Shown piece after piece: positions 1 to 64,000 of a stretch of 64,000 bases of DNA. The stretch comes from Thermococcus aggregans (GTDB taxonomy: Archaea; Methanobacteriota_B; Thermococci; Thermococcales; Thermococcaceae). A program made the translations under genes and the position numbers. The stretch covers positions 124,001 through 188,000 of the forward strand of contig NZ_CP099582.1 of NCBI RefSeq assembly GCF_024022995.1. Reading direction: 5' to 3'. The number at the start of each line of letters is the position of its first letter. Within the stretch, counting starts at the first letter, position 1. The notes under the pieces are model-generated. The model did no database searches. It was not told where the DNA came from and saw nothing but the letters and a program-made list of their open reading frames with translations.

Positions 1-252
1 TCCTGCAACGACAATCTCAAGCTGGCCTTTTTTTACAAGAGACCTGAGAAGATCGAGATAATCGGGTTTGTTTTCTTCAATCCACTCCAAAAGCGGCCCG
101 CTAAAGTGGGCGTTTACTTTCATCTCTGGGAACTCTTCCAAGATTTCCATAAAAGGCCTGTAAGAGCGGTTATATGCTTCTTCGAACACCCAGCCAAAAT
201 TGCCCAGTGGCTGATGATTGTGAATGCCAAATATGAAGTTTATTCTTTTCAT
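1..252 (-). CDS. 4-alpha-glucanotransferase, GH57 (N-terminal part)
   Basis: The first 84 codons of a gene that runs off the left edge. The N-terminus carries the GH57 signature GIHNHQPLGNF (residues 9-19) and closely resembles, from memory, the T. litoralis GH57 4-alpha-glucanotransferase, differing at only a few positions. That enzyme moves alpha-1,4-glucan segments between maltodextrins in the cytoplasm; no signal peptide is present, which fits. The catalytic Glu and Asp lie beyond the window. The ATG at 252 follows a strong GGAGGTGG ribosome binding site. The upstream region carries a TGM operator over the expected transcription start, so control by the glycolytic regulator (TGR/TrmBL1) is likely. 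Family assignment is firm; exact specificity is inferred. Confidence 0.9.
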   Translation of the reverse strand, partial: MKRINFIFGIHNHQPLGNFGWVFEEAYNRSYRPFMEILEEFPEMKVNAHFSGPLLEWIEENKPDYLDLLRSLVKKGQLEIVVAG

Positions 253-274
253 CCATCCACCTCCACAAAAATGT

Positions 275-291
275 TATCACTAAGAGTGATA
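275..291. promoter_or_regulatory. Perfect Thermococcales Glycolytic Motif (TGR/TrmBL1 operator)
   Basis: The palindrome TATCAC-TAAGA-GTGATA matches the published TGM consensus TATCAC-N5-GTGATA exactly. On the minus strand it lies about 15-25 nt downstream of the TATA element, over the expected start point of the glucanotransferase transcript, which is the position from which TGR represses. For the plus-strand gene at 366 the same site lies upstream of the TATA box, the position associated with activation. Confidence 0.85.
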
Positions 292-300
292 GTGAGAAAG

Positions 301-316
301 GTATATAAATATTTTA
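301..316. promoter_or_regulatory. Shared AT-rich TATA block of a divergent promoter
   Basis: TATATAAA at 302-309 gives the gene at 366 a TATA box and a predicted start near 330-334. Read on the minus strand, the same 16-bp block gives TTTATATA or ATAAAATA as the TATA box of the glucanotransferase gene, with a start near 280-288. The two promoters therefore overlap. Confidence 0.6.
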
Positions 317-344
317 TGCCCACATACCAACTGAGGTGAACAAA

Positions 345-361
345 TATCACTCGGGGTGAAT
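345..361. promoter_or_regulatory. Second, imperfect TGM overlapping the ribosome binding site of the secreted-protein gene
   Basis: TATCAC-TCGGG-GTGAAT has a perfect left half and spacing, and GTGA of the right half; the last two bases differ from consensus. It lies downstream of the plus-strand TATA box, and its right half is also the GGGGTGA ribosome binding site of the gene at 366. This is the repressing position for that gene. Binding is inferred from the sequence only. Confidence 0.55.
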
Positions 362-365
362 AAGA

Positions 366-2960
366 ATGAGGAAAAGTACGTCTTTGTGCATTGTTTTTTT
401 AGTGGTTTTTAGTTTAGTGCCAGCAGCAAAATTTGTTAGTGCTCTCTATGGGACAAAAATTATCGATGGAAATCTAGATGATTGGGGAACATTGGACTTA
501 ATCGGCCAAGCAAAAGACAACGGATTGGCAGGAGCAAAGCTCGATAAACTCTATGTTGCGTGGGACGATCAGTACCTATACATAGCTATAAAAACCAATA
601 ATACCGAAAGTTGGGGCGTAGCTTATGGTATAGGCATTGACGTCGATCCAGGAACTGGAAACGGTTATACGGGGGGTACTTCTCCAAGTGATGCGTGGGG
701 AAGGCACATAGGATTTGGAAGTGGCTATGCAGTTGATTACCAAATTTACTTTTGGTGGGACGGGAACACTGGTATGGGCTCCAACAACTTCATCACGTGG
801 ACTGGCAGTGGATGGGACTATAAGAGTCTTGCAGACGTCGGTGCGAACTTTGCTTACACTGGGGATACATCCACTGGTCTTCAAGTTCTGGAGATTAAGA
901 TTCCTTGGAATGCATTAGGCGGAAAGCCAAATAAGCTTGCTCTTATATCTTGGATTGCCGGTGGAAGTGAAAGTTCTGCTGTAAGCTCTGTTCCATGGGA
1001 CGTCACGCTAGAAAGCTTAGATCCTCCTTTTGCTTCTTGGTATGGAGGAGATGAATGGGGCGATAGTGATTATTTCACGGAGCTAGTAGAGGTACAAATA
1101 GCCCCAAAAACTATTGATGGAGACCTAAGTGATTGGGCAAGCTATGAGTTAGTTGGCGTTAGCACTTTAGACGGTCCCGATGGTGCAGATCTCGACAAAC
1201 TCTATGTCTCTTATGATGACCAATATCTATACATTGCCCTGACCACGAATAATACACAAAGCTGGGATGTGGCATATGGAATTGGAATAGATGTACTAGA
1301 CGGAGGATATACTGGAGATCAGGATTCTTGGGGAAGGAAAATTGCATTTTCTAGAGGAATCGATTATGAACTTTACTTCTGGTGGAGTGGTGGAGATGGG
1401 GCCATAACTTCAGCTAATTTCAATAGATACAATGGATACGTTGGAAACAACTATTGGGAAAGCTGGGATTATAATTTTGCGTCTTTTGACTATGCATATA
1501 CTGGCAACAGTAATGGACTCCAAACTTTAGAAATCCGGATTCCATGGAGTGCCCTAGGAGGGGGGGTTTCTCAAGTTGCATTAATAGCTTGGATTGCAGG
1601 AGGAGACGGAAGTTCAGCAGTTGATACAGTTCCCTTAGATCCTGCAGTTGATGGAAGTGATTGGACTGATCAGGATTACCTCTCAAACTTCGCCATAATC
1701 GAGATCCCAATTCCAAAACCCGAGCTCACAGTTAGCATCTCCTCAGATGTACTTGATGTAGAACAGTGGCAACCGGCTAACATAACAATCAAAGTCAAGA
1801 ATATAGGAGAAGTTGACGCCCAAAATGTCACCGTCCACCTCTATGATGGTAGCAACCTATTAAAGAGCTGGGTGGTCGATTTACCAGCCAACACAGAAGT
1901 TATTCTCACTTACCTGTACCCCTACTCAGAGGCTTGGGGAGTTCACACGTTGAAGGCTGTTGTAGATCCAGAAAACAAGATAGAGGAAGTAAATGAAGGT
2001 AACAACGTCGCCACCCTTGATATCATCGTTGGACAGGTTGCAGAAAGACAAAACAAGCTCGTGAGACTTGGCATGTATGTATGGCCAAGGATTTATCCCG
2101 CAAAGTACGAAGAAACTAAAAAGCTTGTAGAAGAAGTCGCCTCTATGGGCTTGCCTGGAAATATTATAGAGGAGTTCGAGTTAAATCTTAACGAAAGCTT
2201 GGCCCTATTTAATGAAGGAAAATCCCTCATCTACACGCCTAATTATGAGTTGAGAGGAGCATTGAAAATGTTCTCAGCTTATTCGCGTCTTCTAAGATTG
2301 CAGAGAGAAATAAAAGACTTCCTAGAAAGCTTGGAGTTCAAAAAGAAAATTGACGGATCATTAAGCGATTGGAATGAAACATCGTTGGTCGCTCAAAACA
2401 AAGCAGGGGCTGGATCAGGGGCATACTTAGATGCCCTCTATGTAGATTACGATGACAAATACCTCTACATTGCCCTAAGTACCAAGAACATGGAATCATG
2501 GAGAATTGCTTATGGATTTGCACTTGACTATAAAGAGGGCGGTTACACCGGAGATACCGACGCCTGGGATAGAAAGATAGGATTTACAAGAGGAGTTGAC
2601 ACAGAAATCTATCTCTACTGGCATGGACCGTTCTTTGACGAACCTGGAACAAACTCAATAACAACTGCGGAACTTGCAATATGGAATGGAAATGGATGGA
2701 GCTATATCCCACTGTTTAAGAATGCAGCAGTAAAGTATACCGGAGGCGAGAACGGACTGCAAATCCTCGAAATGGCTATCCCATGGGAACTCCTCGGAGG
2801 AAAACCAGAAAAGATCTATATTGTTGCATGGATTACTGGTGCCAATCCAGGAGATTCAGCAGTTACAACAATTCCAGATGATCCAAGCGTACATGACAGT
2901 GACAACGAGTGGGGTGATGAAGACATCATAAGCACCTTTGCAGAGGTTTATATCAAGTGA
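366..2960 (+). CDS. Secreted protein with three DOMON/CBM9-like domains and a CARDB domain
   Basis: An 864-residue exported protein with an N-terminal signal peptide (about residues 1-26). Three related beta-rich domains of about 200 residues begin with IDGNLDDWG, TIDGDLSDWAS and IDGSLSDWN at about residues 33, 245 and 655. They share DALYV/DKLYVxxDDxYLYIA and a GLQxLEIxIPWxALGG segment. They resemble the glucodextranase-C/DOMON-like, CBM9-related domains at the C-termini of archaeal amylopullulanases. A CARDB domain (about 455-560, ending NEGNNVATLDI) and a charged helical linker (about 560-650) separate repeats 2 and 3. No glycoside hydrolase catalytic domain is visible. Divergence from a glucanotransferase and TGM control suggest a surface glucan-binding role; this is inference. 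The GGGGTGA ribosome binding site fixes the ATG. Confidence 0.8.
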   Translation: MRKSTSLCIVFLVVFSLVPAAKFVSALYGTKIIDGNLDDWGTLDLIGQAKDNGLAGAKLDKLYVAWDDQYLYIAIKTNNTESWGVAYGIGIDVDPGTGNGYTGGTSPSDAWGRHIGFGSGYAVDYQIYFWWDGNTGMGSNNFITWTGSGWDYKSLADVGANFAYTGDTSTGLQVLEIKIPWNALGGKPNKLALISWIAGGSESSAVSSVPWDVTLESLDPPFASWYGGDEWGDSDYFTELVEVQIAPKTIDGDLSDWASYELVGVSTLDGPDGADLDKLYVSYDDQYLYIALTTNNTQSWDVAYGIGIDVLDGGYTGDQDSWGRKIAFSRGIDYELYFWWSGGDGAITSANFNRYNGYVGNNYWESWDYNFASFDYAYTGNSNGLQTLEIRIPWSALGGGVSQVALIAWIAGGDGSSAVDTVPLDPAVDGSDWTDQDYLSNFAIIEIPIPKPELTVSISSDVLDVEQWQPANITIKVKNIGEVDAQNVTVHLYDGSNLLKSWVVDLPANTEVILTYLYPYSEAWGVHTLKAVVDPENKIEEVNEGNNVATLDIIVGQVAERQNKLVRLGMYVWPRIYPAKYEETKKLVEEVASMGLPGNIIEEFELNLNESLALFNEGKSLIYTPNYELRGALKMFSAYSRLLRLQREIKDFLESLEFKKKIDGSLSDWNETSLVAQNKAGAGSGAYLDALYVDYDDKYLYIALSTKNMESWRIAYGFALDYKEGGYTGDTDAWDRKIGFTRGVDTEIYLYWHGPFFDEPGTNSITTAELAIWNGNGWSYIPLFKNAAVKYTGGENGLQILEMAIPWELLGGKPEKIYIVAWITGANPGDSAVTTIPDDPSVHDSDNEWGDEDIISTFAEVYIK

Positions 2961-2997
2961 ACTTCTTTTCCGTTTTCCTTTTTAATTCTTCATTCTT
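2961..2997 (+). terminator. T-rich tract between convergent genes
   Basis: Immediately after the stop of the secreted-protein gene the plus strand has repeated T runs (TTCTTTTCC, GTTTTCC, TTTTTAATTCTT). Such oligo-T tracts terminate archaeal RNA polymerase. No hairpin is needed or seen. Confidence 0.55.
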
Positions 2998-3618
2998 CTA
3001 AAAGACGACTTTTCTGAATACGTAAAGGGTGAATGCCACTGCCAGCTGGTTTGAGAAGTTGTCATCTGGCGGCAATTCATAAAATTCTGCCAGTGTTCCA
3101 GCTAAAGCTCCTACAAAAGCGTGAGGAATGTCTATCAATAGGCTCAATATCACAAAGGCACTTAAGAAATATGCCAAGCTCCCTTCTACGCTCTTTCCGT
3201 TTTTGAATCTGTGTTTTCCAAAGGGTTTCCCCACTATTGCCGCTATGGCATCACCAAGGGTTGCAACTGTTATAGCACCTATGGCTATATCTCTTGGGAA
3301 GAAACAGACTATTATTAGTGCCGCAACAGTGAAGTATATGTGAGCCCCAATCGAATGCTTCTCATGTTCCCGAGAAATCGCTTCTAACTCCCGCTCTACG
3401 AGGTTTATTATTTCCTCCCTAACATAAAGTCCAAGCTTTCTTTTTACTTTGTCTCTTAGCTCATCAACTATTCTAAATGGTTCCAGAATCAGAAAGAGTA
3501 TTAGTGCAGACGCAACAAACCCTATTGTTACCTTTTGTCCGAATATTAGGTATATTGCTGGAACTGTGAGCCCAGTAAGGTGCAACACCTTTCTTTTAAG
3601 TTCACTTTTTATGCTCAC
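2998..3618 (-). CDS. Dolichol kinase/CTP-dependent lipid kinase-like membrane protein
   Basis: A 206-residue integral membrane protein with about six hydrophobic segments. It carries GDAIAAIVGKPFGKHRF and KSVEGSLAYF, the conserved region of the dolichol kinase/phytol kinase/CTP-dependent diacylglycerol kinase group. Members phosphorylate a lipid alcohol with CTP. In Thermococcales the substrate could be dolichol for glycan carriers or an archaeal diether alcohol; the sequence does not decide. Translation starts at a GTG (3618) behind GAGGTGATT. The first 17 nt overlap the end of the HAD gene upstream, so the two are translationally coupled. Confidence 0.7.
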   Translation of the reverse strand: MSIKSELKRKVLHLTGLTVPAIYLIFGQKVTIGFVASALILFLILEPFRIVDELRDKVKRKLGLYVREEIINLVERELEAISREHEKHSIGAHIYFTVAALIIVCFFPRDIAIGAITVATLGDAIAAIVGKPFGKHRFKNGKSVEGSLAYFLSAFVILSLLIDIPHAFVGALAGTLAEFYELPPDDNFSNQLAVAFTLYVFRKVVF

Positions 3619-4288
3619 GTTTAATCACCTCTAATGCCTCTCTGAGGTCTTTAACTATGTAATCAGCATGTTTTGGCAAAAGGGACTTAAAGTATCCCCT
3701 CTTTACGAGAATTGTGGTTGCTCCAATCTCTTTTCCTCCCCTCATGTCAGTATCGTCTCTATCTCCTACCACATAAATTTCACTCTCTTTGGGGAACTTT
3801 CTCTTTACAAGCATAAAATTGTACGACTCAAGCTTGCTGTGACCTGTCTCCCCACTTATTACTATGTAATCGAAGTAGCGCTTTATGTTGAGATACTCCA
3901 GTTTTTTCCTCTGCCACTCGGATGAAGAATCCGTCACAAGCACTAATTTAGCGTTCATATCCTTTAAACCCTCTAAAAATTCAATAGCGTCTGGATAAAG
4001 CTTTAAATTTGAAAAAAATGTCCTATCAACCAGCTCGAACATCTCTCTAAGGTCACCTTCCGAGATTTTTTGGTAAATTCGCTCCATGAAATTCTCAACT
4101 AGTTCATCGAGGTCTAGAAGATGCAACTCTCTTGACTGCTCCAGCTCCTTGTACCTCTGAGTGAGAATATAAAGTAGTGCCCTAAACTTCCTTTTTCTAA
4201 CTAGATGGGGCAAAAGCCTGAGAACACTCCATCTGGCCGCTTCCCATGTGTTGCATAGAGTATCATCAAGATCAACTATCACTAGCAT
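3602..4288 (-). CDS. HAD-superfamily hydrolase
   Basis: A 228-residue cytosolic phosphatase-like protein of the haloacid dehalogenase superfamily. Motif I is DLDDTLCNTW (residues 6-15), with the nucleophile Asp and acid/base Asp. Motif II is TDSSS, and motif III/IV includes GDRDDTDMRGG. A helical cap lies between motifs I and II. The start at 4288 has GGGAGGA at proper spacing; the frame stays open upstream but that stretch covers the divergent promoter of the next gene and looks non-coding. Substrate unknown. It overlaps the lipid-kinase gene by 17 nt, suggesting a shared transcript. Confidence 0.8.
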   Translation of the reverse strand: MLVIVDLDDTLCNTWEAARWSVLRLLPHLVRKRKFRALLYILTQRYKELEQSRELHLLDLDELVENFMERIYQKISEGDLREMFELVDRTFFSNLKLYPDAIEFLEGLKDMNAKLVLVTDSSSEWQRKKLEYLNIKRYFDYIVISGETGHSKLESYNFMLVKRKFPKESEIYVVGDRDDTDMRGGKEIGATTILVKRGYFKSLLPKHADYIVKDLREALEVIKREHKK

Positions 4289-4361
4289 AAGACTAGTTCC
4301 TCCCTTAACAACTTTAGCGTTAAAGCTTAAAAACTCTAAGCGTAGTTTTCCATGAGGAACC

Positions 4362-4607
4362 ATGAAGGGAGAGCTACTTGTGCTGGCAGGGATGGGGTTG
4401 ATATTCATAGGCTTTGTGCTTATCTTCATAGGGACCCTACTAGCAGCATCTGAAGGAGAGGCTGACGTTGAGGGCGGAGGAGTAATAATGATAGGGCCCA
4501 TCCCAATAGTCTTCGGAACGAGCAGAGGGGCTACGTTAGCAATGGTACTTGCAATTTTCTTAATGCTCCTGTGGATAATAGGGGCCCTGCTGAGCAGGAG
4601 GGTATAA
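4362..4607 (+). CDS. DUF131 (TIGR00304) family small membrane protein
   Basis: An 81-residue protein with two hydrophobic segments (about residues 5-28 and 59-77). They flank a short loop carrying the family motif GGVIMIGPIPIVFG. This is the DUF131/TIGR00304 family, widespread in Euryarchaeota and without a known function. Its stop at 4607 is 1 nt before the GTG start of the antiporter, and an AGGAGGG inside its last codons serves the antiporter. The two are therefore one operon, and a role connected with the antiporter or membrane is possible. Confidence 0.8.
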   Translation: MKGELLVLAGMGLIFIGFVLIFIGTLLAASEGEADVEGGGVIMIGPIPIVFGTSRGATLAMVLAIFLMLLWIIGALLSRRV

Positions 4608-4608
4608 A

Positions 4609-5790
4609 GTGGAGTACATCCTTGACCTCTCCATTCTTCTGGTTTTTGCAAAGACGTTAGAATGGCTCTTTGAAAAGAAAGAAATTCACCCCATAATTGC
4701 CCACCTACTCACCGGAATGATACTTGGGCCCTTTTTCCTTAATGTGGTTTCCCCTTCTGAGCCATTAAAAGTTCTCTCAGAGTTTGGTCTCTTAATGATG
4801 ATGCTTTACATGGGTCTTACAAGCAATTTTTCCTCGATCGCATCAAACAAGGTGAAGGCCATTTCAGTGGCTGGCTTGGGCGTTGCGGTTTCATTTATCT
4901 TAGGATTTTCAACGGTTTACTTCTTCGGAAAAGGCTTGGCTGCTGCAATTTTCGTTGGAGTAACTTTAGGGAATACTGCAATTGAAGTGACAAGCGGGGT
5001 ATTGCTAAAATCGAGGGTTAGAAAGGAAATATCATCAATACTAATGGGAGCTGCTTTTGCCGATGATATAATGGCAGTTTATCTGATTGGCATAATAACC
5101 GCAATGACAAGAGGCGAGCTCGCATTGTTCCCGCTAATTATTTTGACAATTAAGATAGCGATATTCATAACGGCCGTTCTTTTGATTTCTGAGTACATAT
5201 TTAAGCGTTCCCTGAGATTTTACAGCATATTGAGAAACCTGAACACCTTCTTTACATTTGCAATAATCCTCACGTTCCTCCTAGCAATAGTGGCGGAAAA
5301 AGTAGGGCTACATCAAATAATTGGTGCCTACCTCGCAGGTTTAACGATAAGCAGGCTGAGAGAAAGGAGAGACCCTCTCATATTGAGCAAGATAAAGCTC
5401 AACGAGCTTATTGGAGAATTGGAAGTCGTCCTTACAGAATTCTTTATGCCCCTCTTTTTCATTTACGTCGGGCTGATGTTCAATCCTCCTATCAGTGAAC
5501 TCAACATCGCCTTGATAGCCCTCCTATATCTGGCTGCAGTGTTAGGAAAACTCCTTGGCTGTGGAATGGGGATGAAAGTTTTTGGATTTGACTGGCAATC
5601 AGCAATACTTGTCGGCATTGGAATGGGCGGAAGAGGTAGCTTAGAACTTGCCATACTAAAGTTCGGGATTGAAGAGGGGTTGATAGATCAAGGACTCTTT
5701 GCCACCGTTGTTATAGTATCCATGCTAACAGCAGTAACGACTCCCCAGTTCTTCAAGCTTTATTTATCCCGCATAAGAAGAGAAGAATAA
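4609..5790 (+). CDS. Cation:proton antiporter (CPA2/NapA-type)
   Basis: A 393-residue polytopic membrane protein with about 11-12 hydrophobic segments, of the Kef/NapA monovalent cation:proton antiporter-2 family. Visible landmarks are HPIIAHLLTGMILGPFF near the N-terminus, GAAFADDIMAVYL (the conserved ADD region of the ion site), HQIIGAYLAGLTIS and GMGGRGSLELAIL near the C-terminus. It would exchange Na+ or K+ for protons across the membrane. No RCK/TrkA domain follows. Start is a GTG with AGGAGGG 6 nt upstream. Confidence 0.85.
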   Translation: MEYILDLSILLVFAKTLEWLFEKKEIHPIIAHLLTGMILGPFFLNVVSPSEPLKVLSEFGLLMMMLYMGLTSNFSSIASNKVKAISVAGLGVAVSFILGFSTVYFFGKGLAAAIFVGVTLGNTAIEVTSGVLLKSRVRKEISSILMGAAFADDIMAVYLIGIITAMTRGELALFPLIILTIKIAIFITAVLLISEYIFKRSLRFYSILRNLNTFFTFAIILTFLLAIVAEKVGLHQIIGAYLAGLTISRLRERRDPLILSKIKLNELIGELEVVLTEFFMPLFFIYVGLMFNPPISELNIALIALLYLAAVLGKLLGCGMGMKVFGFDWQSAILVGIGMGGRGSLELAILKFGIEEGLIDQGLFATVVIVSMLTAVTTPQFFKLYLSRIRREE

Positions 5791-5791
5791 C

Positions 5792-5801
5792 AAAAATTTA
5801 A
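5792..5801 (+). promoter_or_regulatory. TATA element of mfnA
   Basis: AAAATTTAAA directly after the antiporter stop; transcription would start near 5824-5828. This argues against the upstream ATG at 5802 and for the ATG at 5835. Confidence 0.45.
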
Positions 5802-5834
5802 ATGCCATGCCGAGAACTTCAAGCTGGTGAGACT

Positions 5835-6992
5835 ATGATCCCAAAGGAAGGAATGAGCGAAGAGGAAGTACTTGCAGAACTTGAAGGGAGGCTTAAAATT
5901 GACCTAACCTTTAATTCAGGCAAGATTTTAGGATCCATGTGCACTTACCCTCACCCTCTTGCCCAAAAGATAGTCCAAAAATACATAGACAGAAACTTAG
6001 GTGATCCCGGGCTACACAAGGGAAGCAGGCAAATTGAAGAAGAAGCCGTCCAAATGCTTGGAGAGCTTTTGCATTTAAAGAAAGCATACGGTAACATAGT
6101 AAGCGGAGGCACTGAGGCAAATATTCTTGCCGTGAGAGCCTTTCGCAACATTTCAGATGTTGAGAAGCCCGAATTAATCTTACCAAAAAGCGCACACTTC
6201 TCTTTTCTAAAAGCAAGTGATCTGCTGAGAGTTAAGCTTGTCTGGGCTGAGCTCAATAAGGACTATTCTGTTAACGTCAAAGACGTTGAGAATAAGATAA
6301 CCGACAACACCATTGGAATAGTTGGAATAGCCGGTACAACCGGATTGGGAGTTGTTGACGATATCCCTGCTCTTTCGGATATAGCGGTAGATTATGGAAT
6401 TCCCCTTCATGTTGATGCAGCTTTTGGTGGGTTTGTGATACCATTTGCAAAGGCGTTGGGCTATGATTTACCGGACTTTGACTTTAAGCTCAAAGGTGTG
6501 CAGAGCGTTACCATAGACCCCCACAAAATGGGAATGGCACCAATTCCTGCCGGCGGGATAGTTTTTAGAAAGAAAAAATACATAAACGCTATTAACGTTC
6601 TGGCTCCGTATCTGGCGGGAGGTAAGATATTCCAAGCCACAATAACGGGAACTAGACCAGGTGCAAATGCAATAGCTGTTTGGGCTCTTCTCAAGCACCT
6701 TGGATTTGAAGGGTACAAGAGAGTGGTCAAAGAGGCAATGGAAAATACATACTGGTTTGCTGAACAAATAAAAGCCACAAAAGGAGTGTATTTGATAAGG
6801 GAGCCAATGCTTAACATAGTTTCCTTCGGCGCCAAGAAGCTTAAGAAAATCGAAGCAGAACTCAAAGCCAGGGGCTGGGGAATAAGTGCCCACAGGGGAT
6901 ATATAAGGATAGTTATGATGCCCCACGTAAAAAGAGAACATCTGGAGAACTTCTTAAGGGACTTAAGGGAAATTTTGAAGAAAACCCTCTAA
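5835..6992 (+). CDS. mfnA: L-aspartate/L-tyrosine decarboxylase MfnA
   Basis: A 385-residue PLP-dependent group II decarboxylase. The cofactor lysine is K231 in TIDPHKMGMAPIPAGG, and HVDAAFGG (192-199) holds the Asp that pairs with the pyridine nitrogen. In methanogens MfnA makes tyramine for methanofuran. Thermococcales lack methanofuran, and the T. kodakarensis homologue acts as an aspartate decarboxylase giving beta-alanine for CoA, so that role is expected here. The start at 5835 has GGTGA 5 nt upstream and gives the usual family length; an in-frame ATG at 5802 has no ribosome binding site and overlaps the promoter. Confidence 0.9.
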   Translation: MIPKEGMSEEEVLAELEGRLKIDLTFNSGKILGSMCTYPHPLAQKIVQKYIDRNLGDPGLHKGSRQIEEEAVQMLGELLHLKKAYGNIVSGGTEANILAVRAFRNISDVEKPELILPKSAHFSFLKASDLLRVKLVWAELNKDYSVNVKDVENKITDNTIGIVGIAGTTGLGVVDDIPALSDIAVDYGIPLHVDAAFGGFVIPFAKALGYDLPDFDFKLKGVQSVTIDPHKMGMAPIPAGGIVFRKKKYINAINVLAPYLAGGKIFQATITGTRPGANAIAVWALLKHLGFEGYKRVVKEAMENTYWFAEQIKATKGVYLIREPMLNIVSFGAKKLKKIEAELKARGWGISAHRGYIRIVMMPHVKREHLENFLRDLREILKKTL

Positions 6993-7074
6993 TTCTGCAT
7001 TTTTATCACCTCTCAACCAAAATTAGAATTAATGCCTCAGCATTGGTACCTAGTTCAGCCGTGCCAGAATGAAG

Positions 7075-7088
7075 ATAGATATAAATAC
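7075..7088 (+). promoter_or_regulatory. TATA element of the nreA-like gene (leaderless)
   Basis: AGATATAAATAC sits about 25-30 nt before the ATG at 7112, so transcription should begin at or next to the start codon. Confidence 0.55.
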
Positions 7089-7111
7089 TCTTGCCTTGCT
7101 AGTTAAAACTG

Positions 7112-8338
7112 ATGAAGCTCTTTAACTCAAAACTCTGTGCACTGTGCAAGGGGAGAAAGCTCCTCTGTGGCCGTCCTACATGCCCAATTCTCGAACGCTT
7201 TAGGGTAGTAAAGAGTGTAGAGCAAAAGATAAACCGCAGAGAAATTTTTGGTTCATCCCCTCCAAGCTTGTTTGTCGGTGAATATGGCTATCCAAAAGTC
7301 CGCGTTGGACCTCTTGTTCCCCCAATAGAAGGGAACACCTCTCATCTTGACAGCCCCTTGAAATGGGAAAACAAAACAATAAAAGACGTTCTCTATTACC
7401 GCTCCCTTCTTGTTATGGGGGAAATGAAAGCCGATGTCAACGTGAGAAAAAGCGGAAGAATCCTTGAAGAAGTTCAAGAGCTGGCCATGTCAGTAAAGCC
7501 TGTGGACAGCGAGATTCTACTCAAGAGGAGGCCGATTCTAAAAGTCCTTCCAAGTGAATTTGCTCCTCCAGTAGGGCCAAGGGCAGAACTCCTTGACTTT
7601 GAGCTCACAGAAAACCCAAGAATACCAAGAAAAACCGACTACGTAGTTAGCGATGAGCTGAAAGCCGAGGAAGCAATAATGCGGCTCTACAACTGGGGCT
7701 TTGATGAGTATTACATAATAAGGCTCCTCTCAGCTGGACTACTCGGAATCAACAAAAAGCTCGTTCCGACAAGATGGAGCATCACGGCGGTGCAAGATAC
7801 AATAGGTAAGAAGCTGAGGGAAGAAATCCTGCGCTATGACACCATAAATGAATTTGAGCTTTACTTTTACGAGTTCTTAGGCAACAGATATGCGGTTATC
7901 TTAATGCCCGAAACTTACGCTTTTGAGCTCCTTGAGGTTTGGCTTAAGGGCTCTCTGTTTGGGAGCGATGAACCGGAGGTAATTCACGATTACGAGGACT
8001 TTCGCGGGATTAAAGGCTACGCTGAAGAGACCACCGGGGCTTACTATGCAGCCAGATTGAGCGTTCTCGAAAGCCTTAGATGGAGAAGAAGACAGGCAAG
8101 AATAATAGTCTTCAGAGAGGTAACCCCAAAGTACTATGCTCCGGTAGGGGTATGGCAGATAAGGGTTGGAGTTAAAAAGGCCATGGAAAATCCCGTGGGA
8201 AAATTTAACACACTCCAAGAGGCTCTTAATGAGCTCAGGAAGTTCCTCGAGCTGGAGCTTGAGAAATACCTGGAAAAAAGCTGGATTCTACGGTTGAGAA
8301 AGCAGAGAACACTTGATTATTACTTTAATATGATGTGA
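7112..8338 (+). CDS. NreA-type DNA repair protein with zinc finger and PIP box
   Basis: A 408-residue protein of the archaeal Nre family (DUF650/DUF651). The N-terminus has four cysteines (C9, C12, C19, C24) in CALCKGRKLLCGRPTC, a likely zinc site. The extreme C-terminus carries QRTLDYYF (398-405), a PCNA-interacting (PIP) box three residues from the end. In Haloferax, NreA acts in DNA damage repair and contacts PCNA. GPLVPP and the surrounding N-terminal block are conserved family features. A TATA-like element (about 7075-7086) lies about 28 nt before the ATG and there is no ribosome binding site, so the mRNA is probably leaderless. Confidence 0.85.
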   Translation: MKLFNSKLCALCKGRKLLCGRPTCPILERFRVVKSVEQKINRREIFGSSPPSLFVGEYGYPKVRVGPLVPPIEGNTSHLDSPLKWENKTIKDVLYYRSLLVMGEMKADVNVRKSGRILEEVQELAMSVKPVDSEILLKRRPILKVLPSEFAPPVGPRAELLDFELTENPRIPRKTDYVVSDELKAEEAIMRLYNWGFDEYYIIRLLSAGLLGINKKLVPTRWSITAVQDTIGKKLREEILRYDTINEFELYFYEFLGNRYAVILMPETYAFELLEVWLKGSLFGSDEPEVIHDYEDFRGIKGYAEETTGAYYAARLSVLESLRWRRRQARIIVFREVTPKYYAPVGVWQIRVGVKKAMENPVGKFNTLQEALNELRKFLELELEKYLEKSWILRLRKQRTLDYYFNMM

Positions 8339-8544
8339 TTGCCGATACTGTCAAGATAAGCAGAGGGTGTTAAGCTTAACACGTTTATCCTGACAAAAAA
8401 TATAGGTCCAAAAAGAAGTCCTCGTTATACCCTTTGATTTCTTTAAAGAAATCTCTGATCATTGCTCCCCGTACAACTTATAATACCCTTTACGTGGCAT
8501 GCAAACCTTAGACATCCTTTAGTGAAATAATGAAAATTTGTTAT
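8339..8544. other. Gene-free spacer with two perfect palindromes
   Basis: Between convergent genes. GTGTTAAGCTTAACAC (8367-8382) is a perfect 16-bp palindrome inside a longer imperfect inverted repeat, 8349-8395, bounded by TGTCA and TGACA. GATTTCTTTAAAGAAATC (8436-8453) is a second perfect palindrome, 18 bp. No open frame of interest was seen. The palindromes could be protein-binding sites, terminators or remains of a small element. Confidence 0.5.
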
Positions 8545-9123
8545 TCAGAGTCCAAAAACATCCCTGATACTGTATTTTCTGGAAAGCAATATTAAACTTA
8601 CTATAAGGGCAACTGCATTAGCCTTTACAAGCGATATAGCAAAGTGGTAATAATCACAAGGTGTGTAGATATCACATTCAAGCCTTAGGTATGTCATGTT
8701 GCCTGTCTTATTTAATTGTGGTATTGGAGGCTCCACTTCTTCTGGAGTTTCAATTGACCATAGAATATGACCCCCGGCTTCCTCTACAAACCTCTCATGC
8801 CTATCACTCTCCACAAGGATTGAAAACACTCCCCTATTTTCGTTACAAGAAGAACTCCCTGCTATTAGAGGCCTATACTTTTGGAATGCATTTGTGAACC
8901 TTTTTGCGTCTTTATAGTTTTTGATAAAAACATGTGCATAGTAACTCCCATTCGGTCTATAGAGATATGATTCATTCTGTCTGAAGTACCTGAAGGCTTC
9001 ACAAACCTTATTAACTGTCTTCATATGAGAACGATAGTCAAGTACGAATCCAACATCTAGTATTGCAAACAATAATAGGATAACAACTACAACCTTTATC
9101 AGGGTTTCCGGTGCGATCCTCAT
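8545..9123 (-). CDS. Hypothetical membrane protein with external loop
   Basis: A 192-residue protein not recognised as a known family. It has an N-terminal membrane segment (about residues 6-27), a soluble middle of about 130 residues with several cysteines and N-x-S/T sequons (NES, NGS, NKT, NMT), and a C-terminal membrane segment (about 160-183). The loop is probably outside the cell. The ATG at 9123 is preceded by GGTG at about 8 nt; a TTG at 9144 in frame would add 7 residues. It stands alone, facing the gene upstream. Confidence 0.6.
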   Translation of the reverse strand: MRIAPETLIKVVVVILLLFAILDVGFVLDYRSHMKTVNKVCEAFRYFRQNESYLYRPNGSYYAHVFIKNYKDAKRFTNAFQKYRPLIAGSSSCNENRGVFSILVESDRHERFVEEAGGHILWSIETPEEVEPPIPQLNKTGNMTYLRLECDIYTPCDYYHFAISLVKANAVALIVSLILLSRKYSIRDVFGL

Positions 9124-9242
9124 TGTTAAACACCATGTCTTCAAAGTTTACAGTAGAATTTTAGGTTTAGATTTATTTAACTTTTGAGACAGTTAATCAG
9201 GATAAGCTTAAACTTTTTAACCCACTTTTCATAGCTTGCATT

Positions 9243-10361
9243 ATGAGAAAGAAGCTAGCTTTAATAAGCATCGACGGCAATGGAGTTTACAATTTAAAAC
9301 ACATGCCGTTTTTAAGTGAGCTAGCCGAGAAAGGGTTCTTCGAAGTTGTCGAGTCAATATTTCCCACGCTCACGGATTTAGTCCACACAACCGTAGTTAC
9401 TGGGGTTCCCCCAAGGGTTCATGGCGTTGTGGAAAACGGATACTACGATAGGATAACCGATAGGAAAGTGAATTTCTACGACTATGAAATCGCATTTAAT
9501 CCCCACAAGGTCATAAGAGCAAAAACCGTAGTTGATATTCTCAGAGAAAAAGGAATAAGAAGCGCTTCTGTCACTGGCTATACAATGCCTCCTTTCAGCG
9601 GCACTCATGTTAGAATCTTTCCACCGTTTTTCAGTGACGATGCTCTCTATAGAGAGCACGGAAGAGACTGGAGAAAAGACCTCTGGGTTTTGAACTCAGC
9701 TCTGTATCTCTACGAAGAATGCAAACCAGATTTGCTTTTAGTCCACTTCTGCTCGATTGATGGAATGCAGCACGATTATGGGCCTTTGAGCGATGAAGCT
9801 ATGAAAGCTGTTGAAACCGTAGATACTGCATTGAACACCCTATGGGAGAGGCTTAGAGATGAGTATGCGTTTATAATATTTGCCGACCACGGGCAGGAAA
9901 GAGTTCACACGTGGGTAAATCTAAAGAAGTATCTCAATAACCACGGAATTGCAACACTAAGGGTTTCCTCAGGAGGAGGAGTGCATGTTTATCTAAAAGA
10001 CCCAACCGAAGCCGAGGAAGCTTATTCATTATTAAAAAGAGCCCCCGGTGTAAAGTACGTCTTCTTCAGGGAGGATTTACCACACCTAAATACTCCAAAC
10101 AGTGGGGAGCTGATAGTTTCGGCTAAAGAAGGCTACTGGTTCTGCTCACACAGGCAATGTGATGGAATAAAGGGATCAAGCTACTGGACGAAAGGAATGC
10201 ACGGGTCTTTAAACGAGCCAGTGAGAAAGGTTCCGCTTATCTTATGGGGATTTGAGGAGGTAAACTTAGAAAATGCAACCCTTTATGATATTGGCCCCAC
10301 AATACTGAAGTTCTTTGGCATTGAGAAGCCGGAAGAAATGATAGGAAAAAGCCTACTATGA
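9243..10361 (+). CDS. Alkaline-phosphatase-superfamily phosphodiesterase/nucleotide pyrophosphatase
   Basis: A 372-residue predicted metal-dependent hydrolase. ISIDGNG (7-13) supplies a metal-binding Asp, FPTLTDLVHTT the nucleophilic Thr region, LVHFCSIDGMQHDYG the central metal ligands, FADHGQERVHTW the Asp-His pair and MHGSLNEPVRKVPLILWG the last His. This is the type I phosphodiesterase/NPP branch. No signal peptide is visible, so it is probably cytosolic. The substrate is unknown. TTTTTAAC about 25-30 nt before the ATG and the absence of a ribosome binding site suggest a leaderless mRNA. Confidence 0.75.
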   Translation: MRKKLALISIDGNGVYNLKHMPFLSELAEKGFFEVVESIFPTLTDLVHTTVVTGVPPRVHGVVENGYYDRITDRKVNFYDYEIAFNPHKVIRAKTVVDILREKGIRSASVTGYTMPPFSGTHVRIFPPFFSDDALYREHGRDWRKDLWVLNSALYLYEECKPDLLLVHFCSIDGMQHDYGPLSDEAMKAVETVDTALNTLWERLRDEYAFIIFADHGQERVHTWVNLKKYLNNHGIATLRVSSGGGVHVYLKDPTEAEEAYSLLKRAPGVKYVFFREDLPHLNTPNSGELIVSAKEGYWFCSHRQCDGIKGSSYWTKGMHGSLNEPVRKVPLILWGFEEVNLENATLYDIGPTILKFFGIEKPEEMIGKSLL

Positions 10362-10548
10362 AACTATGGAACTTGTAAGTCTACGACGCAAGTGTTTTAC
10401 CGAAAGCTCCCGGGTTGCCACCCATTTTGACAATAGTAGCTTTAGCTAAGTGGCTCGGAAAGGCGTTGTCCCATTGACTTTTCTTCTTAGGGTTCTGAAG
10501 AGAAACCCATAAGTAATTCAAAAGCATAACATCTAAGGGTGAATAGGT
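10362..10548. other. Spacer with a short minus-strand open frame
   Basis: A plus-strand ribosome binding site (AAGGGTGA) for the next gene lies at its right end. On the minus strand an open frame from ATG 10527 to TAG 10381 (48 codons) contains GNPGAFGKTLAS and looks protein-like, but has no ribosome binding site and no recognised relative. It may be a gene remnant. Confidence 0.3.
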
Positions 10549-11100
10549 ATGAAGAAAAGTTCTAAACTGCTGGTATCTATAATCCTATTGCTTGTGGTTT
10601 GTGCATTGGGCATTAAGGCTCTTTCAGTCGAAAGTCTAAAAAACGAAGAAATCGGAGAACCTGATGAAGTCCATTCCAACTTTTATGATTCAAAAGGCGA
10701 AAGGGTTGCAACTCTTTCCATCATGAAGAGACATTATCTCCAAGAGGACGTAATTTCCTTCCGCGTTAATGTGTGGCATAAAGATGGATGGAAAACCAAG
10801 AGTTTAAAGCTTGTAATAACACCAAACGTTAGTGCGGAAGTTTATTTAAAGATTCCCGAGGGATATAATTGGAATCCTTTAAAATTGCAGAGAAACAGGG
10901 ATAATCTGAACTCTGCTGTATTAGAGATCCCAGACCTCGGCGTTCAGGGAGTGGGGAGCACGACATTAGATTTTATTGTGGTACCCTTGGAAAGAACAAA
11001 CACAGTCTTAATTACCATAAAAGCTGAACTTGAATTTTCTGGGAGGTTTAAAAGGTACAAAGGAGAAAGCGTAGTTGATATAGAGTTGAAAAAGAAATAA
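10549..11100 (+). CDS. Hypothetical exported or membrane-anchored protein
   Basis: A 183-residue protein with an N-terminal hydrophobic segment (about residues 7-26) that could be a signal peptide or anchor; there is a Cys at 18 but no convincing lipobox. The rest is predicted beta-rich (alternating SLKLVITPNVSAEVYLKIP and TTLDFIVVPLERTNTVLITI), like an extracytoplasmic immunoglobulin-type fold. No family was recognised. ATG at 10549 follows GGGTGA. It converges on the ribosomal operon, with 6 nt between stops. Confidence 0.6.
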   Translation: MKKSSKLLVSIILLLVVCALGIKALSVESLKNEEIGEPDEVHSNFYDSKGERVATLSIMKRHYLQEDVISFRVNVWHKDGWKTKSLKLVITPNVSAEVYLKIPEGYNWNPLKLQRNRDNLNSAVLEIPDLGVQGVGSTTLDFIVVPLERTNTVLITIKAELEFSGRFKRYKGESVVDIELKKK

Positions 11101-11106
11101 AAGACT

Positions 11107-11754
11107 TCATCTTGAGGATTGTGCAATCCTCTCGATTTCCTCTTTCTTGCTGTATGCGAAGCTCTTTGTGTCCTTGTTTGCTGCAGCTATGATTTCCTCA
11201 GCCAAAGCCTCTGCGTAGCTGACCTTGTTGCGGTAGCACTTTGCTGATGCACCAAGGGCAATGTTTCTCAAAGCAACGTCAAGCCTTCTAAGTGGAGAAA
11301 TATCAACCGCAATGTGGTACCTAACTCCACCGAACATTACAGTTGTTGTGTCTTCTCTTGGGGCGGAGTTTTCAATTGCCTTAACGAGAACCTGAATTGG
11401 GTTCTGCTTTGTTCTTTGCTCGATAATCTTGAAGGCTTCCTTTACGACTTCGTAAGCCTTCATTTTCTTGCTCATCAATGAGCGGTGCTCTCTTCTCATG
11501 AAGTGACCAGCAACCTTATAGCTTGAGGCACCGCTTCTCATTACCTTGTTTATCAATCTCTCCACAATGTGAACGTTTGCTTTGCCAAACTGCTTCTTAG
11601 CGTGTCTTCCATGACTGTGTGGAAGAATTCTTGGTTCAAGGTTAATGTAAGGCCTCAAGGATGGGTCTTCAACTACTACATCCTCAACGCTCCATCTTCC
11701 AAAGACCTTAAGATCCTTTGGGACAAAAAATCTCTCTTCTAGTGGTTTAGCCAT
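11107..11754 (-). CDS. rps7: 30S ribosomal protein S7
   Basis: A 215-residue archaeal S7 (uS7), the 16S rRNA 3'-domain organiser. Conserved stretches include [41 protein letters not shown] and [12 protein letters not shown]. The archaeal N-terminal extension ([11 protein letters not shown]) is present. The start MAKPLEER at 11754 is preferred over an ATG two codons upstream because of spacing. It is the last gene of the RNA polymerase operon in this window and follows S12 with 5 nt between them. Confidence 0.95.
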
Positions 11755-11759
11755 GAGCA

Positions 11760-12203
11760 TCACCTTCTTGGCTTTTCTTTTCTACCCTTAACTATTTCTT
11801 TGAGGGAGGTTCTGTTAACCATGACGACCTTGTACCTAATTCCTGGAATGTCACCCATAGATCCACCTTTTGGACCACCAATTCCCTCTATGATGACCTC
11901 GTCGTGCTCGTCAATGTGCTTGATAGCACCGTCACCGGGTGTGAATGCGGTAACTACCTTACCGTTCTTGATGAGCTGAACTCTGACTGCCTTTCTCATA
12001 CCTGAGTTTGGCTGCTTAGCTTCAACTGCAATCTTCTCAAGGACGATTCCTCTCGCTTGTGGTGCACCTTCAAGGGGATCGCTCTTTTCCTTGAGCCTGA
12101 GAACTCTTCTCTTGTAGGTTATGTCGCTCCACCTAAACTTCTTCCTCTTAAGCTTGAGCTTTCTTCCGGCAAATTCACCGTAAGGGGCTTTCTTTCCGGG
12201 CAT
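11760..12203 (-). CDS. rps12: 30S ribosomal protein S12
   Basis: A 147-residue archaeal S12 (uS12), part of the decoding centre. [15 protein letters not shown] and the [20 protein letters not shown] region mark the family. Start [15 protein letters not shown] at 12203 gives the normal length; two upstream in-frame ATGs are ignored. Located between nusA and rps7 in the RNA polymerase operon. Confidence 0.95.
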
Positions 12204-12213
12204 GATCATCACC

Positions 12214-12651
12214 TCAAATTACCACAACTTCTTCAATACCGTGGTGCCTCTCCATTAACTCTTTGACGAGATTTATATTTTGCCCTCCTCTACCTATCGC
12301 CCTAGGCTTGTCCCTCTGATTCACGTCAAGGAGGGCAACTTTTTTCCCATCTTTCTTTTCAGTTATGTGGACTTTTTTAATCCTTACGCCCATTGTTTTA
12401 TAAATGTTCTTGAGGAACTCTTCTGGATTCTCTGAGTGTTCTATCAGTTCAATGTCCTTTCCTAACATCCCCTGTATTCTCTTAACGTTGCTGCCTCTTT
12501 TGCCCAATGCTAAGCCCATTTCTCCCTTCTTGATTACGAATATCAGGCGATTTCTTGACTTGTCAATTAAGCAATCGAGCACTGTTGCTCCTGTGAAGCT
12601 CTCAAAGAGTGCTATGTACTTGATCTGGTCTGTATTTAGCTTGAGTGGCAT
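12214..12651 (-). CDS. nusA: NusA-like transcription factor (two KH domains)
   Basis: A 145-residue archaeal NusA, consisting only of two KH-type RNA-binding domains. The KH GXXG loops are GKRGSN and GRGGQN. It lacks the N-terminal RNAP-binding and S1 domains of bacterial NusA. The ATG at 12651 lies 8 nt after GGAGGT and 2 nt after the L30e stop; a GTG at 12657 is too close to the ribosome binding site. It probably binds nascent RNA during transcription of stable RNAs and mRNAs, by analogy. Confidence 0.9.
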
Positions 12652-12653
12652 GC

Positions 12654-12956
12654 TCACTTACCTCCAGCCAGTGCAAGTATTTTGCTCTCTCCTGGCTCAA
12701 CTATCGCGAGTGATGCTATTACAAATGGCTTACCAAGCATTGTTCCTAGTTCGACGCTTGTTCCCTCGAACTCGTAGACTGGGATGTTGCTGAGCTTTGC
12801 ATAGTAGTTAATGTCATCCTTAATCTCCTTTGGTGCATTCTTAGCTACAATGATAAGCTTTGCTCCCCCAACCTTGGCAAGCCTAATTGTTTCATTTGAA
12901 CCGATGATAACCTTTCCAGTTTCAAGGGCTTTTCTAAGCTCAAATGCTAAATCCAT
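12654..12956 (-). CDS. rpl30e: 50S ribosomal protein L30e
   Basis: A 100-residue L30e (eL30) of the L7Ae/L30e RNA-binding superfamily. Visible are [28 protein letters not shown], with the family RNA-contact region, and a hydrophobic C-terminal half. As in other Euryarchaeota the gene sits between rpoA'' and nusA. The eukaryotic relative binds kink-turns, including in its own mRNA. Confidence 0.93.
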
Positions 12957-12969
12957 TACTTACACCTCC

Positions 12970-14157
12970 CTACTCTTCTATTGGTTTTTTAATCGGTAAC
13001 TTCATTGCCAGTCTAACGATTCCCGTTCCAACTGGAACGGGCTGACCAATTAATACGTTTTCGACTACACCGTTAAGGGGATCAACTTCTCCCCTTTCAG
13101 CAGCTTGAAGTAAGTGTTGAACGGTAATCTCGAATGCAGCTCTAGCCAACACACTTGCCTTTGTACCAACTACACCATGCCTTCCTATAGGTCTCACCAC
13201 ACCATCGAGGGTCATCATGTCGGCAACGAGCATGATGTGCCTAACATCGACCTCAAGACCCTGCTCCTGCATTGTTCTGAGTATTTCTTCAATGATGGCG
13301 TTTCTTGCTGCTTCAATGCCGAGCACTTCTGCTATTTCGTGGATGTTGTTGGTTCTCGTCCTTGTTGGGTCGACGCCGGGGACTTTCAAGACCTGCTTGA
13401 AGTTTGACCCCTCTGTGTAGATAACGTACTCGTCTCCCTCTTTCCTGATAATTGTTTTTCCCACGCCTGACAGTCCTTTTAGGCGATGCTTTTTAACTTT
13501 ATCGGCAAGCCTTCTCAATGCTGAAACGCTTTGTGCCTTTTTCATTCTGACTATCAATGTATTTCCGTCAACTTCAATTTCTGCTGACTTGAATGAGCGC
13601 TCAAGCTTTGCTTGAATCTTTTCCATGGTCAAACCGCTTTTCTCAAGGCGCTCTGGGTCAATATCGACCACAAATTCCATGTTGAGTATATCAAGTGTCA
13701 TGCTTCTGGCGAGGCTTTCCAGGGTTGTTCCTTCAATTCTCCTTGCAACTTCACGAGCCTTCTCTGGGTCATATCTGTGTTCCTCGTCAAGATAAACAGT
13801 CATGATTGGCGTTGATGGGTTCTTTCTAGCGTCAACAATCTCAATGATTCTTGGGAGACCCAAAGTAACGTTAATTTCAGCAACACCAGCATAGTGGAAG
13901 GTATTAAGGGTCATCTGCGTAGAGGGCTCTCCAATTGACTGAGCGGTAACGGTTCCCACAGCTTCTCCAGGCTCCACTAATGCTTTTTCATATTCCTTGA
14001 CGACTTCATCGATTATTGCTTCAACTTCTGCTTTCTTCAACTGGTACTTTTCATTGTAGGTAATGAGCTTATCCAAGAGTTCCTCCTTAAGTTTCTCTGG
14101 CAGATTGGAGGCTTTACTCTCTATAAGCTTTTTAATAGTTGAGCTTGATAATGCCAC
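12970..14157 (-). CDS. rpoA2: DNA-directed RNA polymerase subunit A''
   Basis: The C-terminal part of the largest subunit (beta' equivalent), about 395 residues. EPGEAVGTVTAQSIGEPSTQMTLNTFHYAG is the conserved bridge-helix/trigger-loop-proximal region; the C-terminal cleft and jaw segments follow. GTG at 14157 with GGGGTGA 5 nt upstream is the best start; an in-frame GTG at 14166 overlaps the rpoA' stop and lies inside the ribosome binding site. Two-gene splitting of the largest subunit is an archaeal trait. Confidence 0.95.
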   Translation of the reverse strand: MALSSSTIKKLIESKASNLPEKLKEELLDKLITYNEKYQLKKAEVEAIIDEVVKEYEKALVEPGEAVGTVTAQSIGEPSTQMTLNTFHYAGVAEINVTLGLPRIIEIVDARKNPSTPIMTVYLDEEHRYDPEKAREVARRIEGTTLESLARSMTLDILNMEFVVDIDPERLEKSGLTMEKIQAKLERSFKSAEIEVDGNTLIVRMKKAQSVSALRRLADKVKKHRLKGLSGVGKTIIRKEGDEYVIYTEGSNFKQVLKVPGVDPTRTRTNNIHEIAEVLGIEAARNAIIEEILRTMQEQGLEVDVRHIMLVADMMTLDGVVRPIGRHGVVGTKASVLARAAFEITVQHLLQAAERGEVDPLNGVVENVLIGQPVPVGTGIVRLAMKLPIKKPIEE

Positions 14158-14162
14158 ACATC

Positions 14163-16880
14163 TCACCCCTTCTCTCTGAGTTTTATTAAAGTCCTCATTA
14201 TCACTCTATCAACATCAACTGTTTTTCCACCCCAGCTCTTCATTGGGTCTACTCCGTCCTCACCATAGCGGAACTGCACAATGATTCCACTTGGATCCCT
14301 TACAGTTCCATCGTAGTCTACCTTGAGGTCCTGGAGAGCGTTTATCAATCTACGCTGCATGTAACCGCTCTGGGCTGTTCTAACAGCTGTATCGACGAGA
14401 CCTTCTCTACCACCCATTGCATGGAAGAAGTACTCTTGGGGTGTCAATCCGCTCTTGTAAGAGTTCACAACGAAACCTCTTGCTTTTGCCCCAAGGTCTC
14501 CTGGTTTGAAGTGGCTAAGCACTCTGTTTCTGTATCCTCTATAAAGTCTCTTACCTCTAATAGACTGCTGTCCAAGCATAGCAGCCATCTGAGTAATGTT
14601 AAGGATCTTACCTCTCGCTCCGGTTTTGGCCATTATAACTGTGTGGTTGTTCATACCCAAGTACTTCTCAGCAACCTTACCTGCATTATCTCTTGCCTCA
14701 GATAGCACAGCCATTATCTTGCTCTCAAGGGTCTCTTCAAGAGTCTTACCTGGCAGTGGCTCAAGCTCACCGTTCTTATATGCCTCTATTAACCTCTGAA
14801 CCTTCTTTTCTGCTTCCATTATTATCTCTCTAATCCTTGCCTTTGCCTCGTCAGGGAGGTCTTCGTCATCTATTCCAGTTGTGAACCCTTTGTGGGTAAT
14901 TACCCATATTGCAAGCTTTGTAACCTGATCTAAGAATTGTCTGGCCCTTTCGACACCATACTCCCTAACTATAATGTCAAGAATCTTTCCATCCTCTCTA
15001 CCATAAGCCTTCTTGTCTATCGCACCGCTTAGAAGCTTACCGTTGCGGATGTAAACAAATCCATCCGTAGCAACCTTTCTAATTTCTTCTTCACTAGGCA
15101 CTAGTTTTTCTTCAATGAGCTTTTCAATCGGCTCACATTGAGATGGATCATCGCATAATTTGTTGCGATACCAGATTGTCAGGTCTTTTGGCAATAAGAG
15201 GGAGAATATAGTCTTTCCACTCCAGTATTCAATGCCGTTTTCAACCTTGTCCGGTTTTGGAAGCTCCTTCACATCAACGCCTGCAAACATCAACATCTGC
15301 TCAACTTCGTATTTTGTGAAATACGACCCTTCTCTCGTTAATAGATAGCCTCCTGATATGTGGTCTTGGATTCCACCTATAATTGGACCACCGTATCTTG
15401 GTGACAATATGTGGTTCTGAACCTCCATTAATATCCTAGCCTCGGCCTGTGCTTCCTCAGTTTGTGGAACGTGGAGGTTCATTTCATCTCCGTCGAAATC
15501 AGCGTTATATGGAGGACAGACTGCCAAGTTAAGTCTAAAGGTCTTGTAAGGCATTACTCTAACTCTGTGGGCCATGATGCTCATCCTGTGAAGGGACGGC
15601 TGTCTGTTGAAAAGGACTATATCTCCATCAAGGAGGTGTCTCTCAACGGTCCATCCTATGTCGAGCATGTTTGCTATGTTCTCTTTGTTGCTCTCCATGA
15701 GGCGGATTCTTCTTCCTTGCGGGTCTATTACATAGTTAGCCCCTGGGTACTTCTCTGGGCCATTGAGGATCATCTTTCTCAGCTTTTCAATGTTGAACTC
15801 GGTCACTTTTTCTGGAACGGTGAGCTCCATTGCGACGACCAATGGAACCCCTACTTCGTTTATGCTTATCATAGGATCTGGACTGATAACAGTTCTTGCA
15901 GAGAAGTTAACACGCTTACCGCTAAGGTTCTTCCTGAATCTCCCCTCTTTACCCTTGAGCCTCTGGGCAAGTGTCTTTAAAGGCCTTCCGCTTTTGTGCT
16001 TCGCTGGAGGTATTCCGGATGTTTCATTGTCGAAGTACGTGGTTACGTGATATTGAAGGAGATCCCATAAGTCTTCAATAATGAGCTGTGGAGCTCCAGC
16101 TTCTATGTTCTGCTTCAAACGAGCGTTAATTCTTATTATGTCAACAAGCTTGTGAGTTAAATCATCTTCAGCCCTTATACCGCTTTCAAGAGTGATTGAT
16201 GGCCTTACCGTAACTGGAGGAACGGGCAAAACCGTCAAAACCATCCATTCCGGCCTTGATTTCTCAGGATCAAGACCAAGAAGAGGTAGATCCTTGTCCG
16301 GAATCTTTTCGAGCCTGTCTCTAATTTCACTTGGCATCATTCTGTGCCTATATTCGTTTCCTTCTTCATCTCTTCTTATTTCCCAGTATATTGTGGGCCT
16401 TTCGAACTTTATCTGATACTGGGGAGCACCACAGTGTGGACAGACCATTCTTTCCCTTGCCTTCTTGTATACCTCCGTTACCAAAGCATCTATCTCGCTC
16501 TTCCTGGCTTCATTCACATTGAACTTTGTCATATACTCTTCTATTTCTTCATCAGTCAGCCTGATTCTTCCACATTCTCTACAGGTGCTTTCAAGGATTC
16601 TGTATATTGTCTTTGCGAATCCTACGTGAATAACAGGCCTCGCAAGTTCTATATGTCCGAAATGTCCAGGGCATTCTTTGTAGTTTGCTCCACAGGTCTC
16701 ACACCTAAGGTTTGGATCTATAACGCCAAGTCTCCTATCCATTAATCCACCGTCAATTGGGTAACCGTCCTCTGAATAAGTATCCGGTACAGTTATCTCG
16801 GCAGCGCTCATTTTCCTGATCTCCTGAGGAGACAATATACCAAATTCAATGCTCCCGATAACCTTTTTCATTGAGTGCAT
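14163..16880 (-). CDS. rpoA1: DNA-directed RNA polymerase subunit A'
   Basis: A 905-residue N-terminal part of the largest subunit. The catalytic Mg-binding loop NADFDGDEMNLH is intact. Zinc sites are visible at CETCGANYKECPGHFGH, CRECGR and CPHCGAPQ. KEGRFRKNLSGKRVNFSARTVISPDP is the conserved clamp and lid region. Start ATG 16880 is used; an ATG at 16871 (MKKVIGS) matches the annotated start of relatives equally well. It follows rpoB by 4 nt. Confidence 0.97.
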   Translation of the reverse strand: MHSMKKVIGSIEFGILSPQEIRKMSAAEITVPDTYSEDGYPIDGGLMDRRLGVIDPNLRCETCGANYKECPGHFGHIELARPVIHVGFAKTIYRILESTCRECGRIRLTDEEIEEYMTKFNVNEARKSEIDALVTEVYKKARERMVCPHCGAPQYQIKFERPTIYWEIRRDEEGNEYRHRMMPSEIRDRLEKIPDKDLPLLGLDPEKSRPEWMVLTVLPVPPVTVRPSITLESGIRAEDDLTHKLVDIIRINARLKQNIEAGAPQLIIEDLWDLLQYHVTTYFDNETSGIPPAKHKSGRPLKTLAQRLKGKEGRFRKNLSGKRVNFSARTVISPDPMISINEVGVPLVVAMELTVPEKVTEFNIEKLRKMILNGPEKYPGANYVIDPQGRRIRLMESNKENIANMLDIGWTVERHLLDGDIVLFNRQPSLHRMSIMAHRVRVMPYKTFRLNLAVCPPYNADFDGDEMNLHVPQTEEAQAEARILMEVQNHILSPRYGGPIIGGIQDHISGGYLLTREGSYFTKYEVEQMLMFAGVDVKELPKPDKVENGIEYWSGKTIFSLLLPKDLTIWYRNKLCDDPSQCEPIEKLIEEKLVPSEEEIRKVATDGFVYIRNGKLLSGAIDKKAYGREDGKILDIIVREYGVERARQFLDQVTKLAIWVITHKGFTTGIDDEDLPDEAKARIREIIMEAEKKVQRLIEAYKNGELEPLPGKTLEETLESKIMAVLSEARDNAGKVAEKYLGMNNHTVIMAKTGARGKILNITQMAAMLGQQSIRGKRLYRGYRNRVLSHFKPGDLGAKARGFVVNSYKSGLTPQEYFFHAMGGREGLVDTAVRTAQSGYMQRRLINALQDLKVDYDGTVRDPSGIIVQFRYGEDGVDPMKSWGGKTVDVDRVIMRTLIKLREKG

Positions 16881-16884
16881 AGCC

Positions 16885-19800
16885 CTACACCCTCTCCTTG
16901 AGTTTTAATGATGGTCTAATAACCATGGCCTTTATCTCATCCAACAACAACTTAAAGGCATAGCTCATCTCTACCTTGCTTATCTTCTCCTCTTCTCCAC
17001 AAACCGGACAGTAAACCTTATCCCTACGCTTGTCTTCGATTGCCAGATGCCCACAGCTCTCACATACCCAGACCTCTGTTTTATCGCTCTCCTCTAGCAA
17101 TCTCTCTACCAAGAGCATTGATGCGCCGTGGCCAATGAGAACGTCACGCTCCATTTCACCGAACCTAAGACCGCCTTCCCTCGCTCTACCTTCAGTCGGC
17201 TGCTTGGTAAGAACTTGCACCGGACCTCTTGAACGTGCGTGAAGCTTATCTGCCACCATGTGGTGGAGCCTCTGGTAGTATATAACGCCAACGAATATGT
17301 CTGCCTCAAGTTTTCTTCCGGTGATTCCATCATACATGACCTCTCTTCCGTTGTGCTTGAAGCCAAGCTCTTCAAGTTCTTTTCTAAGCTTTTCTTCTGG
17401 TTCTCCAATGAAGGCAGTTCCATCTATTCTTCTCCCCTTAAGTGATGCTACCTTCCCACCTATTGCTTCGATGAGCTGTCCGACAGTCATACGGCTTGGG
17501 ATACCATGTGGGTTAACGATTAAGTCTGGAACTATTCCGCTCTCCGTCCACGGCATGTCCTCTTGTGGAACAATTAGGCCTATAACACCCTTCTGTCCAT
17601 GCCTTGAAGCAAATTTGTCACCAAATTCTGGAATTCTGAGATCTCTAACCGTCACTTTAACAAGCTTTGTGCCGTCCCCGGTTTCAGTTAATATTACCTT
17701 GTCCACTATTCCCTTCTCACCGGGCCTCATAGTTATGCTCGTTTCTCTCCTTCCTTGAAGGATACCGGCACCTAATCCTGCCTGCTCTTCAAGGAACCTT
17801 GGTGGAGAAGTTCTTGCAACTAAAACGTCTTTTCCTTCCACTTTCGATTCTGGGAAGATTATGCCGTCTTCATCAAGGTTTCTGTAGTATTTCTCACCAA
17901 GGAAGCCCCTAACAGTCGGATCAGGAATTTCAAACTTATCTGTCTGTCCACCCATGTATTTCTTTTCTTCAGCCTCGTAAGTTCTAAAGAACGTCGATCT
18001 TGCAAGTCCTCTCTCGATGGAGGCCTTGTTCATGATAACAGCATCTTCCATGTTGTATCCACCGTAGCTGAGAACTGCAACTACAAAGTTTTGACCCGCT
18101 GGTCTCTGCTCGAAACCTACCGCCTCCATAATCCTTGAATTAACGAGTGGAATCTGTGGATAGTGCATTAAATGGCCTCTTGTATCTACCCTTATTCTAA
18201 AGTTGGCCCAGCCCAAACCAAGGCTCTGCTTTGCCATACCGGCTCCATAGGTGTTTCTTGGAGCGGCGTTATGCTCTGGATATGGAACGAGAGAAGCTGG
18301 CAGACCAAGTATTGCGGCGGGCATTATCTCCAAGTGAGTGTGTTCTTCTGTAACTTCCCAGGGCCAGGTCGCCACATAGGCGTTTTCCTCTTCCTCGGCA
18401 TCAAGGTACTCAATCACTCCCATCCTCACAAGATCGCTCCACTTAAGAGTTCCCTTCTTTATGGCCTCAACGTGTTCTCTTGTAAGCTTTGGAATGCCGT
18501 TTTCAACAATTATGAGAGGTCTTCTAACTCTACCGTCATCGCTGTTGATGTAAACCTCCCTGACGTCTTCATAATAAGCAACGTTTATCACATCGCTGAT
18601 TCTTCCTGCTCTTCTGTCGTCTTTTATCTTGTTTACCAAACCAATACCGTCTTTGTAGGTTCCAATGAGGACTCCATTAAGATAGATTCTCCAGTCATCT
18701 GGTTCTGGCCTCTTCTCCTCAATGTGCACTATACCAAGGCTTTCAAGATATTCCAAAACTTCTTCCTCCGGGATCGCAGTTGTTATTTGAGACATCAGTG
18801 CAAGATTCTTGACCAGACCACAGTTGGGACCTTCTGGAGTTTCTGTTGGACATATTCTTCCCCAGTGAGTACCGTGAAGGTCTCTTGCCTCGAAGTGAGG
18901 CTGTTCTCTGCTCAATGGAGAAGTAACCCTTCTCAAGTGAGAAAGAGTGGACATAAAGTTAGTCCTATCGAGGAGTTGGCTTACACCGGTTCTTCCCCCG
19001 GGCCATGCGCCGGTTGCAAGAGCGTGCTCAATTCTCTCCGTTAGAACATCCGGCCTCACAGAATTTCTCACAAACCTCTGGATGTCCTGGAAAGTGTATT
19101 TCTCGCCCTTTCTCTGGTAGGTTTTGGTAAGTTGATACTGCATGTCCTTAACAAGCTGGCCAAATGCAACTCTAAAGAGATCTCTCAAGAGGTCACCAGC
19201 AAGCTTGAGCCTCTTGTTTGCATAGTGATCTTTATCATCCTCTCCTCTAAGCCCAAGAGAGAGTTCAATAACCTTAAGGGCCATCATTCCAAGGTAATAG
19301 GCCTTTCTTATTCTGTCTTCTGGAGAAACACCCATGTGCGGGAGAAGGTTGTTGTCAATTATAGATTGGGCTCTCCTCAGCCTGTACTCCTTTGGCTGTC
19401 CTGGCATGGCCTTCTTTCCTATATAGTCTAAAGCTTCCTCTTGAGTTTGTATCTCGCTAGCGTCCTCCAAATTGTCAAAGAGAACCTGCTGAATCTCAGG
19501 GTTGTTGCTCACAGCATCGACGATTTCTTTATCACTCTCAAGCCCAAGGGCCCTCATGACATAAACGAACTTTATAACACCCGGCACATTTGGAATAGAA
19601 ACGTAAAGCAAGCCGTCTTTCCTTCTTTCCACTGTTATCAAAGCTCTATAGCCATGCCTGTAGGAGAAACACTTTGCTATGTACCTGTTCTGTCTTTCGT
19701 CAACCTCTACGAGTGTCCTGTTTGGTGCTAAATCCTCGATAGACACGATAACTCTTTCAGAACCGTTGATGATAAAATATCCTCCCGGGTCTTTGGGATC

Positions 19801-20241
19801 CTCTCCATGAGAAATCAATTCTTCTTCGCTTAGGCCGTAAAGTCTGCATACCTTTGACTTGAGCATTACAGGCAGTTCTCCAATTCTGACCTCAACGGAC
19901 TCTTGTTCAATACCTTTGATAACCGGTATCATCTCCAAGAAGATCGGCGCTGAGTATGTGAGGTTTCTAATCCTTGCATCCATTGGATAGAGTGGCTTTC
20001 TCTGCCCGTGAGCTTCTTGAAACTCCGGTTCACCCAGCCTTATTCTTCCGAATTTGACTTCAAAGTCTGGAATGTCTGGCTTGACTCCACCGAATTCGTT
20101 AACTACTTCCTGCATTCCGTGATCAATGAAAGCGTTGTAAGAATCGAGATGTTGCCTTACAAGTCCTTTTTCGTCCCAGTAGCTTTTCATAACTTCCCAA
20201 AGATCATCCGGAGTAACCTCAACAACAGTAGGACCTCTCAT
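16885..20241 (-). CDS. rpoB: DNA-directed RNA polymerase subunit B (unsplit)
   Basis: A 1118-residue second-largest subunit in one piece, as in Thermococcales (many methanogens split it into B' and B''). [24 protein letters not shown] and [12 protein letters not shown] are universal signatures, [16 protein letters not shown] lies by the catalytic site, and a zinc ribbon CESCGHL...CPVCGEEEK is near the C-terminus. It lies 18 nt after rpoH. Start MRGPTVVEV at 20241 has AGGTGAGAAA upstream. Confidence 0.97.
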
Positions 20242-20259
20242 TTTCTCACCTCAAAAACT

Positions 20260-20508
20260 TCAGTCTTCCACAACAATCCTATAATAGTAATAAACCCCCG
20301 CAGTAGGGCTTTTCCTCTTTATTTCTATAACATCACCAGGCTTGGCTCCAAGAGCCTGAACTGCTGGATCGCTTGCTTTGATTTGCGGTAACTGAGAAAG
20401 TTTAACCCTGTACCTCTTAAGCAGTTCCTCCTTTTCCTCTTCACTGAGGATTCTGTGTTCGGGAACTAATTCGTGATCAAATATTGTAAAGGTTTTTTTC
20501 GCCGTCAC
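20260..20508 (-). CDS. rpoH: DNA-directed RNA polymerase subunit H
   Basis: An 82-residue RpoH, equivalent to the C-terminal domain of eukaryotic Rpb5. The signature [15 protein letters not shown] and the [32 protein letters not shown] region are clear. It starts at GTG 20508, about 25 nt after the TATA element, so the operon mRNA may be nearly leaderless at its 5' end. First gene of the rpoHBA'A'' operon. Confidence 0.95.
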
Positions 20509-20522
20509 AGAGAATTGCCCCC

Positions 20523-20537
20523 TTTAAAATTTTTAGA
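20523..20537 (-). promoter_or_regulatory. TATA element of the RNA polymerase operon
   Basis: Minus-strand CTAAAAATTTTAAAG, about 20-28 nt before the rpoH GTG. Confidence 0.5.
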
Positions 20538-20690
20538 AGGTACACCCTCTCACTACCTCCAGCTTTCAATTGGAGTATATAAGCTTTTCGTGAGTTTAGT
20601 CTGAAAGAGGGTTTATATTGTTTGCGTAAAATTTAAGAACTCTTCCGAAAGCCTTAACACTCCATTGGTGCACTTATATGATCATTAGTA

Positions 20691-20768
20691 TGGTGGGGCC
20701 GCCGAGATTTGAACTCGGGTCACGGGCTCCCAAAGCCCGCAGGATAGACCAAGCTACCCCACGGCCCC
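20691..20768 (-). tRNA. tRNA-Pro (TGG)
   Basis: Cloverleaf with acceptor GGGGCCG/CGGCCCC, T arm GGGTTCAAATC-type (CCGAGTTCAAATCTCGG), anticodon loop CTTTGGGAG read as TGG, discriminator A and encoded CCA. It follows tRNA-Thr by 7 nt on the same strand, so both are probably on one transcript. Confidence 0.95.
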
Positions 20769-20775
20769 ATTGCAA

Positions 20776-20852
20776 TGGAGCCCCGGGCGGGATTTGAACC
20801 CGCGACCTGCGGATTACAAGTCCGCCGCCCCACCAGGCTAGGCTACCGGGGC
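20776..20852 (-). tRNA. tRNA-Thr (TGT)
   Basis: Acceptor GCCCCGG/CCGGGGC, anticodon loop CTTGTAA giving TGT, T arm GCGGGTTCAAATCCCGC, discriminator T as usual for archaeal tRNA-Thr, CCA encoded. Confidence 0.95.
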
Positions 20853-20878
20853 ACCGAATGAAGAAAGGCTTAAGTTAG

Positions 20879-20886
20879 TATATAAA
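20879..20886 (-). promoter_or_regulatory. TATA box of the tRNA-Thr/tRNA-Pro pair
   Basis: Minus-strand TTTATATA, about 27-34 nt before the tRNA-Thr 5' end. Confidence 0.65.
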
Positions 20887-20911
20887 CTTTTCGCCCAGAA
20901 CCCACCGTAAG

Positions 20912-20920
20912 CTTTATAAA
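20912..20920 (+). promoter_or_regulatory. TATA box of the tRNA-Asn/tRNA(CAT) pair
   Basis: CTTTATAAA on the plus strand about 31-39 nt before the tRNA-Asn 5' end. It stands back to back with the promoter of the tRNA-Thr/Pro unit. Confidence 0.65.
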
Positions 20921-20950
20921 TTCCCTTATACTCCCTATGATTGGGTTCGT

Positions 20951-21026
20951 GCCGCCGTAGCTTAGTTGGTAGAGCGCCGGACTGTTAATCCGGTGGTCGC
21001 CCGTTCAAGTCGGGCCGGCGGCGCCA
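20951..21026 (+). tRNA. tRNA-Asn (GTT)
   Basis: Acceptor GCCGCCG/CGGCGGC, anticodon loop CTGTTAA giving GTT, discriminator G, encoded CCA. Only 9 nt separate it from the next tRNA gene. Confidence 0.95.
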
Positions 21027-21035
21027 GTCCTTTGT

Positions 21036-21113
21036 GGGCCCGTAGCTCAGCCTGGTCAGAGCGCGCGGCTCATAACCGCGTGGTCGGGGGTTCAAAGCCC
21101 CCCGGGCCCACCA
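21036..21113 (+). tRNA. tRNA with CAT anticodon (elongator Met or Ile2)
   Basis: Acceptor GGGCCCG/CGGGCCC, anticodon loop CTCATAA giving CAT, T arm GGGGGTTCAAAGCCCCC, discriminator A, encoded CCA. The acceptor is unlike the archaeal initiator (AGCGGG-type), so it is an elongator tRNA-Met or an Ile tRNA whose C34 becomes agmatidine. Sequence alone does not decide. Confidence 0.9.
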
Positions 21114-21219
21114 TTTCTCTTTCAATAGCAAGGCATTCTTCTTTAGAATCCAAATTCAGCAAAAACCTACAAAGGATAGTCCCTTTAAGTTCCAGCTTCA
21201 GCATGCATTTTTGCTTGAC

Positions 21220-21330
21220 TAAAAGTTTTTATGAACCCACTCGGGAGGTTTCTCGGAGTTCTATCGGGACAAAATACCCCACAGCTCGCAATGCTCAAGG
21301 TTAATAAACCTCCCAGCAGGAGGAGATTTT
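21220..21330 (+). ncRNA. Possible small structured RNA gene (unassigned)
   Basis: This lies in the 372-nt gene-free stretch between tRNA(CAT) and tRNA-Arg (21114-21485). AAAAGTTTTTATG (21221-21233) resembles a TATA region. Shortly after it, GGGAGGTTT (21243-21251) can pair perfectly with AAACCTCCC (21306-21314), closing a roughly 54-nt interior with further pairing potential (GAG/CTC, GGG/CCC). The right arm can instead pair with the following GGAGG (CCTCC-CAGCA-GGAGG, 21309-21323), before AGATTTT. No box C/D or clear H/ACA signature was found. The rest of the spacer shows nothing recognisable. Confidence 0.3.
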
Positions 21331-21485
21331 AATTTAGATGCCATGAAAGCTCATCAGACCATGTTAGAACCCAGACAATTTTAGGAACCCGTGAAACGAA
21401 GGTTTTATGATTAGATTTTCTGCATTATCAAATTTAAGAAATACCTGCAACCCTCTTCCCCTAAGGAACAACTAGAAACCTTATT

Positions 21486-21561
<76 letters not shown>

Positions 21562-21608
21562 TCAAAAAAGTTATAACAAGGTGCATAAATAAAAGTTGCG
21601 GTGATAAA

Positions 21609-22082
21609 ATGATACTGCCAGATCATAAAATTAGGAAGGAAATATTGATAGAACCGTTTAACGAGAAATCCCTCCAGCCAGCGGGCTATGATTTGAGGGT
21701 TGGAAAAGAGGCCATGGTTAACGGGAAGTTCATAAATGTAGAGAAGGAAGGAAAAGTCATTATCCCTCCCAAAGGCCATGCTTTGATTCTCACCCTAGAA
21801 AGAGTAAAACTCTCAGACGATGTTATGGGGGATATGAGGCTGAGAAGCACTTTTGCAAGGGAAGGTCTCTTGGGGAGCTTTGCATGGGTTGACCCGGGAT
21901 GGGATGGAAACCTTACGCTGGCATTGTTCAACAGCTCAGAGGAGGAAGTAGTCCTTCACTACGGAGAAAGGTTTGTGCAGATAGCTTTTATAAGACTCGA
22001 AGAGCCATCAAGTAAACCCTACAGAGGTAGCTATCAAGGAAGTCAACATTTAGTTTTATCCAAGAGGAAATCCAAAAAATAA
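21609..22082 (+). CDS. dCTP deaminase/dUTPase-fold protein
   Basis: A 157-residue member of the dCTP deaminase-dUTPase superfamily. QPAGYDLRVG (23-32), RSTFAREGLLGSFAWVDPGWDG (79-100), YGERFVQIAFIRL and YRGSYQGSQ are the family blocks. Annotated relatives are called dCTP deaminases (dCTP to dUTP plus ammonia). However, the position of the deaminase catalytic Glu, in the strand after the DPGWDG turn, reads LTLALFNSS with Ala105. The VDPGWDG Asp typical of dUTPase is kept, so a pyrophosphatase activity on dUTP is as likely. Start ATG 21609 follows GGTGAT; TATA-like GTTATAAC lies at about 21570-21577. Confidence 0.75.
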   Translation: MILPDHKIRKEILIEPFNEKSLQPAGYDLRVGKEAMVNGKFINVEKEGKVIIPPKGHALILTLERVKLSDDVMGDMRLRSTFAREGLLGSFAWVDPGWDGNLTLALFNSSEEEVVLHYGERFVQIAFIRLEEPSSKPYRGSYQGSQHLVLSKRKSKK

Positions 22083-22166
22083 TTCCTTTTCTTTATCTTG
22101 TGTAGCAAAAGCAGGTTTGTAATATCGAATTTAGGAAAACGAAATATAAAGGGATAGAAAAGGAGT

Positions 22167-22481
22167 TCAGCCGAAGAGTGCACCAAGCCCAGCGAGCGCC
22201 TCTTCTTCCTTCTCCTCTTCCTCTTCTTCCTCTTCTGCTGGAGCTTCCTCTGCAGGAGCCTCGGCAGCTGGGGCTGCAGCTGGAGCAGCTGCAACTGCAA
22301 CTGGCATTGCGGCTTTCTCTATAACCTCATCAATGTTGACTCCCTCAAGGGCTGCAACGAGAGCCTTTACTCTTGCTTCGTCAACCTCTACTCCAGCAGC
22401 TTGGAGTACGGCCTTTATGTTCTCTTCGGTTATTTCCTTACCAGCGGCGTGTAACAATAAAGCAGCATATACATATTCCAT
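22167..22481 (-). CDS. rpl12: 50S ribosomal protein P1 (L12)
   Basis: A 104-residue acidic stalk protein. The N-terminal helical dimerisation domain ([17 protein letters not shown]) is followed by an Ala/Pro/Glu hinge, a long Glu run and the C-terminal [10 protein letters not shown] that binds translation GTPases. The same C-terminus ends L10, as usual for archaeal stalk proteins. Last gene of the secE-spt5-L11-L1-L10-P1 unit; GGAGG lies 9 nt before the ATG. Confidence 0.95.
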
Positions 22482-22528
22482 CTCCTTACACCTCCGAGTT
22501 ATCTTTATTTTTTGTTATTTGATGCGCA

Positions 22529-23548
22529 TCAACCAAACAAAGCTCCCAGTCCGGCGAGAGCTTCCTCTTCCTCTTTCTCCTCTTCTTCCTCCTCTTCCTC
22601 AACCTTCTCCTCAGCCTCTTCAGTTGGCTGAGGTTGAGCCGCTATAACTTGTGCTTGTTGGTTTAAAAGTTCTTTGGTCTTCTCATCAAGCAACTCCTCC
22701 GGTAGCTCTTGGGCTATGAGTAATGCCACTCTGAAGGCCTTGCCAAGTATATCCCCAGCGGTTTCTTTGGTAATGTAGCCTGCTTCCACGGCAACGTTCT
22801 TTGCACCAAGGAATGCCTTTTGGATGATTGCTTCAATTGTTTGCTTTGTTGGATATGCAGTGTTAACAGAGAGATTGAATGCATGCATATAAGCCTGCTG
22901 AAGCATGTTGATGTATTGCTCCTCATCAATTGCAAGTACTTCAGGTGTATAAACGATGCCATCCTCGTAAGCGGCGAGCAACTTAAGTCCCACTTCCAAA
23001 GGTTCAATTCCCAGCTGGTTGAGGATGTTAGCAAGTTGAGGAGTTATTATCTCGCCAGCTTTAAGCACGACAGTGTCTTTTTGAATCGAAACCTTACCCT
23101 TCTCAATTCTTGCGGGAATTCCTAAAGCCTGCATCTCACCTACAAGAGGCCCTGGTGAGAGAGGCGTCGGCCCCGCTGGGACTACGATGTCTTTTGGAGC
23201 GGGAACTCCAGGCTTAGCTGGAGCTGGTTTTTTACTTTCTTCTAAGAATTTGTAAAGCTTGAATGGGTTCATCTCCGTGACGAGAATACCTGCTCCACCC
23301 TGGATATACCCCACTAGTTTTTCAAGATCTGGATTGTTGAGTTCTTGAGCGGCTTTTTTAATCGCAAGCTCGATCAAGGTATTCCTTGAAACCCTAAGCA
23401 CAGCTTTGCCTCTAAGGCTTTCTCTCATCTTTGATAAGGGGTAAGCTGGAACGTCTGCTACATCTACAAGAGCAATTACTGGATAGCTTTTGATAAGCTT
23501 GGCGAGTTCTTCAACTTCTTTCTTCTTCCACTCAGCGACATGAGCCAT
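22529..23548 (-). CDS. rplP0: 50S ribosomal protein L10 (P0)
   Basis: A 339-residue archaeal stalk base. The rRNA-binding N-terminal half ([29 protein letters not shown]) is followed by the inserted domain ([23 protein letters not shown]). After that come helical spine segments that bind P1 dimers, then a Glu-rich tail ending [10 protein letters not shown]. It lies 5 nt after L1. Confidence 0.95.
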
Positions 23549-23553
23549 CTATA

Positions 23554-24204
23554 TCACCCCTCTATTTTTACAGCTGGGCCCATTGTTGTTTTGACGTATG
23601 CTGACTTAACTTGGTTCTCTCCTCTTTCGAGCTTTCCTATTATTGCGTTGAGCACTGTTTCAATGTTCTCTGCGAGCTTTTCATCGTCCATTTCCTCTGT
23701 GCCAACTGGAGCATGCACTACTGGGTTATTCTTGAGCTGTATCCTTACAGTCTTCTTGAGCCTTTCAACAAATGGGGTAAGATCGGTTACTGTAGGCGGA
23801 ACTACCACGGGCATCTTATTCCTTGGACCTAGGTATCTACCAAGGTATCTACCAATCTTTGGCATTAGTGGAGCAGCTGCTATGAAAAAGTCATACTTTT
23901 TGGCTATTTTTCTCGCAGCCCTTGGGTTGCTCCCCAATTCCTCCAATTCCTCACCACTAATCACATCAAGCCCGAGCTTTTTAGCCGCCTCGGCAACAGC
24001 ACCATCAGCAATGACCGCGATTTTGGGCTCCTTCCCGCGACCGTGTGGCAGAACAACCTCAAGCTTAAACCTGTTTTCAGGCTTTTTAAGATCAATATCC
24101 TTGAGGTTTACTGCCACTTCGACGGTCTGTGTGAAGTTACGCGGCTTAGCCCGGGCCTTTGCCTCCTTCACCGCTTCCACGATTTTTTGCCTGTCAAAGG
24201 CCAT
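23554..24204 (-). CDS. rpl1: 50S ribosomal protein L1
   Basis: A 216-residue uL1 of the L1 stalk. Blocks [36 protein letters not shown] and [14 protein letters not shown] are typical. In archaea L1 can repress its own operon by binding a mimic of its rRNA site on the mRNA; no such element was identified with confidence here. GGGAGGT precedes the ATG at 24204. The 82-nt gap to L11 contains ATTTTTAAACTTTT, a possible internal promoter. Confidence 0.95.
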
Positions 24205-24286
24205 TTCTCTGACCTCCCTCTTTTTTTATTTAAGCCGGAAGGAAAAATCAAAAATTCGTAAAAGGGGATATTTTTAAACTTTTCCC

Positions 24287-24778
24287 TCACTCCGCCTTTG
24301 CAAATACTTCATCATAAACTCCTTCATCTATTTCCTTCTGCACTTCTCTTGGGTCTTTACCTTCCACGGTAACTCCCATGCTTAGTGCCGTCCCTATAAC
24401 CTCCTTGGCAGCGGCTTTTAGATCAGCAGCAAGCATTTGTTGCTTCTTTGCCTTTGCTATCTTGATTACCTGCTCCATTGTTAAATTGCCCACGATATTT
24501 CTTGTTGGCTCGCTTGAACCCTTTTCAAGCCCAAGCTCCTTCTTTATAAGCTGGCTTACTGGAGGAGTACCAACTTCTATCTCAAATTGTCTTGTCACTG
24601 GATCTACAATGATCTTGACCGGAACCTGCATTCCAGCAAAATCTTTTGTTGCCTCGTTTATCCTATCAACTACTTGCTTAACGTTCAGTCCCAGTGGACC
24701 AATGGCTGGACCCAATGGAGGACCAGGAGTAGCTTTACCACCCTCAACCAACACTTCAACAATTTGCTTCTTTGCCAT
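24287..24778 (-). CDS. rpl11: 50S ribosomal protein L11
   Basis: A 163-residue uL11. [25 protein letters not shown] is the signature of the N-terminal domain; the C-terminal domain ([16 protein letters not shown]) binds the GTPase-centre rRNA. Start MAKKQIVEV at 24778 follows GGGGTGA; three extra in-frame residues upstream are not needed. It follows spt5 closely. Confidence 0.95.
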
Positions 24779-24791
24779 CCTCTTCACCCCT

Positions 24792-25247
24792 CTACTCCTC
24801 TGAGCGTTTGCTTATAAGCCTAACGTATTCTCCCCTAACTGTAACGGGGATTGGCACTATGGCCCCAATGAGCTCAACAACAATTTCATCCTTTGCTTCA
24901 TCAACTCTGACAACCTTGGCCTTTTCTCCCTTAAATGGGCCGGCAATAAGCTCGACAATGTCTCCAGGTTCAAATCCACTTACCGCAGGCTTCTCCTCAA
25001 GGAAGTGCTCTATCTCACTAAAGGCTATCTCACCGGGCAGAGTTCCTTTTGCATGTCTGATGCCTCTAATTGCTTCGTCCACTGCGGCTTTCTCTGCAGC
25101 TTCAACAAAGATGTATCCCCTAACCTTAGAAGGAGCCAAAATTGCTCTAATAGGGAGGTTGTAGGTCTTTGCCTTACTGTAGATGAGCTTAGCGGTGTTT
25201 TCTTCCTGTCCAACTGTTACCCTTACTGCAAATATCTTCGACTCCAT
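24792..25247 (-). CDS. spt5: Transcription elongation factor Spt5 (NusG)
   Basis: A 151-residue archaeal Spt5, with a NGN domain (about residues 1-85) that binds the RNAP clamp and one C-terminal KOW domain ([21 protein letters not shown]). The partner Spt4 is not in this window. Start MESKIF at 25247 has GGTGG upstream; an in-frame GTG at 25259 would add 4 residues. It is encoded between secE and L11, the order shared with many archaea and bacteria. Confidence 0.93.
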
Positions 25248-25264
25248 CTCTACCACCAAAACGT

Positions 25265-25456
25265 TTATGCCCCACCTTCAATTAATGCACCAATAATGTG
25301 GATAAACATGCCAATAAGGCCTATTAAAATAATCCCAATGCCCGTTATCTTGGCAGCAAGCTTATACTCCTTCCAGCTTGGCTTTTTGGTTACAAGGAAA
25401 ACTCTCTTCGACTCAGATATGAAGTTTTTAAACTTTTCCGTGTAGCTCTCTGCCAT
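25265..25456 (-). CDS. secE: Protein translocase subunit SecE (Sec61 gamma)
   Basis: A 63-residue single-span membrane protein. An amphipathic, basic N-terminal helix ([24 protein letters not shown]) precedes one membrane segment (about residues 37-57). This is the clamp subunit of the SecYEG channel. ATG 25456 follows GGGGTG. First gene of the unit; TATA-like TTTTAAATAG lies at about 25499-25508. Confidence 0.92.
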
Positions 25457-25498
25457 CTTTAACACCCCTCACGACTCTCAGACTTGACTATTTCTCGA

Positions 25499-25508
25499 CT
25501 ATTTAAAA
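25499..25508 (-). promoter_or_regulatory. TATA element of the secE-spt5-ribosomal unit
   Basis: Minus-strand CTTTTAAATAG; expected transcription start near 25473-25480, just before the secE ribosome binding site. A second AT-rich candidate, CTTTATAAATAAAC, lies near 25531-25545. Confidence 0.45.
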
Positions 25509-25544
25509 GTTATGCTTATATCTTTTCAAGTTTATTTATAAAGT

Positions 25545-25581
25545 TAAGGGAGAACAAAAAGCTAAAGAAGTTAAAACAAAA
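25545..25581 (-). terminator. T-rich terminator after ftsZ
   Basis: Just after the ftsZ stop the minus strand reads TTTTGTTTTAACTTC then GCTTTTTG, oligo-T tracts of the archaeal terminator type, ahead of the secE promoter. Confidence 0.5.
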
Positions 25582-26703
25582 TTAAAGCTCGGTTAAATCA
25601 AGCTTAATAACTTTCTTTTCTTCCTCAGGGGAGTATGAAATCTCAGATTCTTCAACAACGGCATATGGAGAGCTAACTCCTGTTACAACCACCATTACCC
25701 TAATGGTCTTTTCAAGATCTGGATCAAGCTGTATTCCCCATATTACCTGTGCCTCTGGATCAAGCTTGCTGGTGACGAGCTCAATTATCTGTTGCGCCTC
25801 TTCAAGCTTAACATCGCTTCCCGCGATGCTTATCAGCGCTCCTTTGGCACCGCTTATGTCAACGTCAAGCAATGGGCTGTTTAATGCCTGTGTTGCGGCC
25901 TCTAAAGCCCTCTTTTCACTATCGCTTTCACCAATACCAATCATTGCAATACCGCCGTCTTTCATGACAGCCTTAACATCCGCAAAGTCAAGGTTAATTA
26001 GGCCTGGCTTTGTGATGAGTTCTGTAATACCCTTAACGGCTTGAACGAGAATTTCATCTGCAACTTTAAACGCCATGTGAATTGGCAAGTTGGGAGCGAC
26101 TTCCATAAGCTTGTCATTTGGAATAACAATAACAGTGTCGCTATTCTTCCTGAGTCTTTCAAGGCCATATTCGGCGTTTTTAATTCTCCTTATGCCTTCA
26201 ACGGTAAATGGAAGCGTTACTACAGAAACGGTTAGAGCACCCATCTTCTTTGCCAGCTCGGCAACTATTGGAGCGGCACCGGTTCCAGTTCCTCCTCCAA
26301 GACCGCAGGTTATAAAGACCATGTCCGCTCCTTCAAGGGCATCTCTAATTTCTCTCTCGCTTTCCTTTGCGGCCTCTTCACCAACTTTTGGGTTGTTTCC
26401 AGCACCAAGTCCTCTTGTAAGTTCTTTACCAATGAGTATCTTTTTGTGAGCTTTTATCTTTAAAAGATCCTGGGCATCAGTGTTAACTGCAATTATCTTG
26501 GCTCCTTGAATTCCAACTTCCATCATTCTATTAACGGTGTTACAGCCCGCACCACCAACACCGATGACATATATCTTTGCCTGCACTTGCTCCAGTATTC
26601 TCTTAAGTTCTTCATCAATATCAGAAGCTGGAGCTTGTACTTCGACTGGGACATTTGTCTCAGCGGAGGTTCTTTCTATTGCGTTTTCAATTAGTTTCAG
26701 CAT
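25582..26703 (-). CDS. ftsZ: Cell division protein FtsZ
   Basis: A 373-residue tubulin-like GTPase that forms the division ring. [14 protein letters not shown] (47-60) and the GTP-binding signature GGGTGTG (136-142) are intact, as is the T7 loop region [11 protein letters not shown] that completes the catalytic site. The ATG at 26703 follows GGGAGGGTGA. The frame is open for 24 codons more, but that stretch contains the TATA box and is not coding. Thermococcales carry two FtsZ paralogues; this one next to secE is the FtsZ1 type. Confidence 0.95.
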
Positions 26704-26757
26704 TGTTTCACCCTCCCAATTGATAACAGTTCTAAATGTTTTTTCACATTCTCTACA

Positions 26758-26765
26758 TATATAAA
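26758..26765 (-). promoter_or_regulatory. TATA box of ftsZ
   Basis: Minus-strand TTTATATA, giving a start near 26733 and a leader of about 30 nt. Confidence 0.6.
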
Positions 26766-26835
26766 CCTTAGCCAAATTAGTTAAGCCGATATTTAAATGT
26801 GTACTTTTAAAGCTTTAAGCATTTCGATTCTTCTA

Positions 26836-27654
26836 TTAATCCTTGATAAACTCCAAGCCCAATTCCTCAGCCAAATCTCTCGCAAGCTGCTTTGTTTCTC
26901 CTTTGCTCCCCTTCCGGTCAACATAAATTGCATCAACTCTTCCTGAAGTTCTTTTTATGGCCTTAACGAGCATTTCCCTAGACAGAGGATGGGAGTATTT
27001 TGCAGCTATGTGAGAAAAAGCAATATCTGAATTCAATGCTGTTTTTGTTTGTTTGGGAGCATAATGGCCCCCACCAATCCCGACCGCTGTTTTGAACTTA
27101 CTTTTTTGATAATTCTCCAGCACATGTACAATTGTCTCTGCAACTATTTCCCCAGCTTTATCGTTCCTCCATTCCTCTTCACTGGAACCAATTTCTATAA
27201 AAAGAGAAGGCACTTCAAGCTCACTCGGACCGTGATGTGTTGCTTCGTAACATACTATCCAGTCTAGTGTATTTAACTCATATAACTTTAGAAGTGCAAG
27301 CTTCATTGCCCTAGGTTCCGCAATAGCCAAGCTCTCATCTCTTCCCCCATACATTGCCTTTCTCCAGTTTCCAGTTACGTGAGTAGTTAACGCTGGGAGC
27401 TTTTGCTGACTTGAATGCCTAGATGCAAAGATTATTATCTCTGGAGTTATGTTGAGCTGTTTTTCTATCTCTCTGTCCAAGTTATCGTAATATATCATTT
27501 CTCTATCTGTCGTTAGTAGAATAGCATCTTTCCAACGATAAACTTGATTCCCATCGAATTCCTTTTCCGTCTCCTTAAATCCAAAATATTCAATCAACTT
27601 ATGCTTAATGTTCATTGACGCTAGATCAACGCTGGTTGTCATTATAATCTTCAT
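26836..27654 (-). CDS. dtdA: D-aminoacyl-tRNA deacylase (DTD2/GEK1 type)
   Basis: A 272-residue archaeal/plant-type D-aminoacyl-tRNA deacylase, which frees tRNA from wrongly attached D-amino acids. Signature stretches are [49 protein letters not shown] and [13 protein letters not shown], holding the conserved His residues. The ATG at 27654 follows GGGGAT; TATA-like GATTTTTATG lies at about 27688-27698. It stands alone. Confidence 0.92.
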
Positions 27655-27952
27655 CCATTATCCCCTATGATACATTGAGTTTTAGCATAAAAATCTTAGC
27701 ATTCTGGATATCAAAAATCATCCAGCTCTACGATCTATGAGGTAATGCAAATCTTGTCCAGATGTCTAGAATTTGGCTAAAAATACACATATTTCCAGAA
27801 AATTTCAATTTTGGGCCAGTACGATCAAAAACTAATGATTTACGGGCAAGTAAAAGTTTATGACCGTAAAGTATATAACGGGACATAAATACAAAACAAA
27901 TACAGTAATGTATACTAAATTATTTGAATGTACAGAAAAGGAGATGTGAAAA
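27655..27952. other. Divergent promoter spacer (dtdA / TRAP operon)
   Basis: About 300 nt of AT-rich DNA. On the plus strand GTATATAA (27871-27878) is a good TATA box for the TRAP operon, with a leader of about 50 nt and the ribosome binding site GGAGATGTG. On the minus strand GATTTTTATG serves dtdA. No operator palindrome or RNA structure was recognised in the rest. Confidence 0.5.
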
Positions 27953-28942
27953 ATGAAGTGGAAAGCAATTGGTTTAATATTTGTTTTGGCCCTTGGTTTG
28001 ATTGTTTCGGGCTGTACACAAAAAGAGACACAAACTCAGACAACCCAAGCCCAAGAAATAACAATATATACCGGCGGAACCGGTGGAGTTTACTTCCCCC
28101 TCGGTTCCAAGTATGCCGAGATCTTGACTAAAAACGACGTCCCGGCTAAGGCCGTTACGAGCGGTGCAAGTGTAGCAAACGCAAAGGCAATTGGAGATGG
28201 AACCGCTCAGGCCGCAATTCTCCAGAACGATGTAGCTTACTATGCCCACAACGGTCTCTATATGTTTGAAGGGCAGACAATAAAAAACATTAGAGGAGTT
28301 GCCGCCCTCTATCCAGAAACAATCCAATTTATTGTTAGAGCAGACAGTGACATTAAGACACTTCAAGACTTGGCTGGGAAGAAAGTGGCTATTGGTGCCC
28401 CGGGAAGCGGAACTGCCGTTGCTGCAGAGCAAGTACTTAGGGCAGCTGGCGTATGGGACAGCATTGAGAAAGTCAACCAAGATTTCAATGAAGCTTCACA
28501 AAGCCTTAAGCTAGGCCAAGTTGACGCAGCCGTTATAGTATCTGGAATTCCAACACCATCGGTTAACCAAATAGCCGTGCAGACACCAGTTAGAGTTCTC
28601 CCAATTCCAGATGACATCCTTAACAAGCTCAAACAACAAGGTTACATATTCTATGTTAGACAGGTTGTTCCAAAAGGAACTTACAACGGGGTTGAAGAGG
28701 ACACTCCAACTCTAGCCGTTAAAGCAATGCTTGCCGTAAGTGCCGACCTTTCGGAAGATACGGTTTACAAGATGACCAAGATACTCTTCGAAAATGTGGA
28801 TCAACTTAGGGCAGTTCACCAGAAAGCCCAGCTCATAAGCCTAGAAACAGCCCTTGACGGTATGAGCATACCACTTCACCCCGGAGCCATAAAGTACTAC
28901 GAAGAGAAAGGCCTAAGCGTTCCAGAAGAACTTAAAGGGTGA
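27953..28942 (+). CDS. TAXI-family TRAP transporter substrate-binding lipoprotein
   Basis: A 329-residue extracytoplasmic binding protein. It has a lipoprotein-type leader with lipobox IVSGC (Cys21) and a Thr/Gln-rich linker. The mature part begins ITIYTGGTGGVYFPLGSKYAE, the TAXI signature. It would deliver substrate (glutamate or a dicarboxylate in characterised relatives) to the fused membrane protein two genes downstream. Its end overlaps a GTG that could start the next gene. Substrate not predictable. Confidence 0.9.
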   Translation: MKWKAIGLIFVLALGLIVSGCTQKETQTQTTQAQEITIYTGGTGGVYFPLGSKYAEILTKNDVPAKAVTSGASVANAKAIGDGTAQAAILQNDVAYYAHNGLYMFEGQTIKNIRGVAALYPETIQFIVRADSDIKTLQDLAGKKVAIGAPGSGTAVAAEQVLRAAGVWDSIEKVNQDFNEASQSLKLGQVDAAVIVSGIPTPSVNQIAVQTPVRVLPIPDDILNKLKQQGYIFYVRQVVPKGTYNGVEEDTPTLAVKAMLAVSADLSEDTVYKMTKILFENVDQLRAVHQKAQLISLETALDGMSIPLHPGAIKYYEEKGLSVPEELKG

Positions 28943-28947
28943 ATCTT

Positions 28948-29388
28948 TTGAGAAGGTTTCTTTTTTTGCTTCCTTTTCTTATAATACTTCTTTTTCCCGT
29001 GAATGTTCTTGTAATAAGTGATGGAGCTCACTCCTATGTGGGCCTTCTCGGTGAAAAGGAGATAAAGATTGCCTACATTCATAGTGTCCAAAGAAGTGAA
29101 ATCATAGAAGAGCTTAAAGTCAACAAAACAGGTCTTTATGTTATCGGGATGTGGTGGAAGGACTTCGGGGCTGGTCTACCAGAGGATATCCAGTACTCAG
29201 AAAATGGGTATTATGTTAAGAAAGTTAATATTCCCCTTGGAAAGAGTCTCAGCTTTTGGTTTATTCCTCTGAACCACGCAAAAATTAGCGTGAACGAAGA
29301 GGTTATATTATCTCCAACCAAAGAAACCCTTGTGAATTTTAATGTGAAGAAATGTCCACTTATACTTGCAATTGTGAGGAGGTGCTGA
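28948..29388 (+). CDS. DUF1850 protein of the TRAP operon
   Basis: A small exported or anchored protein with an N-terminal hydrophobic segment, then the DUF1850 pattern IKIAYIHSVQRSEIIEEL and GMWWKDFGAGLPED. DUF1850 genes typically sit between the TAXI binding protein and the fused permease, as here; function unknown. TTG at 28948 is chosen because GGGTGA, which overlaps the preceding stop, lies 5 nt before it. GTG 28939 would put that ribosome binding site inside the gene. Confidence 0.75.
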   Translation: MRRFLFLLPFLIILLFPVNVLVISDGAHSYVGLLGEKEIKIAYIHSVQRSEIIEELKVNKTGLYVIGMWWKDFGAGLPEDIQYSENGYYVKKVNIPLGKSLSFWFIPLNHAKISVNEEVILSPTKETLVNFNVKKCPLILAIVRRC

Positions 29389-29391
29389 TAT

Positions 29392-31692
29392 ATGGAAATC
29401 GAAGAAAAATTTGAAAAAGCAGAGGAAATCGTGCTAGAAAAAACAAGAACCCTTCCTCCAAAACTCGAGAATGTGATAAAGATAGCCGCAATTTTAATAG
29501 GCATCTACGAAATCCTCTTCATATTCAATTTCAACTACACTCTCTACGATCTCTTCTCAAAAATGGGAATAAGCATTGCTCCGCTAAAGATAACCTTCCA
29601 GACAAAGCAGGGAGAAGCCTTTGTACTGGCAATGATCCTCTTGATAACATACCTTCTCTATCCAATAAAGAAAAAGGAAGAATACCTCAAAAAAATCCCA
29701 TGGTATGACTATATCTTAGCAGTACTTGGAGTTATCTCTTCAATGTACCTGTTCTTTGTATATCAGAGATACGCCACATATGCGGAGGTATATATGATCG
29801 ATGTCGTTTTTGGCGTGATGGCGATAATACTAGTGCTGGAGGCAACAAGGAGAGTGCTTGGATGGGTTCTTCCACTTGTTGTAGTTGTGTTTTTGCTCTA
29901 TGGAATAAACAACATAGGTTTTAACTGGATCAGGTTTACCCAACAACTGTATTTTGATGAAGGAATTTTTGGGATACCATTCTTCGTCATGACAATTTAT
30001 GTCTTTGCTTTTGTGTTCTTTGGAGCATTTTTGCTAAAAATTGGAATAAGTGATTACATAACGGAATTCATGATATCCCTCTTTGGTTCCCGTCCAGGAG
30101 GACCAGCAAAATCTGCAGTTATCTCAAGTGGGCTAATGGGAACCGTAAGCGGCTCAAGCGTTGCCAACGTTTTAACTACAGGAACTTTCACGATACCCCT
30201 GATGAAAAAAGCTGGTTACCCTCCCGAGGTTGCAGGAGCCGTTGAACCTGTTGCCTCCACTGGCGGACAGCTAATGCCCCCTATAATGGGTGCAGCCGCT
30301 TTTATTATGGCCGAATTTCTTGGAATTCCCTATAATAAGTTAATCATAGCAGCCGTGCTGCCCGCTTTAGTTTATTATTCAGGCGTTTATCTGTTTATAG
30401 ACCTAGAAACAAAAAGACTTGGACTAAAAGGAATGCCAAGAGAGAAATTCCCACCTCTTAACTACTTCATCAGAAAACTCTACATACTGCTCCCAATAGC
30501 CGTTATTACAGTGGCACTAGTTTGGGGAATACCTCCGCACATATCTGCAATTTCTTCTCTAGGAATAGCAATCTGGGTTGCTTGGATATCAAAGGACAAC
30601 ATCAAAGGACATGAGGGCATTTACGTAGCTTCAGTAATAATGACCACAATCCTTATGTTCACAGGCAGAGAAATCGCATCACCTGTGACGATAATCCTTA
30701 TTCTGCTTGCATTATCTTTAATAGTATTATCTTTTTCAACCAGACTATTGGAGTTTAACGAAAAGTTGTACATAAGCTTGCTCTTTATTCTGTTTATAGC
30801 TCTAACGAAATACCTAGGGATGAGAAAAGAACAGATACTGCTGATGAGTGGTGTCATGGGGATAGTTTTCTCGCTAATAGTTGGTTACATCTCAAAAAGC
30901 GAGGACGGTAAAAAAATGTACTCAGCCACCTATGAATCTATGATTGATGCTGGAAAAACAAGCACAAGTGTAATGCTGGCAGCAGCAAGTGCTGGGCTCA
31001 TCCAAGGGGTGCTTACAATGACGGGATTAGTGACAAGTTTGGGATACAAGTTAATTGACCTAACAGCAGGAAACCTTTGGCTTTTACTCATGCTGACAAT
31101 GATATTCAGCTTAATCTTGGGAATGGGTGTGCCAACAACGGCAAATTATATCATAACATCTCTCGTGGCCGCCCCAGCAATATACAATGCGGTCTTAGGA
31201 CTACAGCCATATAGCTCTCCAGTTCCAGGGTTTACGACTCCAATAGCCCTCCTAGCTGCACACTTCTTTGTATTCTACTTTGGAATACTAGCCGATGTCA
31301 CGCCACCAGTAGCTTTAGCCTCCTATGCAGGCTCAGCTTTAGCGGGAGGGGACTTCTGGAAGACAGCAATGAATGCCGTAAAATATGCATTGGCAGGATA
31401 TATTGGACCCTACATATATTTCACCCATCCAGAGATGTTCTTAATAACCGTAGAAAATTGGACGGCAACAACAGTCCTTCAAGTACTTTACGACTTTGGG
31501 GCTACACTTTTGGTCATGTATCTCCTGGCAGTCTCACTCACCGGCTGGTTCCAGAAAAACCTTAGAAAAGAGATAAGAGCAGTTATTGGAGCAATAGGCA
31601 TTGCTGCAGCAAGCCTTCATGTAGTCCCGGTTGCAGTTGGAGTAATAGTTGCCATAGGGCTTAGGCTTTTTGGGAAAAAGCTCATGGGCTGA
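29392..31692 (+). CDS. TRAP transporter fused permease (4TM plus 12TM)
   Basis: A 766-residue polytopic membrane protein fusing the small DctQ-like and large DctM-like TRAP subunits, as is standard for TAXI systems. Features: a cytosolic N-terminus; several hydrophobic segments before residue 200; GLMGTVSGSSVANVLTTGTFTIPLMKKAGYPPEVAGAVEPVASTGGQLMPPIMGAAAF motifs cited here in shortened form as SGSSVANV and STGGQLMPPIMG; and GMGVPTTANYI in the second half. Import is driven by an ion gradient. Ribosome binding site GAGGTG precedes the ATG. Its stop overlaps the convergent pilin-like gene by 11 nt. Confidence 0.9.
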   Translation: MEIEEKFEKAEEIVLEKTRTLPPKLENVIKIAAILIGIYEILFIFNFNYTLYDLFSKMGISIAPLKITFQTKQGEAFVLAMILLITYLLYPIKKKEEYLKKIPWYDYILAVLGVISSMYLFFVYQRYATYAEVYMIDVVFGVMAIILVLEATRRVLGWVLPLVVVVFLLYGINNIGFNWIRFTQQLYFDEGIFGIPFFVMTIYVFAFVFFGAFLLKIGISDYITEFMISLFGSRPGGPAKSAVISSGLMGTVSGSSVANVLTTGTFTIPLMKKAGYPPEVAGAVEPVASTGGQLMPPIMGAAAFIMAEFLGIPYNKLIIAAVLPALVYYSGVYLFIDLETKRLGLKGMPREKFPPLNYFIRKLYILLPIAVITVALVWGIPPHISAISSLGIAIWVAWISKDNIKGHEGIYVASVIMTTILMFTGREIASPVTIILILLALSLIVLSFSTRLLEFNEKLYISLLFILFIALTKYLGMRKEQILLMSGVMGIVFSLIVGYISKSEDGKKMYSATYESMIDAGKTSTSVMLAAASAGLIQGVLTMTGLVTSLGYKLIDLTAGNLWLLLMLTMIFSLILGMGVPTTANYIITSLVAAPAIYNAVLGLQPYSSPVPGFTTPIALLAAHFFVFYFGILADVTPPVALASYAGSALAGGDFWKTAMNAVKYALAGYIGPYIYFTHPEMFLITVENWTATTVLQVLYDFGATLLVMYLLAVSLTGWFQKNLRKEIRAVIGAIGIAAASLHVVPVAVGVIVAIGLRLFGKKLMG

Positions 31693-31864
31693 CTTCTTCT
31701 TTTGTTTTTTGCAGTTCCTTAATTATTGATTGAGTCAGGTTTTGGATGTTCTGAGCGGCATTTAGGACGGTTTTTCTAACGAGCCGGACTACAATAAACA
31801 CTATAATGATGACAATGGCTATCATCATCAAGTACTCTATAGCCGCCTGGGCATTCCTCTTCAT
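31682..31864 (-). CDS. Class III signal peptide (type IV pilin-like) small protein
   Basis: A 60-residue protein beginning KRNAQAAIEYLMMIAIVIII, the archaeal class III signal peptide in which the peptidase cuts before QAAIEY and the hydrophobic stretch becomes the pilin core helix. The rest is a charged helix. It resembles a minimal pilin or an anchor subunit of a surface fibre. GGAGGATGA at the end of the upstream small gene is its ribosome binding site. Role unknown. Confidence 0.7.
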   Translation of the reverse strand: MKRNAQAAIEYLMMIAIVIIIVFIVVRLVRKTVLNAAQNIQNLTQSIIKELQKTKEEVSP

Positions 31865-31868
31865 TATT

Positions 31869-32018
31869 TCATCCTCCGAGAGCTTGGGCTATCTGCTTAG
31901 CAACGAAACCTGAAGCTATTATAAAGCCAATTGCAACTGCGGATGTTATTACCACAAATTCGATTATCTTGTCTAAAATATACATAAGTATTTTCTTTTC
32001 TTTTTCATGGAATTCCAT
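31869..32018 (-). CDS. 49-residue hydrophobic protein paired with the pilin-like gene
   Basis: A short gene reading MEFHEKEKKI at the N-terminus, then a charged start, one membrane helix (about residues 20-40) and the end QIAQALGG. GGTGGTGGTT stands just before the ATG, and TTTATTAA at about 32050-32060 can serve as TATA box. It ends 4 nt before the pilin-like gene and supplies its ribosome binding site, so the two are co-translated. It lacks a class III signal motif. Function unknown; possibly a partner subunit. Confidence 0.6.
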   Translation of the reverse strand: MEFHEKEKKILMYILDKIIEFVVITSAVAIGFIIASGFVAKQIAQALGG

Positions 32019-32076
32019 ACAACCACCACCTTTGAAATAATGAAATAAAGATTAATAAATCTTTAGTTGTGGGAAA

Positions 32077-33273
32077 TTAGTAAAGCATGACTTCGAAGCC
32101 GAGTTCACTCAACAGGTCAGCAAGTTCCTCACTGTCCACATAAGCTAAGAGATGATGATTTCCAAGAGTTCCATCAATAAAGTCTTTTGCCTCCTCGATT
32201 TTGAGCTTCATCTGCGTCCTGCACCTGTGTTCGCTCCTTTCTTGCTCTACCACCTCGACACCTGCCACCACAGCCTTTCTGCCCCTAATCTTCAAGAGTG
32301 ATGCCTTTCCTTTGGGAAGGCCTACAGCCACTCCAACACCTTTTCCACTTTCAAAGTGAGATCTAAGAATGTAGTCGCTTATTAAAGGTGCAGTACAATG
32401 AGCCAGTATTATATGACTTTCACCGTAGTCTGTTATATTACCCATAAAAGCGGGTTTGTCAAAGAATTTCTTTATCAGCATCATCCCCAGTAGAGAGTTT
32501 AGCTCTCCCTCACATGCAGCAGGAATTCCTTCAGCGTTGAGCATTGCCAAAGCTAAGCATGGGGTAGCTTTAAGTTTGTTCAGCATTTCAAAGCATCCTA
32601 TTGCAAATCCATCCAAATTGTAGTCTTCAATTATTTTCTTAAGGGCCACATATATCCTGCCCGCCTTTACAAGATCCTCCCTCTGGGGTTCCTTAATTTC
32701 CTTGGCTTTTGCGATTATTTCTTCGACAGCTTTCCATCCTTCAGCTTCCGTTGTTGAGTCGTAGTATTCATAGAACTTCTTCAGGCTTATGTGAACATAG
32801 GGAAGTTCAAACTTCTCGTTTATGAGCCATATAGACGTTCTTCCAATTAATCCCAGTCTAAGGTTTAGAAACTTCTCCAACATATCTCTCATATCTTCAT
32901 ACCCCAGAATAGCGGCTTTAAGCTCATCAAAGGTTTTCACCAGCGTCGCTGGAATCAACCTGTCTCTGAAATATTCTCTAAGCTCTATTGCCGCAGCAAT
33001 TGAGTTATTGAAGGGATCCCCAAAGAGAATTATTGGTTTTCTATAGTAAGCGAACTCTTTGAGAGGGTTCTCGGTGCCTCCGGTTAGGGGATACAAAACT
33101 ATAACGTCAACATCTTTGAAGTCTACTTCCCTCGTTTCTGACTTTGATGATACAAACACTCCTCCCTCAATTTCAAACTCATTGGCAAGCTTCATTAAAA
33201 ATTCGGAAGCTTTCTTCTCAAAGACTTTTGGATTTGCCAGTTCGCTAATTCCAAATGCTACTCCCACTTTCAT
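32077..33273 (-). CDS. L-fucose isomerase-like protein (first copy)
   Basis: A 398-residue protein resembling the L-fucose/L-arabinose isomerase fold family. Recognisable are GFAIGCFEML, TPCLALAMLNAEGIPAACEGELNSLLGMM and AHCTAPL. In the true enzymes Glu, Asp and His bind Mn2+; the ACEGE and HC motifs here may supply ligands, but substrate and reaction are not known. Start MKVGVAF at 33273 follows GGAGG by 7 nt. It is transcribed from a promoter back to back with the HARP gene. A longer relative lies at 41714-43198. Confidence 0.65.
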   Translation of the reverse strand: MKVGVAFGISELANPKVFEKKASEFLMKLANEFEIEGGVFVSSKSETREVDFKDVDVIVLYPLTGGTENPLKEFAYYRKPIILFGDPFNNSIAAAIELREYFRDRLIPATLVKTFDELKAAILGYEDMRDMLEKFLNLRLGLIGRTSIWLINEKFELPYVHISLKKFYEYYDSTTEAEGWKAVEEIIAKAKEIKEPQREDLVKAGRIYVALKKIIEDYNLDGFAIGCFEMLNKLKATPCLALAMLNAEGIPAACEGELNSLLGMMLIKKFFDKPAFMGNITDYGESHIILAHCTAPLISDYILRSHFESGKGVGVAVGLPKGKASLLKIRGRKAVVAGVEVVEQERSEHRCRTQMKLKIEEAKDFIDGTLGNHHLLAYVDSEELADLLSELGFEVMLY

Positions 33274-33307
33274 TTTACAACCTCCAACAAAGGTTAAGAA
33301 CACCGAA

Positions 33308-33330
33308 ATTTAAGGTTACCGTTTTAAAGC
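33308..33330. promoter_or_regulatory. Divergent TATA elements (fucose-isomerase-like / HARP)
   Basis: Minus-strand CCTTAAATTT (about 33308-33317) and plus-strand CGTTTTAAAG (about 33320-33329) face opposite ways, each about 25-30 nt from its expected start point. Confidence 0.5.
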
Positions 33331-33358
33331 CAATAGGCAATAATAAATTGTGATGAAA

Positions 33359-33946
33359 ATGATTCGCTTTGTACTTGACACGAGCATCTTTGTCAACCCC
33401 GATATTAGAAATAAGTTTGGAGAAAGCCCGACTGAAGCTATGAAAAAGTTCTTAGATTACGCGGAGAAGCTTTTTGGAAGGGTCGAGTTCTACGTTCCTC
33501 CTGGTATCTACAAAGAGATAACCCATTTTGTTGAACTCGAAGAGGTTTCTCCCGATATTGAGCTGTATATAGTCAAAAAACCTCCCAACGTGCACGACAT
33601 TAAAATACCGGCCTTTGTTGTTTATGAACTCATTGAAGATATCAGAAGAAGGATAGACAAAGGTCTTAGGGTTGCTGAAAAGGCCGTGAGAGAGAGTGTA
33701 ATAGACACACAGAACGTAGATGCAATAATCCAAAGACTAAGAAGAAACTATAGGAGGGCTCTAAGAGAGGGCATCGTTGACAGTAAAGAAGATTTTGAGC
33801 TCATTCTCCTAGCTAAGGAACTTGATGCCACAATTGTTTCTGCAGACATTGGAATTTTAACGTGGGCCCAAAAGATGGGAATCAAATGGATAGATGCGGC
33901 AAGATTCAAGGAAGTTCTGGACGAGCTCGTGGAAAAGATAAGGTAA
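33359..33946 (+). CDS. RNA-free ribonuclease P (HARP, PIN domain)
   Basis: A 195-residue PIN-domain protein of the UPF0278/'RNA ligase partner' family, now known as HARP (homolog of Aquifex RNase P). The PIN Asp is in FVLDTSIFVNP; further acidic residues are in DSKEDFELILLAKEL and VSADIGILTWA. A helical, basic insertion (residues about 90-140) is typical. HARPs cut 5' leaders from pre-tRNA. Archaea with HARP also keep the RNA-based RNase P, so its in vivo role is uncertain. GTG 33350 or ATG 33353 are alternative, near-leaderless starts. Confidence 0.85.
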   Translation: MIRFVLDTSIFVNPDIRNKFGESPTEAMKKFLDYAEKLFGRVEFYVPPGIYKEITHFVELEEVSPDIELYIVKKPPNVHDIKIPAFVVYELIEDIRRRIDKGLRVAEKAVRESVIDTQNVDAIIQRLRRNYRRALREGIVDSKEDFELILLAKELDATIVSADIGILTWAQKMGIKWIDAARFKEVLDELVEKIR

Positions 33947-34017
33947 AATTAGTTCAAAGATGCACTCTTCGAAGAAAAACTTATTATCCAAACTATCATT
34001 CTCTTCTTGGTGATTTC

Positions 34018-34800
34018 ATGAAGTTTGAAGAAAAACCCCTCATTGGGATGGTTCATCTCAAGCCTTTGCCAGGTTCATACCTCTACCAAGATAACTTTGA
34101 CGAGGTCATCGAACATGCACTAAGAGAAGCAAAAAAATTGGAAAAAGCAGGATTCGATGCCTTAATGATCGAAAACTTTAACGACGTACCTTTTCCAAAA
34201 ACTGTCGAGCCCATAACTGTTGCCTCCATGAGTATTGTTGCAAAAGCTATAAAGGAAGAAGTCTCTCTCCCACTTGGCATAAACGTCTTAAGAAATGATG
34301 CAATAGCGGCTTATTCTATAGCCTACACTGTTAAAGCAGATTTTATTAGAGTAAATGTTCTAAGCGGAGTTGCATATACTGACCAAGGAATAATCGAAGG
34401 GGCAGCACATCAACTGGCAAGGCTTAGAAAACTCCTTCCTTCGAAAATTAAGGTTTTTGCAGATGTCCATGTTAAGCATGCCTACCATTTTGGAGATTTT
34501 GAAGAGGCCTTGGGGGACACTGCTGAAAGGGGGCTGGCAGATGCCCTGATAATCAGTGGAAAAAGGACGGGCAGTGAAGTGGAATTAGAGAAACTAAAAC
34601 TTGCTAAAGAGCTTTCAAGCGTTCCCGTTTTAGTAGGTTCGGGAACAACTTATGAGAATCTTCCAAAACTGTGGAAATATGCAGATGGATTTATTATCGG
34701 GACATGGATCAAGAGAGATGGAAATGTCAAAAACGATATTGATCCAGAACGGGTGGAAAAAATCGTCAAACTAGCAGAGAAACTTCGAAAAAAGACATAG
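34018..34800 (+). CDS. BtpA/SgcQ family protein
   Basis: A 260-residue TIM-barrel-type protein. Family landmarks: PLIGMVHLKPLPGS at the N-terminus, MIENFNDVPF, GINVLRNDAIAAYSIA, FIRVNVLSGVAYTDQGIIEG and PVLVGSGTT near the phosphate-binding end. BtpA was named for photosystem I stability in cyanobacteria, and SgcQ relatives sit in sugar operons; the archaeal reaction is not known. The start at 34018 follows GGTGATTTC. The longer open frame beginning inside the HARP gene is not used. Confidence 0.85.
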   Translation: MKFEEKPLIGMVHLKPLPGSYLYQDNFDEVIEHALREAKKLEKAGFDALMIENFNDVPFPKTVEPITVASMSIVAKAIKEEVSLPLGINVLRNDAIAAYSIAYTVKADFIRVNVLSGVAYTDQGIIEGAAHQLARLRKLLPSKIKVFADVHVKHAYHFGDFEEALGDTAERGLADALIISGKRTGSEVELEKLKLAKELSSVPVLVGSGTTYENLPKLWKYADGFIIGTWIKRDGNVKNDIDPERVEKIVKLAEKLRKKT

Positions 34801-34914
34801 GAGTTAATTTCATCAAATATAGAATACAAGGAGCCATAATTAGCACCAGAGATATAAACGAACTGAAGCTTATATCTAAGAATGTGGAGAACAGAAGAGA
34901 CTCCAAAATCAAGT

Positions 34915-34992
34915 TGGTGCGGTGGCCGGGATTTGAACCCGGGTCACCGGCTTGGAAGGCCGGTGTCCTAGACCAGGCTAGACTACCACCGC
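34915..34992 (-). tRNA. tRNA-Gly (TCC)
   Basis: Acceptor GCGGTGG/CCACCGC, anticodon loop CTTCCAA giving TCC, T arm CCGGGTTCAAATCCCGG, discriminator A, encoded CCA. TATA box CTTTATAAATC on the minus strand at about 35019-35030. Confidence 0.95.
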
Positions 34993-35018
34993 ATGTGGCT
35001 GTTTTAACATGAGTTGGT

Positions 35019-35059
35019 TTGGATTTATAAAGTTTACGATGAGAGAAGGTTTTTAAATC
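35019..35059. promoter_or_regulatory. Back-to-back promoters of tRNA-Gly and the binding-protein gene
   Basis: Minus-strand TTTATAAATC (about 35019-35029) serves tRNA-Gly. Plus-strand TTTTTAAATC (about 35050-35059) serves the ABC binding protein at 35111. Confidence 0.55.
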
Positions 35060-35110
35060 TTCCTTAGAACACAGTTTTGAAAGAATAGAAACGAGTTTTA
35101 GGTGGTGGAT

Positions 35111-36184
35111 ATGAAAAAGCTTGCGATTATTTTGGGGCTTCTTGTAATAGCAACAACCCTTGGGTGCATTACACAGAACCAAACAACAACAGAAAGCACA
35201 GCGAAAGAAGAGCAAAAGCTTGTTATCTACTCTTACGATAGCTTCGAATATCTCGCAAGCGAAGTAATTCCAAAATTTGAAGAGAAATATGGAGTTAAAG
35301 TTGAGCTACAGCTTATCGGAGATGCAGGAGAAGTTTTAAACAGATTGATTCTGGAAAAGGACAATCCAAGGGCCGATTTGGTTATAGGGATAGATAACAG
35401 CCTTTTAGCAAAGGCAATCGAAGCTGGAGTGCTGGAGCCATACAAGCCAGAGAACATAAACCTCGTTCCAGAAGACCTAATATTCGATCTAACGTTTCAC
35501 TTGACCCCCTATGATTACGGGTATATCGCGATAAATTACAGAGAGGATATGGTGCAAAATCCGCCAAAAAGCCTTGAAGATCTTACAAAACCAGAGTGGA
35601 GAGGAAAGCTAGTCATTGAGGACCCAAGAACTTCATCTCCAGGAGCCGCATTTTTATTGTGGACGATAGCCGTATATGGAGACGACGGATATCTTTACTA
35701 CTGGGAGAAGCTTAAGGAAAATGATGTACACATAGTTAAGGGCTGGACCGAGGCTTGGACAGCTTTTATGAATGGAGAGTTCCCCCTAGTGCTCAGCTAC
35801 GCTACATCTCCCGCTGCAACGGTGTATTATGATAACATAACCTATGTCAAGGCTGTAGCCTTTGAAGAGGGCAACTACATGCAAATAGAAGGGGCAGGAA
35901 TAGTCAAGGGGGCAAAGAGCAAAGAGCTGGCAAAGAAGTTCATAGAATTTATGCTTACCGAGGACTTCCAAAGTGCTATTCCCACGAATCAGTGGATGTA
36001 TCCAGTGAACCCGAACATCAAATTGCCGGAAGTGTTTAAATATGCCCTCCAGCCAAAAGAGATAAAGCCCATAACCCTCGACCCAGAATACGTGAAAGAG
36101 AACTTCGAACGCTGGATTAAGGAATGGACGGCACTTATGGTAGAAGGAAATAGTCCAGAGGAAATAATAGCCTCAAGGGAATGA
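35111..36184 (+). CDS. ABC transporter substrate-binding lipoprotein, thiamine/iron (TbpA/FbpA-like) class
   Basis: A 357-residue exported binding protein. Lipobox TTLGC (Cys19), Thr-rich linker, then LVIYSYDSFEYLASEVIPKFEEKYGVKV, the start of the ThiB/TbpA-type periplasmic fold; later PYDYGYIAINYRED and WRGKLVIEDPRTSSPG match thiamine-binding relatives. The ligand could be thiamine, a thiamine precursor or iron. No ligand test is possible from sequence, and no THI-box was found. ATG 35111 follows GGTGGTGG. The last 12 nt overlap the convergent ATPase gene of the same transporter. Confidence 0.8.
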   Translation: MKKLAIILGLLVIATTLGCITQNQTTTESTAKEEQKLVIYSYDSFEYLASEVIPKFEEKYGVKVELQLIGDAGEVLNRLILEKDNPRADLVIGIDNSLLAKAIEAGVLEPYKPENINLVPEDLIFDLTFHLTPYDYGYIAINYREDMVQNPPKSLEDLTKPEWRGKLVIEDPRTSSPGAAFLLWTIAVYGDDGYLYYWEKLKENDVHIVKGWTEAWTAFMNGEFPLVLSYATSPAATVYYDNITYVKAVAFEEGNYMQIEGAGIVKGAKSKELAKKFIEFMLTEDFQSAIPTNQWMYPVNPNIKLPEVFKYALQPKEIKPITLDPEYVKENFERWIKEWTALMVEGNSPEEIIASRE

Positions 36185-37186
36185 CTCAAGTATTGAAAAG
36201 CTCTTTACTTTTATCCCAACTTTTTTTGGCAATTTTTCAATTAAAAATGGAATCTCATCCAAAAATCGCTCTGCAATTATAAGCCTACCCTCCACGTCAA
36301 TCTTGAGCCGTACTCTACCAGGCAGCAGTTCATAATCCACAACTTCTCCGTCATCGCCCTTTTCAATATAGACACTTTCCGGCCTGAAGAATATTTTGAT
36401 TCTCCCTTCTTTTTTAACTTTAAAGCAAAGGCTTCCAATACATGCTTTGCCATTTTCTGCATTAATCTCTAAAATATTAGAAAGGCCTAAAAACTGAGCC
36501 ACAAACTCATTTTTTGGCTTGTAATAAAGATCCAAAGGACTTCCCACCTGCTCTATCTTCCCAATACTCATAACTGCTATCCTGTCACTTATTGCCATTG
36601 CCTCTTCCTGATCATGAGTGACATAAATTGTGGTTATTCCAAGCTCTCGTTGAATTCTTTTTATTTCCCCTCTGAGCCTCTCTCTTATTTTTGCATCAAG
36701 GTTTGAAAGCGGCTCGTCCAAAAGCAGAAGTTGGGGTTCTATTACCAGAGCCCTTGCCAAAGCTACTCTCTGCTGCTGACCGCCGCTGAGCTGTTCTGGG
36801 TAGCGGTTTTCAAAGCCCTCCAATCCCACTAGTTCCAGTGCCCATGAGACACGTCTTTTGATCTCTTCCTTGGGGAGCTTTCTGAGCCTTAGACCAAAGG
36901 AAATATTGTCATAAACCGTCATATGTGGAAAGAGGGCATAGTCCTGAAAAACAATACCTATGTTTCTTTCATAGGGGGGAACTTCATTCATAACAATATC
37001 GTCGAAGTATATCCTGCCCCTATCTGGTTTTTCAAAACCGGCTACTATTCTAAGGGTTGTTGTTTTTCCACAGCCACTTGGCCCAAGTAGTGTTAAAAAC
37101 TCTCCCGGTCTTGCCTCTAGAAAGGGAATATTGAGCTCAAAACCCTCTTGCTTAAACTCTATGTCCTCAAGTCTCAGCCTCACCAT
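36173..37186 (-). CDS. ABC transporter ATP-binding protein (thiamine/iron class)
   Basis: A 337-residue ATPase. Walker A GPSGCGKTT, signature LSGGQQQRVALARA, Walker B LLLLDEPLSNLD, switch His in YVTHDQEEA; a C-terminal TOBE-like extension (about residues 235-337) is present. Belongs with the fused permease directly upstream, which it overlaps by 7 nt. Its 3' end overlaps the convergent binding-protein gene. Confidence 0.9.
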   Translation of the reverse strand: MVRLRLEDIEFKQEGFELNIPFLEARPGEFLTLLGPSGCGKTTTLRIVAGFEKPDRGRIYFDDIVMNEVPPYERNIGIVFQDYALFPHMTVYDNISFGLRLRKLPKEEIKRRVSWALELVGLEGFENRYPEQLSGGQQQRVALARALVIEPQLLLLDEPLSNLDAKIRERLRGEIKRIQRELGITTIYVTHDQEEAMAISDRIAVMSIGKIEQVGSPLDLYYKPKNEFVAQFLGLSNILEINAENGKACIGSLCFKVKKEGRIKIFFRPESVYIEKGDDGEVVDYELLPGRVRLKIDVEGRLIIAERFLDEIPFLIEKLPKKVGIKVKSFSILESFP

Positions 37187-38811
37187 ATCTCCTCACCCGC
37201 TCTCTCAATCAAAATAAAGGCTATTGTACTAACCATCATTAAAATAACGGACATTGCTGAGGCAGGGCCAAACTGTCGTGACCCCAGAAAGCGATAAATT
37301 GCAATGGTTATTGTTGTGTACTCAGGCTTATATATCATGTAGGTAGCCCCAAGCTCGGCTATGCTCATTGCAAAGGCAAATATCGCTCCCACCACTATTC
37401 CTCCAAAAGCCAGAGGGAGCTCAACTTTCAGGAATGCTTTAAGCTCGTTAGCTCCTAAGCTCATGGCGGCCTCTTTTAAACTGGGTTTTATTTTCTTTAA
37501 CACCGTGGAAATCGCCCTTAGAACAAAGGGATAGGCAATGATTGTGTGCGCGAAGACTATCAGATACCACGTGCCTAAAAGGTTTAAAGGAGGCTTATGG
37601 AAAGCTTTTATATATCCAAGGCCCAAAGTTATTGCGGAAGAGGCTAGGGGTAGCATTACAAGTGCATCAAAGAGAGTTTTGCCCTTAAATTCCCATCTAT
37701 ACATTATGTAAGCTATGCTCAAAGCTAAAAGAGTCGAAATAAGCACCGTAGAAAACCCAAAGAAGAGAGAATTTCTAATTGCCGTTATGCTGTTTGCACC
37801 AAAGATTGGATTGTACTCTGGAGAAAAAACCCTCCTATACCATTCAAGGGTAAATCCGCCTCCATAGGTGAACGAATGGTAAACAACCGCCATCAACGGG
37901 GACAGGATGAAGATAAACACTATGGCGGAATAAGCTGCTATAAAAACTCCATTTACACTCAAAAGTTCCCTTAAGGTCAATGGCACTGGCTCTTTGAATA
38001 TTCTCTGCTCCTCTGCTTTTACATAGAGATCAAGACTTTTTAAGTAGAGGTACATGAAAACAAAACTCAAAGAAATCTGAATTATGGCCAAAGCTGCCCC
38101 TGTCTTGAAATCTAAAAGGGTCATTATTGCGGTGAAAATATCGACTTCTATAGTGGCATACTGATATCCACCGAGAATTAACGGAATTGAAAAACTCAAA
38201 AAGCAGAAAACAAAAGTCAGCATCGAAGAGGCAAATATAGCCGGCATAAGCATGGGCAAGGTCACTTTCCTGAAGAGGGTGAATCCCCTCGCTCCTAAAC
38301 TCAAGGCTGCTTCTTCATAGTGGGGATTTATGCGTTGCCATAGCGAGGACACCATCCTCACAACTACGGGAAAGTTGTAAAACACATGAGCTAATATTAT
38401 TGCCTTCCAAGAGTAAAGAATACCTGGATCTCTTCCAATTAGGTGGGCAAGAATTCCAGATCGCCCAAATAGGATTATAAATCCCAAAGCAACCATGATG
38501 CTGGGCATTACAAAAGGAACTGTTAGGAGAGCCTTTAAAATTCCCTTACCTGGAAAGTCGTATTTTGCAAAAATATATGCTCCGGGCAAGCCCAATAACA
38601 GTGTAAAGAGTGTAGAGGCCAATGCCTGCCAAAAAGTGAAAAATATAACCCTTCTGTGGTAGTTGTTTGAGATAACCCGAAGGATGTATTTTAGCGTAAT
38701 CCCGTTATCCCACAGACCCTCTTTTAATATGCTGATTAGGGGGAAGTAAAAGAACAGGAATAAAAAAATCAAGGGCAATAGGACAATTAAATTCCTTAAC
38801 CTCATCCCCAT
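37180..38811 (-). CDS. ABC transporter permease, two fused permease domains (ThiP/FbpB-like)
   Basis: A 543-residue membrane protein with about 12 hydrophobic segments in two homologous halves. Each half carries an EAA loop: YEEAALSLGARGFTLFRKVTLP (about residues 170) and LKEAAMSLGANELKAFLKVELP (about 450), quoted as EEAALSLGA and KEAAMSLGA. Such fused permeases are typical of thiamine and ferric-iron importers. TTATAAAA at 38834-38841 lies about 25 nt before the ATG, so the transcript is probably leaderless; this TATA box overlaps the end of the GH130 gene. Confidence 0.9.
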   Translation of the reverse strand: MGMRLRNLIVLLPLIFLFLFFYFPLISILKEGLWDNGITLKYILRVISNNYHRRVIFFTFWQALASTLFTLLLGLPGAYIFAKYDFPGKGILKALLTVPFVMPSIMVALGFIILFGRSGILAHLIGRDPGILYSWKAIILAHVFYNFPVVVRMVSSLWQRINPHYEEAALSLGARGFTLFRKVTLPMLMPAIFASSMLTFVFCFLSFSIPLILGGYQYATIEVDIFTAIMTLLDFKTGAALAIIQISLSFVFMYLYLKSLDLYVKAEEQRIFKEPVPLTLRELLSVNGVFIAAYSAIVFIFILSPLMAVVYHSFTYGGGFTLEWYRRVFSPEYNPIFGANSITAIRNSLFFGFSTVLISTLLALSIAYIMYRWEFKGKTLFDALVMLPLASSAITLGLGYIKAFHKPPLNLLGTWYLIVFAHTIIAYPFVLRAISTVLKKIKPSLKEAAMSLGANELKAFLKVELPLAFGGIVVGAIFAFAMSIAELGATYMIYKPEYTTITIAIYRFLGSRQFGPASAMSVILMMVSTIAFILIERAGEEIW

Positions 38812-38833
38812 CGACTTTTAATGGGTTTTATTG

Positions 38834-38841
38834 TTTTATAA
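38834..38841 (-). promoter_or_regulatory. TATA box of the permease-ATPase unit
   Basis: Minus-strand TTATAAAA within the last codons of the GH130 gene, 25 nt or so before the permease ATG. Confidence 0.55.
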
Positions 38842-39795
38842 GTCTGTTGTCCAGTATGCCAGACCGATATATCTGTCTGCCCCACCGTAATACAGGAGGA
38901 GTTTGTTCTCGTGCTCTACCATGCTTTCAACAAAGACGACGTTGTTAACATGTCCATAGAGCTCCCATTCATACTCCGGAACCATTATTGGGTTTTCAGT
39001 TCTTGCAATAAGCCTATTTGGGGAGTTTTTATCGAAAATCGCAACTCCCACTTTGTATTTTAGTCCATCCTTATATCTACCAGCGCTGTTGTAAATTAAA
39101 GTTATTCCACTACTAATCTCGAACAAGGGAGGACCTGGTTCGACTAAAACGTTATCAAAGTACCCTCCTCTCGGAGATAGTACTGGCTCCTTTATATACT
39201 CCCAGTTTATCAAGTCCCTCGAAACTGCTATCCAGATATTTGAGTCGCCGAAATACATTAAGTAATTTCCCTTAAAGTTGCCTTTTTCAAGTTTTTTTGG
39301 TAAAATTGCCCCGCTTTTTGTCCACCCCCTAATATTGTTTTTCTCATATTCAAAATCTTCAAAAATCGGGCCATGCTTTTTCCATGTCAGCATATTTTTT
39401 GAAGTTGCCAAACACAATCTTGCAGTCTTGCCATCATAACCTGTGTACGTCATGTAATATGTTTTACCGACCTTTACTACTCTCGGATCCTCAACGCCAA
39501 CACTTTCCCAGGAGTATTCTGGCTCTATCACCGGTTCTGGATGTCTAAAGAAATTGATGCCATCATAGCTTATTGCAAGTCCAATTCTACCAGTTAGATT
39601 ATCCTTTTTGGATTCTGCCCTGTAAAGCATAACTATTCTGCCCTTCTCTTTAACAACTGCAGGATTGTAAATATTTCTTGAATCAAACCCTTCCCTTGAT
39701 GGGGATAAAATGGGTTGAGGGATCTTTTTTGGAGGCTTTATATTGATTTTACTGCCCTCTATTCTGATAATCTTCTCAAATATTTCGCTCTTCAA
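38836..39795 (-). CDS. GH130-like glycosidase/phosphorylase
   Basis: About 319 residues with the five-bladed beta-propeller pattern of GH130. NIYNPAVVKEKGRIVMLYRAE, GVEDPRVVKVGKTYYMTYTGYDG, RGWTKSGAILPKK and YFGDSNIWIAVSRDLINWEY are the family blocks. GH130 enzymes split beta-mannosides by phosphorolysis or hydrolysis; the catalytic Asp would be in EDPR. Substrate unknown; neighbours act on alpha-glucans. A TTG start at 39795 is favoured by GGGGAGG 9-10 nt upstream; it overlaps the debranching-enzyme gene by 20 nt. Confidence 0.75.
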   Translation of the reverse strand: MKSEIFEKIIRIEGSKINIKPPKKIPQPILSPSREGFDSRNIYNPAVVKEKGRIVMLYRAESKKDNLTGRIGLAISYDGINFFRHPEPVIEPEYSWESVGVEDPRVVKVGKTYYMTYTGYDGKTARLCLATSKNMLTWKKHGPIFEDFEYEKNNIRGWTKSGAILPKKLEKGNFKGNYLMYFGDSNIWIAVSRDLINWEYIKEPVLSPRGGYFDNVLVEPGPPLFEISSGITLIYNSAGRYKDGLKYKVGVAIFDKNSPNRLIARTENPIMVPEYEWELYGHVNNVVFVESMVEHENKLLLYYGGADRYIGLAYWTTDL

Positions 39796-41689
39796 ACCTA
39801 ACAACCTCCCCGTTTTGAGCTTCAATTAAGTATGGCTTCCCCCTAAACCTAATCAACATGGAAACTCCAAGGTTTTCGGACAATAGTGGAGAAAGGGCTA
39901 ATTCTTTTTCAACTTTAGGACCTAGTAGAGCCGTGAGAAATGCAAATACACTTGCGGCACTCCAGGCCTGCGGGGCATTTGCTCTGGGACATAAGAGCGG
40001 GTATTCGCTTTCAAGACCACTGTAGAGTTCAGGAAGCTGAGAGTTTGGAAGGGACTTTGCAGCTTTGAATATTGCCTCTGAAAGTGTTTTTGCCTTTTCT
40101 TTTTCTCCAATTGATGCAAGTCCAAGAGCTATCACTGCATTGTCATGGGGCCATATACTGCCATTGTGATAGCTGAATGGGTTGTAGGCTTTTTCATTTG
40201 AGCTAAGTGTTCTAATCCCCCACCCAGAGAACATATCCTCCTCAAACAATCTCTCTGCTATTTCTTTTTGATGTTCAGCTATCCCTGTAAATAAAAGATG
40301 TCCCATGTTGGAAGAAACTACCTTAGAAGGAACGTTATCCCCATCCAAGGCAAGCGCATAAAAGCCATTACACCAGAAATCCCTATTAAAACGTCTCTTT
40401 AAGGCCTTTGCCTCTTTTTCAAGCATTTTTGGATTCAGTGAAGTTAAGTTAAGTGAAGCGGCATCCACAAGGGCCTTATAAGCATATCCCTGTACTTCCA
40501 CTAGGGCAACGGGAGGCTTTGTGGGAGTGCCCTCTTCGGTTGGAATACCTTCCTTTGAATCCTTCCACCCTTGATTAACCAAGAGACCCCCTTCATACCT
40601 TATGTATCCCCCTCCTTCCCTGAGCCTTCTCAAAATCCATTCTACAGCAGCAGTCAGATTGGGCTTGAGCTCTTCTATTAATCTCCTATCACCCGTCCAC
40701 CGAAGATACTCGGCGGCTAAAATAACGTAAAGGGGAGTTGCATCTACTGTTCCATAATAAGGGGCAAAGGGCATCTTTCTTGAATGAGACAGCTCACCAA
40801 ATCTAAATTCGTGAGGGATCTTGCCAGGCTCTTCTTCGTTTACAGGGTTAAATTTCTTTCCCTGGATTTTAGCAAAGAACCTTAGTGTGCCTTCGGCATA
40901 CTGCGGATAATATGGAAGCAGAAACCAAGAGGTTATAATGCTGTCCCTTCCGAAGGGGCATGCATAATAAGGAATGCCAGCAAACGGAACCATTCCATAG
41001 TTTGTGTATGCTGTTAAAGCGGTTAGATCCTCAATGGCCCTCTCAAAAACCATCTCAAGCCATGTTAAGTTCGTTGAGATAACGTTTGGGAGTACAAGAG
41101 GTTTTTCTGTCAAAAATACCTCAAGCCCCTCTTTCGAAATCTGAGGAATGAATTCAAGATAAAGGATCTCCTTCTCAAGGGGTTCCAAAGTGATCTCAGC
41201 AAATGCCAACCCCTTCTCAATTTTCATGTTTGTTTTGATTCTCAAATTTCTCCTGATCTTATCTTTTCCGGTATAGGAATACTCGCCTTCTTCTCCAAGG
41301 AAGCTTTTGATCCTACGTCTAATCTTCTGTCCTCCAAACTTTCTAACTTCAAAAATATCCTCAATAGGAACTTTAAAGATGTACTCTACTCTAAGGTTTA
41401 TTTTTCTCCGTGAGGTGTTGTAGAATTGAAGCTCTTCCCTGTATGTCCAGTTATCTTTTATTTCCCGCTTTCTCAGCAGAACTACATCATCACCTATGGA
41501 AAAATGAGAATATGCCCTTCTTGGACCATCTTGAGAACTTCCTACGAGAATGCTGTCCTTATCCAACTTAAGCTTCACCCCTTTCAGAAAGCGTGTATCA
41601 AAGATATAAAATCCATCGTAATTATCCTTCATATCTCCATTCTGTCTTGTAACCGCAAAAGCTCCGTTATAAGAGAGGATAACTGACAT
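39776..41689 (-). CDS. Archaeal-type glycogen debranching enzyme (amylo-alpha-1,6-glucosidase)
   Basis: A 637-residue cytosolic protein. The N-terminal domain (about 1-200: NYDGFYIFDTRFLKGVKLKL) matches the 'glycogen debranching N-terminal' beta domain. The C-terminal (alpha/alpha)6 barrel carries YACPFGRDSIITSWFLLP, GELSHSRKMPFAPYYGTVDATPLYV and YHNGSIWPHDNAVIALGL, with acidic catalytic candidates in GRDS and PHDN. It would remove alpha-1,6 branches from glycogen or imported dextrins. It overlaps the GH130 gene downstream, so the two form an operon next to the Mal cluster. Confidence 0.85.
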   Translation of the reverse strand: MSVILSYNGAFAVTRQNGDMKDNYDGFYIFDTRFLKGVKLKLDKDSILVGSSQDGPRRAYSHFSIGDDVVLLRKREIKDNWTYREELQFYNTSRRKINLRVEYIFKVPIEDIFEVRKFGGQKIRRRIKSFLGEEGEYSYTGKDKIRRNLRIKTNMKIEKGLAFAEITLEPLEKEILYLEFIPQISKEGLEVFLTEKPLVLPNVISTNLTWLEMVFERAIEDLTALTAYTNYGMVPFAGIPYYACPFGRDSIITSWFLLPYYPQYAEGTLRFFAKIQGKKFNPVNEEEPGKIPHEFRFGELSHSRKMPFAPYYGTVDATPLYVILAAEYLRWTGDRRLIEELKPNLTAAVEWILRRLREGGGYIRYEGGLLVNQGWKDSKEGIPTEEGTPTKPPVALVEVQGYAYKALVDAASLNLTSLNPKMLEKEAKALKRRFNRDFWCNGFYALALDGDNVPSKVVSSNMGHLLFTGIAEHQKEIAERLFEEDMFSGWGIRTLSSNEKAYNPFSYHNGSIWPHDNAVIALGLASIGEKEKAKTLSEAIFKAAKSLPNSQLPELYSGLESEYPLLCPRANAPQAWSAASVFAFLTALLGPKVEKELALSPLLSENLGVSMLIRFRGKPYLIEAQNGEVVRFEERNI

Positions 41690-41713
41690 CTCCCTACCTC
41701 CAAAGAGTTAAAA

Positions 41714-43198
41714 TTAAAGAGAATCCAGAAATTCATCAACTTCCTCTTTTTTTCTTAGATTTATCGCCTTAACTCCCCACATTCTTGCTACGAACTTAAT
41801 TTCCTCCGTGAAATCGCCAGGAACTGCTGAGAGATGATTTGCTCCCATTACATTAAGGAACCTCTCCTTATCAAGAGGGTTCTTTATTGCTGTGTGAGGC
41901 CATTGTTTGCCCCATTTTAGCTTGAATTCAATATCTTCAGTGATCTCAACTCCCTCTGCAAGGAAATATAGGAGATAGTAGTCTCCTCCTCTTCTTATAA
42001 GCCTTGCAACAGTGAGCTCAGTTTTTGGGGTTCTATATGTTAACGCCCCTCCGCTCTTTCCTTGACATTGCCCCTGGATGGTTGTTTCTTTGAGGTTTTC
42101 CTCCGGATTTTCACTGAGTTTTGCGTAGTAAAGGGAGGAAGCACCGCAGTTTGCTATCAGGATAAGCTCATCGTCAACGTATTTTATGTCACCAAAAAGT
42201 GGGGGTTTTCCGCTTAAATAAAAGAGTAAGGCGGAGCTTATCGTTCCCTTTACGTCTCCTTCACAAGTAGCTGGCACAATGGGCTTTTCTCCTTTTGCAT
42301 CGGCGTTAAATGGAAAGAGAGCCGGAATTAGACATGCTGTTACCCCATAGATTTCACTAAGCTCCGGCTGGCATTTAATTGAAACGGCCGCTGTTTCTTT
42401 TTCATATTTCTTCCAGATATCCTTTGCAGCAAGGTATATTGCAATCTGCCTCCTTAAAACTTCCGGAGTGAGCATGCTATTGTCATAATTAATTTTAGTC
42501 TTCTCATTCAACCACTCAAAGAACTTTTCAACCCGGATACGCTCTTTTTCATCGCTAATCATGAAATCTGCTTTCTTTATTATGATATACTGATCAAGTA
42601 TTAGGAAATCTCCTATAAACCTCTTTAGTCTCGGAAGATCATCCATCAAATGCTCCATTCCAAGCGTATAGGGAGCTCCCCATAGGAGCAGGGATTTTTT
42701 GGAAAGCTTTGATACTGCCTCTGCAGCCCTTGCCCATGCTTTTACTTTCTCAAGGTCTCCCTTAAGCCTCACATGATGCAAGGCATGATAGTTTACAGAG
42801 CTTTCCCAAAGGGAAGCGCCAACAGAAGTTATACATGTACTGCCTGCCCATGCCGGATCATCATCAGCGTAAAGAAGTAGAGGTTTGTTGGTTTCTTTTG
42901 CCAATAGCGTTACTAAGTTGCTCTCCGTCCAGTGCCACAGGCCGAGAATGATCCCACTTACGTCTCTGGATCCAATCAATCTGGATGCTTTGATAACTTC
43001 CTCCTTATCATCCACTCCAAAGTTTCCCCCTTTTTCGAGGGCTTCGTATTTTCCAAGGGCCCCATTGATGTCAAAAACTTTTAGTTTAGATGATTCCAGT
43101 TCCTGTAGAAGTCTTTTATGCTTTTCCAAAAGGGCTTTTTCCCTCTCTATTGAAAGGGCGGTTTTTCTTGGATCTGTGAAAGTTATAAGAGCTAGCAC
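41714..43198 (-). CDS. L-fucose isomerase-like protein (second copy)
   Basis: A 494-residue protein of the fucose/arabinose isomerase fold. Recognisable are ILGLWHWTESNLVTLLAKETNKPLLLYADDDPAW, VTACLIPALFPFNADAKGEKPIVPATCEGDVKGTISSALL and MGANHLSAVPGD near the C-terminus with the conserved HH/NH-type His. An ATCEGD motif parallels ACEGE in the shorter copy at 32077. Reaction unknown. GTG start at 43198 behind GGTGAT; its own TATA (CTTAAATTTTAAAAG, about 43230-43244) separates it from malK. Confidence 0.65.
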   Translation of the reverse strand: MLALITFTDPRKTALSIEREKALLEKHKRLLQELESSKLKVFDINGALGKYEALEKGGNFGVDDKEEVIKASRLIGSRDVSGIILGLWHWTESNLVTLLAKETNKPLLLYADDDPAWAGSTCITSVGASLWESSVNYHALHHVRLKGDLEKVKAWARAAEAVSKLSKKSLLLWGAPYTLGMEHLMDDLPRLKRFIGDFLILDQYIIIKKADFMISDEKERIRVEKFFEWLNEKTKINYDNSMLTPEVLRRQIAIYLAAKDIWKKYEKETAAVSIKCQPELSEIYGVTACLIPALFPFNADAKGEKPIVPATCEGDVKGTISSALLFYLSGKPPLFGDIKYVDDELILIANCGASSLYYAKLSENPEENLKETTIQGQCQGKSGGALTYRTPKTELTVARLIRRGGDYYLLYFLAEGVEITEDIEFKLKWGKQWPHTAIKNPLDKERFLNVMGANHLSAVPGDFTEEIKFVARMWGVKAINLRKKEEVDEFLDSL

Positions 43199-43261
43199 AT
43201 TACATCACCTTAACCTTCGTTATGCATGAATTACTTTTAAAATTTAAGGAAGGGAGGGGGG

Positions 43262-44380
43262 TTAGAATATTGCTTTTCCGGTGTTTTTGTCGAAGATGTG
43301 GATTTTCTTCATATCAAAAACAACCTCAACTTCCTGCCCCTCCCTAACCCTCGACTCAGCCTTAAAAGCCCCAACAAAACCAACACCACCAACCCTCAAA
43401 TACACAATCCTCTCACTCCCCAAATTCTCAACAATATCCACCACAGCCCTAACCACATTCTCCCCAGGAACCCTCACCTGAGCAAACACCGCATCATAAA
43501 CATCCTCCGGCCTAATACCAAACACCACCTCCCCCCCAATCAAGTTCTCCTCCCTAAGAACCTCTACCTGATCCGGCAGGAGCTTAAGCCTGAACTCCCC
43601 AAAATCCACAAAACCATCCTCCCCAACACTCGCATCCAAAAAATTCATCGGCGGCGAACCAATAAAACCAGCAACAAACACATTCGCCGGCCTATCATAA
43701 ACCTCATCCGGCGAACCAACCTGCTGGAGAACACCAGCATTAATCACAGCAACCCTATCACCCATCGTCATAGCCTCAACCTGATCATGCGTCACATAAA
43801 TCGTAGTAACCCCCAACTGCCTCTGCAGTTTCTTAAGCTCAGCACGCATCCTAACCCTAAGTTTAGCATCCAAATTACTCAACGGCTCATCCATCAGAAA
43901 CACTTGAGGCTTCCTAACAATCGCCCTACCCAAAGCAACACGCTGCCTCTGCCCACCAGAAAGCTCTCTGGGTTTCCTCTTGAGCAACTCCGTCAAACCA
44001 AGTAACTCCGCAACCTCCCTGACCCTCTGGTCGATTTCCTGCTTCGGAACTTTCCTCAGCTTCAACGGGAAGGCAATGTTATCATAAACAGTCATGTGAG
44101 GGTACAATGCATAACTCTGAAAAACCATAGCAATATCCCTGTCCTTTGGTGGGGCGAAAACTCCCTTCTCTGGGTCAGCGACGAGTTTGTCACCAATGTA
44201 AATCTGGCCTTTTGTTGGCTCCTCAAGACCAGCAATCATTCTGAGAGTCGTTGTCTTACCACAACCACTAGGCCCAAGCAAAATCATAAACTCCCCATCC
44301 TTAACTTCCAAACTCATATCCCTAACCGCAACAACCCCACCAAACTCCTTCCAAACACCCACAAGCCTAACACCAACCAT
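43262..44380 (-). CDS. malK: Trehalose/maltose ABC transporter ATPase MalK
   Basis: A 372-residue ATPase, the length of T. litoralis MalK. Walker A GPSGCGKTTT (36-45), signature LSGGQRQRVALGRA, Walker B VFLMDEPLSNLD, switch YVTHDQVEA, and a C-terminal regulatory OB/TOBE domain from about 240. It energises MalFG and, in T. litoralis, also interacts with TrmB. Codon use differs sharply from its neighbours: most codons end in T or G (GTT, GGT, TTG, GAT), so the gene is strongly G+T rich on its coding strand. Start MVGVRLV has GGGGTGA upstream. Confidence 0.95.
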   Translation of the reverse strand: MVGVRLVGVWKEFGGVVAVRDMSLEVKDGEFMILLGPSGCGKTTTLRMIAGLEEPTKGQIYIGDKLVADPEKGVFAPPKDRDIAMVFQSYALYPHMTVYDNIAFPLKLRKVPKQEIDQRVREVAELLGLTELLKRKPRELSGGQRQRVALGRAIVRKPQVFLMDEPLSNLDAKLRVRMRAELKKLQRQLGVTTIYVTHDQVEAMTMGDRVAVINAGVLQQVGSPDEVYDRPANVFVAGFIGSPPMNFLDASVGEDGFVDFGEFRLKLLPDQVEVLREENLIGGEVVFGIRPEDVYDAVFAQVRVPGENVVRAVVDIVENLGSERIVYLRVGGVGFVGAFKAESRVREGQEVEVVFDMKKIHIFDKNTGKAIF

Positions 44381-44385
44381 ACAAA

Positions 44386-45402
44386 TCACCCCATAACAAA
44401 CTTTATGTCAGTACTTTCGTAATCCTCAATAACCGCGAACATACCTCCAATCTTTACAACTCCCTTTTCCGTTTCGAGATGAATATTATTAACAGCTTCC
44501 TTAAATGAGAGAGTATATCCCACTACATTGCCATGGATTTTCTCGATTTCACCAGTTTTGATGTTCCTTCCAACGACCTCTGCTATGAGTGTCCCATTAT
44601 TGATATGTCTCTTTACAAAGTCCGCTGCATGAAACATAGCAAAAAATCTGATGTTCTGTGGATTTGTTATATCCTCCACCTCCAAAGAAGATTCTTTGAA
44701 TATCTCTATTATAAGACTGTATTGTGAGAATATTATTTCAGGATACGTTGCTTTGAAACTGGGTGGAGAAGATTGCCTAAAGCTTACATTCTGGACTGTA
44801 ACGACCTCCTTTCCATCGGTCATGCCTATTAAGTGGTTCAGCTTGTAGAACTGCCTGGCAAAGAAATTTCCTTTCCCTCTAAACTCCGATAGATCCGATA
44901 TTTTGTCGATGTAAAGAGACACTGTCACGCCTCTCTGAAGAGTTTTTATTAAGTCTTCCTTTATCGTTTCGAAAAATTCGCTTGGAGTAACTACTATCAC
45001 TTCGTTTTTAGCGGAATACAGCGACTCCCTGAACATCTCAAGGGCTTCATCAAAACTTCTGCTTCTCCATATTGCAGGTCTCTGTTCTTCCTTTTTTACA
45101 TTCTTAAGCTCAATTTCGAGCTTGTTCATTATGTCCTCAAGTTCTTTTTTGAACCTGAAAAATGCTATCCTTGGTGAGTAAGCAGCGTATACCTTCGGTG
45201 TTCCGTCAATTTCAGTTACAAACCCTCTAAGTTTTAAAGAGGATATTGTATCATAGACCCTGTTGTATGGAATTCCGCTTTTTGTAGAGATCTCCTTAGC
45301 AGTGCTGGGGCCGTAAACTAAGAGGGTCCAGTAAGTAAGAATTTCATACTTTGTAAACCCAATCTCACTCAAAGCGTGTGAAATTTCCGGAGGAATCTCC
45401 AT
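44386..45402 (-). CDS. trmB: Sugar-responsive transcriptional regulator TrmB
   Basis: A 338-residue regulator, the published TrmB length. An N-terminal winged helix ([41 protein letters not shown], cited as [20 protein letters not shown]) binds DNA; a phospholipase-D-like middle and a C-terminal sugar-binding domain follow. In P. furiosus and T. litoralis TrmB represses this mal cluster and is released by trehalose, maltose or sucrose. ATG 45402 follows AGGTGA. It is encoded between treT and malK, and a TrmB operator lies over the malE promoter. Confidence 0.95.
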
Positions 45403-45434
45403 TATTGTCACCTAAAAATATATTGAAGAGGGAT

Positions 45435-46673
45435 TTAAAAAGAATTCAGCAAATCGAGATACCTCTCAAGATGTTTTGTTATTATGAAATTCTCTTTAAC
45501 CCTTTCTTTGGCATTTTTACCCATTTTCTGTGCCATGTCTTTGTGCTCAAGGAGATAGAGTGTTTTCTCAACGGCCTCACTGACATCTTTCACTAAGAAT
45601 CCTGTTTTTCCGTCCACTATCTGAAGTCTTATTCCTCCTACGGCTCTCCCTACCACCGGCTTTTCTTTCCACATTGCTTCGGTAACGGTTAATCCAAACC
45701 CCTCCTTAATGGACATCTGAAGAACTACGTCACTTGCCCTTTGGAAGGCATTTACCTCTCTTGCATGAACTCCGGTGAGATTTGTGAGCACTTTAACGTC
45801 ATAGTCCTCTCCGATTTTTCTTAGGGTTTTCTCGAAGTATATCCAGCCTTCAGGATCATCATGGGCCATTACACCAACTAGCAAGAGTTGAACCTCTGGT
45901 ATTCTCTCCTTGACTTTTCTGTAGACATCTATAACATCAAAAATTCCTTTCCATGGATCAAAACGAGACACCTGTGTTATTATTGGTCTCTCTGGATCCA
46001 CGTCAAACCTTTCTAAGATTTTTAAAATTTCGCTCTCACTCAGTTCTCTGTTTTTTTCACTAAGAGGATCAATGGAAGGGGGCATTATAACCACTTTGCT
46101 TTTATTAAGGTCATTCTGCACATACTCCTCCATATGGAAAATATATCCATCATACTTCTCGACAAACTGCCTCAGAAACTTCCAGAACTCCAGGTTTGGA
46201 TCGCTTAGGTCGATGTGACATCTCCAAATCCAAGGTTGCTTTTTCTCATAAAACTCTATAAGGGGTGCCGGTTGAGGATCGTGTATCAAGACGTAATCGA
46301 ACGAGCTCAAATCAAAGTCCTCAGCGTTTTTCTTGTTTGTTTTCAAATAGAGTTCTTTCATTTCTTCAGTTAACCTAAGCTCCTTGTTTCCCTGAAGAGC
46401 ATTGTGGAAGCTCTTTGTAACATTGAAAAATTCATTTGTTCCTTCAATCACAAACCATCTTGCGTCTATTCCAACATCCCTCATCAGAGGGACAAGATTG
46501 TGCAAAATTTCGGCAACACCTCCGCCAAAGGAGGTGGAGTTTACATGGGTAAAGCTCTTACCTTTCAGATTCTCTGCCTTTTCTTTAATAGTTTCCAAGG
46601 CTCCTTCCCCTATTATTTTTCTGTAGTCTTCAAGCTTTTTACCTTCCCCACCAAACTTCGTTACCTCATACAT
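45435..46673 (-). CDS. treT: Trehalose glycosyltransferring synthase TreT
   Basis: A 412-residue GT4-family enzyme that reversibly forms trehalose from NDP-glucose and glucose. In this context it splits imported trehalose to glucose and NDP-glucose. Starts MYEVTKFGGEGKKLEDYRKIIG, as in characterised TreT. VNSTSFGGGVAEILHNLVPL binds sugar, SRFDPWKGI and EGFGLTVTEAMWKEKPVV form the nucleotide-sugar site with the E-x7-E motif. ATG 46673 is 6 nt after GGGAGGT; the open frame extends 43 codons upstream into malG but is not translated. Confidence 0.95.
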   Translation of the reverse strand: MYEVTKFGGEGKKLEDYRKIIGEGALETIKEKAENLKGKSFTHVNSTSFGGGVAEILHNLVPLMRDVGIDARWFVIEGTNEFFNVTKSFHNALQGNKELRLTEEMKELYLKTNKKNAEDFDLSSFDYVLIHDPQPAPLIEFYEKKQPWIWRCHIDLSDPNLEFWKFLRQFVEKYDGYIFHMEEYVQNDLNKSKVVIMPPSIDPLSEKNRELSESEILKILERFDVDPERPIITQVSRFDPWKGIFDVIDVYRKVKERIPEVQLLLVGVMAHDDPEGWIYFEKTLRKIGEDYDVKVLTNLTGVHAREVNAFQRASDVVLQMSIKEGFGLTVTEAMWKEKPVVGRAVGGIRLQIVDGKTGFLVKDVSEAVEKTLYLLEHKDMAQKMGKNAKERVKENFIITKHLERYLDLLNSF

Positions 46674-46687
46674 CTTCATACCTCCCA

Positions 46688-47533
46688 TTATTTCTCGGTT
46701 GACCAGCCTATCATACCGCTTATATAGTACTTCTGGAAGAGAGCATAGACAAGCAATGGAACAACCATTACCATGATGGAAGCTGCAGTTAGTATGCCCC
46801 AATCAACAAAATACTGCCCCCTAAGCAAAGGAAGTCTTTGGGTAGCAACGTATTTCTCCGGATTTTGCAGAAATACCAATGCTAGGAAGAAGTCACTCCA
46901 CACCCAAGTAAACTGGAGTATTGCAGCTGAGATTAACCCCGGTAGCGCCATTGGCAGGACGATCTTGTAAAATATCTGGAAATCAGTGGCTCCGTCTATT
47001 CTTGCGGCTTCCTCGACGTCCGTTGGGAGCATTGAGAAATAGTTCCGCATAAAGAAGATGATCCACGCTAAACCCCATGCCGAATGAACCGTTATTAGAC
47101 CCCTGAATGTGTTTAACATATGAAGATTTCTCAAAAGAAAGTACAGAGGAACTACTGTCATCTGCTGTGGGAGAGCCATTAGGAACACTATAAACGCAAA
47201 GAGATAGTGCCTTATTGGGAAGCTGTATCTGGCAAAGGCATAGGCAGCTAATGCGGCGACTATCAAAGGAACAATTGTGGAGGGGATTGCAATTATTAAG
47301 GAGTTCTTTAATCCCTGACTTATGGGGAACATGGGATGATTAAAGGCATTTATGTAGTTTTTCAAAGTTATTGTAAAGGGATGAAAATGCCACCATCCAC
47401 TTACGATCTCTTCATACGGTCTTATTGAGGCCATAAGGACTCCTATAAAAGGTATCAGCCATATTATTCCTATAATCCACGCGAGTGCGTTCGAAACGAT
47501 GTACTTTCTAAGTTTATACCTTGGTATAGCCAT
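46688..47533 (-). CDS. malG: Trehalose/maltose ABC transporter permease MalG
   Basis: A 281-residue membrane protein with six hydrophobic segments. The EAA loop is EEAARIDGATDFQIFYKIVLP, cited as EEAARIDGATDFQIFYKIVL, near residue 190. It pairs with MalF and couples to MalK. ATG 47533 has GGAGGGA six nt upstream; the malF stop overlaps the region just before it. Confidence 0.93.
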   Translation of the reverse strand: MAIPRYKLRKYIVSNALAWIIGIIWLIPFIGVLMASIRPYEEIVSGWWHFHPFTITLKNYINAFNHPMFPISQGLKNSLIIAIPSTIVPLIVAALAAYAFARYSFPIRHYLFAFIVFLMALPQQMTVVPLYFLLRNLHMLNTFRGLITVHSAWGLAWIIFFMRNYFSMLPTDVEEAARIDGATDFQIFYKIVLPMALPGLISAAILQFTWVWSDFFLALVFLQNPEKYVATQRLPLLRGQYFVDWGILTAASIMVMVVPLLVYALFQKYYISGMIGWSTEK

Positions 47534-47535
47534 TA

Positions 47536-48417
47536 TCACTCCCTCCTCCTAATCAACCATAGGGCAGGTATGAGAGTTAATGCAGTCAAAAGCACGGCCA
47601 CTACAGCGGCATAGTTGTAGTTGAGGGCTCTTGCAAAGTAGTCCCACATTTGAAGCGCAAGAACCATTGAAGCTCCTCCTGGACCACCGCCGGTTGCTAC
47701 ATATACAACATCGAAGATTTTGAGATCCCAGAGCAGAGTCATTGCCACTACAACAACGGTAATTGGTTTCAAGAGGGGCCAGGTCACGTTTTTGAAGATC
47801 TGAAACTTGTTGGCACCGTCTATCAAAGCGGCCTCGTAATAGTCCTTGGGTATAGAAGCCAAGCCTGCCGAGTACATCAACATGCTGAAGCCGGTCCATA
47901 TCCAAATTGATCCCAAAATTGCAGCAAAGAGTGCAGTTTCGGGATACGCTGTCCAAGTAATTGCGAGTCTCTCAATGCCAAGCAACTTAAAAATTGCGGG
48001 GATTACCCCTGCTCCTTCTTCAAAAAGAAAGCGAATTATCAAACCTCCAACGATCATCGGGATTACCATACCCAGGAAGATTATAGACTTGACTATAGAA
48101 CTCCCCTTAACCTCCTCCCGTCTTAAAAGAAGGGCGATTCCCAAGCCTAAAAACACAGTAGCAGGAAGATGAATGGCTATCCATACTATGTTATGAATTA
48201 AAGCTCCCCATGGGGGAGATTTAGTCGGAAATCTGTCGAGGTTTACTATATCGGGGCTCAGCAGAACCTCTTTGTAGTTCTCCAAACCAACAAACTTTCC
48301 ATCAAGGAAGAAGCTCAGGTATATTGTTTTGAACACCGGGTATATTACAAAGGGAACCATTAAGACAAGCGCCGGTAAAAGGAAAAAAAGGGGAGTTAAA
48401 GATTTAGGCCTCCTCAT
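47536..48417 (-). CDS. malF: Trehalose/maltose ABC transporter permease MalF
   Basis: A 293-residue membrane protein with about six hydrophobic segments and the EAA loop YEAALIDGANKFQIFKNVTW (about residue 200). It lacks the long periplasmic insertion of enterobacterial MalF. ATG 48417 follows GGGGGG by 5 nt and lies 12 nt after malE. Confidence 0.93.
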   Translation of the reverse strand: MRRPKSLTPLFFLLPALVLMVPFVIYPVFKTIYLSFFLDGKFVGLENYKEVLLSPDIVNLDRFPTKSPPWGALIHNIVWIAIHLPATVFLGLGIALLLRREEVKGSSIVKSIIFLGMVIPMIVGGLIIRFLFEEGAGVIPAIFKLLGIERLAITWTAYPETALFAAILGSIWIWTGFSMLMYSAGLASIPKDYYEAALIDGANKFQIFKNVTWPLLKPITVVVVAMTLLWDLKIFDVVYVATGGGPGGASMVLALQMWDYFARALNYNYAAVVAVLLTALTLIPALWLIRRRE

Positions 48418-48429
48418 TAAGACCCCCCT

Positions 48430-49707
48430 TCACTTCTTTGGAAACTTGGCGTCCAGTGTACTCAAAACATCGTCTAATCTATTTGGCTGTACCCACAAGA
48501 GCTTTAGTTGATCCCAGAAAGTCTTCTGCCATTCTCCTCCAATACTATCATCGAGATCCGGTGCTGATTCCACATTGGCCACGACCTTTGCAACATCCTT
48601 CATGGGCTCCCAGTAGTCGTCAATGGATACCTTCTTCCATGTTGCCAGCTTTCCTGACTTGGTACCCACGTGAATTCTCTGTCCTTCCGTTGCCAAGAAT
48701 TTGGCAAGCTCCATGGCTTCTTTTGGATGGCTTGTGTACTTGGGCACCATGAAGTAATCTGGAGCAAGAACCATTGCTTTGACTCCCGGTAGTGAAATTA
48801 AGCCTAGATCTGTGGGATCATCAACCATTCCGGTTATCCAGGTACCCATGAAGTACAATGCATAGTCTCCCTTCCACCATAGATCCACCGCAGATGTCCA
48901 TTCTATTGGATCGCTGAAGTAGCCAGCTTTTAGAAGTGGTACAAGCCTTTGCTCAAATATGCTTCTCACCTGTGGATCTTCCCACTTAACCTCTCCGTTT
49001 ATAAGCTTGAGCTGAAGGTCTTTTCCTCCGAAGGTCAGAATGAAGTGTTCAGTTACATCAGAAAGTGGCCATCCTACGCTATCGCCGCTAACGATTGGAG
49101 CTTTAACCCCTGGTATTTGCTTTATCTTTTCGAGCAACGCCACGAACTCATCCCAGGTTTCTGGGGGCTTTAGGCCATGTTTCTCGAAGAATGACTTTCT
49201 ATACCAGAACCCTGGCTTGGCCGCTGCTGTAAATGGAACACCATAAATTTTTCCATCCGCAGTAACTGTGTCTAGAATTCCAGGAACGTATTCGTCGGGG
49301 TTTATTACCTCATTAAACTCCATCAAATGACCTTTCTGACCCATCTCCGCTATGAACCATCCCCACATTGCTATGACATCGGCTGGAGTGTCCCCCGACT
49401 CAAACTGAAGAGGCAGAATCGTCGAAAGGTCTTCAGCCCTGTATGTTTTGTATTCCACCTTTATGTTTGGATGTTGAGCCTCAAAGGCCTTGATAACTTC
49501 CATAAAAGCATCGAGCTCTGCCCCGGACCATGGGCCTATTACTTTTAAAGTAACCTGTTCTACGGGCTTTGTTTCTGTAACGGTCTCTTTTTGCGTAACC
49601 GTTGTTGGAGTAGCGGTCTGTTGACCTCCAATGCATCCGCTCGCCACTACCGCAATGCCCAAAACTCCAACTAAAAACAAACCAAGCAGTACCTTCTTGA
49701 CATCCAT
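48430..49707 (-). CDS. malE: Trehalose/maltose-binding lipoprotein MalE
   Basis: A 425-residue high-affinity binding protein. Leader with lipobox VASGC (Cys25), a Thr-rich linker (GGQQTATPTTVTQKETVTET), then the type I solute-binding fold of family CUT1. It is closely similar, from memory, to T. litoralis TMBP, which binds trehalose and maltose equally well. ATG 49707 with GAGGTG 7 nt upstream. First gene of malEFG-treT-trmB-malK, driven by a TrmB-controlled promoter. Confidence 0.95.
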   Translation of the reverse strand: MDVKKVLLGLFLVGVLGIAVVASGCIGGQQTATPTTVTQKETVTETKPVEQVTLKVIGPWSGAELDAFMEVIKAFEAQHPNIKVEYKTYRAEDLSTILPLQFESGDTPADVIAMWGWFIAEMGQKGHLMEFNEVINPDEYVPGILDTVTADGKIYGVPFTAAAKPGFWYRKSFFEKHGLKPPETWDEFVALLEKIKQIPGVKAPIVSGDSVGWPLSDVTEHFILTFGGKDLQLKLINGEVKWEDPQVRSIFEQRLVPLLKAGYFSDPIEWTSAVDLWWKGDYALYFMGTWITGMVDDPTDLGLISLPGVKAMVLAPDYFMVPKYTSHPKEAMELAKFLATEGQRIHVGTKSGKLATWKKVSIDDYWEPMKDVAKVVANVESAPDLDDSIGGEWQKTFWDQLKLLWVQPNRLDDVLSTLDAKFPKK

Positions 49708-49733
49708 ATGGAGACACCTCAATCCCTTGTATA

Positions 49734-49744
49734 TACTAAAAGTA
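49734..49744. promoter_or_regulatory. TrmB operator at the malE promoter
   Basis: TACT-AAA-AGTA matches the published TrmB site TACT-N3-AGTA exactly. It lies directly downstream of the TATA box and before the expected start, where bound TrmB would block RNA polymerase recruitment. Confidence 0.85.
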
Positions 49745-49754
49745 TATATATTTT
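49743..49754 (-). promoter_or_regulatory. TATA box of the mal operon
   Basis: Minus-strand AAAATATATATA, about 36-47 nt before the malE ATG, giving a leader of about 13 nt that just holds the ribosome binding site. Confidence 0.7.
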
Positions 49755-49939
49755 ACGGATGAAAAAATCAGATTTTTCAATAATTATAATACTTTATCAA
49801 GCCTAAGCAGAATGTTAATTGCCGATTTTAATTCAAAACCTACAGTATAATTATAGCCACGTTAACTGTTTACTTTAAGTATAAACACCCTTAGAGCAAA
49901 ACTTTAAGTTCTCCTTACACTAGTCCCTAGGGGGTCACA

Positions 49940-50878
49940 ATGATCTACGCAATAGGAGAGGTCCTAATAGACTTTATTGCAAAAGAAGAAGGAAAACTGA
50001 AAAACGTTAAAGAGTTTGAAAAGCATCCTGGCGGTGCTCCAGCGAATGTTGTTGTTGGCTTGAGGAAGCTCGGGATAAAAAGCGGATTGATAAGCAAAGT
50101 CGGTGCCGATCCCTTTGGTGAATTTCTCATAGAGGCACTCAAAAAAGAAGGGGTTGAAACGAAATACATAGTAAAGGACGTAAACAAACACACGGGAATA
50201 GTTTTTGTCCAGCTTATAGGGGCAAAGCCCGAATTTATATTGTACGATGGTGTGGCATACTTTAACTTAAAGAAAGAAGAGATAGAATGGGATTTTACAA
50301 AAGATGCTGAGCTTCTACATTTTGGAAGCGTTCTCTTTGCGAGGGAACCAAGCAGATCAACCGTCTTTGACGTTCTTAGAAAAGTTAAAGGAAAAATTCC
50401 TCTTAGCTATGATGTCAACATCAGGCTTGACCTGTGGAGAGAAAAAGAGGGAGAAATGCTCAGGGATATAGAAGAGGCTCTCAGGCTTGCAGATATAGTA
50501 AAAATCGGAGATGAGGAATTAAGCTACCTCGACAAAAACGGAATAACACTCGAAGACTTCAGATTTGATCTCATGGCAATAACAAAAGGCGCTAAAGGAA
50601 GTACAATTATCCACAAGGATATAAGCGTTAATGTTCCCTCATTTAAGGTTAAGCCTGTAGATACCACCGGAGCTGGAGATGCCTTTATGGCAGCCCTCTT
50701 GGCTTCTCTCTCGTATATGGGCAAGCTGAACAAATTAGAGTTCTCCAAAGAACAACTGGAGGAACTTGGGAGTTTTGCAAACTTGGTGGCTGCGCTCTCA
50801 ACTACGAAACGGGGAGCATGGAGTGTGCCAAACTTAGATGAAATTTTGAAGTATAGAAGATTCAGCTTCCTTCCATAG
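49940..50878 (+). CDS. PfkB-family sugar kinase (fructokinase-like)
   Basis: A 312-residue ribokinase-fold kinase. N-terminal signature HPGGAPANVVVGLRKLG (residues about 29-45) and C-terminal DTTGAGDAFMAALLASL with the catalytic Asp in GAGD. An ATP-dependent fructokinase of this family was described from T. litoralis, so fructose phosphorylation is the best guess; other hexoses or nucleosides cannot be excluded. It diverges from the mal operon across 217 nt; its own TATA (AAAACTTTAAG, about 49898-49908) lies far from the TrmB site. Ribosome binding site GGGGGT. Confidence 0.8.
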   Translation: MIYAIGEVLIDFIAKEEGKLKNVKEFEKHPGGAPANVVVGLRKLGIKSGLISKVGADPFGEFLIEALKKEGVETKYIVKDVNKHTGIVFVQLIGAKPEFILYDGVAYFNLKKEEIEWDFTKDAELLHFGSVLFAREPSRSTVFDVLRKVKGKIPLSYDVNIRLDLWREKEGEMLRDIEEALRLADIVKIGDEELSYLDKNGITLEDFRFDLMAITKGAKGSTIIHKDISVNVPSFKVKPVDTTGAGDAFMAALLASLSYMGKLNKLEFSKEQLEELGSFANLVAALSTTKRGAWSVPNLDEILKYRRFSFLP

Positions 50879-51179
50879 GTTCTTCTTTTTTACCAAAAAG
50901 CCCAATTAAATCGTGGAGTATTGCCAAATCTATGGCAGCGTTCAATGATTGAAAAAGATTCCCCGCCATCAGCATTAAGAGTGCAAAGAAAAAGTCTACT
51001 CCTTTGTATGCAATGGTTATTTTTATAGCCCTTCTTTCGCCTCTAACTATCCCCCAAGCGAGGAGGAAGTTCAAAAGACCAAAAATAAGCAACATATACC
51101 TTTCGCTCCCAAAAGCACCGGCTGAATAATACAAAAGGAAAAGTGATTGGAGAAATAACAGATACACGGCAATTTTCAT
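50862..51179 (-). CDS. Small hypothetical membrane protein
   Basis: A 105-residue protein with four hydrophobic segments (about residues 3-22, 27-45, 52-70, 76-94) and a short charged tail GKKEEPMEGS. No family recognised. Its ATG overlaps the stop of the cysteine-synthase-like gene, so it is co-transcribed with it, and its 3' end overlaps the convergent sugar kinase by 17 nt. Confidence 0.65.
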   Translation of the reverse strand: MKIAVYLLFLQSLFLLYYSAGAFGSERYMLLIFGLLNFLLAWGIVRGERRAIKITIAYKGVDFFFALLMLMAGNLFQSLNAAIDLAILHDLIGLFGKKEEPMEGS

Positions 51180-52085
51180 TGACCATCACTCAAGTATCTC
51201 TCAAATGCATCAACGTATTTAAACCCATCGTCTGGAAATACCAAAACTGCAGTCCCGGGGTATTTATCACGGATTTTCTCAAAAGCTTTAACCACCGCGC
51301 CCGAACTCAGACCTATTAAAAGGCCCTCTTCTCTGGCTATCTGTATTGATCCTTCGATTGCTTCTCTTTGGGTAATCTCGATTACTTCGTCAATCTCCAC
51401 CTTAAAGAACCATTTTGGCTTTGTTTCGAGCCTTTTTATGCCCGGTATCTTTTTGCCTTTGGCCGGTACTACTCCAATAACTTTTGTGTTGTAGCGTTCC
51501 TTGAAATATTTCGCTATTCCCCCTATGTGGCCCGAAGTGCCTATTCCTGCTACTATAAGGTCGGGCTTTTTGCCTATACTTTTCAGTTGTTCGTCTATTT
51601 CTCTGGCAGTAAAGCGATAGTGGGCCTCGAAATTGTCTTCATTCTCGAACTGATTGAGGTTGGCTGCCCTAGCTTTCCTTGCTTCTTCGACGACGTGCTC
51701 AACCATATTAGGATCTATAGTCTCAAAATCGGTCATAACTACCTCCGCGCCGAGTACTTTGAGCAGGATTTGGGTAGCCTTTGGTGTCGGCTTTGGCAGA
51801 TATGCTCTAAACCCTATTCCCAGAACGTTGCTGAGAGCCGCGAGAGAAATCCCAACGTTTCCAGAAGTTGCTTCAAAAATTTTTCGAACACCGTTGATGT
51901 CCCCACGCTCAAGGGCTTTCATGAGCATATTGAAAACTGTCCTGTCCTTTATGCTCCTGCTGAAGGGGTTAAAGAACTCCAGCTTGGCAAAATACATCCC
52001 TCCTTTCATCTGAAAGTGAAAGCCTGAGCAGGGGAGTTGGTTTGAATTTTTCAAAGAGCTCGAGTGGATTGTTGAACACGTTCAT
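51176..52085 (-). pseudogene. Cysteine synthase-like PLP enzyme, interrupted by a +1 frameshift
   Basis: A fold-type II PLP enzyme of the cysteine synthase/cystathionine beta-synthase family. Normal translation would start at ATG 52085 (GGTGAT upstream) and read MNVFNNPLELFEKFKPTPLL...DERRDVF. An extra T in a run of four (plus-strand A run 51989-51992) then shifts the frame to Cys-Gln and a stop 19 nt on. The other frame continues AKLEFFNPFSRSIKDRTVF, with the PLP lysine in SIKDR, EATSGNVGISLA, and GIGTSGHIGG for the phosphate. Removing one T restores a roughly 302-residue protein. A real null mutation, slippage, or a sequencing error are all possible. Confidence 0.8.
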
Positions 52086-52162
52086 TTTTGATCACCGTAT
52101 TGGCCTTTTAATCGGCGCTTATAAGTGTTTCTTTTGCGGCAATCTTATACAAAAATGTGTAT

Positions 52163-52756
52163 TCAACACTCTTTTCCAAAGACTTCCCTGTAAATCTTTT
52201 TGAACTCGCCGAGGGCTCCTCTTATTATGGGATGCCTCGGCACGAAATTACAGCTTTCTTCAGGCTCTATACTTATCTCAAACGTGCCTATACCTTTTGC
52301 AATTCTCTCGATCTCTATTTTGTCCATTGCTATAAGCGGTCTGAGTATCGGTAGATCAGTTGCAAGGCTTATTATTAGAAGGTTATCAAGGGTTTGAGAG
52401 GCAACTTGGCCAAGAGAGTCTCCAGTGATTATCGCCATGGCGCCTTTTTCTTTTGCTATCTCCGTGGCTTTCATGAACATGCTGAGTTTGCAAAAAATGC
52501 ATATCCACTTTTCTTTTTTCATCTTTATCAGCCTATCAAAGATAGGTTTTTGGTATTCAAGGGCATCAACAACAATCAGCTCTTCTAGCCTATCGGGGTA
52601 AAGTTCCTTAAGTCTCAGCCAGATTCTCCTAACTTTTTGATAATTAATCTCGCTCTGCATGAAGTGAATCGGATAAACCGTAAAACCTTTTTTGAGCATG
52701 AGGTGTATCGCCACAGGCGAATCTATCCCAGAGCTCAAGAGTGCAACAGCCTTCAC
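52163..52756 (-). CDS. Stand-alone ThiI-like PP-loop protein
   Basis: A 197-residue protein matching only the C-terminal AANH domain of ThiI. PP-loop LSSGIDSPVAIHLMLKKG (7-24), CIFCK (CxxC, about residues 86-90), ITGDSLGQVASQTLDNL and the RGALGEFKKIYREVFG tail all parallel the full ThiI at 53280-54428. It lacks NFLD and THUMP domains, so it would need another way to bind tRNA, or acts on a different substrate. GTG start after GGAGGTGG. In one operon with DUF998 and ThiI. Confidence 0.8.
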   Translation of the reverse strand: MKAVALLSSGIDSPVAIHLMLKKGFTVYPIHFMQSEINYQKVRRIWLRLKELYPDRLEELIVVDALEYQKPIFDRLIKMKKEKWICIFCKLSMFMKATEIAKEKGAMAIITGDSLGQVASQTLDNLLIISLATDLPILRPLIAMDKIEIERIAKGIGTFEISIEPEESCNFVPRHPIIRGALGEFKKIYREVFGKEC

Positions 52757-53283
52757 TCTTCCACCTCCAGAGTTAGATAAACTATCCAGGCGTTTATGAA
52801 GAGAGCCCCCACAAGTTCCGGGATGGCAAGTCCGTCAAATATTGTAGTAAGATAAAGCATCATCATGAATACTATCGGGCTGCCAAGAAGCCATACGATA
52901 GCAAACCTCTTTTTTCTCCTTGCCCTCAAGCCATAGACAAAGATATCTGCAAAGAGCAAGATGTAAAAGGAGAGTGCAAAAAATGAATGGGGCTTATATT
53001 CTTCGGGAAATACTCCTACAAGCAACAAAGAGAACATGCCAAGAGAAAAGAGGATAGTGACTCTTTTCTCCTTTAACATTTCAATACCAAATACCATTCC
53101 GAGAAAGCCAAGAAAAACCAGCAAGGAATTGAAAGCATATCCTATAGGATTTTTAATGGAACCCATATCACTGAGAGCATTTTCTGTTAGAGAAAACCAA
53201 GGATTCAAGTGGATGGCGATAAAGATGCCACCAAAAGTAAGAAACGGAAAGGAAAGTCCCAAACCTCTAACCCACTTTTTCAT
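52753..53283 (-). CDS. DUF998 membrane protein
   Basis: A 176-residue protein with about six hydrophobic segments, containing FSLTENALSDMGSIKNPIGYAFN and VGVFPEEYKPHSFFALSFY, the two conserved blocks of DUF998. Function unknown. Four-nt overlaps at both ends place it in the thiI operon between the two PP-loop genes. Confidence 0.75.
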   Translation of the reverse strand: MKKWVRGLGLSFPFLTFGGIFIAIHLNPWFSLTENALSDMGSIKNPIGYAFNSLLVFLGFLGMVFGIEMLKEKRVTILFSLGMFSLLLVGVFPEEYKPHSFFALSFYILLFADIFVYGLRARRKKRFAIVWLLGSPIVFMMMLYLTTIFDGLAIPELVGALFINAWIVYLTLEVEE

Positions 53284-54428
53284 TGACATCCCCTTTTCCC
53301 CGGCTCTTCACCAAAGACTGCTTTGTAAAGCTTTTTGAACTCCTCCCAGGAACCCCTTATTACCAGATGCTTTGGAATAAACGGTACCTCATCCTCTGGT
53401 AGTGTTGAAAGTTCAAAAGTTCCAATAGTCTTTGCGATTGCCACTATCTCTTCCTTATCCATCCCCACTAACGGCCTATAAATTGGCAGATCACTTGCTT
53501 GACTTATTATATACATGTTTTCCAGCGTTTGAGAAGCTACTTGACCCAAAGAGTCTCCCATAACAATCCCCTTTGCTCCGAATTCCCTCGCAATCTTGTC
53601 AGCTTTTTTAACCATCATATACTTGCAGAAAACGCATGTATAATTCTCTTTTTTAAGCTGTTTTAGCGTTTGAACGATCCTCTCTCTTTCTTGTGGCTTA
53701 ATAACTATTAGGTCACTCTTACCTCCATAGTGATACTTTTTGAGCTGATTCCAGATTCTCCGAACCTTCTCAAGGGTCTTCTCTCCAACATAAATATGGA
53801 CGGGGATTACTTCACATCCCCGCTTCATCATCAGAAAAGCCGCAACCGGAGAATCTATGCCCCCGCTTAAAAGAGCCACGATCTTCCCTTGAGTTCCTAC
53901 TGGAAGACCGCCAAATCCCTGGAATTTATCAACATGGATGTATGCCTTCCCTTCCATTAGCTCAATTCCTACCTCAATATCATAGTTTTTCAAATCTACC
54001 CTGCATTCTTCGTTTTTTAATATGTACTCGCCAACTTTAGCGGCCAGCTCTTGGCTTTTAAGGGGAAATTCCTTGGTTATTCTCCTTGCAGTTACTCTGA
54101 ATCTTGGCCTTTCCAATCCAAGTGCCCTCATTTTTCTTCTAAACAGCTTTAGGGAGGTTTTATATATTTTGTCCAGCTCTCCATCTACCTCAGCAGCAGG
54201 TGAAAGCGATACTATGCCAAAAACCCGTTTGAGAACTTCCACGCTTTTTTCCGCTTTGTTAGTCTTTACAATAATCCTGCCATGCTTTGCAAAGACGTTC
54301 TTGTATTCTATGCCCTCACTTAAGAGTGCTTCTTTTATGTTGTTGAGTAAAATGCTTTCAAACCACCTTCTCGTTTTTGGAGACTTTGTGCCTATCTCGC
54401 CGTATCTGACTATTATGGCATTTAGCAT
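53280..54428 (-). CDS. thiI: tRNA 4-thiouridine synthase ThiI
   Basis: A 382-residue protein with NFLD plus THUMP domains (about 1-165) and a C-terminal PP-loop domain: LLSGGIDSPVAAFLMMKRG, CVFCKYMM (CxxC), GDSLGQVASQTLENM. It adenylates U8 of tRNA and replaces oxygen with sulfur. It lacks the bacterial rhodanese domain; archaeal ThiI uses cysteines or an Fe-S cluster at the CxxC and sulfide as donor. ATG 54428 has GGTGG 6 nt upstream. Confidence 0.92.
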   Translation of the reverse strand: MLNAIIVRYGEIGTKSPKTRRWFESILLNNIKEALLSEGIEYKNVFAKHGRIIVKTNKAEKSVEVLKRVFGIVSLSPAAEVDGELDKIYKTSLKLFRRKMRALGLERPRFRVTARRITKEFPLKSQELAAKVGEYILKNEECRVDLKNYDIEVGIELMEGKAYIHVDKFQGFGGLPVGTQGKIVALLSGGIDSPVAAFLMMKRGCEVIPVHIYVGEKTLEKVRRIWNQLKKYHYGGKSDLIVIKPQERERIVQTLKQLKKENYTCVFCKYMMVKKADKIAREFGAKGIVMGDSLGQVASQTLENMYIISQASDLPIYRPLVGMDKEEIVAIAKTIGTFELSTLPEDEVPFIPKHLVIRGSWEEFKKLYKAVFGEEPGKRGCQ

Positions 54429-54443
54429 TATCATCCACCGAGT

Positions 54444-55052
54444 TCAAACTATTTTAAGAACTTTTTCCAGAGATTTTCTCCTTGGTCGGGGGATTATCTT
54501 CTCGGCAGGATATCCCATGGGGATTAACCCGACGAGGTACCAATTCTCATCAAGTCCAGCCATTTTCCTAAGCTCTCTTTGGTATTTCTCCAAGCTGGTA
54601 ACTCCTATGTAGCATGTTCCCAACCCAAGCTCTACTGCCTTCAGCATAAGGTTCTCTATCGCCATTGCAGCACTTTCAACGCTCCACAGAAATTCAATTT
54701 CCTTGTACCCCTCTCCTTTCAAGAAGCGCGTTTCCTTATCAATGAAAACCCCAATATAAATCGGAGCTTTGTACATTCCTTTTTCAAATATCTTCGTTTT
54801 CAGTTTTTCTATTTTTTCCTCAGGCAAACCGTATGCACGGTAATACTCTGCATGAGCCTCATATATCATCTCGTGAATCCGCCTTCTGAGATTCTCATCT
54901 CTATAAGCCACAAACAACCAGTTTTCAAGACCACTTGCAGTAGGTGCTCTTATAGCAGAATTTATTAGCTCTTTGAGTTTTTCTTCTTCAATGCTTCTCT
55001 CTTCGTAATACCTCACGGATATTCTGTTAAAGATCACCTCATCTAGTTCCAT
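54444..55052 (-). CDS. Nitroreductase-family flavoprotein
   Basis: A 202-residue FMN-dependent oxidoreductase. FNRISVRYYEERSIEEEKLKELINSAIRAPTASGLENW is the FMN-binding N-terminus (RxSVR-type), and GLGTCYIGV and LVGLIPMGYP are family motifs near the C-terminus. It would reduce a quinone, flavin or nitro compound with NAD(P)H; physiological role unknown. GGTGAT precedes the ATG at 55052. It lies 15 nt upstream of thiI. Confidence 0.85.
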   Translation of the reverse strand: MELDEVIFNRISVRYYEERSIEEEKLKELINSAIRAPTASGLENWLFVAYRDENLRRRIHEMIYEAHAEYYRAYGLPEEKIEKLKTKIFEKGMYKAPIYIGVFIDKETRFLKGEGYKEIEFLWSVESAAMAIENLMLKAVELGLGTCYIGVTSLEKYQRELRKMAGLDENWYLVGLIPMGYPAEKIIPRPRRKSLEKVLKIV

Positions 55053-55131
55053 CCGCATCACCAAAACGTCCTTTGTTTATTCGGGTTAATATACTTTAAG
55101 GAGAAAAGAGAAGAAATCTAAAGAAGCAGCT

Positions 55132-55737
55132 TCATCCCCTGATTATCTTCATTTCGAACTCTTCTACGGGGACCTTGAAGTCTTCCCTGCTGTTGATGTC
55201 TCCCCTGTTAAAGAGGACTTCCCTTGCAAGTACCCAGTAAATTAAAGCCAAGGCCTTTCTTCCCTTGTTGTTTGTTGGGATTGCCAAGTCAACATAGCTC
55301 AAAAGGTTCTCTGTGTCAACTAAGGCCACTATGGGGATTCCAATTTCTATTGCCTCTTTCATTGCTTGATGATCCGCCCTTGGATCTGTCACTATGAGAA
55401 CATCAGGCTCAAAGAAGTTCTTAACCCGGGGATTTGTCATTGTTCCAGGTAAAAATCTACCCGGTATTGCCCTAGCTCCAGTAACTTCTCCAAACTTCTT
55501 GACTGGCTTTTGACCATAGAGCCTTACGCTTACCGCCAATATTCTGTCCGGATCGAACTTTGCTAGGAACTTTCCAGCAGCCCTGAGTCTTTCGTCGGTT
55601 TTTCTTACGTCGAGCACATACAAGCCATCTTGCCTAACCCTATATATGAAGCGCTTCATATCCTTTGTTTTCTGCTGCGTTCCAATGTGAACACCTGCAG
55701 CCAAATATTGGTCGAGTGGAACCAAATACTCTTCCAT
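55132..55737 (-). CDS. rps2: 30S ribosomal protein S2
   Basis: A 201-residue archaeal S2 (uS2). [54 protein letters not shown] and [20 protein letters not shown] are diagnostic. ATG 55737 follows GGGGTGA. Last gene of the S13-to-S2 operon; it overlaps none of the enolase-like gene but its ribosome binding site lies in that gene's last codons. Confidence 0.95.
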
Positions 55738-55744
55738 TTTTTCT

Positions 55745-56770
55745 TCACCCCTCAAATGTTATTATTCTTCCTCTTTCACCCAAATCTTCCGCTATCCTAA
55801 TAAGCTCATTTATTTTAACAATGGAGCTCTTATGGAGCATTATAGCTGGACACTTAAGCCCCACCGCCAGGTGGGGTAGAGCATCATCAGCGGATTCGTA
55901 CTTTGCTTCTGCCAAAATTGGAGTTATTCTTTCAGATTTGACGTCATTGACCAGATTGTAAAGATCTGTGAGAGTGCCCAAGTTGATTGGTTTAATCGAA
56001 AGTGCATTGTAATATCTCCTATCCAGGATGTCCTTCGTTCTGAAAAGATATTCTCCATCAACAAATACTCCCTCTGTTCCCGCTATTAATTCAAGGAAAA
56101 GCTCTTCCTCGCCTAAGGGCTTGATGTAGGAAATGTTGTGATCCTCGACTTTTTGCAGGACTTCCTCGATATCCATCTCTTTCTTTTGTACTATTCCAAG
56201 AGACACCTCAAGACCAAGTTCGTCTCCGGCTATTTCGGAAGCTTTTGAGAGATCTTGGAGAGTAATGTTCTTTGCATGTTCCTTTATCTTTGTCATTGCA
56301 TCTACTACATCAGAGATCTCCATTAAATCCTTAACCAAGACAAGGTACTCAAAGGTTTCATCCTCTGCAAACCTTAGTATTGGGACTGGAAGCTCTGTAG
56401 TGAAGGTTCCGCCTATATAGCTGTACAGGGAAATGTTTTTGGCATTTGAAGCCGCTTTTGCCACAGCAACTGAAACAGCCAAGGCAGTGTTCGCCCCTAT
56501 GTGACTTAGGTTTTCAGTTCCGTCTATTTCCCAGAGGTAACTATCTATGAGTTCTTGCTCTTGAGAATCGAATCCAATAAGTTCCGGACCTATTATTTCA
56601 TCAACTTCACTAACTGCTCTGTGAGCTTCCACTATGTAAAGGGAAGGATTCTCATCCACAGGGGCGGCAAACCTACCAAAGCCGGAAGTCGTTATAACAT
56701 CAACCTCAATTGAATACTTCCCGCCTTTGAGTATTGAAATTCTGCCCACTATGTTCTCTATTATTGTCAT
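55745..56770 (-). CDS. Enolase-like protein with degenerate active site
   Basis: A 341-residue paralogue of enolase encoded between rpoK and rps2. Overall order of enolase motifs is visible: [20 protein letters not shown] resembles the GANA[IL]L[AG]VS region, and [14 protein letters not shown] resembles LLLKVNQIGTLTE with the lysine kept. But the SHRSGE loop is replaced by [10 protein letters not shown] and the VGDDLFVT block by VDGEYLFRT. It is also shorter than true enolase (about 430). Catalysis of the normal reaction is unlikely; a structural or regulatory role in this operon is possible. True enolase is not in the window. Confidence 0.7.
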
Positions 56771-56776
56771 CCCACA

Positions 56777-56950
56777 TCAACTCGGTCTTATGACGGTTAT
56801 TGGGATTACACCCTTTTCAAACTCCATCATTGCGGCCTCTAAAGGTGTGGCCCCTTCAGGTATGTCAATTAGTACAGGAGCCCCCATAGCTATTTGTAAT
56901 GCCCTTGCCCCTATTATACGAGCCTTCTCAAATCTCGTGTATCTAAACAT
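56777..56950 (-). CDS. rpoK: DNA-directed RNA polymerase subunit K
   Basis: A 57-residue RpoK (Rpb6/omega equivalent), [25 protein letters not shown] with ILE-like IEKG end [14 protein letters not shown]. The start at 56950 gives the family length; the open frame upstream runs into tRNA-Pro and is not coding. It lies 21 nt after the mature 3' end of that tRNA. Confidence 0.95.
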
Positions 56951-56971
56951 TTTTCTCACCCATGCAAATTT

Positions 56972-57049
56972 TGGTGGGGCCGCCGGGATTTGAACCCGGG
57001 TCTCCGGCACCCCAAGCCGGGAGGATAGACCAAGCTACCCCACGGCCCC
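56972..57049 (-). tRNA. tRNA-Pro (GGG), between rpoN and rpoK
   Basis: Acceptor GGGGCCG/CGGCCCC, anticodon loop TTGGGGT giving GGG, T arm CCGGGTTCAAATCCCGG, discriminator A, encoded CCA. It lies in sense orientation in the ribosomal operon, 20 nt after rpoN and 21 nt before rpoK. Confidence 0.95.
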
Positions 57050-57069
57050 TCCTAAAGAAGTGTGGTTTT

Positions 57070-57267
57070 TTAATATACCCTGTAGTGCATTATCTCATCT
57101 ATCAATTCGACATGGCTGAGGAGCATTCTCCTGCAGCAGTACCTTTCAAGCCCGAGATCATCGAGCACCTTCTCGGGATCTTCCCCTTTTTCAACACGCT
57201 CTTTGAATATGTAGTATTTATCTCCAATCACCTTTCCACAGGTGAAACATCTCACGGGAACTATCAA
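57070..57267 (-). CDS. rpoN: DNA-directed RNA polymerase subunit N
   Basis: A 65-residue RpoN (Rpb10), [18 protein letters not shown] with zinc ligands CFTCG and [12 protein letters not shown] at 57267 is the likely start: GGTGAT lies 4-5 nt before it and the length equals that of relatives. A GTG three codons earlier lies within that ribosome binding site. Confidence 0.93.
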
Positions 57268-57315
57268 GCGAATCACCTTTTTGGTTTTTAAATTTTAAGG
57301 AAAGTTTGAAGGAGA

Positions 57316-57723
57316 TCAACGGTAACTCTTTTGTCTCTTTGCTCTTGGACCCTTTGTAGAGCGGTTGGGCTTGTGTGGTTCTGTTCTTCTTGAGTCGCCA
57401 ACGAGCATAGTTCTGTCATACTTCATAAACTTTTCTTTAAGGTTCATATCCCCAGTCCATTCCACCAACGCCCTCGCTATTGCAACCCTTGCAGCCTCGG
57501 CCTGCCCCATGAAGCCTCCGCCTTCGACTTTGACATCGATGTCGACTTTGCTAACTATTTCCTCGCCTGCAAGAACCAATGGCTCCATTATCGTGAAACG
57601 GGCTATTTCCGGTTCAATGATCTCAACAGGCTTGCTGTTAATCCTAACTCTCCCTTTGCCCTCTCTTATAGTGGCCCTCGCGATAGCGGTTTTTCTCTTT
57701 CCTGCAGTTTGGATTATCCTCAT
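57316..57723 (-). CDS. rps9: 30S ribosomal protein S9
   Basis: A 135-residue uS9 with [29 protein letters not shown] at the N-terminus, [22 protein letters not shown] in the middle and the basic tail [12 protein letters not shown] that reaches the P-site tRNA. ATG 57723 after GAGGTGATG; it overlaps nothing but begins 10 nt after L13. Confidence 0.95.
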
Positions 57724-57733
57724 TATCATCACC

Positions 57734-58162
57734 TCAGAACTTTCCACCAAGGAATTTGGCAACCTCTCCAACAGTTACATATTTGGGAGTTTTAAGCCTT
57801 GACATGTGAGCCTCAGCTATTGTCTCCAACTCTCTGTCTTCAAACTCTTTTGGAATTCCGGCATATACTTTCAGCCTCTTAAAGGCCTTCCTTCCCCTGT
57901 CGGTTTTCCATGGGAGCATGCCTCTAATGGTTCTTCTAACTATTTCGTCGCTTCTCTTTGGATAGAATGGTCCTTTCCTTGGGTTTGTTCTCGTTCTTAG
58001 CTCGGTTCTCTGCTTATACTTCTCGAAGATGAACTCTCTGTTCCCAGTGATGATAGCCTTTTCAGCATTAACGATAATTACCTCCTCGCCTTCGAGGAGC
58101 ATCTTGGCAACTTTTGAGGCAAGTCTTCCAAGTATTAAACCATCAGCATTAATAATCCTCAT
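57734..58162 (-). CDS. rpl13: 50S ribosomal protein L13
   Basis: A 142-residue uL13: [32 protein letters not shown], then [46 protein letters not shown] 58162 follows GAGTGATG. Located between L18e and S9 as in other Euryarchaeota. Confidence 0.95.
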
Positions 58163-58168
58163 GGCCCA

Positions 58169-58531
58169 TCACTCCATTATGATTACTCCACTACCCTTTG
58201 GGTTTCTCTCTATAAGTTCTTCGATCGTTATTGCCTCTCCACCTGCTTGGATGATCTTCTCTTTTGCCTTTTCGCTGAACTTCCATGCAGCAACTATAAC
58301 CTTATGATCTAAGTTCCCAGCTCCAAGAACGCTCCCTGGAACTACCACCATATCTCCTTCCTTGGTGTACCTGTTTATCCTGCTAATGTTTACTTCAGCC
58401 CTCTGTCTTCTTGGTCTTTCTAAGCGCCAAGCTATGTCCTTCCATATCTTAACGTTTTCCTCGTTTGACTTCTTTCTCAGGTAGCGAATGAGCCTTCTCA
58501 GGTTAATATCAGTTGGACCAGTCCTCTTCAT
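58169..58531 (-). CDS. rpl18e: 50S ribosomal protein L18e
   Basis: A 120-residue eL18 homologue: [55 protein letters not shown] and a C-terminal [26 protein letters not shown] 58531 with GGAGG 7 nt upstream. It starts 50 nt after the 3' end of tRNA-Leu. Confidence 0.95.
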
Positions 58532-58580
58532 GAGCATTCCTCCTTTTTACTTCTCGCACCGAGGGACGGGGTGATCATTA

Positions 58581-58668
58581 TGGTGCGGGGGCGGGGATTT
58601 GAACCCCGGAACCCCTACGGGACGGGACCCTAAATCCCGCGCCTTTGACCAGGCTCGGCTACCCCCGC
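58581..58668 (-). tRNA. tRNA-Leu (TAG), one nucleotide after the rpoD stop
   Basis: Class II tRNA with acceptor GCGGGGG/CCCCCGC, anticodon loop TTTAGGG giving TAG, a long variable arm (CCCGTAGGGG), T arm GGGGTTCAAATCCCC, discriminator A, encoded CCA. The rpoD stop codon ends at 58670, so only base 58669 separates the gene from the mature tRNA 5' end. Confidence 0.95.
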
Positions 58669-58669
58669 G

Positions 58670-59446
58670 CTATTCGGCTAATTTATGGAGCTCGTTTATA
58701 AATTTATCGCTCTTTCTCATTAAAATTTTAAGTGCTAATCTTACTATTTCCTCAACGGGGAGTTCTCCATTGCTTTCTACTGTAAAGACGAATGTATTTA
58801 GCACTACTTCTTCCTTGATTTTATCTCCTAAATACTGATCAAATTCCCTTGGCAAATAGAAGCTCGTTACAGTGGTTACAATAAGTTCATTCTCGTTTTC
58901 TTCAATGGGGAGCTTCTTTCTAGCTGCGAGCTCTTTAATTTTCTCCCAGTTAGGAACATCTTTGCTTACATGCACTTTTGTAAGGTACTTGTAGTAAGCA
59001 AACCCTGGTTGCCATTTTGCATGGTCTTTCCCCCTACCAAGTTTTGCATATGCGTTAAAAACAAGCCTCTGGCCCTCAGCTAGCTTGACTATTGGAATAT
59101 CTGGAGTCACGGGCCTTATATCCGGATCATCACTTTTTAAATCCCCAGAGTAGATTATGGCGGGACCTTCCGCTTCCAAGCTCAATGTAGCGGTGTAGTC
59201 ATCCAACTCCAAAGCATCTAGTTCAAATCTATCTGAGGGTGTCGTCAGGGGAATTAGTGCTAATCTGTGGGCGATTATCTCATCAAAAAGTGCGGAATCA
59301 TTCTCATAGAACTCTACTTCATCAACAGCAAAAGTTGGAACTTCCCCAATTATTGTTCTCCTAAGCGCATTTGCAAATGCAACATCAACGCCCTCTAAAA
59401 TGAAGCGGATTGCATCATCCCTTTTTTCAAGAATCTTTATTTGCAT
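58670..59446 (-). CDS. rpoD: DNA-directed RNA polymerase subunit D
   Basis: A 258-residue RpoD (alpha/Rpb3 equivalent). [31 protein letters not shown] is the dimerisation motif (alpha motif). There is no cysteine in the protein, so it lacks the Fe-S cluster site present in some archaeal D subunits. ATG 59446 follows GGTGAGAAAA. The stop is 1 nt from tRNA-Leu. Confidence 0.95.
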
Positions 59447-59479
59447 TTTTCTCACCAAAAAAGAGGTTGTAAAGGGAAG

Positions 59480-59890
59480 TCAAACTCTCCTTCCCCTTCT
59501 GCCACCCTTTGGTCTTGTACCGTCATGTGGAATTGGTGTGACGTCTTCTACTCTACCTATTTTGAGCCCTGCTCTTGCGAGAGCTCTAATAGCTGCCTGG
59601 GCTCCAGGTCCAGGGTTTTTGCTTTTGCTTCCACCAGGGGCTCTGACCTTTATGTGGACACCCACAATGCCCTTTTCGAGGGCCTCTTCTGCTGCCCTCT
59701 TAGCAGCAATCATTGCAGCATATGGGGATGACTCATCTCTATCTGCTTTAACTACCATTCCACCGCTCCATCTTGAGATTGTTTCGGCTCCAGTGAGGTC
59801 GGTAATGTGGATGATTGTGTTGTTGTAAGATGCATAGATGTGGGCAACTCCCCATTTTTCTTTCTTTTTAATGTTAACCTCTTCACTCAT
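59480..59890 (-). CDS. rps11: 30S ribosomal protein S11
   Basis: A 136-residue uS11: [50 protein letters not shown] and the C-terminal [23 protein letters not shown]. Start overlaps the S4 stop by 4 nt. Confidence 0.96.
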
Positions 59891-60429
59891 TGTGCCTCAC
59901 CTTTTTGGGCCTCCTCAATAACCATCCTCTCAGGGTGCTGTGGGTTCGCAAACGGGGAAGTCTTTGCGTATGTTATGCCGTCTTCCTCTTCCTTGAGTAC
60001 CAAATAGCTTGGTGATCTTATTATCTGTCCGTTTACTTCAATGTGTCCGTGGACAATTAGCTGTCTAGCCTGCTTTATTGTTCTTGAGAGTCCCTTCTTA
60101 AATACCATGGTCTGAAGTCTTCTCTCGAGGATGTCCTCTATTGTAAGGGAAAGAACGTCATCAAGGTGGGCTCCTTCTTGGAGCAATCCCAACCTGACCA
60201 ATCTTTGGAGAAGCTGAGCCCTCTCAATTTCGGCCTGCTTACCTCTAGCAGCGAGCAATCTTCTTGCCCTTCTTCTAAAGTTCTTAAGTTGAGTTTCGTG
60301 CTTCCAAAGCTCTTTCTTGTTCTTGAGAGCATACTTCTGCATCAAAACTCTCTCTCTATCAAGTCTCTCCTTAATCCATGGATGAGAGGGAGTCTCATAC
60401 CTTTTCCTTTGCCTTTTTGGGTCTCCCAT
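59887..60429 (-). CDS. rps4: 30S ribosomal protein S4
   Basis: A 180-residue archaeal uS4 with the S4 RNA-binding domain ([42 protein letters not shown]). The N-terminus is [17 protein letters not shown], of the archaeal/eukaryal type. It follows S13 with 10 nt. Confidence 0.96.
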
Positions 60430-60439
60430 TTATATCACC

Positions 60440-60886
60440 TCACTTCTTCCTTCTGCTAACACCAACTGTTGTTCCTCTTCTGAAGTTTGACCTTGTTCTC
60501 TGTCCTCTCACTGGAAGGCCAAGCTCATGTCTGATACCCCTATAAGCTCTAATTCTCCTGAGTCTGTTAACGTCCTCACGCCATGCCATAACGAGCTTTG
60601 CTCCCGTGAGATGCATGTCCCTTCCACTCTCGTAGTCCTTTGGTCTGTTAACTGCCCATGAGGGAATACCATGTTTTACTGGATCTTCAAGCACAGCCTC
60701 AATGGCTTTTACTTGTTCATCGGTAAGGTAACCTGCCTTCATTTTTGGATCTAACCCTGCAACCCTGCATACCATTGTTGCAAAGTTTATTCCTATACCC
60801 CTAATTCCAGTGAGGGCCCATCTAAGTTGTTTGTGCCCATCTATATCAACATTTGCTACACGCACGATATGCCTAAAGTCAGCCAT
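60440..60886 (-). CDS. rps13: 30S ribosomal protein S13
   Basis: A 148-residue uS13. [33 protein letters not shown] at the N-terminus, [27 protein letters not shown] at the C-terminus. ATG 60886 after GGAGGTG. First protein gene of the operon, 41 nt after the 3' end of tRNA-Ser on the same strand. Confidence 0.96.
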
Positions 60887-60927
60887 TATAAGCACACCTC
60901 CACAAGTTAATCCTTCAAAGAGGATTT

Positions 60928-61014
60928 TGGCGCCGGGACGGGGATTTGAACCCCGGCGGGCAAACGCCCACGGGCTCTCAAGGCCCGCGCCATCCCAGGC
61001 TAGGCGATCCCGGC
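60928..61014 (-). tRNA. tRNA-Ser (TGA), overlapped by the methyltransferase gene
   Basis: Class II tRNA with acceptor GCCGGGA/TCCCGGC, anticodon loop CTTGAGA giving TGA, long variable arm (GGGCGTTTGCCC), T arm GGGGTTCAAATCCCC, discriminator G, encoded CCA. Its first 15 nt are also the last five codons, stop included, of the methyltransferase gene upstream. Confidence 0.95.
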
Positions 61015-61587
61015 ATACACCCTAAAGCCCGATCCCTTCGCAATTTCTCTTACTTCGTTGAAATTCTCCTCCATGAGCCCCTTAATATACTTTGCGCCTT
61101 GATTAGTGCGGATGACAATTTGAAGTAATCCTCCATCGTAGAGATGATGGGGTGCATTTATAACTATTTCCCTCAATACATCCTTCCCAGCATGCACTGG
61201 AGGATTCGTTATTATGCTGTGAAATCTCTCTCCCTTCACGGGCTCATAGAGATGGCCCCATCTTACCTCGGCATTCTTAACGTTGTTGATTTTTAAGTTT
61301 TTCTTTGCTATGCTCACAGCCCTTTTGTTTATATCGGTCATTACAACATAATTCACGAAGCGCGAAGCCACTATTCCAATCGCCCCGTAGCCGCACCCTA
61401 AATCTAGAACACGCCAATCTTTTTTAAGTATCATATTCTCTATAAGTAGCTCAGTTCCTCTATCAAGCTTTCCAAAGGAAAAAACACCGCTGGAGGTCAT
61501 GAATCTAAAACGCTCCCCTCTAATGACTACCCCAATCATTTTGGTCTTTAATGGAACGTTTGGATCTTGGGAATAGTAGTGGCTCAT
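61000..61587 (-). CDS. RsmC-like class I SAM-dependent methyltransferase
   Basis: A 195-residue methyltransferase of the MJ0882/RsmC group. SAM motif [17 protein letters not shown], acidic motif MTDINKRAV, and the N-P-P catalytic motif [10 protein letters not shown], typical of enzymes methylating an exocyclic amine of a base in rRNA or tRNA. ATG 61587 lies about 25 nt after TTTATAAA (61609-61616) and has no ribosome binding site, so the mRNA is leaderless. The C-terminal codons for Ala-Gly-Ile-Ala and the TAG stop lie inside tRNA-Ser. Confidence 0.85.
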
Positions 61588-61608
61588 AGTCGGAAGTTGG
61601 AGAAGGGG

Positions 61609-61616
61609 TTTATAAA
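61609..61616 (-). promoter_or_regulatory. TATA box of the methyltransferase/tRNA-Ser transcript
   Basis: Minus-strand TTTATAAA about 22-29 nt before the methyltransferase ATG. No separate TATA box was seen directly before tRNA-Ser, which lies in the gene's 3' end. Confidence 0.65.
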
Positions 61617-61629
61617 TTTGGGGGATGTG

Positions 61630-61827
61630 CTTCACCAAAAGTTCGTGATTGCCCAACAAGTGGCACAGTTAGAAGTGTTTGCACTCTGCCACGAGTTCCA
61701 TTGAAGCCGAGAATTCATGCCCACAACCTTGCGCAAAGGGTTTACTTTCCTCTGCGCTCCAAAGACAAACTCCCCAAAAGGCAAACATGACAAGGAGAAA
61801 ACACTAAGAGGAATCACAAACCTTGAT
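61630..61827 (-). mobile_element. Decayed coding remnant, possibly the 3' end of an IS200/IS605 tnpB
   Basis: Between cbf5 and the methyltransferase. The minus strand reads EFVFGAQRKVNPLRKVVGMNS in one frame, then after a shift near 61708-61714 continues SASMELVAECKHF and stops at TAA 61669. This looks like the last 35-60 codons of a once longer protein with its front end gone. GTGGCA...TGCCAC repeats bracket the stop (about 61663-61695), enclosing AGTG-CAAA-CACT. The tnpB assignment rests on my memory of C-termini of archaeal TnpB proteins and is uncertain. Confidence 0.35.
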
Positions 61828-61851
61828 GAAACTTCGCGCAGGCGAAGTTTC
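61828..61851. repeat. Perfect 10-bp inverted repeat abutting the cbf5 stop
   Basis: GAAACTTCGC-GCAG-GCGAAGTTTC, a 10-bp stem with a 4-nt loop. Its outer base is the last base of the cbf5 TAG. It is not followed by T residues on the minus strand, so it is not a typical archaeal terminator; it might be an end hairpin of a small IS-derived element or an mRNA 3' stabiliser. Confidence 0.7.
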
Positions 61852-62861
61852 TACCACATCTTAGGATACCAGTCCCTCGGCATAAAAACTTTCTCAACAT
61901 CGACTGCAATGCCCTTGGTTTTGGTGAGCATTTCCTGCGTGTTCATCTTTGCCTTGCCCAAAGCAACGAGCTCATCCTTGAGGGTCATTATTGCAACAAG
62001 GTCTCCCTGCTTTATGCCTTTATGGAGCTTTACTATCCCGGGAACTGCCAAATCAGCGCCATGAGTAACAGCAGCAACTGCGGAATCCCTTATCCACACC
62101 TTCGGAAGATGCTCTACAGCTTTTTCCATCGGCTGGATTGCTCTCCTAAAATACTCTTCAATGCCATCTTCTTTCCAAAAATAGTAGGCATCTATGAGAT
62201 CATGCAAGGTGACAAGGGTTTCATCTTCCTTAAACGGTCCGCTTCTTGTTCTCCTCAGCTCGGCCATGTGCGCTCCAACTCCCAAAGCCAAACCAATATG
62301 GTGGATGAGCGAACGGATATATGTCCCCGCCTCAACTCCTACCCTAAAGAGAACGTCCTTCCCCTCTATCTCAATTATCTCGATATAGTAAACCTTTCTC
62401 GTTCTAAGTCTTCTCTTAACGGCACTCCTTAGGGGGGGCCTTTGGATTATCTCACCTTCAAACTCCTTCATAATGGCATAGATTTTATCCTCTGGCACTT
62501 CACCATGAAGATGCATCAAAGCCACATACTCCTTACCTGCCGGTAAAAGTGCCTGAACAACCCTCGTGGCCCTTTCCAAAGCTACAGGCAAAACCCCAGT
62601 AACTTTTGGATCTAAGGTTCCCCCATGGCCGGCTTTCTGAAGGTTTAAAAGCTTCTTAACCCATGCAACAACCTCGTGACTTGTAGGACCGGGAGGCTTG
62701 TCAAGGTTTATAACTCCAAACCGCATATGCATTTCAATAGGCCTTTTATCTGGAGGAAATCCCCATTTCGGATTGGTTTCAGCTTTCTCGTCCTTGATAA
62801 TGATTTCTCTTTTGAGATCAGCGGGAAGTATTGCCTCTCGCTTTCCTTTTTTTCTACCCAT
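61851..62861 (-). CDS. cbf5: tRNA/rRNA pseudouridine synthase Cbf5 (TruB family)
   Basis: A 336-residue pseudouridine synthase, the catalytic subunit of H/ACA RNPs, which can also modify tRNA U55. The catalytic Asp84 is in GHGGTLDPKVTGVL; INLDKPPGPTSHEVV and GTYIRSLIHHIG are TruB motifs, and a C-terminal PUA domain (about 250-330) binds the ACA box. ATG 62861 follows GGTGG; TATA GGTTTATAACC at about 62893-62903. The end DWYPKMW is normal, so the adjacent remnant did not truncate it. Confidence 0.95.
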   Translation of the reverse strand: MGRKKGKREAILPADLKREIIIKDEKAETNPKWGFPPDKRPIEMHMRFGVINLDKPPGPTSHEVVAWVKKLLNLQKAGHGGTLDPKVTGVLPVALERATRVVQALLPAGKEYVALMHLHGEVPEDKIYAIMKEFEGEIIQRPPLRSAVKRRLRTRKVYYIEIIEIEGKDVLFRVGVEAGTYIRSLIHHIGLALGVGAHMAELRRTRSGPFKEDETLVTLHDLIDAYYFWKEDGIEEYFRRAIQPMEKAVEHLPKVWIRDSAVAAVTHGADLAVPGIVKLHKGIKQGDLVAIMTLKDELVALGKAKMNTQEMLTKTKGIAVDVEKVFMPRDWYPKMW

Positions 62862-63047
62862 TCTGCCCACCTACAAAAAATTGAGAAAAGAGGTTATAAA
62901 CCTTTACAGTTCCAAACAGCCTTGAGCATACAAACGCCTCAACATATAATATGCCAGAAAGGCATTAAACGACTTTCCCCATCAAAATGAGAGAGTTAAG
63001 AAAAGAAAGTTTGCAAAGTGGAAAGATAATGGACGAATCGCTCAAGA
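62862..63047. other. Spacer upstream of cbf5
   Basis: Holds the cbf5 promoter (minus TATA at about 62893-62903) and a small hairpin ATGCC-AGAAA-GGCAT (62951-62965). Just after the L14e stop, TCTTGAGTGA is followed by TCTTGAGCGA, a short imperfect tandem copy. Nothing else recognised. Confidence 0.4.
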
Positions 63048-63299
63048 TCACTCAAGACTTATTCCAGCCTGTTCAAGAGCGGCCTTGACGGCTTCGTCAT
63101 CGGCACCGCGCTCGATGTTAATCTTCTCCGGAAGGGGCTCAAGGTGCTTTATGTTCATCCTTCTCCTCTTCACCTTGTTCAAGCCTGCTCCAGTAACGAG
63201 GACGAAGTTCTTATCAATTATGTCAACAACAACTACCTTTTGTCCGGCTCTTCTTCCGGCAATAACCACAGCCAACCTTCCAACATCAATTGCTGGCAT
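63048..63299 (-). CDS. rpl14e: 50S ribosomal protein L14e
   Basis: An 83-residue eL14 homologue with a KOW-type N-terminus: [33 protein letters not shown], then [16 protein letters not shown]. It lies 20 nt after cmk, in the L34e-cmk-L14e order shared by Thermococcales, with cbf5 next. Confidence 0.95.
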
Positions 63300-63319
63300 T
63301 CATCCCACCTCCATCTTTT

Positions 63320-63877
63320 TTATTTCCCCGTGTCGCCATCGGGGTACAGGTGGTCGATGGCGGCCTTCACAATCGCGAAGACGCCATCGGGACCCCAATT
63401 GGCAGTGTTAATAACCAAATCATAAACTGAAAGGTCGTTAATGTCAATTCCATATAGATTTAAATACCTTTTCCTATTCTGCATTTCTCTCTCGGCAATT
63501 TGCATAAATGCTTCTTCAACACTTATGCCCTCTCTCCTTGCTACACGTTGAGCCCTTATCTGAATCGGCGCATCAAGCCATATCTTTAAATCAGCATCTT
63601 TTACCATCCATCCGGCCAAACGACCTTCTATAACCACATTGCATTCTTTTGCCGCCTCTACTTGCCTTCTATCAACTTCCCTGTCTATTTCTGGATGCAT
63701 CTCCGCATATTCTTGAAACTCCTGGAGAGACATGCCCATCTCTTTTGCCATCTGTCTAAATATCAAACCAGCGTAGACGTGCTTAAACCCATAGTACCTA
63801 GCCAGATTCTTGCAGAGAGTTGTGGTACCGCTCCCCGCTAATCCGCTTACTGTTATCACTAGGCACCCTTTAGGCAT
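63320..63877 (-). CDS. cmk: Cytidylate kinase (archaeal type)
   Basis: A 185-residue CMP/dCMP kinase that makes CDP from CMP and ATP. P-loop GLAGSGTTTLCKNLA, IEGRLAGW and the LID region AQRVARREGISVEEA are visible. It lies 22 nt after L34e. ATG with a plausible start at 63877 (MPKGCLVITVSG). Confidence 0.93.
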   Translation of the reverse strand: MPKGCLVITVSGLAGSGTTTLCKNLARYYGFKHVYAGLIFRQMAKEMGMSLQEFQEYAEMHPEIDREVDRRQVEAAKECNVVIEGRLAGWMVKDADLKIWLDAPIQIRAQRVARREGISVEEAFMQIAEREMQNRKRYLNLYGIDINDLSVYDLVINTANWGPDGVFAIVKAAIDHLYPDGDTGK

Positions 63878-63899
63878 GGTGCATCCCTTTCGTCCAAGA

Positions 63900-64000
63900 T
63901 TAGATGGCAGCCCTTACCTGAGCCTTCATAACCCTTCTCATACAGCTGGGGCAGAGATGTGGATAAGGCCTTTCTGGCCTCTTCTTGGTCTTGGGAAGCT
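63900..64000 (-). CDS. rpl34e: 50S ribosomal protein L34e (C-terminal part)
   Basis: The last 32 codons of a gene entering from the right edge. The residues [19 protein letters not shown] followed by [13 protein letters not shown] match the C-terminus of archaeal L34e, including one CxxC half of its zinc ribbon. The N-terminal part and the other zinc half lie outside the window. Confidence 0.9.

Follow-up and report, generated by a model that had tools for sequence, protein, structure and literature searches.

The cysteine synthase gene (cysK) of Thermococcus aggregans is divided between two reading frames at a site conserved across the Thermococcaceae, and sequence comparison indicates that its full-length product is very probably made by programmed +1 ribosomal frameshifting with an internal Shine-Dalgarno (SD)-like element. 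The comparison revealed a conserved composite signal at the break, a flip of the protected reading frame at a UUU codon, and similar selection on the two halves of the gene. We further infer that the ribosome rather than RNA polymerase slips, that SD pairing would stimulate the slip, and that scarcity of Cys-tRNA would raise its frequency.

The region analyzed was a stretch of 64,000 nucleotides (hereafter, the window; contig NZ_CP099582.1, positions 124,001 to 188,000), and cysK lies on its minus strand. The frame-0 start, ATG 52085, is preceded by a Shine-Dalgarno sequence, GGTGATC (52090–52096), and by a TATA-like promoter element (CTTATAAGC, 52117–52125). The initial annotation had described a single-base frameshift in a cysteine synthase-like gene, with a correct N-terminus running into an early stop, and both points were borne out. 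Frame 0 (51969–52085) translates as MNVFNNPLELFEKFKPTPLLRLSLSDERRDVF-CQAGVL-stop, breaking at UUU-UGC-C (51986–51992) and ending, through the codons UUU-UGC-CAA-GCU-GGA-GUU-CUU-UAA, in a stop codon at 51969–51971. The four-T run on the coding strand is where it had been placed (51989–51992), and comprises the putative P-site Phe codon UUU (51990–51992) and the next U. The rest of the enzyme does follow in the next frame: the +1-frame ORF (51176–51988) runs from GCC (Ala33) to its stop, staying open down to 51176, and its PLP lysine (K46) is intact within SIKDR. Removing one T, that is, taking TTTT as a single Phe, restores the whole protein as predicted, at 302 residues.

The fused protein has one Pfam PALP domain (residues 14–283), and its residues 3–297 align with the Aeropyrum pernix O-phosphoserine sulfhydrylase (CysO, 1wkv; E = 5.6e-54), the closest solved relative by sequence. 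It is full length and carries both K46 and the TSGN loop (T73–N76), and its matches to the NCBIfam cysKM, cysM, and cysK models were below their curated cut-offs. K217 aligns with A. pernix Arg297, placing a basic residue at this position for O-phosphoserine. By these features, cysK is an O-phosphoserine/O-acetylserine-type cysteine synthase of the Thermococcaceae, with the substrate predicted. In the predicted structure (mean pLDDT 86.3, and 76 for residues 31–40), the junction residue F32 is inside a predicted strand (residues 29–35). The nearest folds include the A. pernix enzyme (TM 0.88–0.90, 36% identity), with the match passing through the junction. CysO differs in having about 80 extra N-terminal residues, the match beginning at its residue 83, and we know of no frameshift in it. 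Only two other matches to the fused protein were detected in the genome of the window, both weak (E = 4e-9 and 1.4e-7) and probably representing other PLP enzymes; the full enzyme is therefore probably obtained through the slip.

To place the break in its family context, we profiled 94 genomes of the Thermococcaceae (an order-level search likewise returned 94). A close cysK match was detected in 65 genomes, and 62 of these have the shift site; a match at 1e-30 was absent from the remaining 29, several of which are incomplete drafts. Of the 59 complete family copies, 57 are shifted at the same codon, more than chance would give, and two are uninterrupted (G015 and the second copy of G031). The shift site has the near-invariant motif AGGRGG-GAU-GUH-UUU-UGC-C, and the exact 20-mer GGRGGGATGTNTTTTGCCAA is found in 57 of the 94 genomes, at one site apiece (reversed control, 0). 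Fifty-two of these are among the 57 genomes with a complete shifted gene, and the other five are G004, G005, G033, G092, and G117, the last with the 20-mer at a contig end and no scored gene. The 57 orthologs were chosen by a frame-0 MNVF or VNVF start leading to the conserved block, and not via TTT or TGC. Genomes left out with the site present were G092 (cut at a contig end), G004 (gene interrupted, 20-mer present), G005 and G033 (another lesion), and G103 (an extra base inside the site); also left out were G015 (uninterrupted) and G032 and G035 (fragmentary matches). Matches to the motif with two mismatches were detected at four further places genome-wide, none of which hands over to a long ORF in the motif-strand frames as cysK does, in a check of motif matches rather than a genome-wide frameshift screen.

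A total of 24 named loci were also available, of which 16 were read (L115, L118, L119, and L127–L131 were left out), giving nine shifted and seven uninterrupted genes. Every title of the nine shifted loci is Thermococci, Thermococcales or below, and several are from the same assemblies as the genomes above and hence not independent. Within the family, the uninterrupted genes are L117 (the G015 copy) and L037, from G031, a genome with a shifted copy as well. The six homologs read from other groups (DHVE2, Thermoprotei, Desulfurococcales/Pyrodictiaceae, and Metallosphaera) read uninterrupted across the junction, and uninterrupted homologs run directly into AKLEF at this position. A tree of 66 rows, 8 of them uninterrupted, did not distinguish whether the uninterrupted G015 and G031 copies are ancestral, transferred, or losses. 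Fragmentary cysK matches were found in four near-complete genomes, i.e., L101 (G032), L102 (G035), L104 (G014), and L107 (G033), and may reflect repeated loss of cysteine synthesis. The available part of the T. gammatolerans genome paper says that prediction yielded no cysteine synthase, and relates auxotrophy to this (PMC2718504).

The codons leading to the shift are nearly fixed in the 57 orthologs, i.e., AGG (n = 52), GGG (n = 53), GAT (n = 56), GTA, GTC, or GTT (n = 36, 20, and 1, respectively), and TTT (n = 57), followed by TGC (n = 57). The GTH codon gives Val in frame 0 in all orthologs and would give Tyr, Ser, or Phe in the +1 frame. After TTT, the +1 frame encodes A-K-L-E in 57 of 57 and frame 0 is variable. 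Frame 0 is thus protected up to Val and the +1 frame from Ala, which places the frame switch at UUU. The ratio dN/dS was calculated for codons 2–22 in frame 0 (N-part) and for the first 40 codons of the +1 frame (C-part). Across 306 pairs with 80–97% identity, it was 0.094 for the N-part and 0.085 for the C-part, and 3.0 and 2.4, respectively, in the opposite frames. With 24 disjoint pairs, the values were 0.094 and 0.099 (opposite frames, 3.4 and 2.4), and the N-part reached 0.107 once its last five codons were added. Purifying selection is similarly strong on the two halves, which join at one conserved break, when each is read in its own frame (dN/dS about 0.09).

Synonymous variation is reduced in the first 16 codons past the shift (51941–51988), with a mean ratio of 0.46 that is below each of 206 other 16-codon segments of the gene (lowest, 0.60), possibly indicating a further signal. 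RNA folding did not account for it, as the consensus folds were weak (−1.8 to −4.7 kcal/mol). A stem between the slip region and a downstream AGC-AGR-AGC-AU is possible on paper; it rests on nearly invariant columns, AGC at both serines was also present in six of the eight uninterrupted copies read, and we make no claim for it.

Frame 0 has the appearance of a gene with normal initiation, given that an SD-like string is found within 18 nt of its start in 57 of 57 orthologs; a TATA-like string was detected in 35 of the 57 by a simple string test. Upstream of the slip codon is an internal SD-like element, AGGAGG in the window (51999–52004) and AGGGGG in most relatives. UUU-U is present in all 57 orthologs, such that the P-site tRNA is able to re-pair one base downstream; the genome has 45 tRNA genes (44 typed), with one tRNA-Phe(GAA) and one tRNA-Cys(GCA). 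The frame-0 codon that would occupy the A site at the shift, UGC (Cys; 51987–51989), has no earlier Cys codon before it in any of the 57 orthologs. The frame-0 stop, counting UGC, comes at three codons in four genes and at six codons in 53. The possibility of a slippage site allowing some full-length product had been raised in the initial annotation, and the evidence goes beyond this, to a conserved composite signal of SD-like element, UUU, an immediately following UGC, and an in-frame stop within six codons.

The spacing of the internal element was compared with initiation in the same genome, using 344 ORFs from 464 kb, of which 212 have a strong SD. Among these, 159 have an aligned spacing of 9–11 and five a spacing of 8. 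For the internal element, the aligned spacing to UUU is 8 both in the window and for two further site types, and a +1 slip would raise it to 9; G008 has its best internal pairing at a spacing of 6, and that pairing is weaker. An SD-like sequence is thus present at strained spacing before the slip codon, and we propose that it stimulates the slip. Devaraj and Fredrick reportedly found in 2010 that a short SD spacing favors slipping in the +1 direction. The anti-SD used here was an assumed sequence; the pattern expected for the 16S end had no match in the genome, and the hexamers GAGGTG, AGGTGA, and GGTGAT were enriched before starts, which fits the anti-SD assumed.

It is improbable that the enzyme starts instead at an internal AUG of the +1 frame (51995–51997), with the frame-0 ORF serving as a leader peptide or separate small fragment. 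This start codon is kept in all 57 orthologs (ATG in 56 and GTG in one), so an additional short product may be made from it. We take G036 to be T. kodakarensis and G074 to be T. onnurineus, whose TON_1004 is presumably this cysK. In G036, the gene is shifted and its internal-AUG product has 273 residues with a Lys at position 188, equivalent to K217 of the fused protein. The TK1687 protein of T. kodakarensis is likewise given as 273 residues with Lys188 named, and its disruptant showed cysteine auxotrophy, in the available part of that report (PMC5120207). As these values fit the internal-AUG product, TK1687 seems to be the same gene, with a published model that very likely starts inside it, about 30 N-terminal residues short. 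The auxotrophy, together with the shifted gene, indicates that the functional locus carries the frameshift. The word "frameshift" is absent from the main text of PMC5120207, and CysK is not among the recombinant proteins named in its available part. Detection of the TON_1004 protein in starch-grown cells, as given in the accessible text (PMC4463584), is compatible with either start. Against the internal start, the frame-0 N-part is under enzyme-like selection and contains a TPL motif common to uninterrupted homologs, and the codon after the AUG varies among Tyr, Ser, and Phe in the +1 frame while remaining Val in frame 0 in every ortholog. The G-rich element abuts the AUG, compared with an aligned spacing of 9–11 for 159 of 212 strong SDs, and is likely too near to serve as its SD. 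The product would also be without the TPL motif and would begin midway through the predicted strand 29–35.

Slippage by RNA polymerase would yield some mRNAs that lack one base, and at the T run such mRNAs would give an identical protein, yet we consider this very unlikely. A run of four T is short for transcriptional slippage, and the run is four in 56 of the 57 orthologs and six in G022. The window and some other genomes have an interrupted G run, and slipping at that run would move the Val codon into the frame that is not protected. Nor would polymerase slippage explain why an SD-like element sits at a fixed spacing. The initial annotation also considered a recent knockout or a sequencing error, by which the gene would be dead or mis-sequenced. 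Further lesions or fragmentary matches do occur in G004, G005, G033, G103, G014, G032, and G035; however, with the site in 62 of the 65 genomes that have a close match, and purifying selection on both halves, the family-wide comparison refutes both proposals, and their probability is negligible.

Under programmed +1 frameshifting, ribosomes would initiate at ATG 52085 and decode 32 codons, the last being UUU. The 16S rRNA tail would then pair with the SD-like AGGAGG or AGGGGG at a distance shorter, by one base or more, than initiation usually employs, and the strain of this pairing would allow the peptidyl-tRNA-Phe to move from UUU onto the overlapping UUU that begins one base later. The A site would hold GCC (Ala) instead of UGC (Cys), and translation would run to the end of the enzyme. 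Ribosomes taking Cys-tRNA at UGC would keep frame 0 and terminate within six codons, such that scarce Cys-tRNA could raise the shift in a negative feedback, as for RF2 on prfB. Points that count against the model are that two family copies (G015 and the second of G031) and the six homologs outside the family manage without a shift, that the gap after AGGAGG is 6 nt and not the 3 nt of prfB, and that pairing is weaker in G008.

Whether the site senses cysteine is evenly balanced in our judgment: lack of Cys-tRNA may turn on a nearly Cys-free, cysteine-making enzyme through the Cys codon in the A site, making it a cysteine-starvation switch. CysRS was detected in the genome and SepCysS only below its cut-off, a combination that should make the Cys-tRNA supply dependent on free cysteine. 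The fused enzyme is without Cys in 53 of 57 orthologs and has a single Cys in each of the others (G026, G034, G036, and G076), which would fit production under Cys shortage. This is weak evidence, because Cys makes up only 0.5% of the genome's long ORFs (71,138 residues), a content at which about one in five proteins of 302 residues would arithmetically have none, and because the uninterrupted relatives are also Cys-poor (C-part only; no Cys in four of eight, one in three, and two in one). Moreover, UGC is automatic once UUU-U precedes the conserved Ala codon GCN, and its conservation is thus not independent proof of Cys sensing. The programmed shift could instead be constitutive, serving to fix the amount of enzyme or to live with an insertion that became frozen, with no sensing of Cys-tRNA. 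This variant fits all the structural evidence equally, including the forced UGC, and is a plausible contender that we hold tentatively, at somewhat under even chances; it leaves unexplained why a wasteful site has persisted in more than 50 species, given that uninterrupted versions exist.

The site resembles that of bacterial prfB (RF2) in its early position in the gene, in an internal SD-like element approaching AGGGGG, in the C after the A-site triplet, and in having the decoding of the A-site codon depend on the protein that the gene encodes. Both also have a pyrimidine slip run that re-pairs one base on, which is CUU-U in prfB and UUU-U in some genomes, and they differ in how far the SD-like element lies from the slip codon (a gap of 6 nt in cysK and 3 nt in prfB), according to the available text of PMC12421855. 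The cysK site further differs in being archaeal, in having a sense codon (Cys) rather than a stop in the A site, and in belonging to a metabolic enzyme. Hungry-codon frameshifting shares the proposed trigger, i.e., an A site left empty by a scarce aminoacyl-tRNA while the P-site tRNA slips. In the parts of the two reviews available, it is described as an effect that aminoacyl-tRNA limitation has in general (PMC8211752, PMC5009743), whereas cysK has a conserved site in an amino-acid-making gene, with sensing proposed. Saccharolobus solfataricus fucA1 is likewise an archaeal enzyme gene with a programmed frameshift, but one in the −1 direction with a heptamer slip site and a putative stem-loop, and, according to the available text of the 2021 review, no second −1 case has been reported for archaea, fucA1 being the sole programmed frameshift that it gives for them (PMC8211752). 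The 2016 review, in its available part, rates a +1 case in an archaeal virus as very likely and Mg-chelatase cases as likely (PMC5009743). Our literature search, which covered main texts, returned no description of a cysK frameshift; a GeneTack cluster with this gene is possible, and "cysteine", "Thermococc", and "Pyrococcus" are all absent from the GeneTack survey main text as available (PMC3711429).

If correct, the proposed mechanism would give archaea a +1 programmed frameshift in a cellular gene. It would also carry over to a sense codon, and to the enzyme that provides the matching amino acid, a logic that prfB applies to a stop codon and its release factor. With Cys sensing, it would represent a natural hungry-codon feedback circuit in cysteine synthesis, and the regulatory use of starvation frameshifting would become directly testable in a genetically tractable host. 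Gene models that begin at the internal AUG, as that of TK1687 seems to, would miss about 30 N-terminal residues.

Directly downstream of cysK on the same strand (window 50862–51179) is a gene for a hydrophobic-looking protein of 105 aa without a Pfam match. The gene directly upstream (52163–52756, minus strand) encodes a ThiI-like PP-loop protein that is short (197 aa) and stands alone (Pfam ThiI, 7.3e-55), and is located next to a full-length ThiI gene (53280–54434); the short protein is possibly a second sulfur-transfer enzyme.

Follow-up and report, generated by a model that had tools for sequence, protein, structure and literature searches.

Promoter-like elements within the codons of a methyltransferase gene that ends inside tRNA-Ser(UGA) in Thermococcus aggregans and its relatives

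Background

Same-strand overlap between a protein gene and a tRNA gene has been described for selB-selC in bacteria, where tRNA-Sec is nested in or overlaps selB, and repression of the overlapping protein by folding or processing of the tRNA has been proposed (PMC8124441). In Thermococcus kodakarensis, 644 internal start sites were reported, of which 194 lie close to the 3' terminus of an ORF and 90 were classed as primary for the downstream gene; in the same species tRNA-Lys is apparently co-transcribed with TK0306, in the 5' leader of the mRNA (PMC4247193). The BRE/TATA consensus is given as RRAAA and WTTTAAAW (PMC6640164).

Here, we analyzed a locus in a 64,000-nt stretch of the T. aggregans genome (the window) in which a methyltransferase (MTase) gene runs into tRNA-Ser(UGA). 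In the literature searched, neither a report of this overlap nor a start site for it was found.

Results

The MTase gene and its overlap with tRNA-Ser(UGA)

On the minus strand the gene order is L14e, Cbf5/TruB, MTase, tRNA-Ser(UGA), uS13, uS4, uS11, rpoD, tRNA-Leu and eL18, the neighbours being named from their own sequences. The MTase gene (61587-61000, minus strand) encodes 195 aa and most likely starts at the ATG at 61587, the upstream TTG of the ORF list not being preferred. Residues 27-191 of the product cover the full MTS domain (PF05175; E-value 4.5e-44; 150.5 bits against a cut-off of 23), and the nearest solved structure is MJ0882 (PDB 1dus; 6.1e-50). By sequence the protein is an MTS-type methyltransferase like MJ0882 and RsmC (PDB 2pjd), the 16S rRNA m2G1207 methyltransferase, but it does not attain the RsmC equivalog level of NCBIfam (83.9 versus 295 bits), and an rRNA or tRNA substrate for such an RsmC-like enzyme is only a guess.

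The tRNA-Ser(UGA) gene, or tRNA-Ser(TGA) in DNA letters, occupies 61014-60928 (minus strand; ARAGORN call, RF00005 match). The initial annotation stated that the last four codons and the TAG stop of the MTase gene are the first 15 nt of this tRNA, and the ARAGORN call and the end of the ORF confirmed it: the gene reads TAT and then GCC GGG ATC GCC TAG, ending at 61000, and these codons (Ala-Gly-Ile-Ala-stop, 61000-61014, minus strand) are tRNA nt 1-15. A functional-looking tRNA-Ser thus holds the stop of a same-strand coding sequence, which is an overlap of the selB-selC kind. Among the 44 distinct tRNAs of the T. aggregans genome, which were analyzed with their neighbourhoods, only tRNA-Ser(UGA) has its 5' end overlapped by a convincing gene.

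Two features of the junction were also considered. T13 of the tRNA, at first sight unusual and forced by the stop codon, was dropped as strong evidence, as most tRNAs of the genome and other tRNA-Ser carry it. At codon 191 (61015-61017), immediately upstream of the tRNA, 67 of 81 genomes have TAT, although TAC would be the expected majority codon; an RNase P reason for this preference was also dropped, as other tRNA-Ser genes in the genome carry C at -1.

Whether other Thermococcales keep the overlap, a point raised in the initial annotation, was surveyed by a family search across 94 genomes, which gave 86 loci with a long match and three partial loci. The 15-nt overlap was present in 84 of these 89 Thermococcaceae loci. 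Among the long matches, 81 have an overlap of exactly 15 nt together with a called tRNA, one (L010) has the identical MTase end at a contig edge and four have no overlap; two of the three partial loci overlap and one does not. All five non-overlapping genomes fall in a single genus, g3, where they make up five of nine genomes; g3 is probably Pyrococcus.

In the sister family (8 genomes) the gene order is identical, with tRNA-Ser(GGA) in place of tRNA-Ser(UGA), and the overlap is 1 nt, the last G of the MTase TAG being common to the tRNA. The MTase lies at another location in the remaining related families. The overlap is therefore probably as old as the ancestor of the Thermococcaceae and probably arose from genes that already abutted. 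TAG at nt 13-15 is common among T. aggregans tRNAs, so any frame in phase meets a ready-made stop there. Thus, the length of 15 nt is unremarkable, while the conservation of the overlap is beyond chance.

Promoter-like elements inside the MTase codons

The MTase gene has its own TATA box (TTTATAAA; 61609-61623, minus strand) at -36 from the ATG, an offset shared by most relatives. As judged from the sequence, the MTase mRNA is probably leaderless, with a predicted start about at the ATG.

Canonical tRNA promoters of the T. aggregans genome begin at a median of -42 (31 sites), and tRNA-Ser(UGA) has none at about this position. The earlier statement that no promoter directly precedes the tRNA therefore held for the canonical place, but not farther upstream: BRE/TATA-like elements were observed within the MTase codons at -82, -157 and -290. 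When a matrix built from 31 T. aggregans promoters of other tRNAs was applied to the gene, these were the three best matches (-290, -82 and -157), each with an A-rich BRE directly before an 8-bp AT-rich TATA box. The elements, all on the minus strand, are P1 (CGCAAAGTATATTAA; 61082-61096, 82 nt before the tRNA), P2 (GGAAATAGTTATAAA; 61157-61171, 157 nt) and the promoter-like P3 (AGAAAAACTTAAAAA; 61290-61304, 290 nt; PWM). Mean scores over 81 genomes stood out at three places only (13.3, 9.5 and 8.5), the next independent place scoring -4.7. P2 is present in all 81 genomes, P1 is missing from five and P3 from most g3 genomes; 80 of 81 share one 17-nt embedded element (AGGGAAATAGTTATAAA) without a single change.

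RNA is predicted to start at A 61059 (codon 177) from P1 and near 61134 from P2. By counting, a pyrimidine-purine step lies about 23 bp past the TATA box in both cases (C/A at 61060/61059 and T/G at 61135/61134). P1 scores 9.8, lower than most tRNA promoters of the genome, and lies 40 nt farther from its tRNA than usual.

The downstream operon

The uS13 gene (60440-60886, minus strand; Shine-Dalgarno GGAGGTG), first of uS13-uS4-uS11-rpoD, begins 41 nt past tRNA-Ser, and this spacer measures 12-42 nt among relatives. No promoter was found in the spacer (best PWM score 1.7 versus 6.9-22.2 at real tRNA promoters). Thus, the embedded promoters probably drive tRNA-Ser and the uS13-uS4-uS11-rpoD operon together, and the internal transcripts are predicted to carry the tRNA with the operon rather than the tRNA alone.

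The spacer (60887-60927) starts with AAATCCTC in most relatives, which can pair with nearby GAAGGATT or with GGAGG of the uS13 Shine-Dalgarno, and compensating changes seem to occur among relatives. The pairing could be a small translation switch or a hairpin only.

The far end of the operon shows the same design. The last rpoD codons (58669-58709) contain a full canonical promoter for tRNA-Leu(TAG) (58581-58668, minus strand), which begins one nt past the rpoD stop. The embedded element (CGATAAATTTATAAA; 58695-58709, minus strand) lies in conserved codons, GAT-Arg/Lys-TTT-ATA in 53 of 53 relatives. A putative promoter in the preceding gene is seen at both operon ends, in MTase for tRNA-Ser and in rpoD for tRNA-Leu. 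The loci are fixed and the tRNA identities swapped: the tRNA-Leu anticodon is TAG, CAG or CAA within the family and GAG in the sister family, and the tRNA-Ser before uS13 has TGA here and GGA in the sister family.

Frozen synonymous sites

Synonymous freezing, which is independent of the matrix, ranked the P1, P2 and P3 places among the most frozen of 189 MTase codons; its z-values ignore shared ancestry, and ranking within the gene corrects for kinship in part only. In P1, codons 165, 167 and 168 are GCA in 78, TAT or TTT in 76 and ATT in 76 of 81 genomes. In P2, codons 139-143 read AGG GAA ATA GTT ATA in 81 of 81, except for one AGG/AGA change. In P3, TTA serves as Leu codon 98 in 77 of 81. 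The codons that overlap the tRNA (192-195) are likewise frozen. The three top promoter sites alone stand out when freezing is compared with promoter score, the whole-gene rank correlation not being significant (rho 0.10, p 0.16); the tRNA overlap and some other codons freeze too.

The contrast was clearest in the 57 genomes whose MTase gene is at least 50 % GC. There, codon 98 is TTA in 56 of 57, whereas elsewhere TTA accounts for 19 of 896 Leu codons; GAA ATA GTT ATA is found in 57 of 57. Third-position AT is 0.78, 0.83 and 0.75 at the promoter places, versus 0.30 in codons 1-138.

The clade without the overlap

In the non-overlapping clade the MTase ends in AGKK or AGRL, followed by 81 or 158 nt up to the tRNA. 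This interval contains a 44-nt remnant that matches MTase codons 164-178 from a g3 genome with the overlap at 41 of 44 nt (alignment score 73; shuffle maximum 25-29). By counting, it extends from the BRE through the TATA box to just beyond the C/A at codon 177, where RNA is predicted to start. The -157 element survives at the new MTase stop (TAGTTATAAACGC) in three of four full-length escaped genomes, where it straddles the stop as AAATAGTTATAAACGC, with TAG in another reading frame. The fourth genome, L086, has a different and unusually strong TATA (AGAAAGGTTTATAAA) directly after the MTase stop, at about -158 to tRNA-Ser.

Both P1 and P2 were lost from the coding MTase copy of this clade, and the protein changed at the same place: REIVINAP of the overlapping genomes became ERIIREAP or ERIIRGAP (residues 139-144, REIVIN to ERIIRE or ERIIRG). 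Ile-Asn at 143-144, the pair encoded by the TATA codons, occurs in none of the aligned outgroups, which resemble the freed copies in having mostly charged or polar residues at these positions.

Replacement by a foreign MTase was rejected as the protein groups inside g3. The freed proteins form one clade within the genus (99/96), itself inside a 99/96 clade. This nesting fits a tandem duplication, by which the clade would have escaped and of which the interval would be the decayed copy. The escape is a single event, and related genomes do not count as independent. In the tRNA of the escaped clade, nt 13-15 changed from TAG to CAG by one substitution, which is consistent with a change possible only where no stop is needed.

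Discussion

We consider it highly probable that the DNA in the 3' half of the MTase gene has a double use, as enzyme codons and as promoters of the tRNA-Ser-uS13 operon, in an interlocked arrangement. Two to three BRE/TATA promoters, presumably bound by TBP and TFB, would serve a tRNA-Ser(UGA)-uS13-uS4-uS11-rpoD unit. RNA from the nearest, P1, would start at codon 177 with a 45-nt leader made entirely of MTase codons; RNase P would cleave at 61014 and a 3' enzyme would release the uS13 mRNA, while MTase translation would end at nt 13-15 of the tRNA, which supply the TAG. Such interlocking of the promoters, the coding end and the first nucleotides of the tRNA would explain why the arrangement persists, as splitting them would need duplication of the segment, which seems to have happened once, in the Pyrococcus-like clade. 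The strongest single arguments for the embedded promoters are the contrast within the gene and the escaped clade.

The initial annotation read the locus as a possible switch with feedback through the enzyme: a single RNA would serve both genes and RNase P would cut off its stop codon, so that any one molecule gives the tRNA or the MTase, not both. In 84 of 89 loci the stop is indeed part of the tRNA, so read-through molecules must behave in this way, and the logic that a cut at 61014 strips the stop codon holds for them. However, the embedded promoters lie between the MTase start and the tRNA and the MTase has its own TATA box, so a single transcript is not needed for both genes and the switch is not required. 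In addition, the two genes are uncoupled in the escaped clade, no substrate link is known, and nothing in our findings supports feedback through the substrate. Internal promoters giving tRNA-only transcripts, together with relatives whose gene ends ahead of the tRNA, had been named as speaking against the switch; at the sequence level, strong evidence for internal promoters and five such relatives were found, the predicted transcripts continuing into the operon as no promoter lies between tRNA and uS13. We regard the switch as unlikely.

The frozen elements might instead serve a transcript other than the tRNA-uS13 operon, such as an antisense RNA or a small RNA within the MTase gene. Internal and antisense starts are numerous in Thermococcales (PMC4247193, PMC6640164), but antisense matrix scores were well below the sense scores (best 0.9 versus 9.5), the elements of the escaped clade remained between MTase and tRNA, and the spacer before uS13 lacks a promoter of its own. 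This also appears improbable.

Another explanation is plain compaction, in which the MTase lost its stop and took the TAG of the tRNA, and constraint on the protein or on codon usage, with no promoter involved, keeps the codons frozen. The frequent TAG at tRNA nt 13-15 and the overlap of just 1 nt in the sister family fit such an origin. Rare codons such as TTA and the invariant GAA ATA GTT ATA in GC-rich genomes speak against it, and after the escape the elements stayed as non-coding DNA while the protein changed. Compaction without promoters is therefore very unlikely. Also very doubtful is that the overlap is maintained as a regulatory device through which the expression of the MTase adjusts tRNA-Ser and the uS13 operon: terminating ribosomes would protect the tRNA 5' end against RNase P, MTase transcription would pass over the internal promoters, and the RNA substrate of the enzyme would close the loop.

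With the embedded promoters, the locus offers a natural test of how strongly regulatory DNA can shape a protein: a codon-embedded promoter fixed synonymous sites and amino acids family-wide, and both were released once the promoter left the coding copy. It also suggests how transcription of a core ribosomal-protein/RNA polymerase operon begins in Thermococcales, namely via tRNA genes with promoters in the preceding gene. Knock-outs of the MTase or rpoD ends would delete promoters of essential genes.

As in the internal starts of T. kodakarensis (PMC4247193), BRE/TATA promoters near the 3' end of a coding sequence would serve the next gene; here, a single coding end accommodates two to three promoters and the first 15 nt of a tRNA, and the whole family shows the constraint on codons and amino acids. 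The tRNA-Lys of TK0306 (PMC4247193) apparently leads a protein-coding transcript, as tRNA-Ser is predicted to do; the present case differs in that the leader is shared with the upstream gene and that uS13-uS4-uS11-rpoD follows downstream. In selB-selC (PMC8124441), too, a same-strand gene stops inside a tRNA at a conserved place and some relatives have escaped. However, selB stops at nt 46-48 or past the tRNA, compared with TAG at nt 13-15 here, and the link proposed there runs via SelB, whereas the MTase has no known link to tRNA-Ser.
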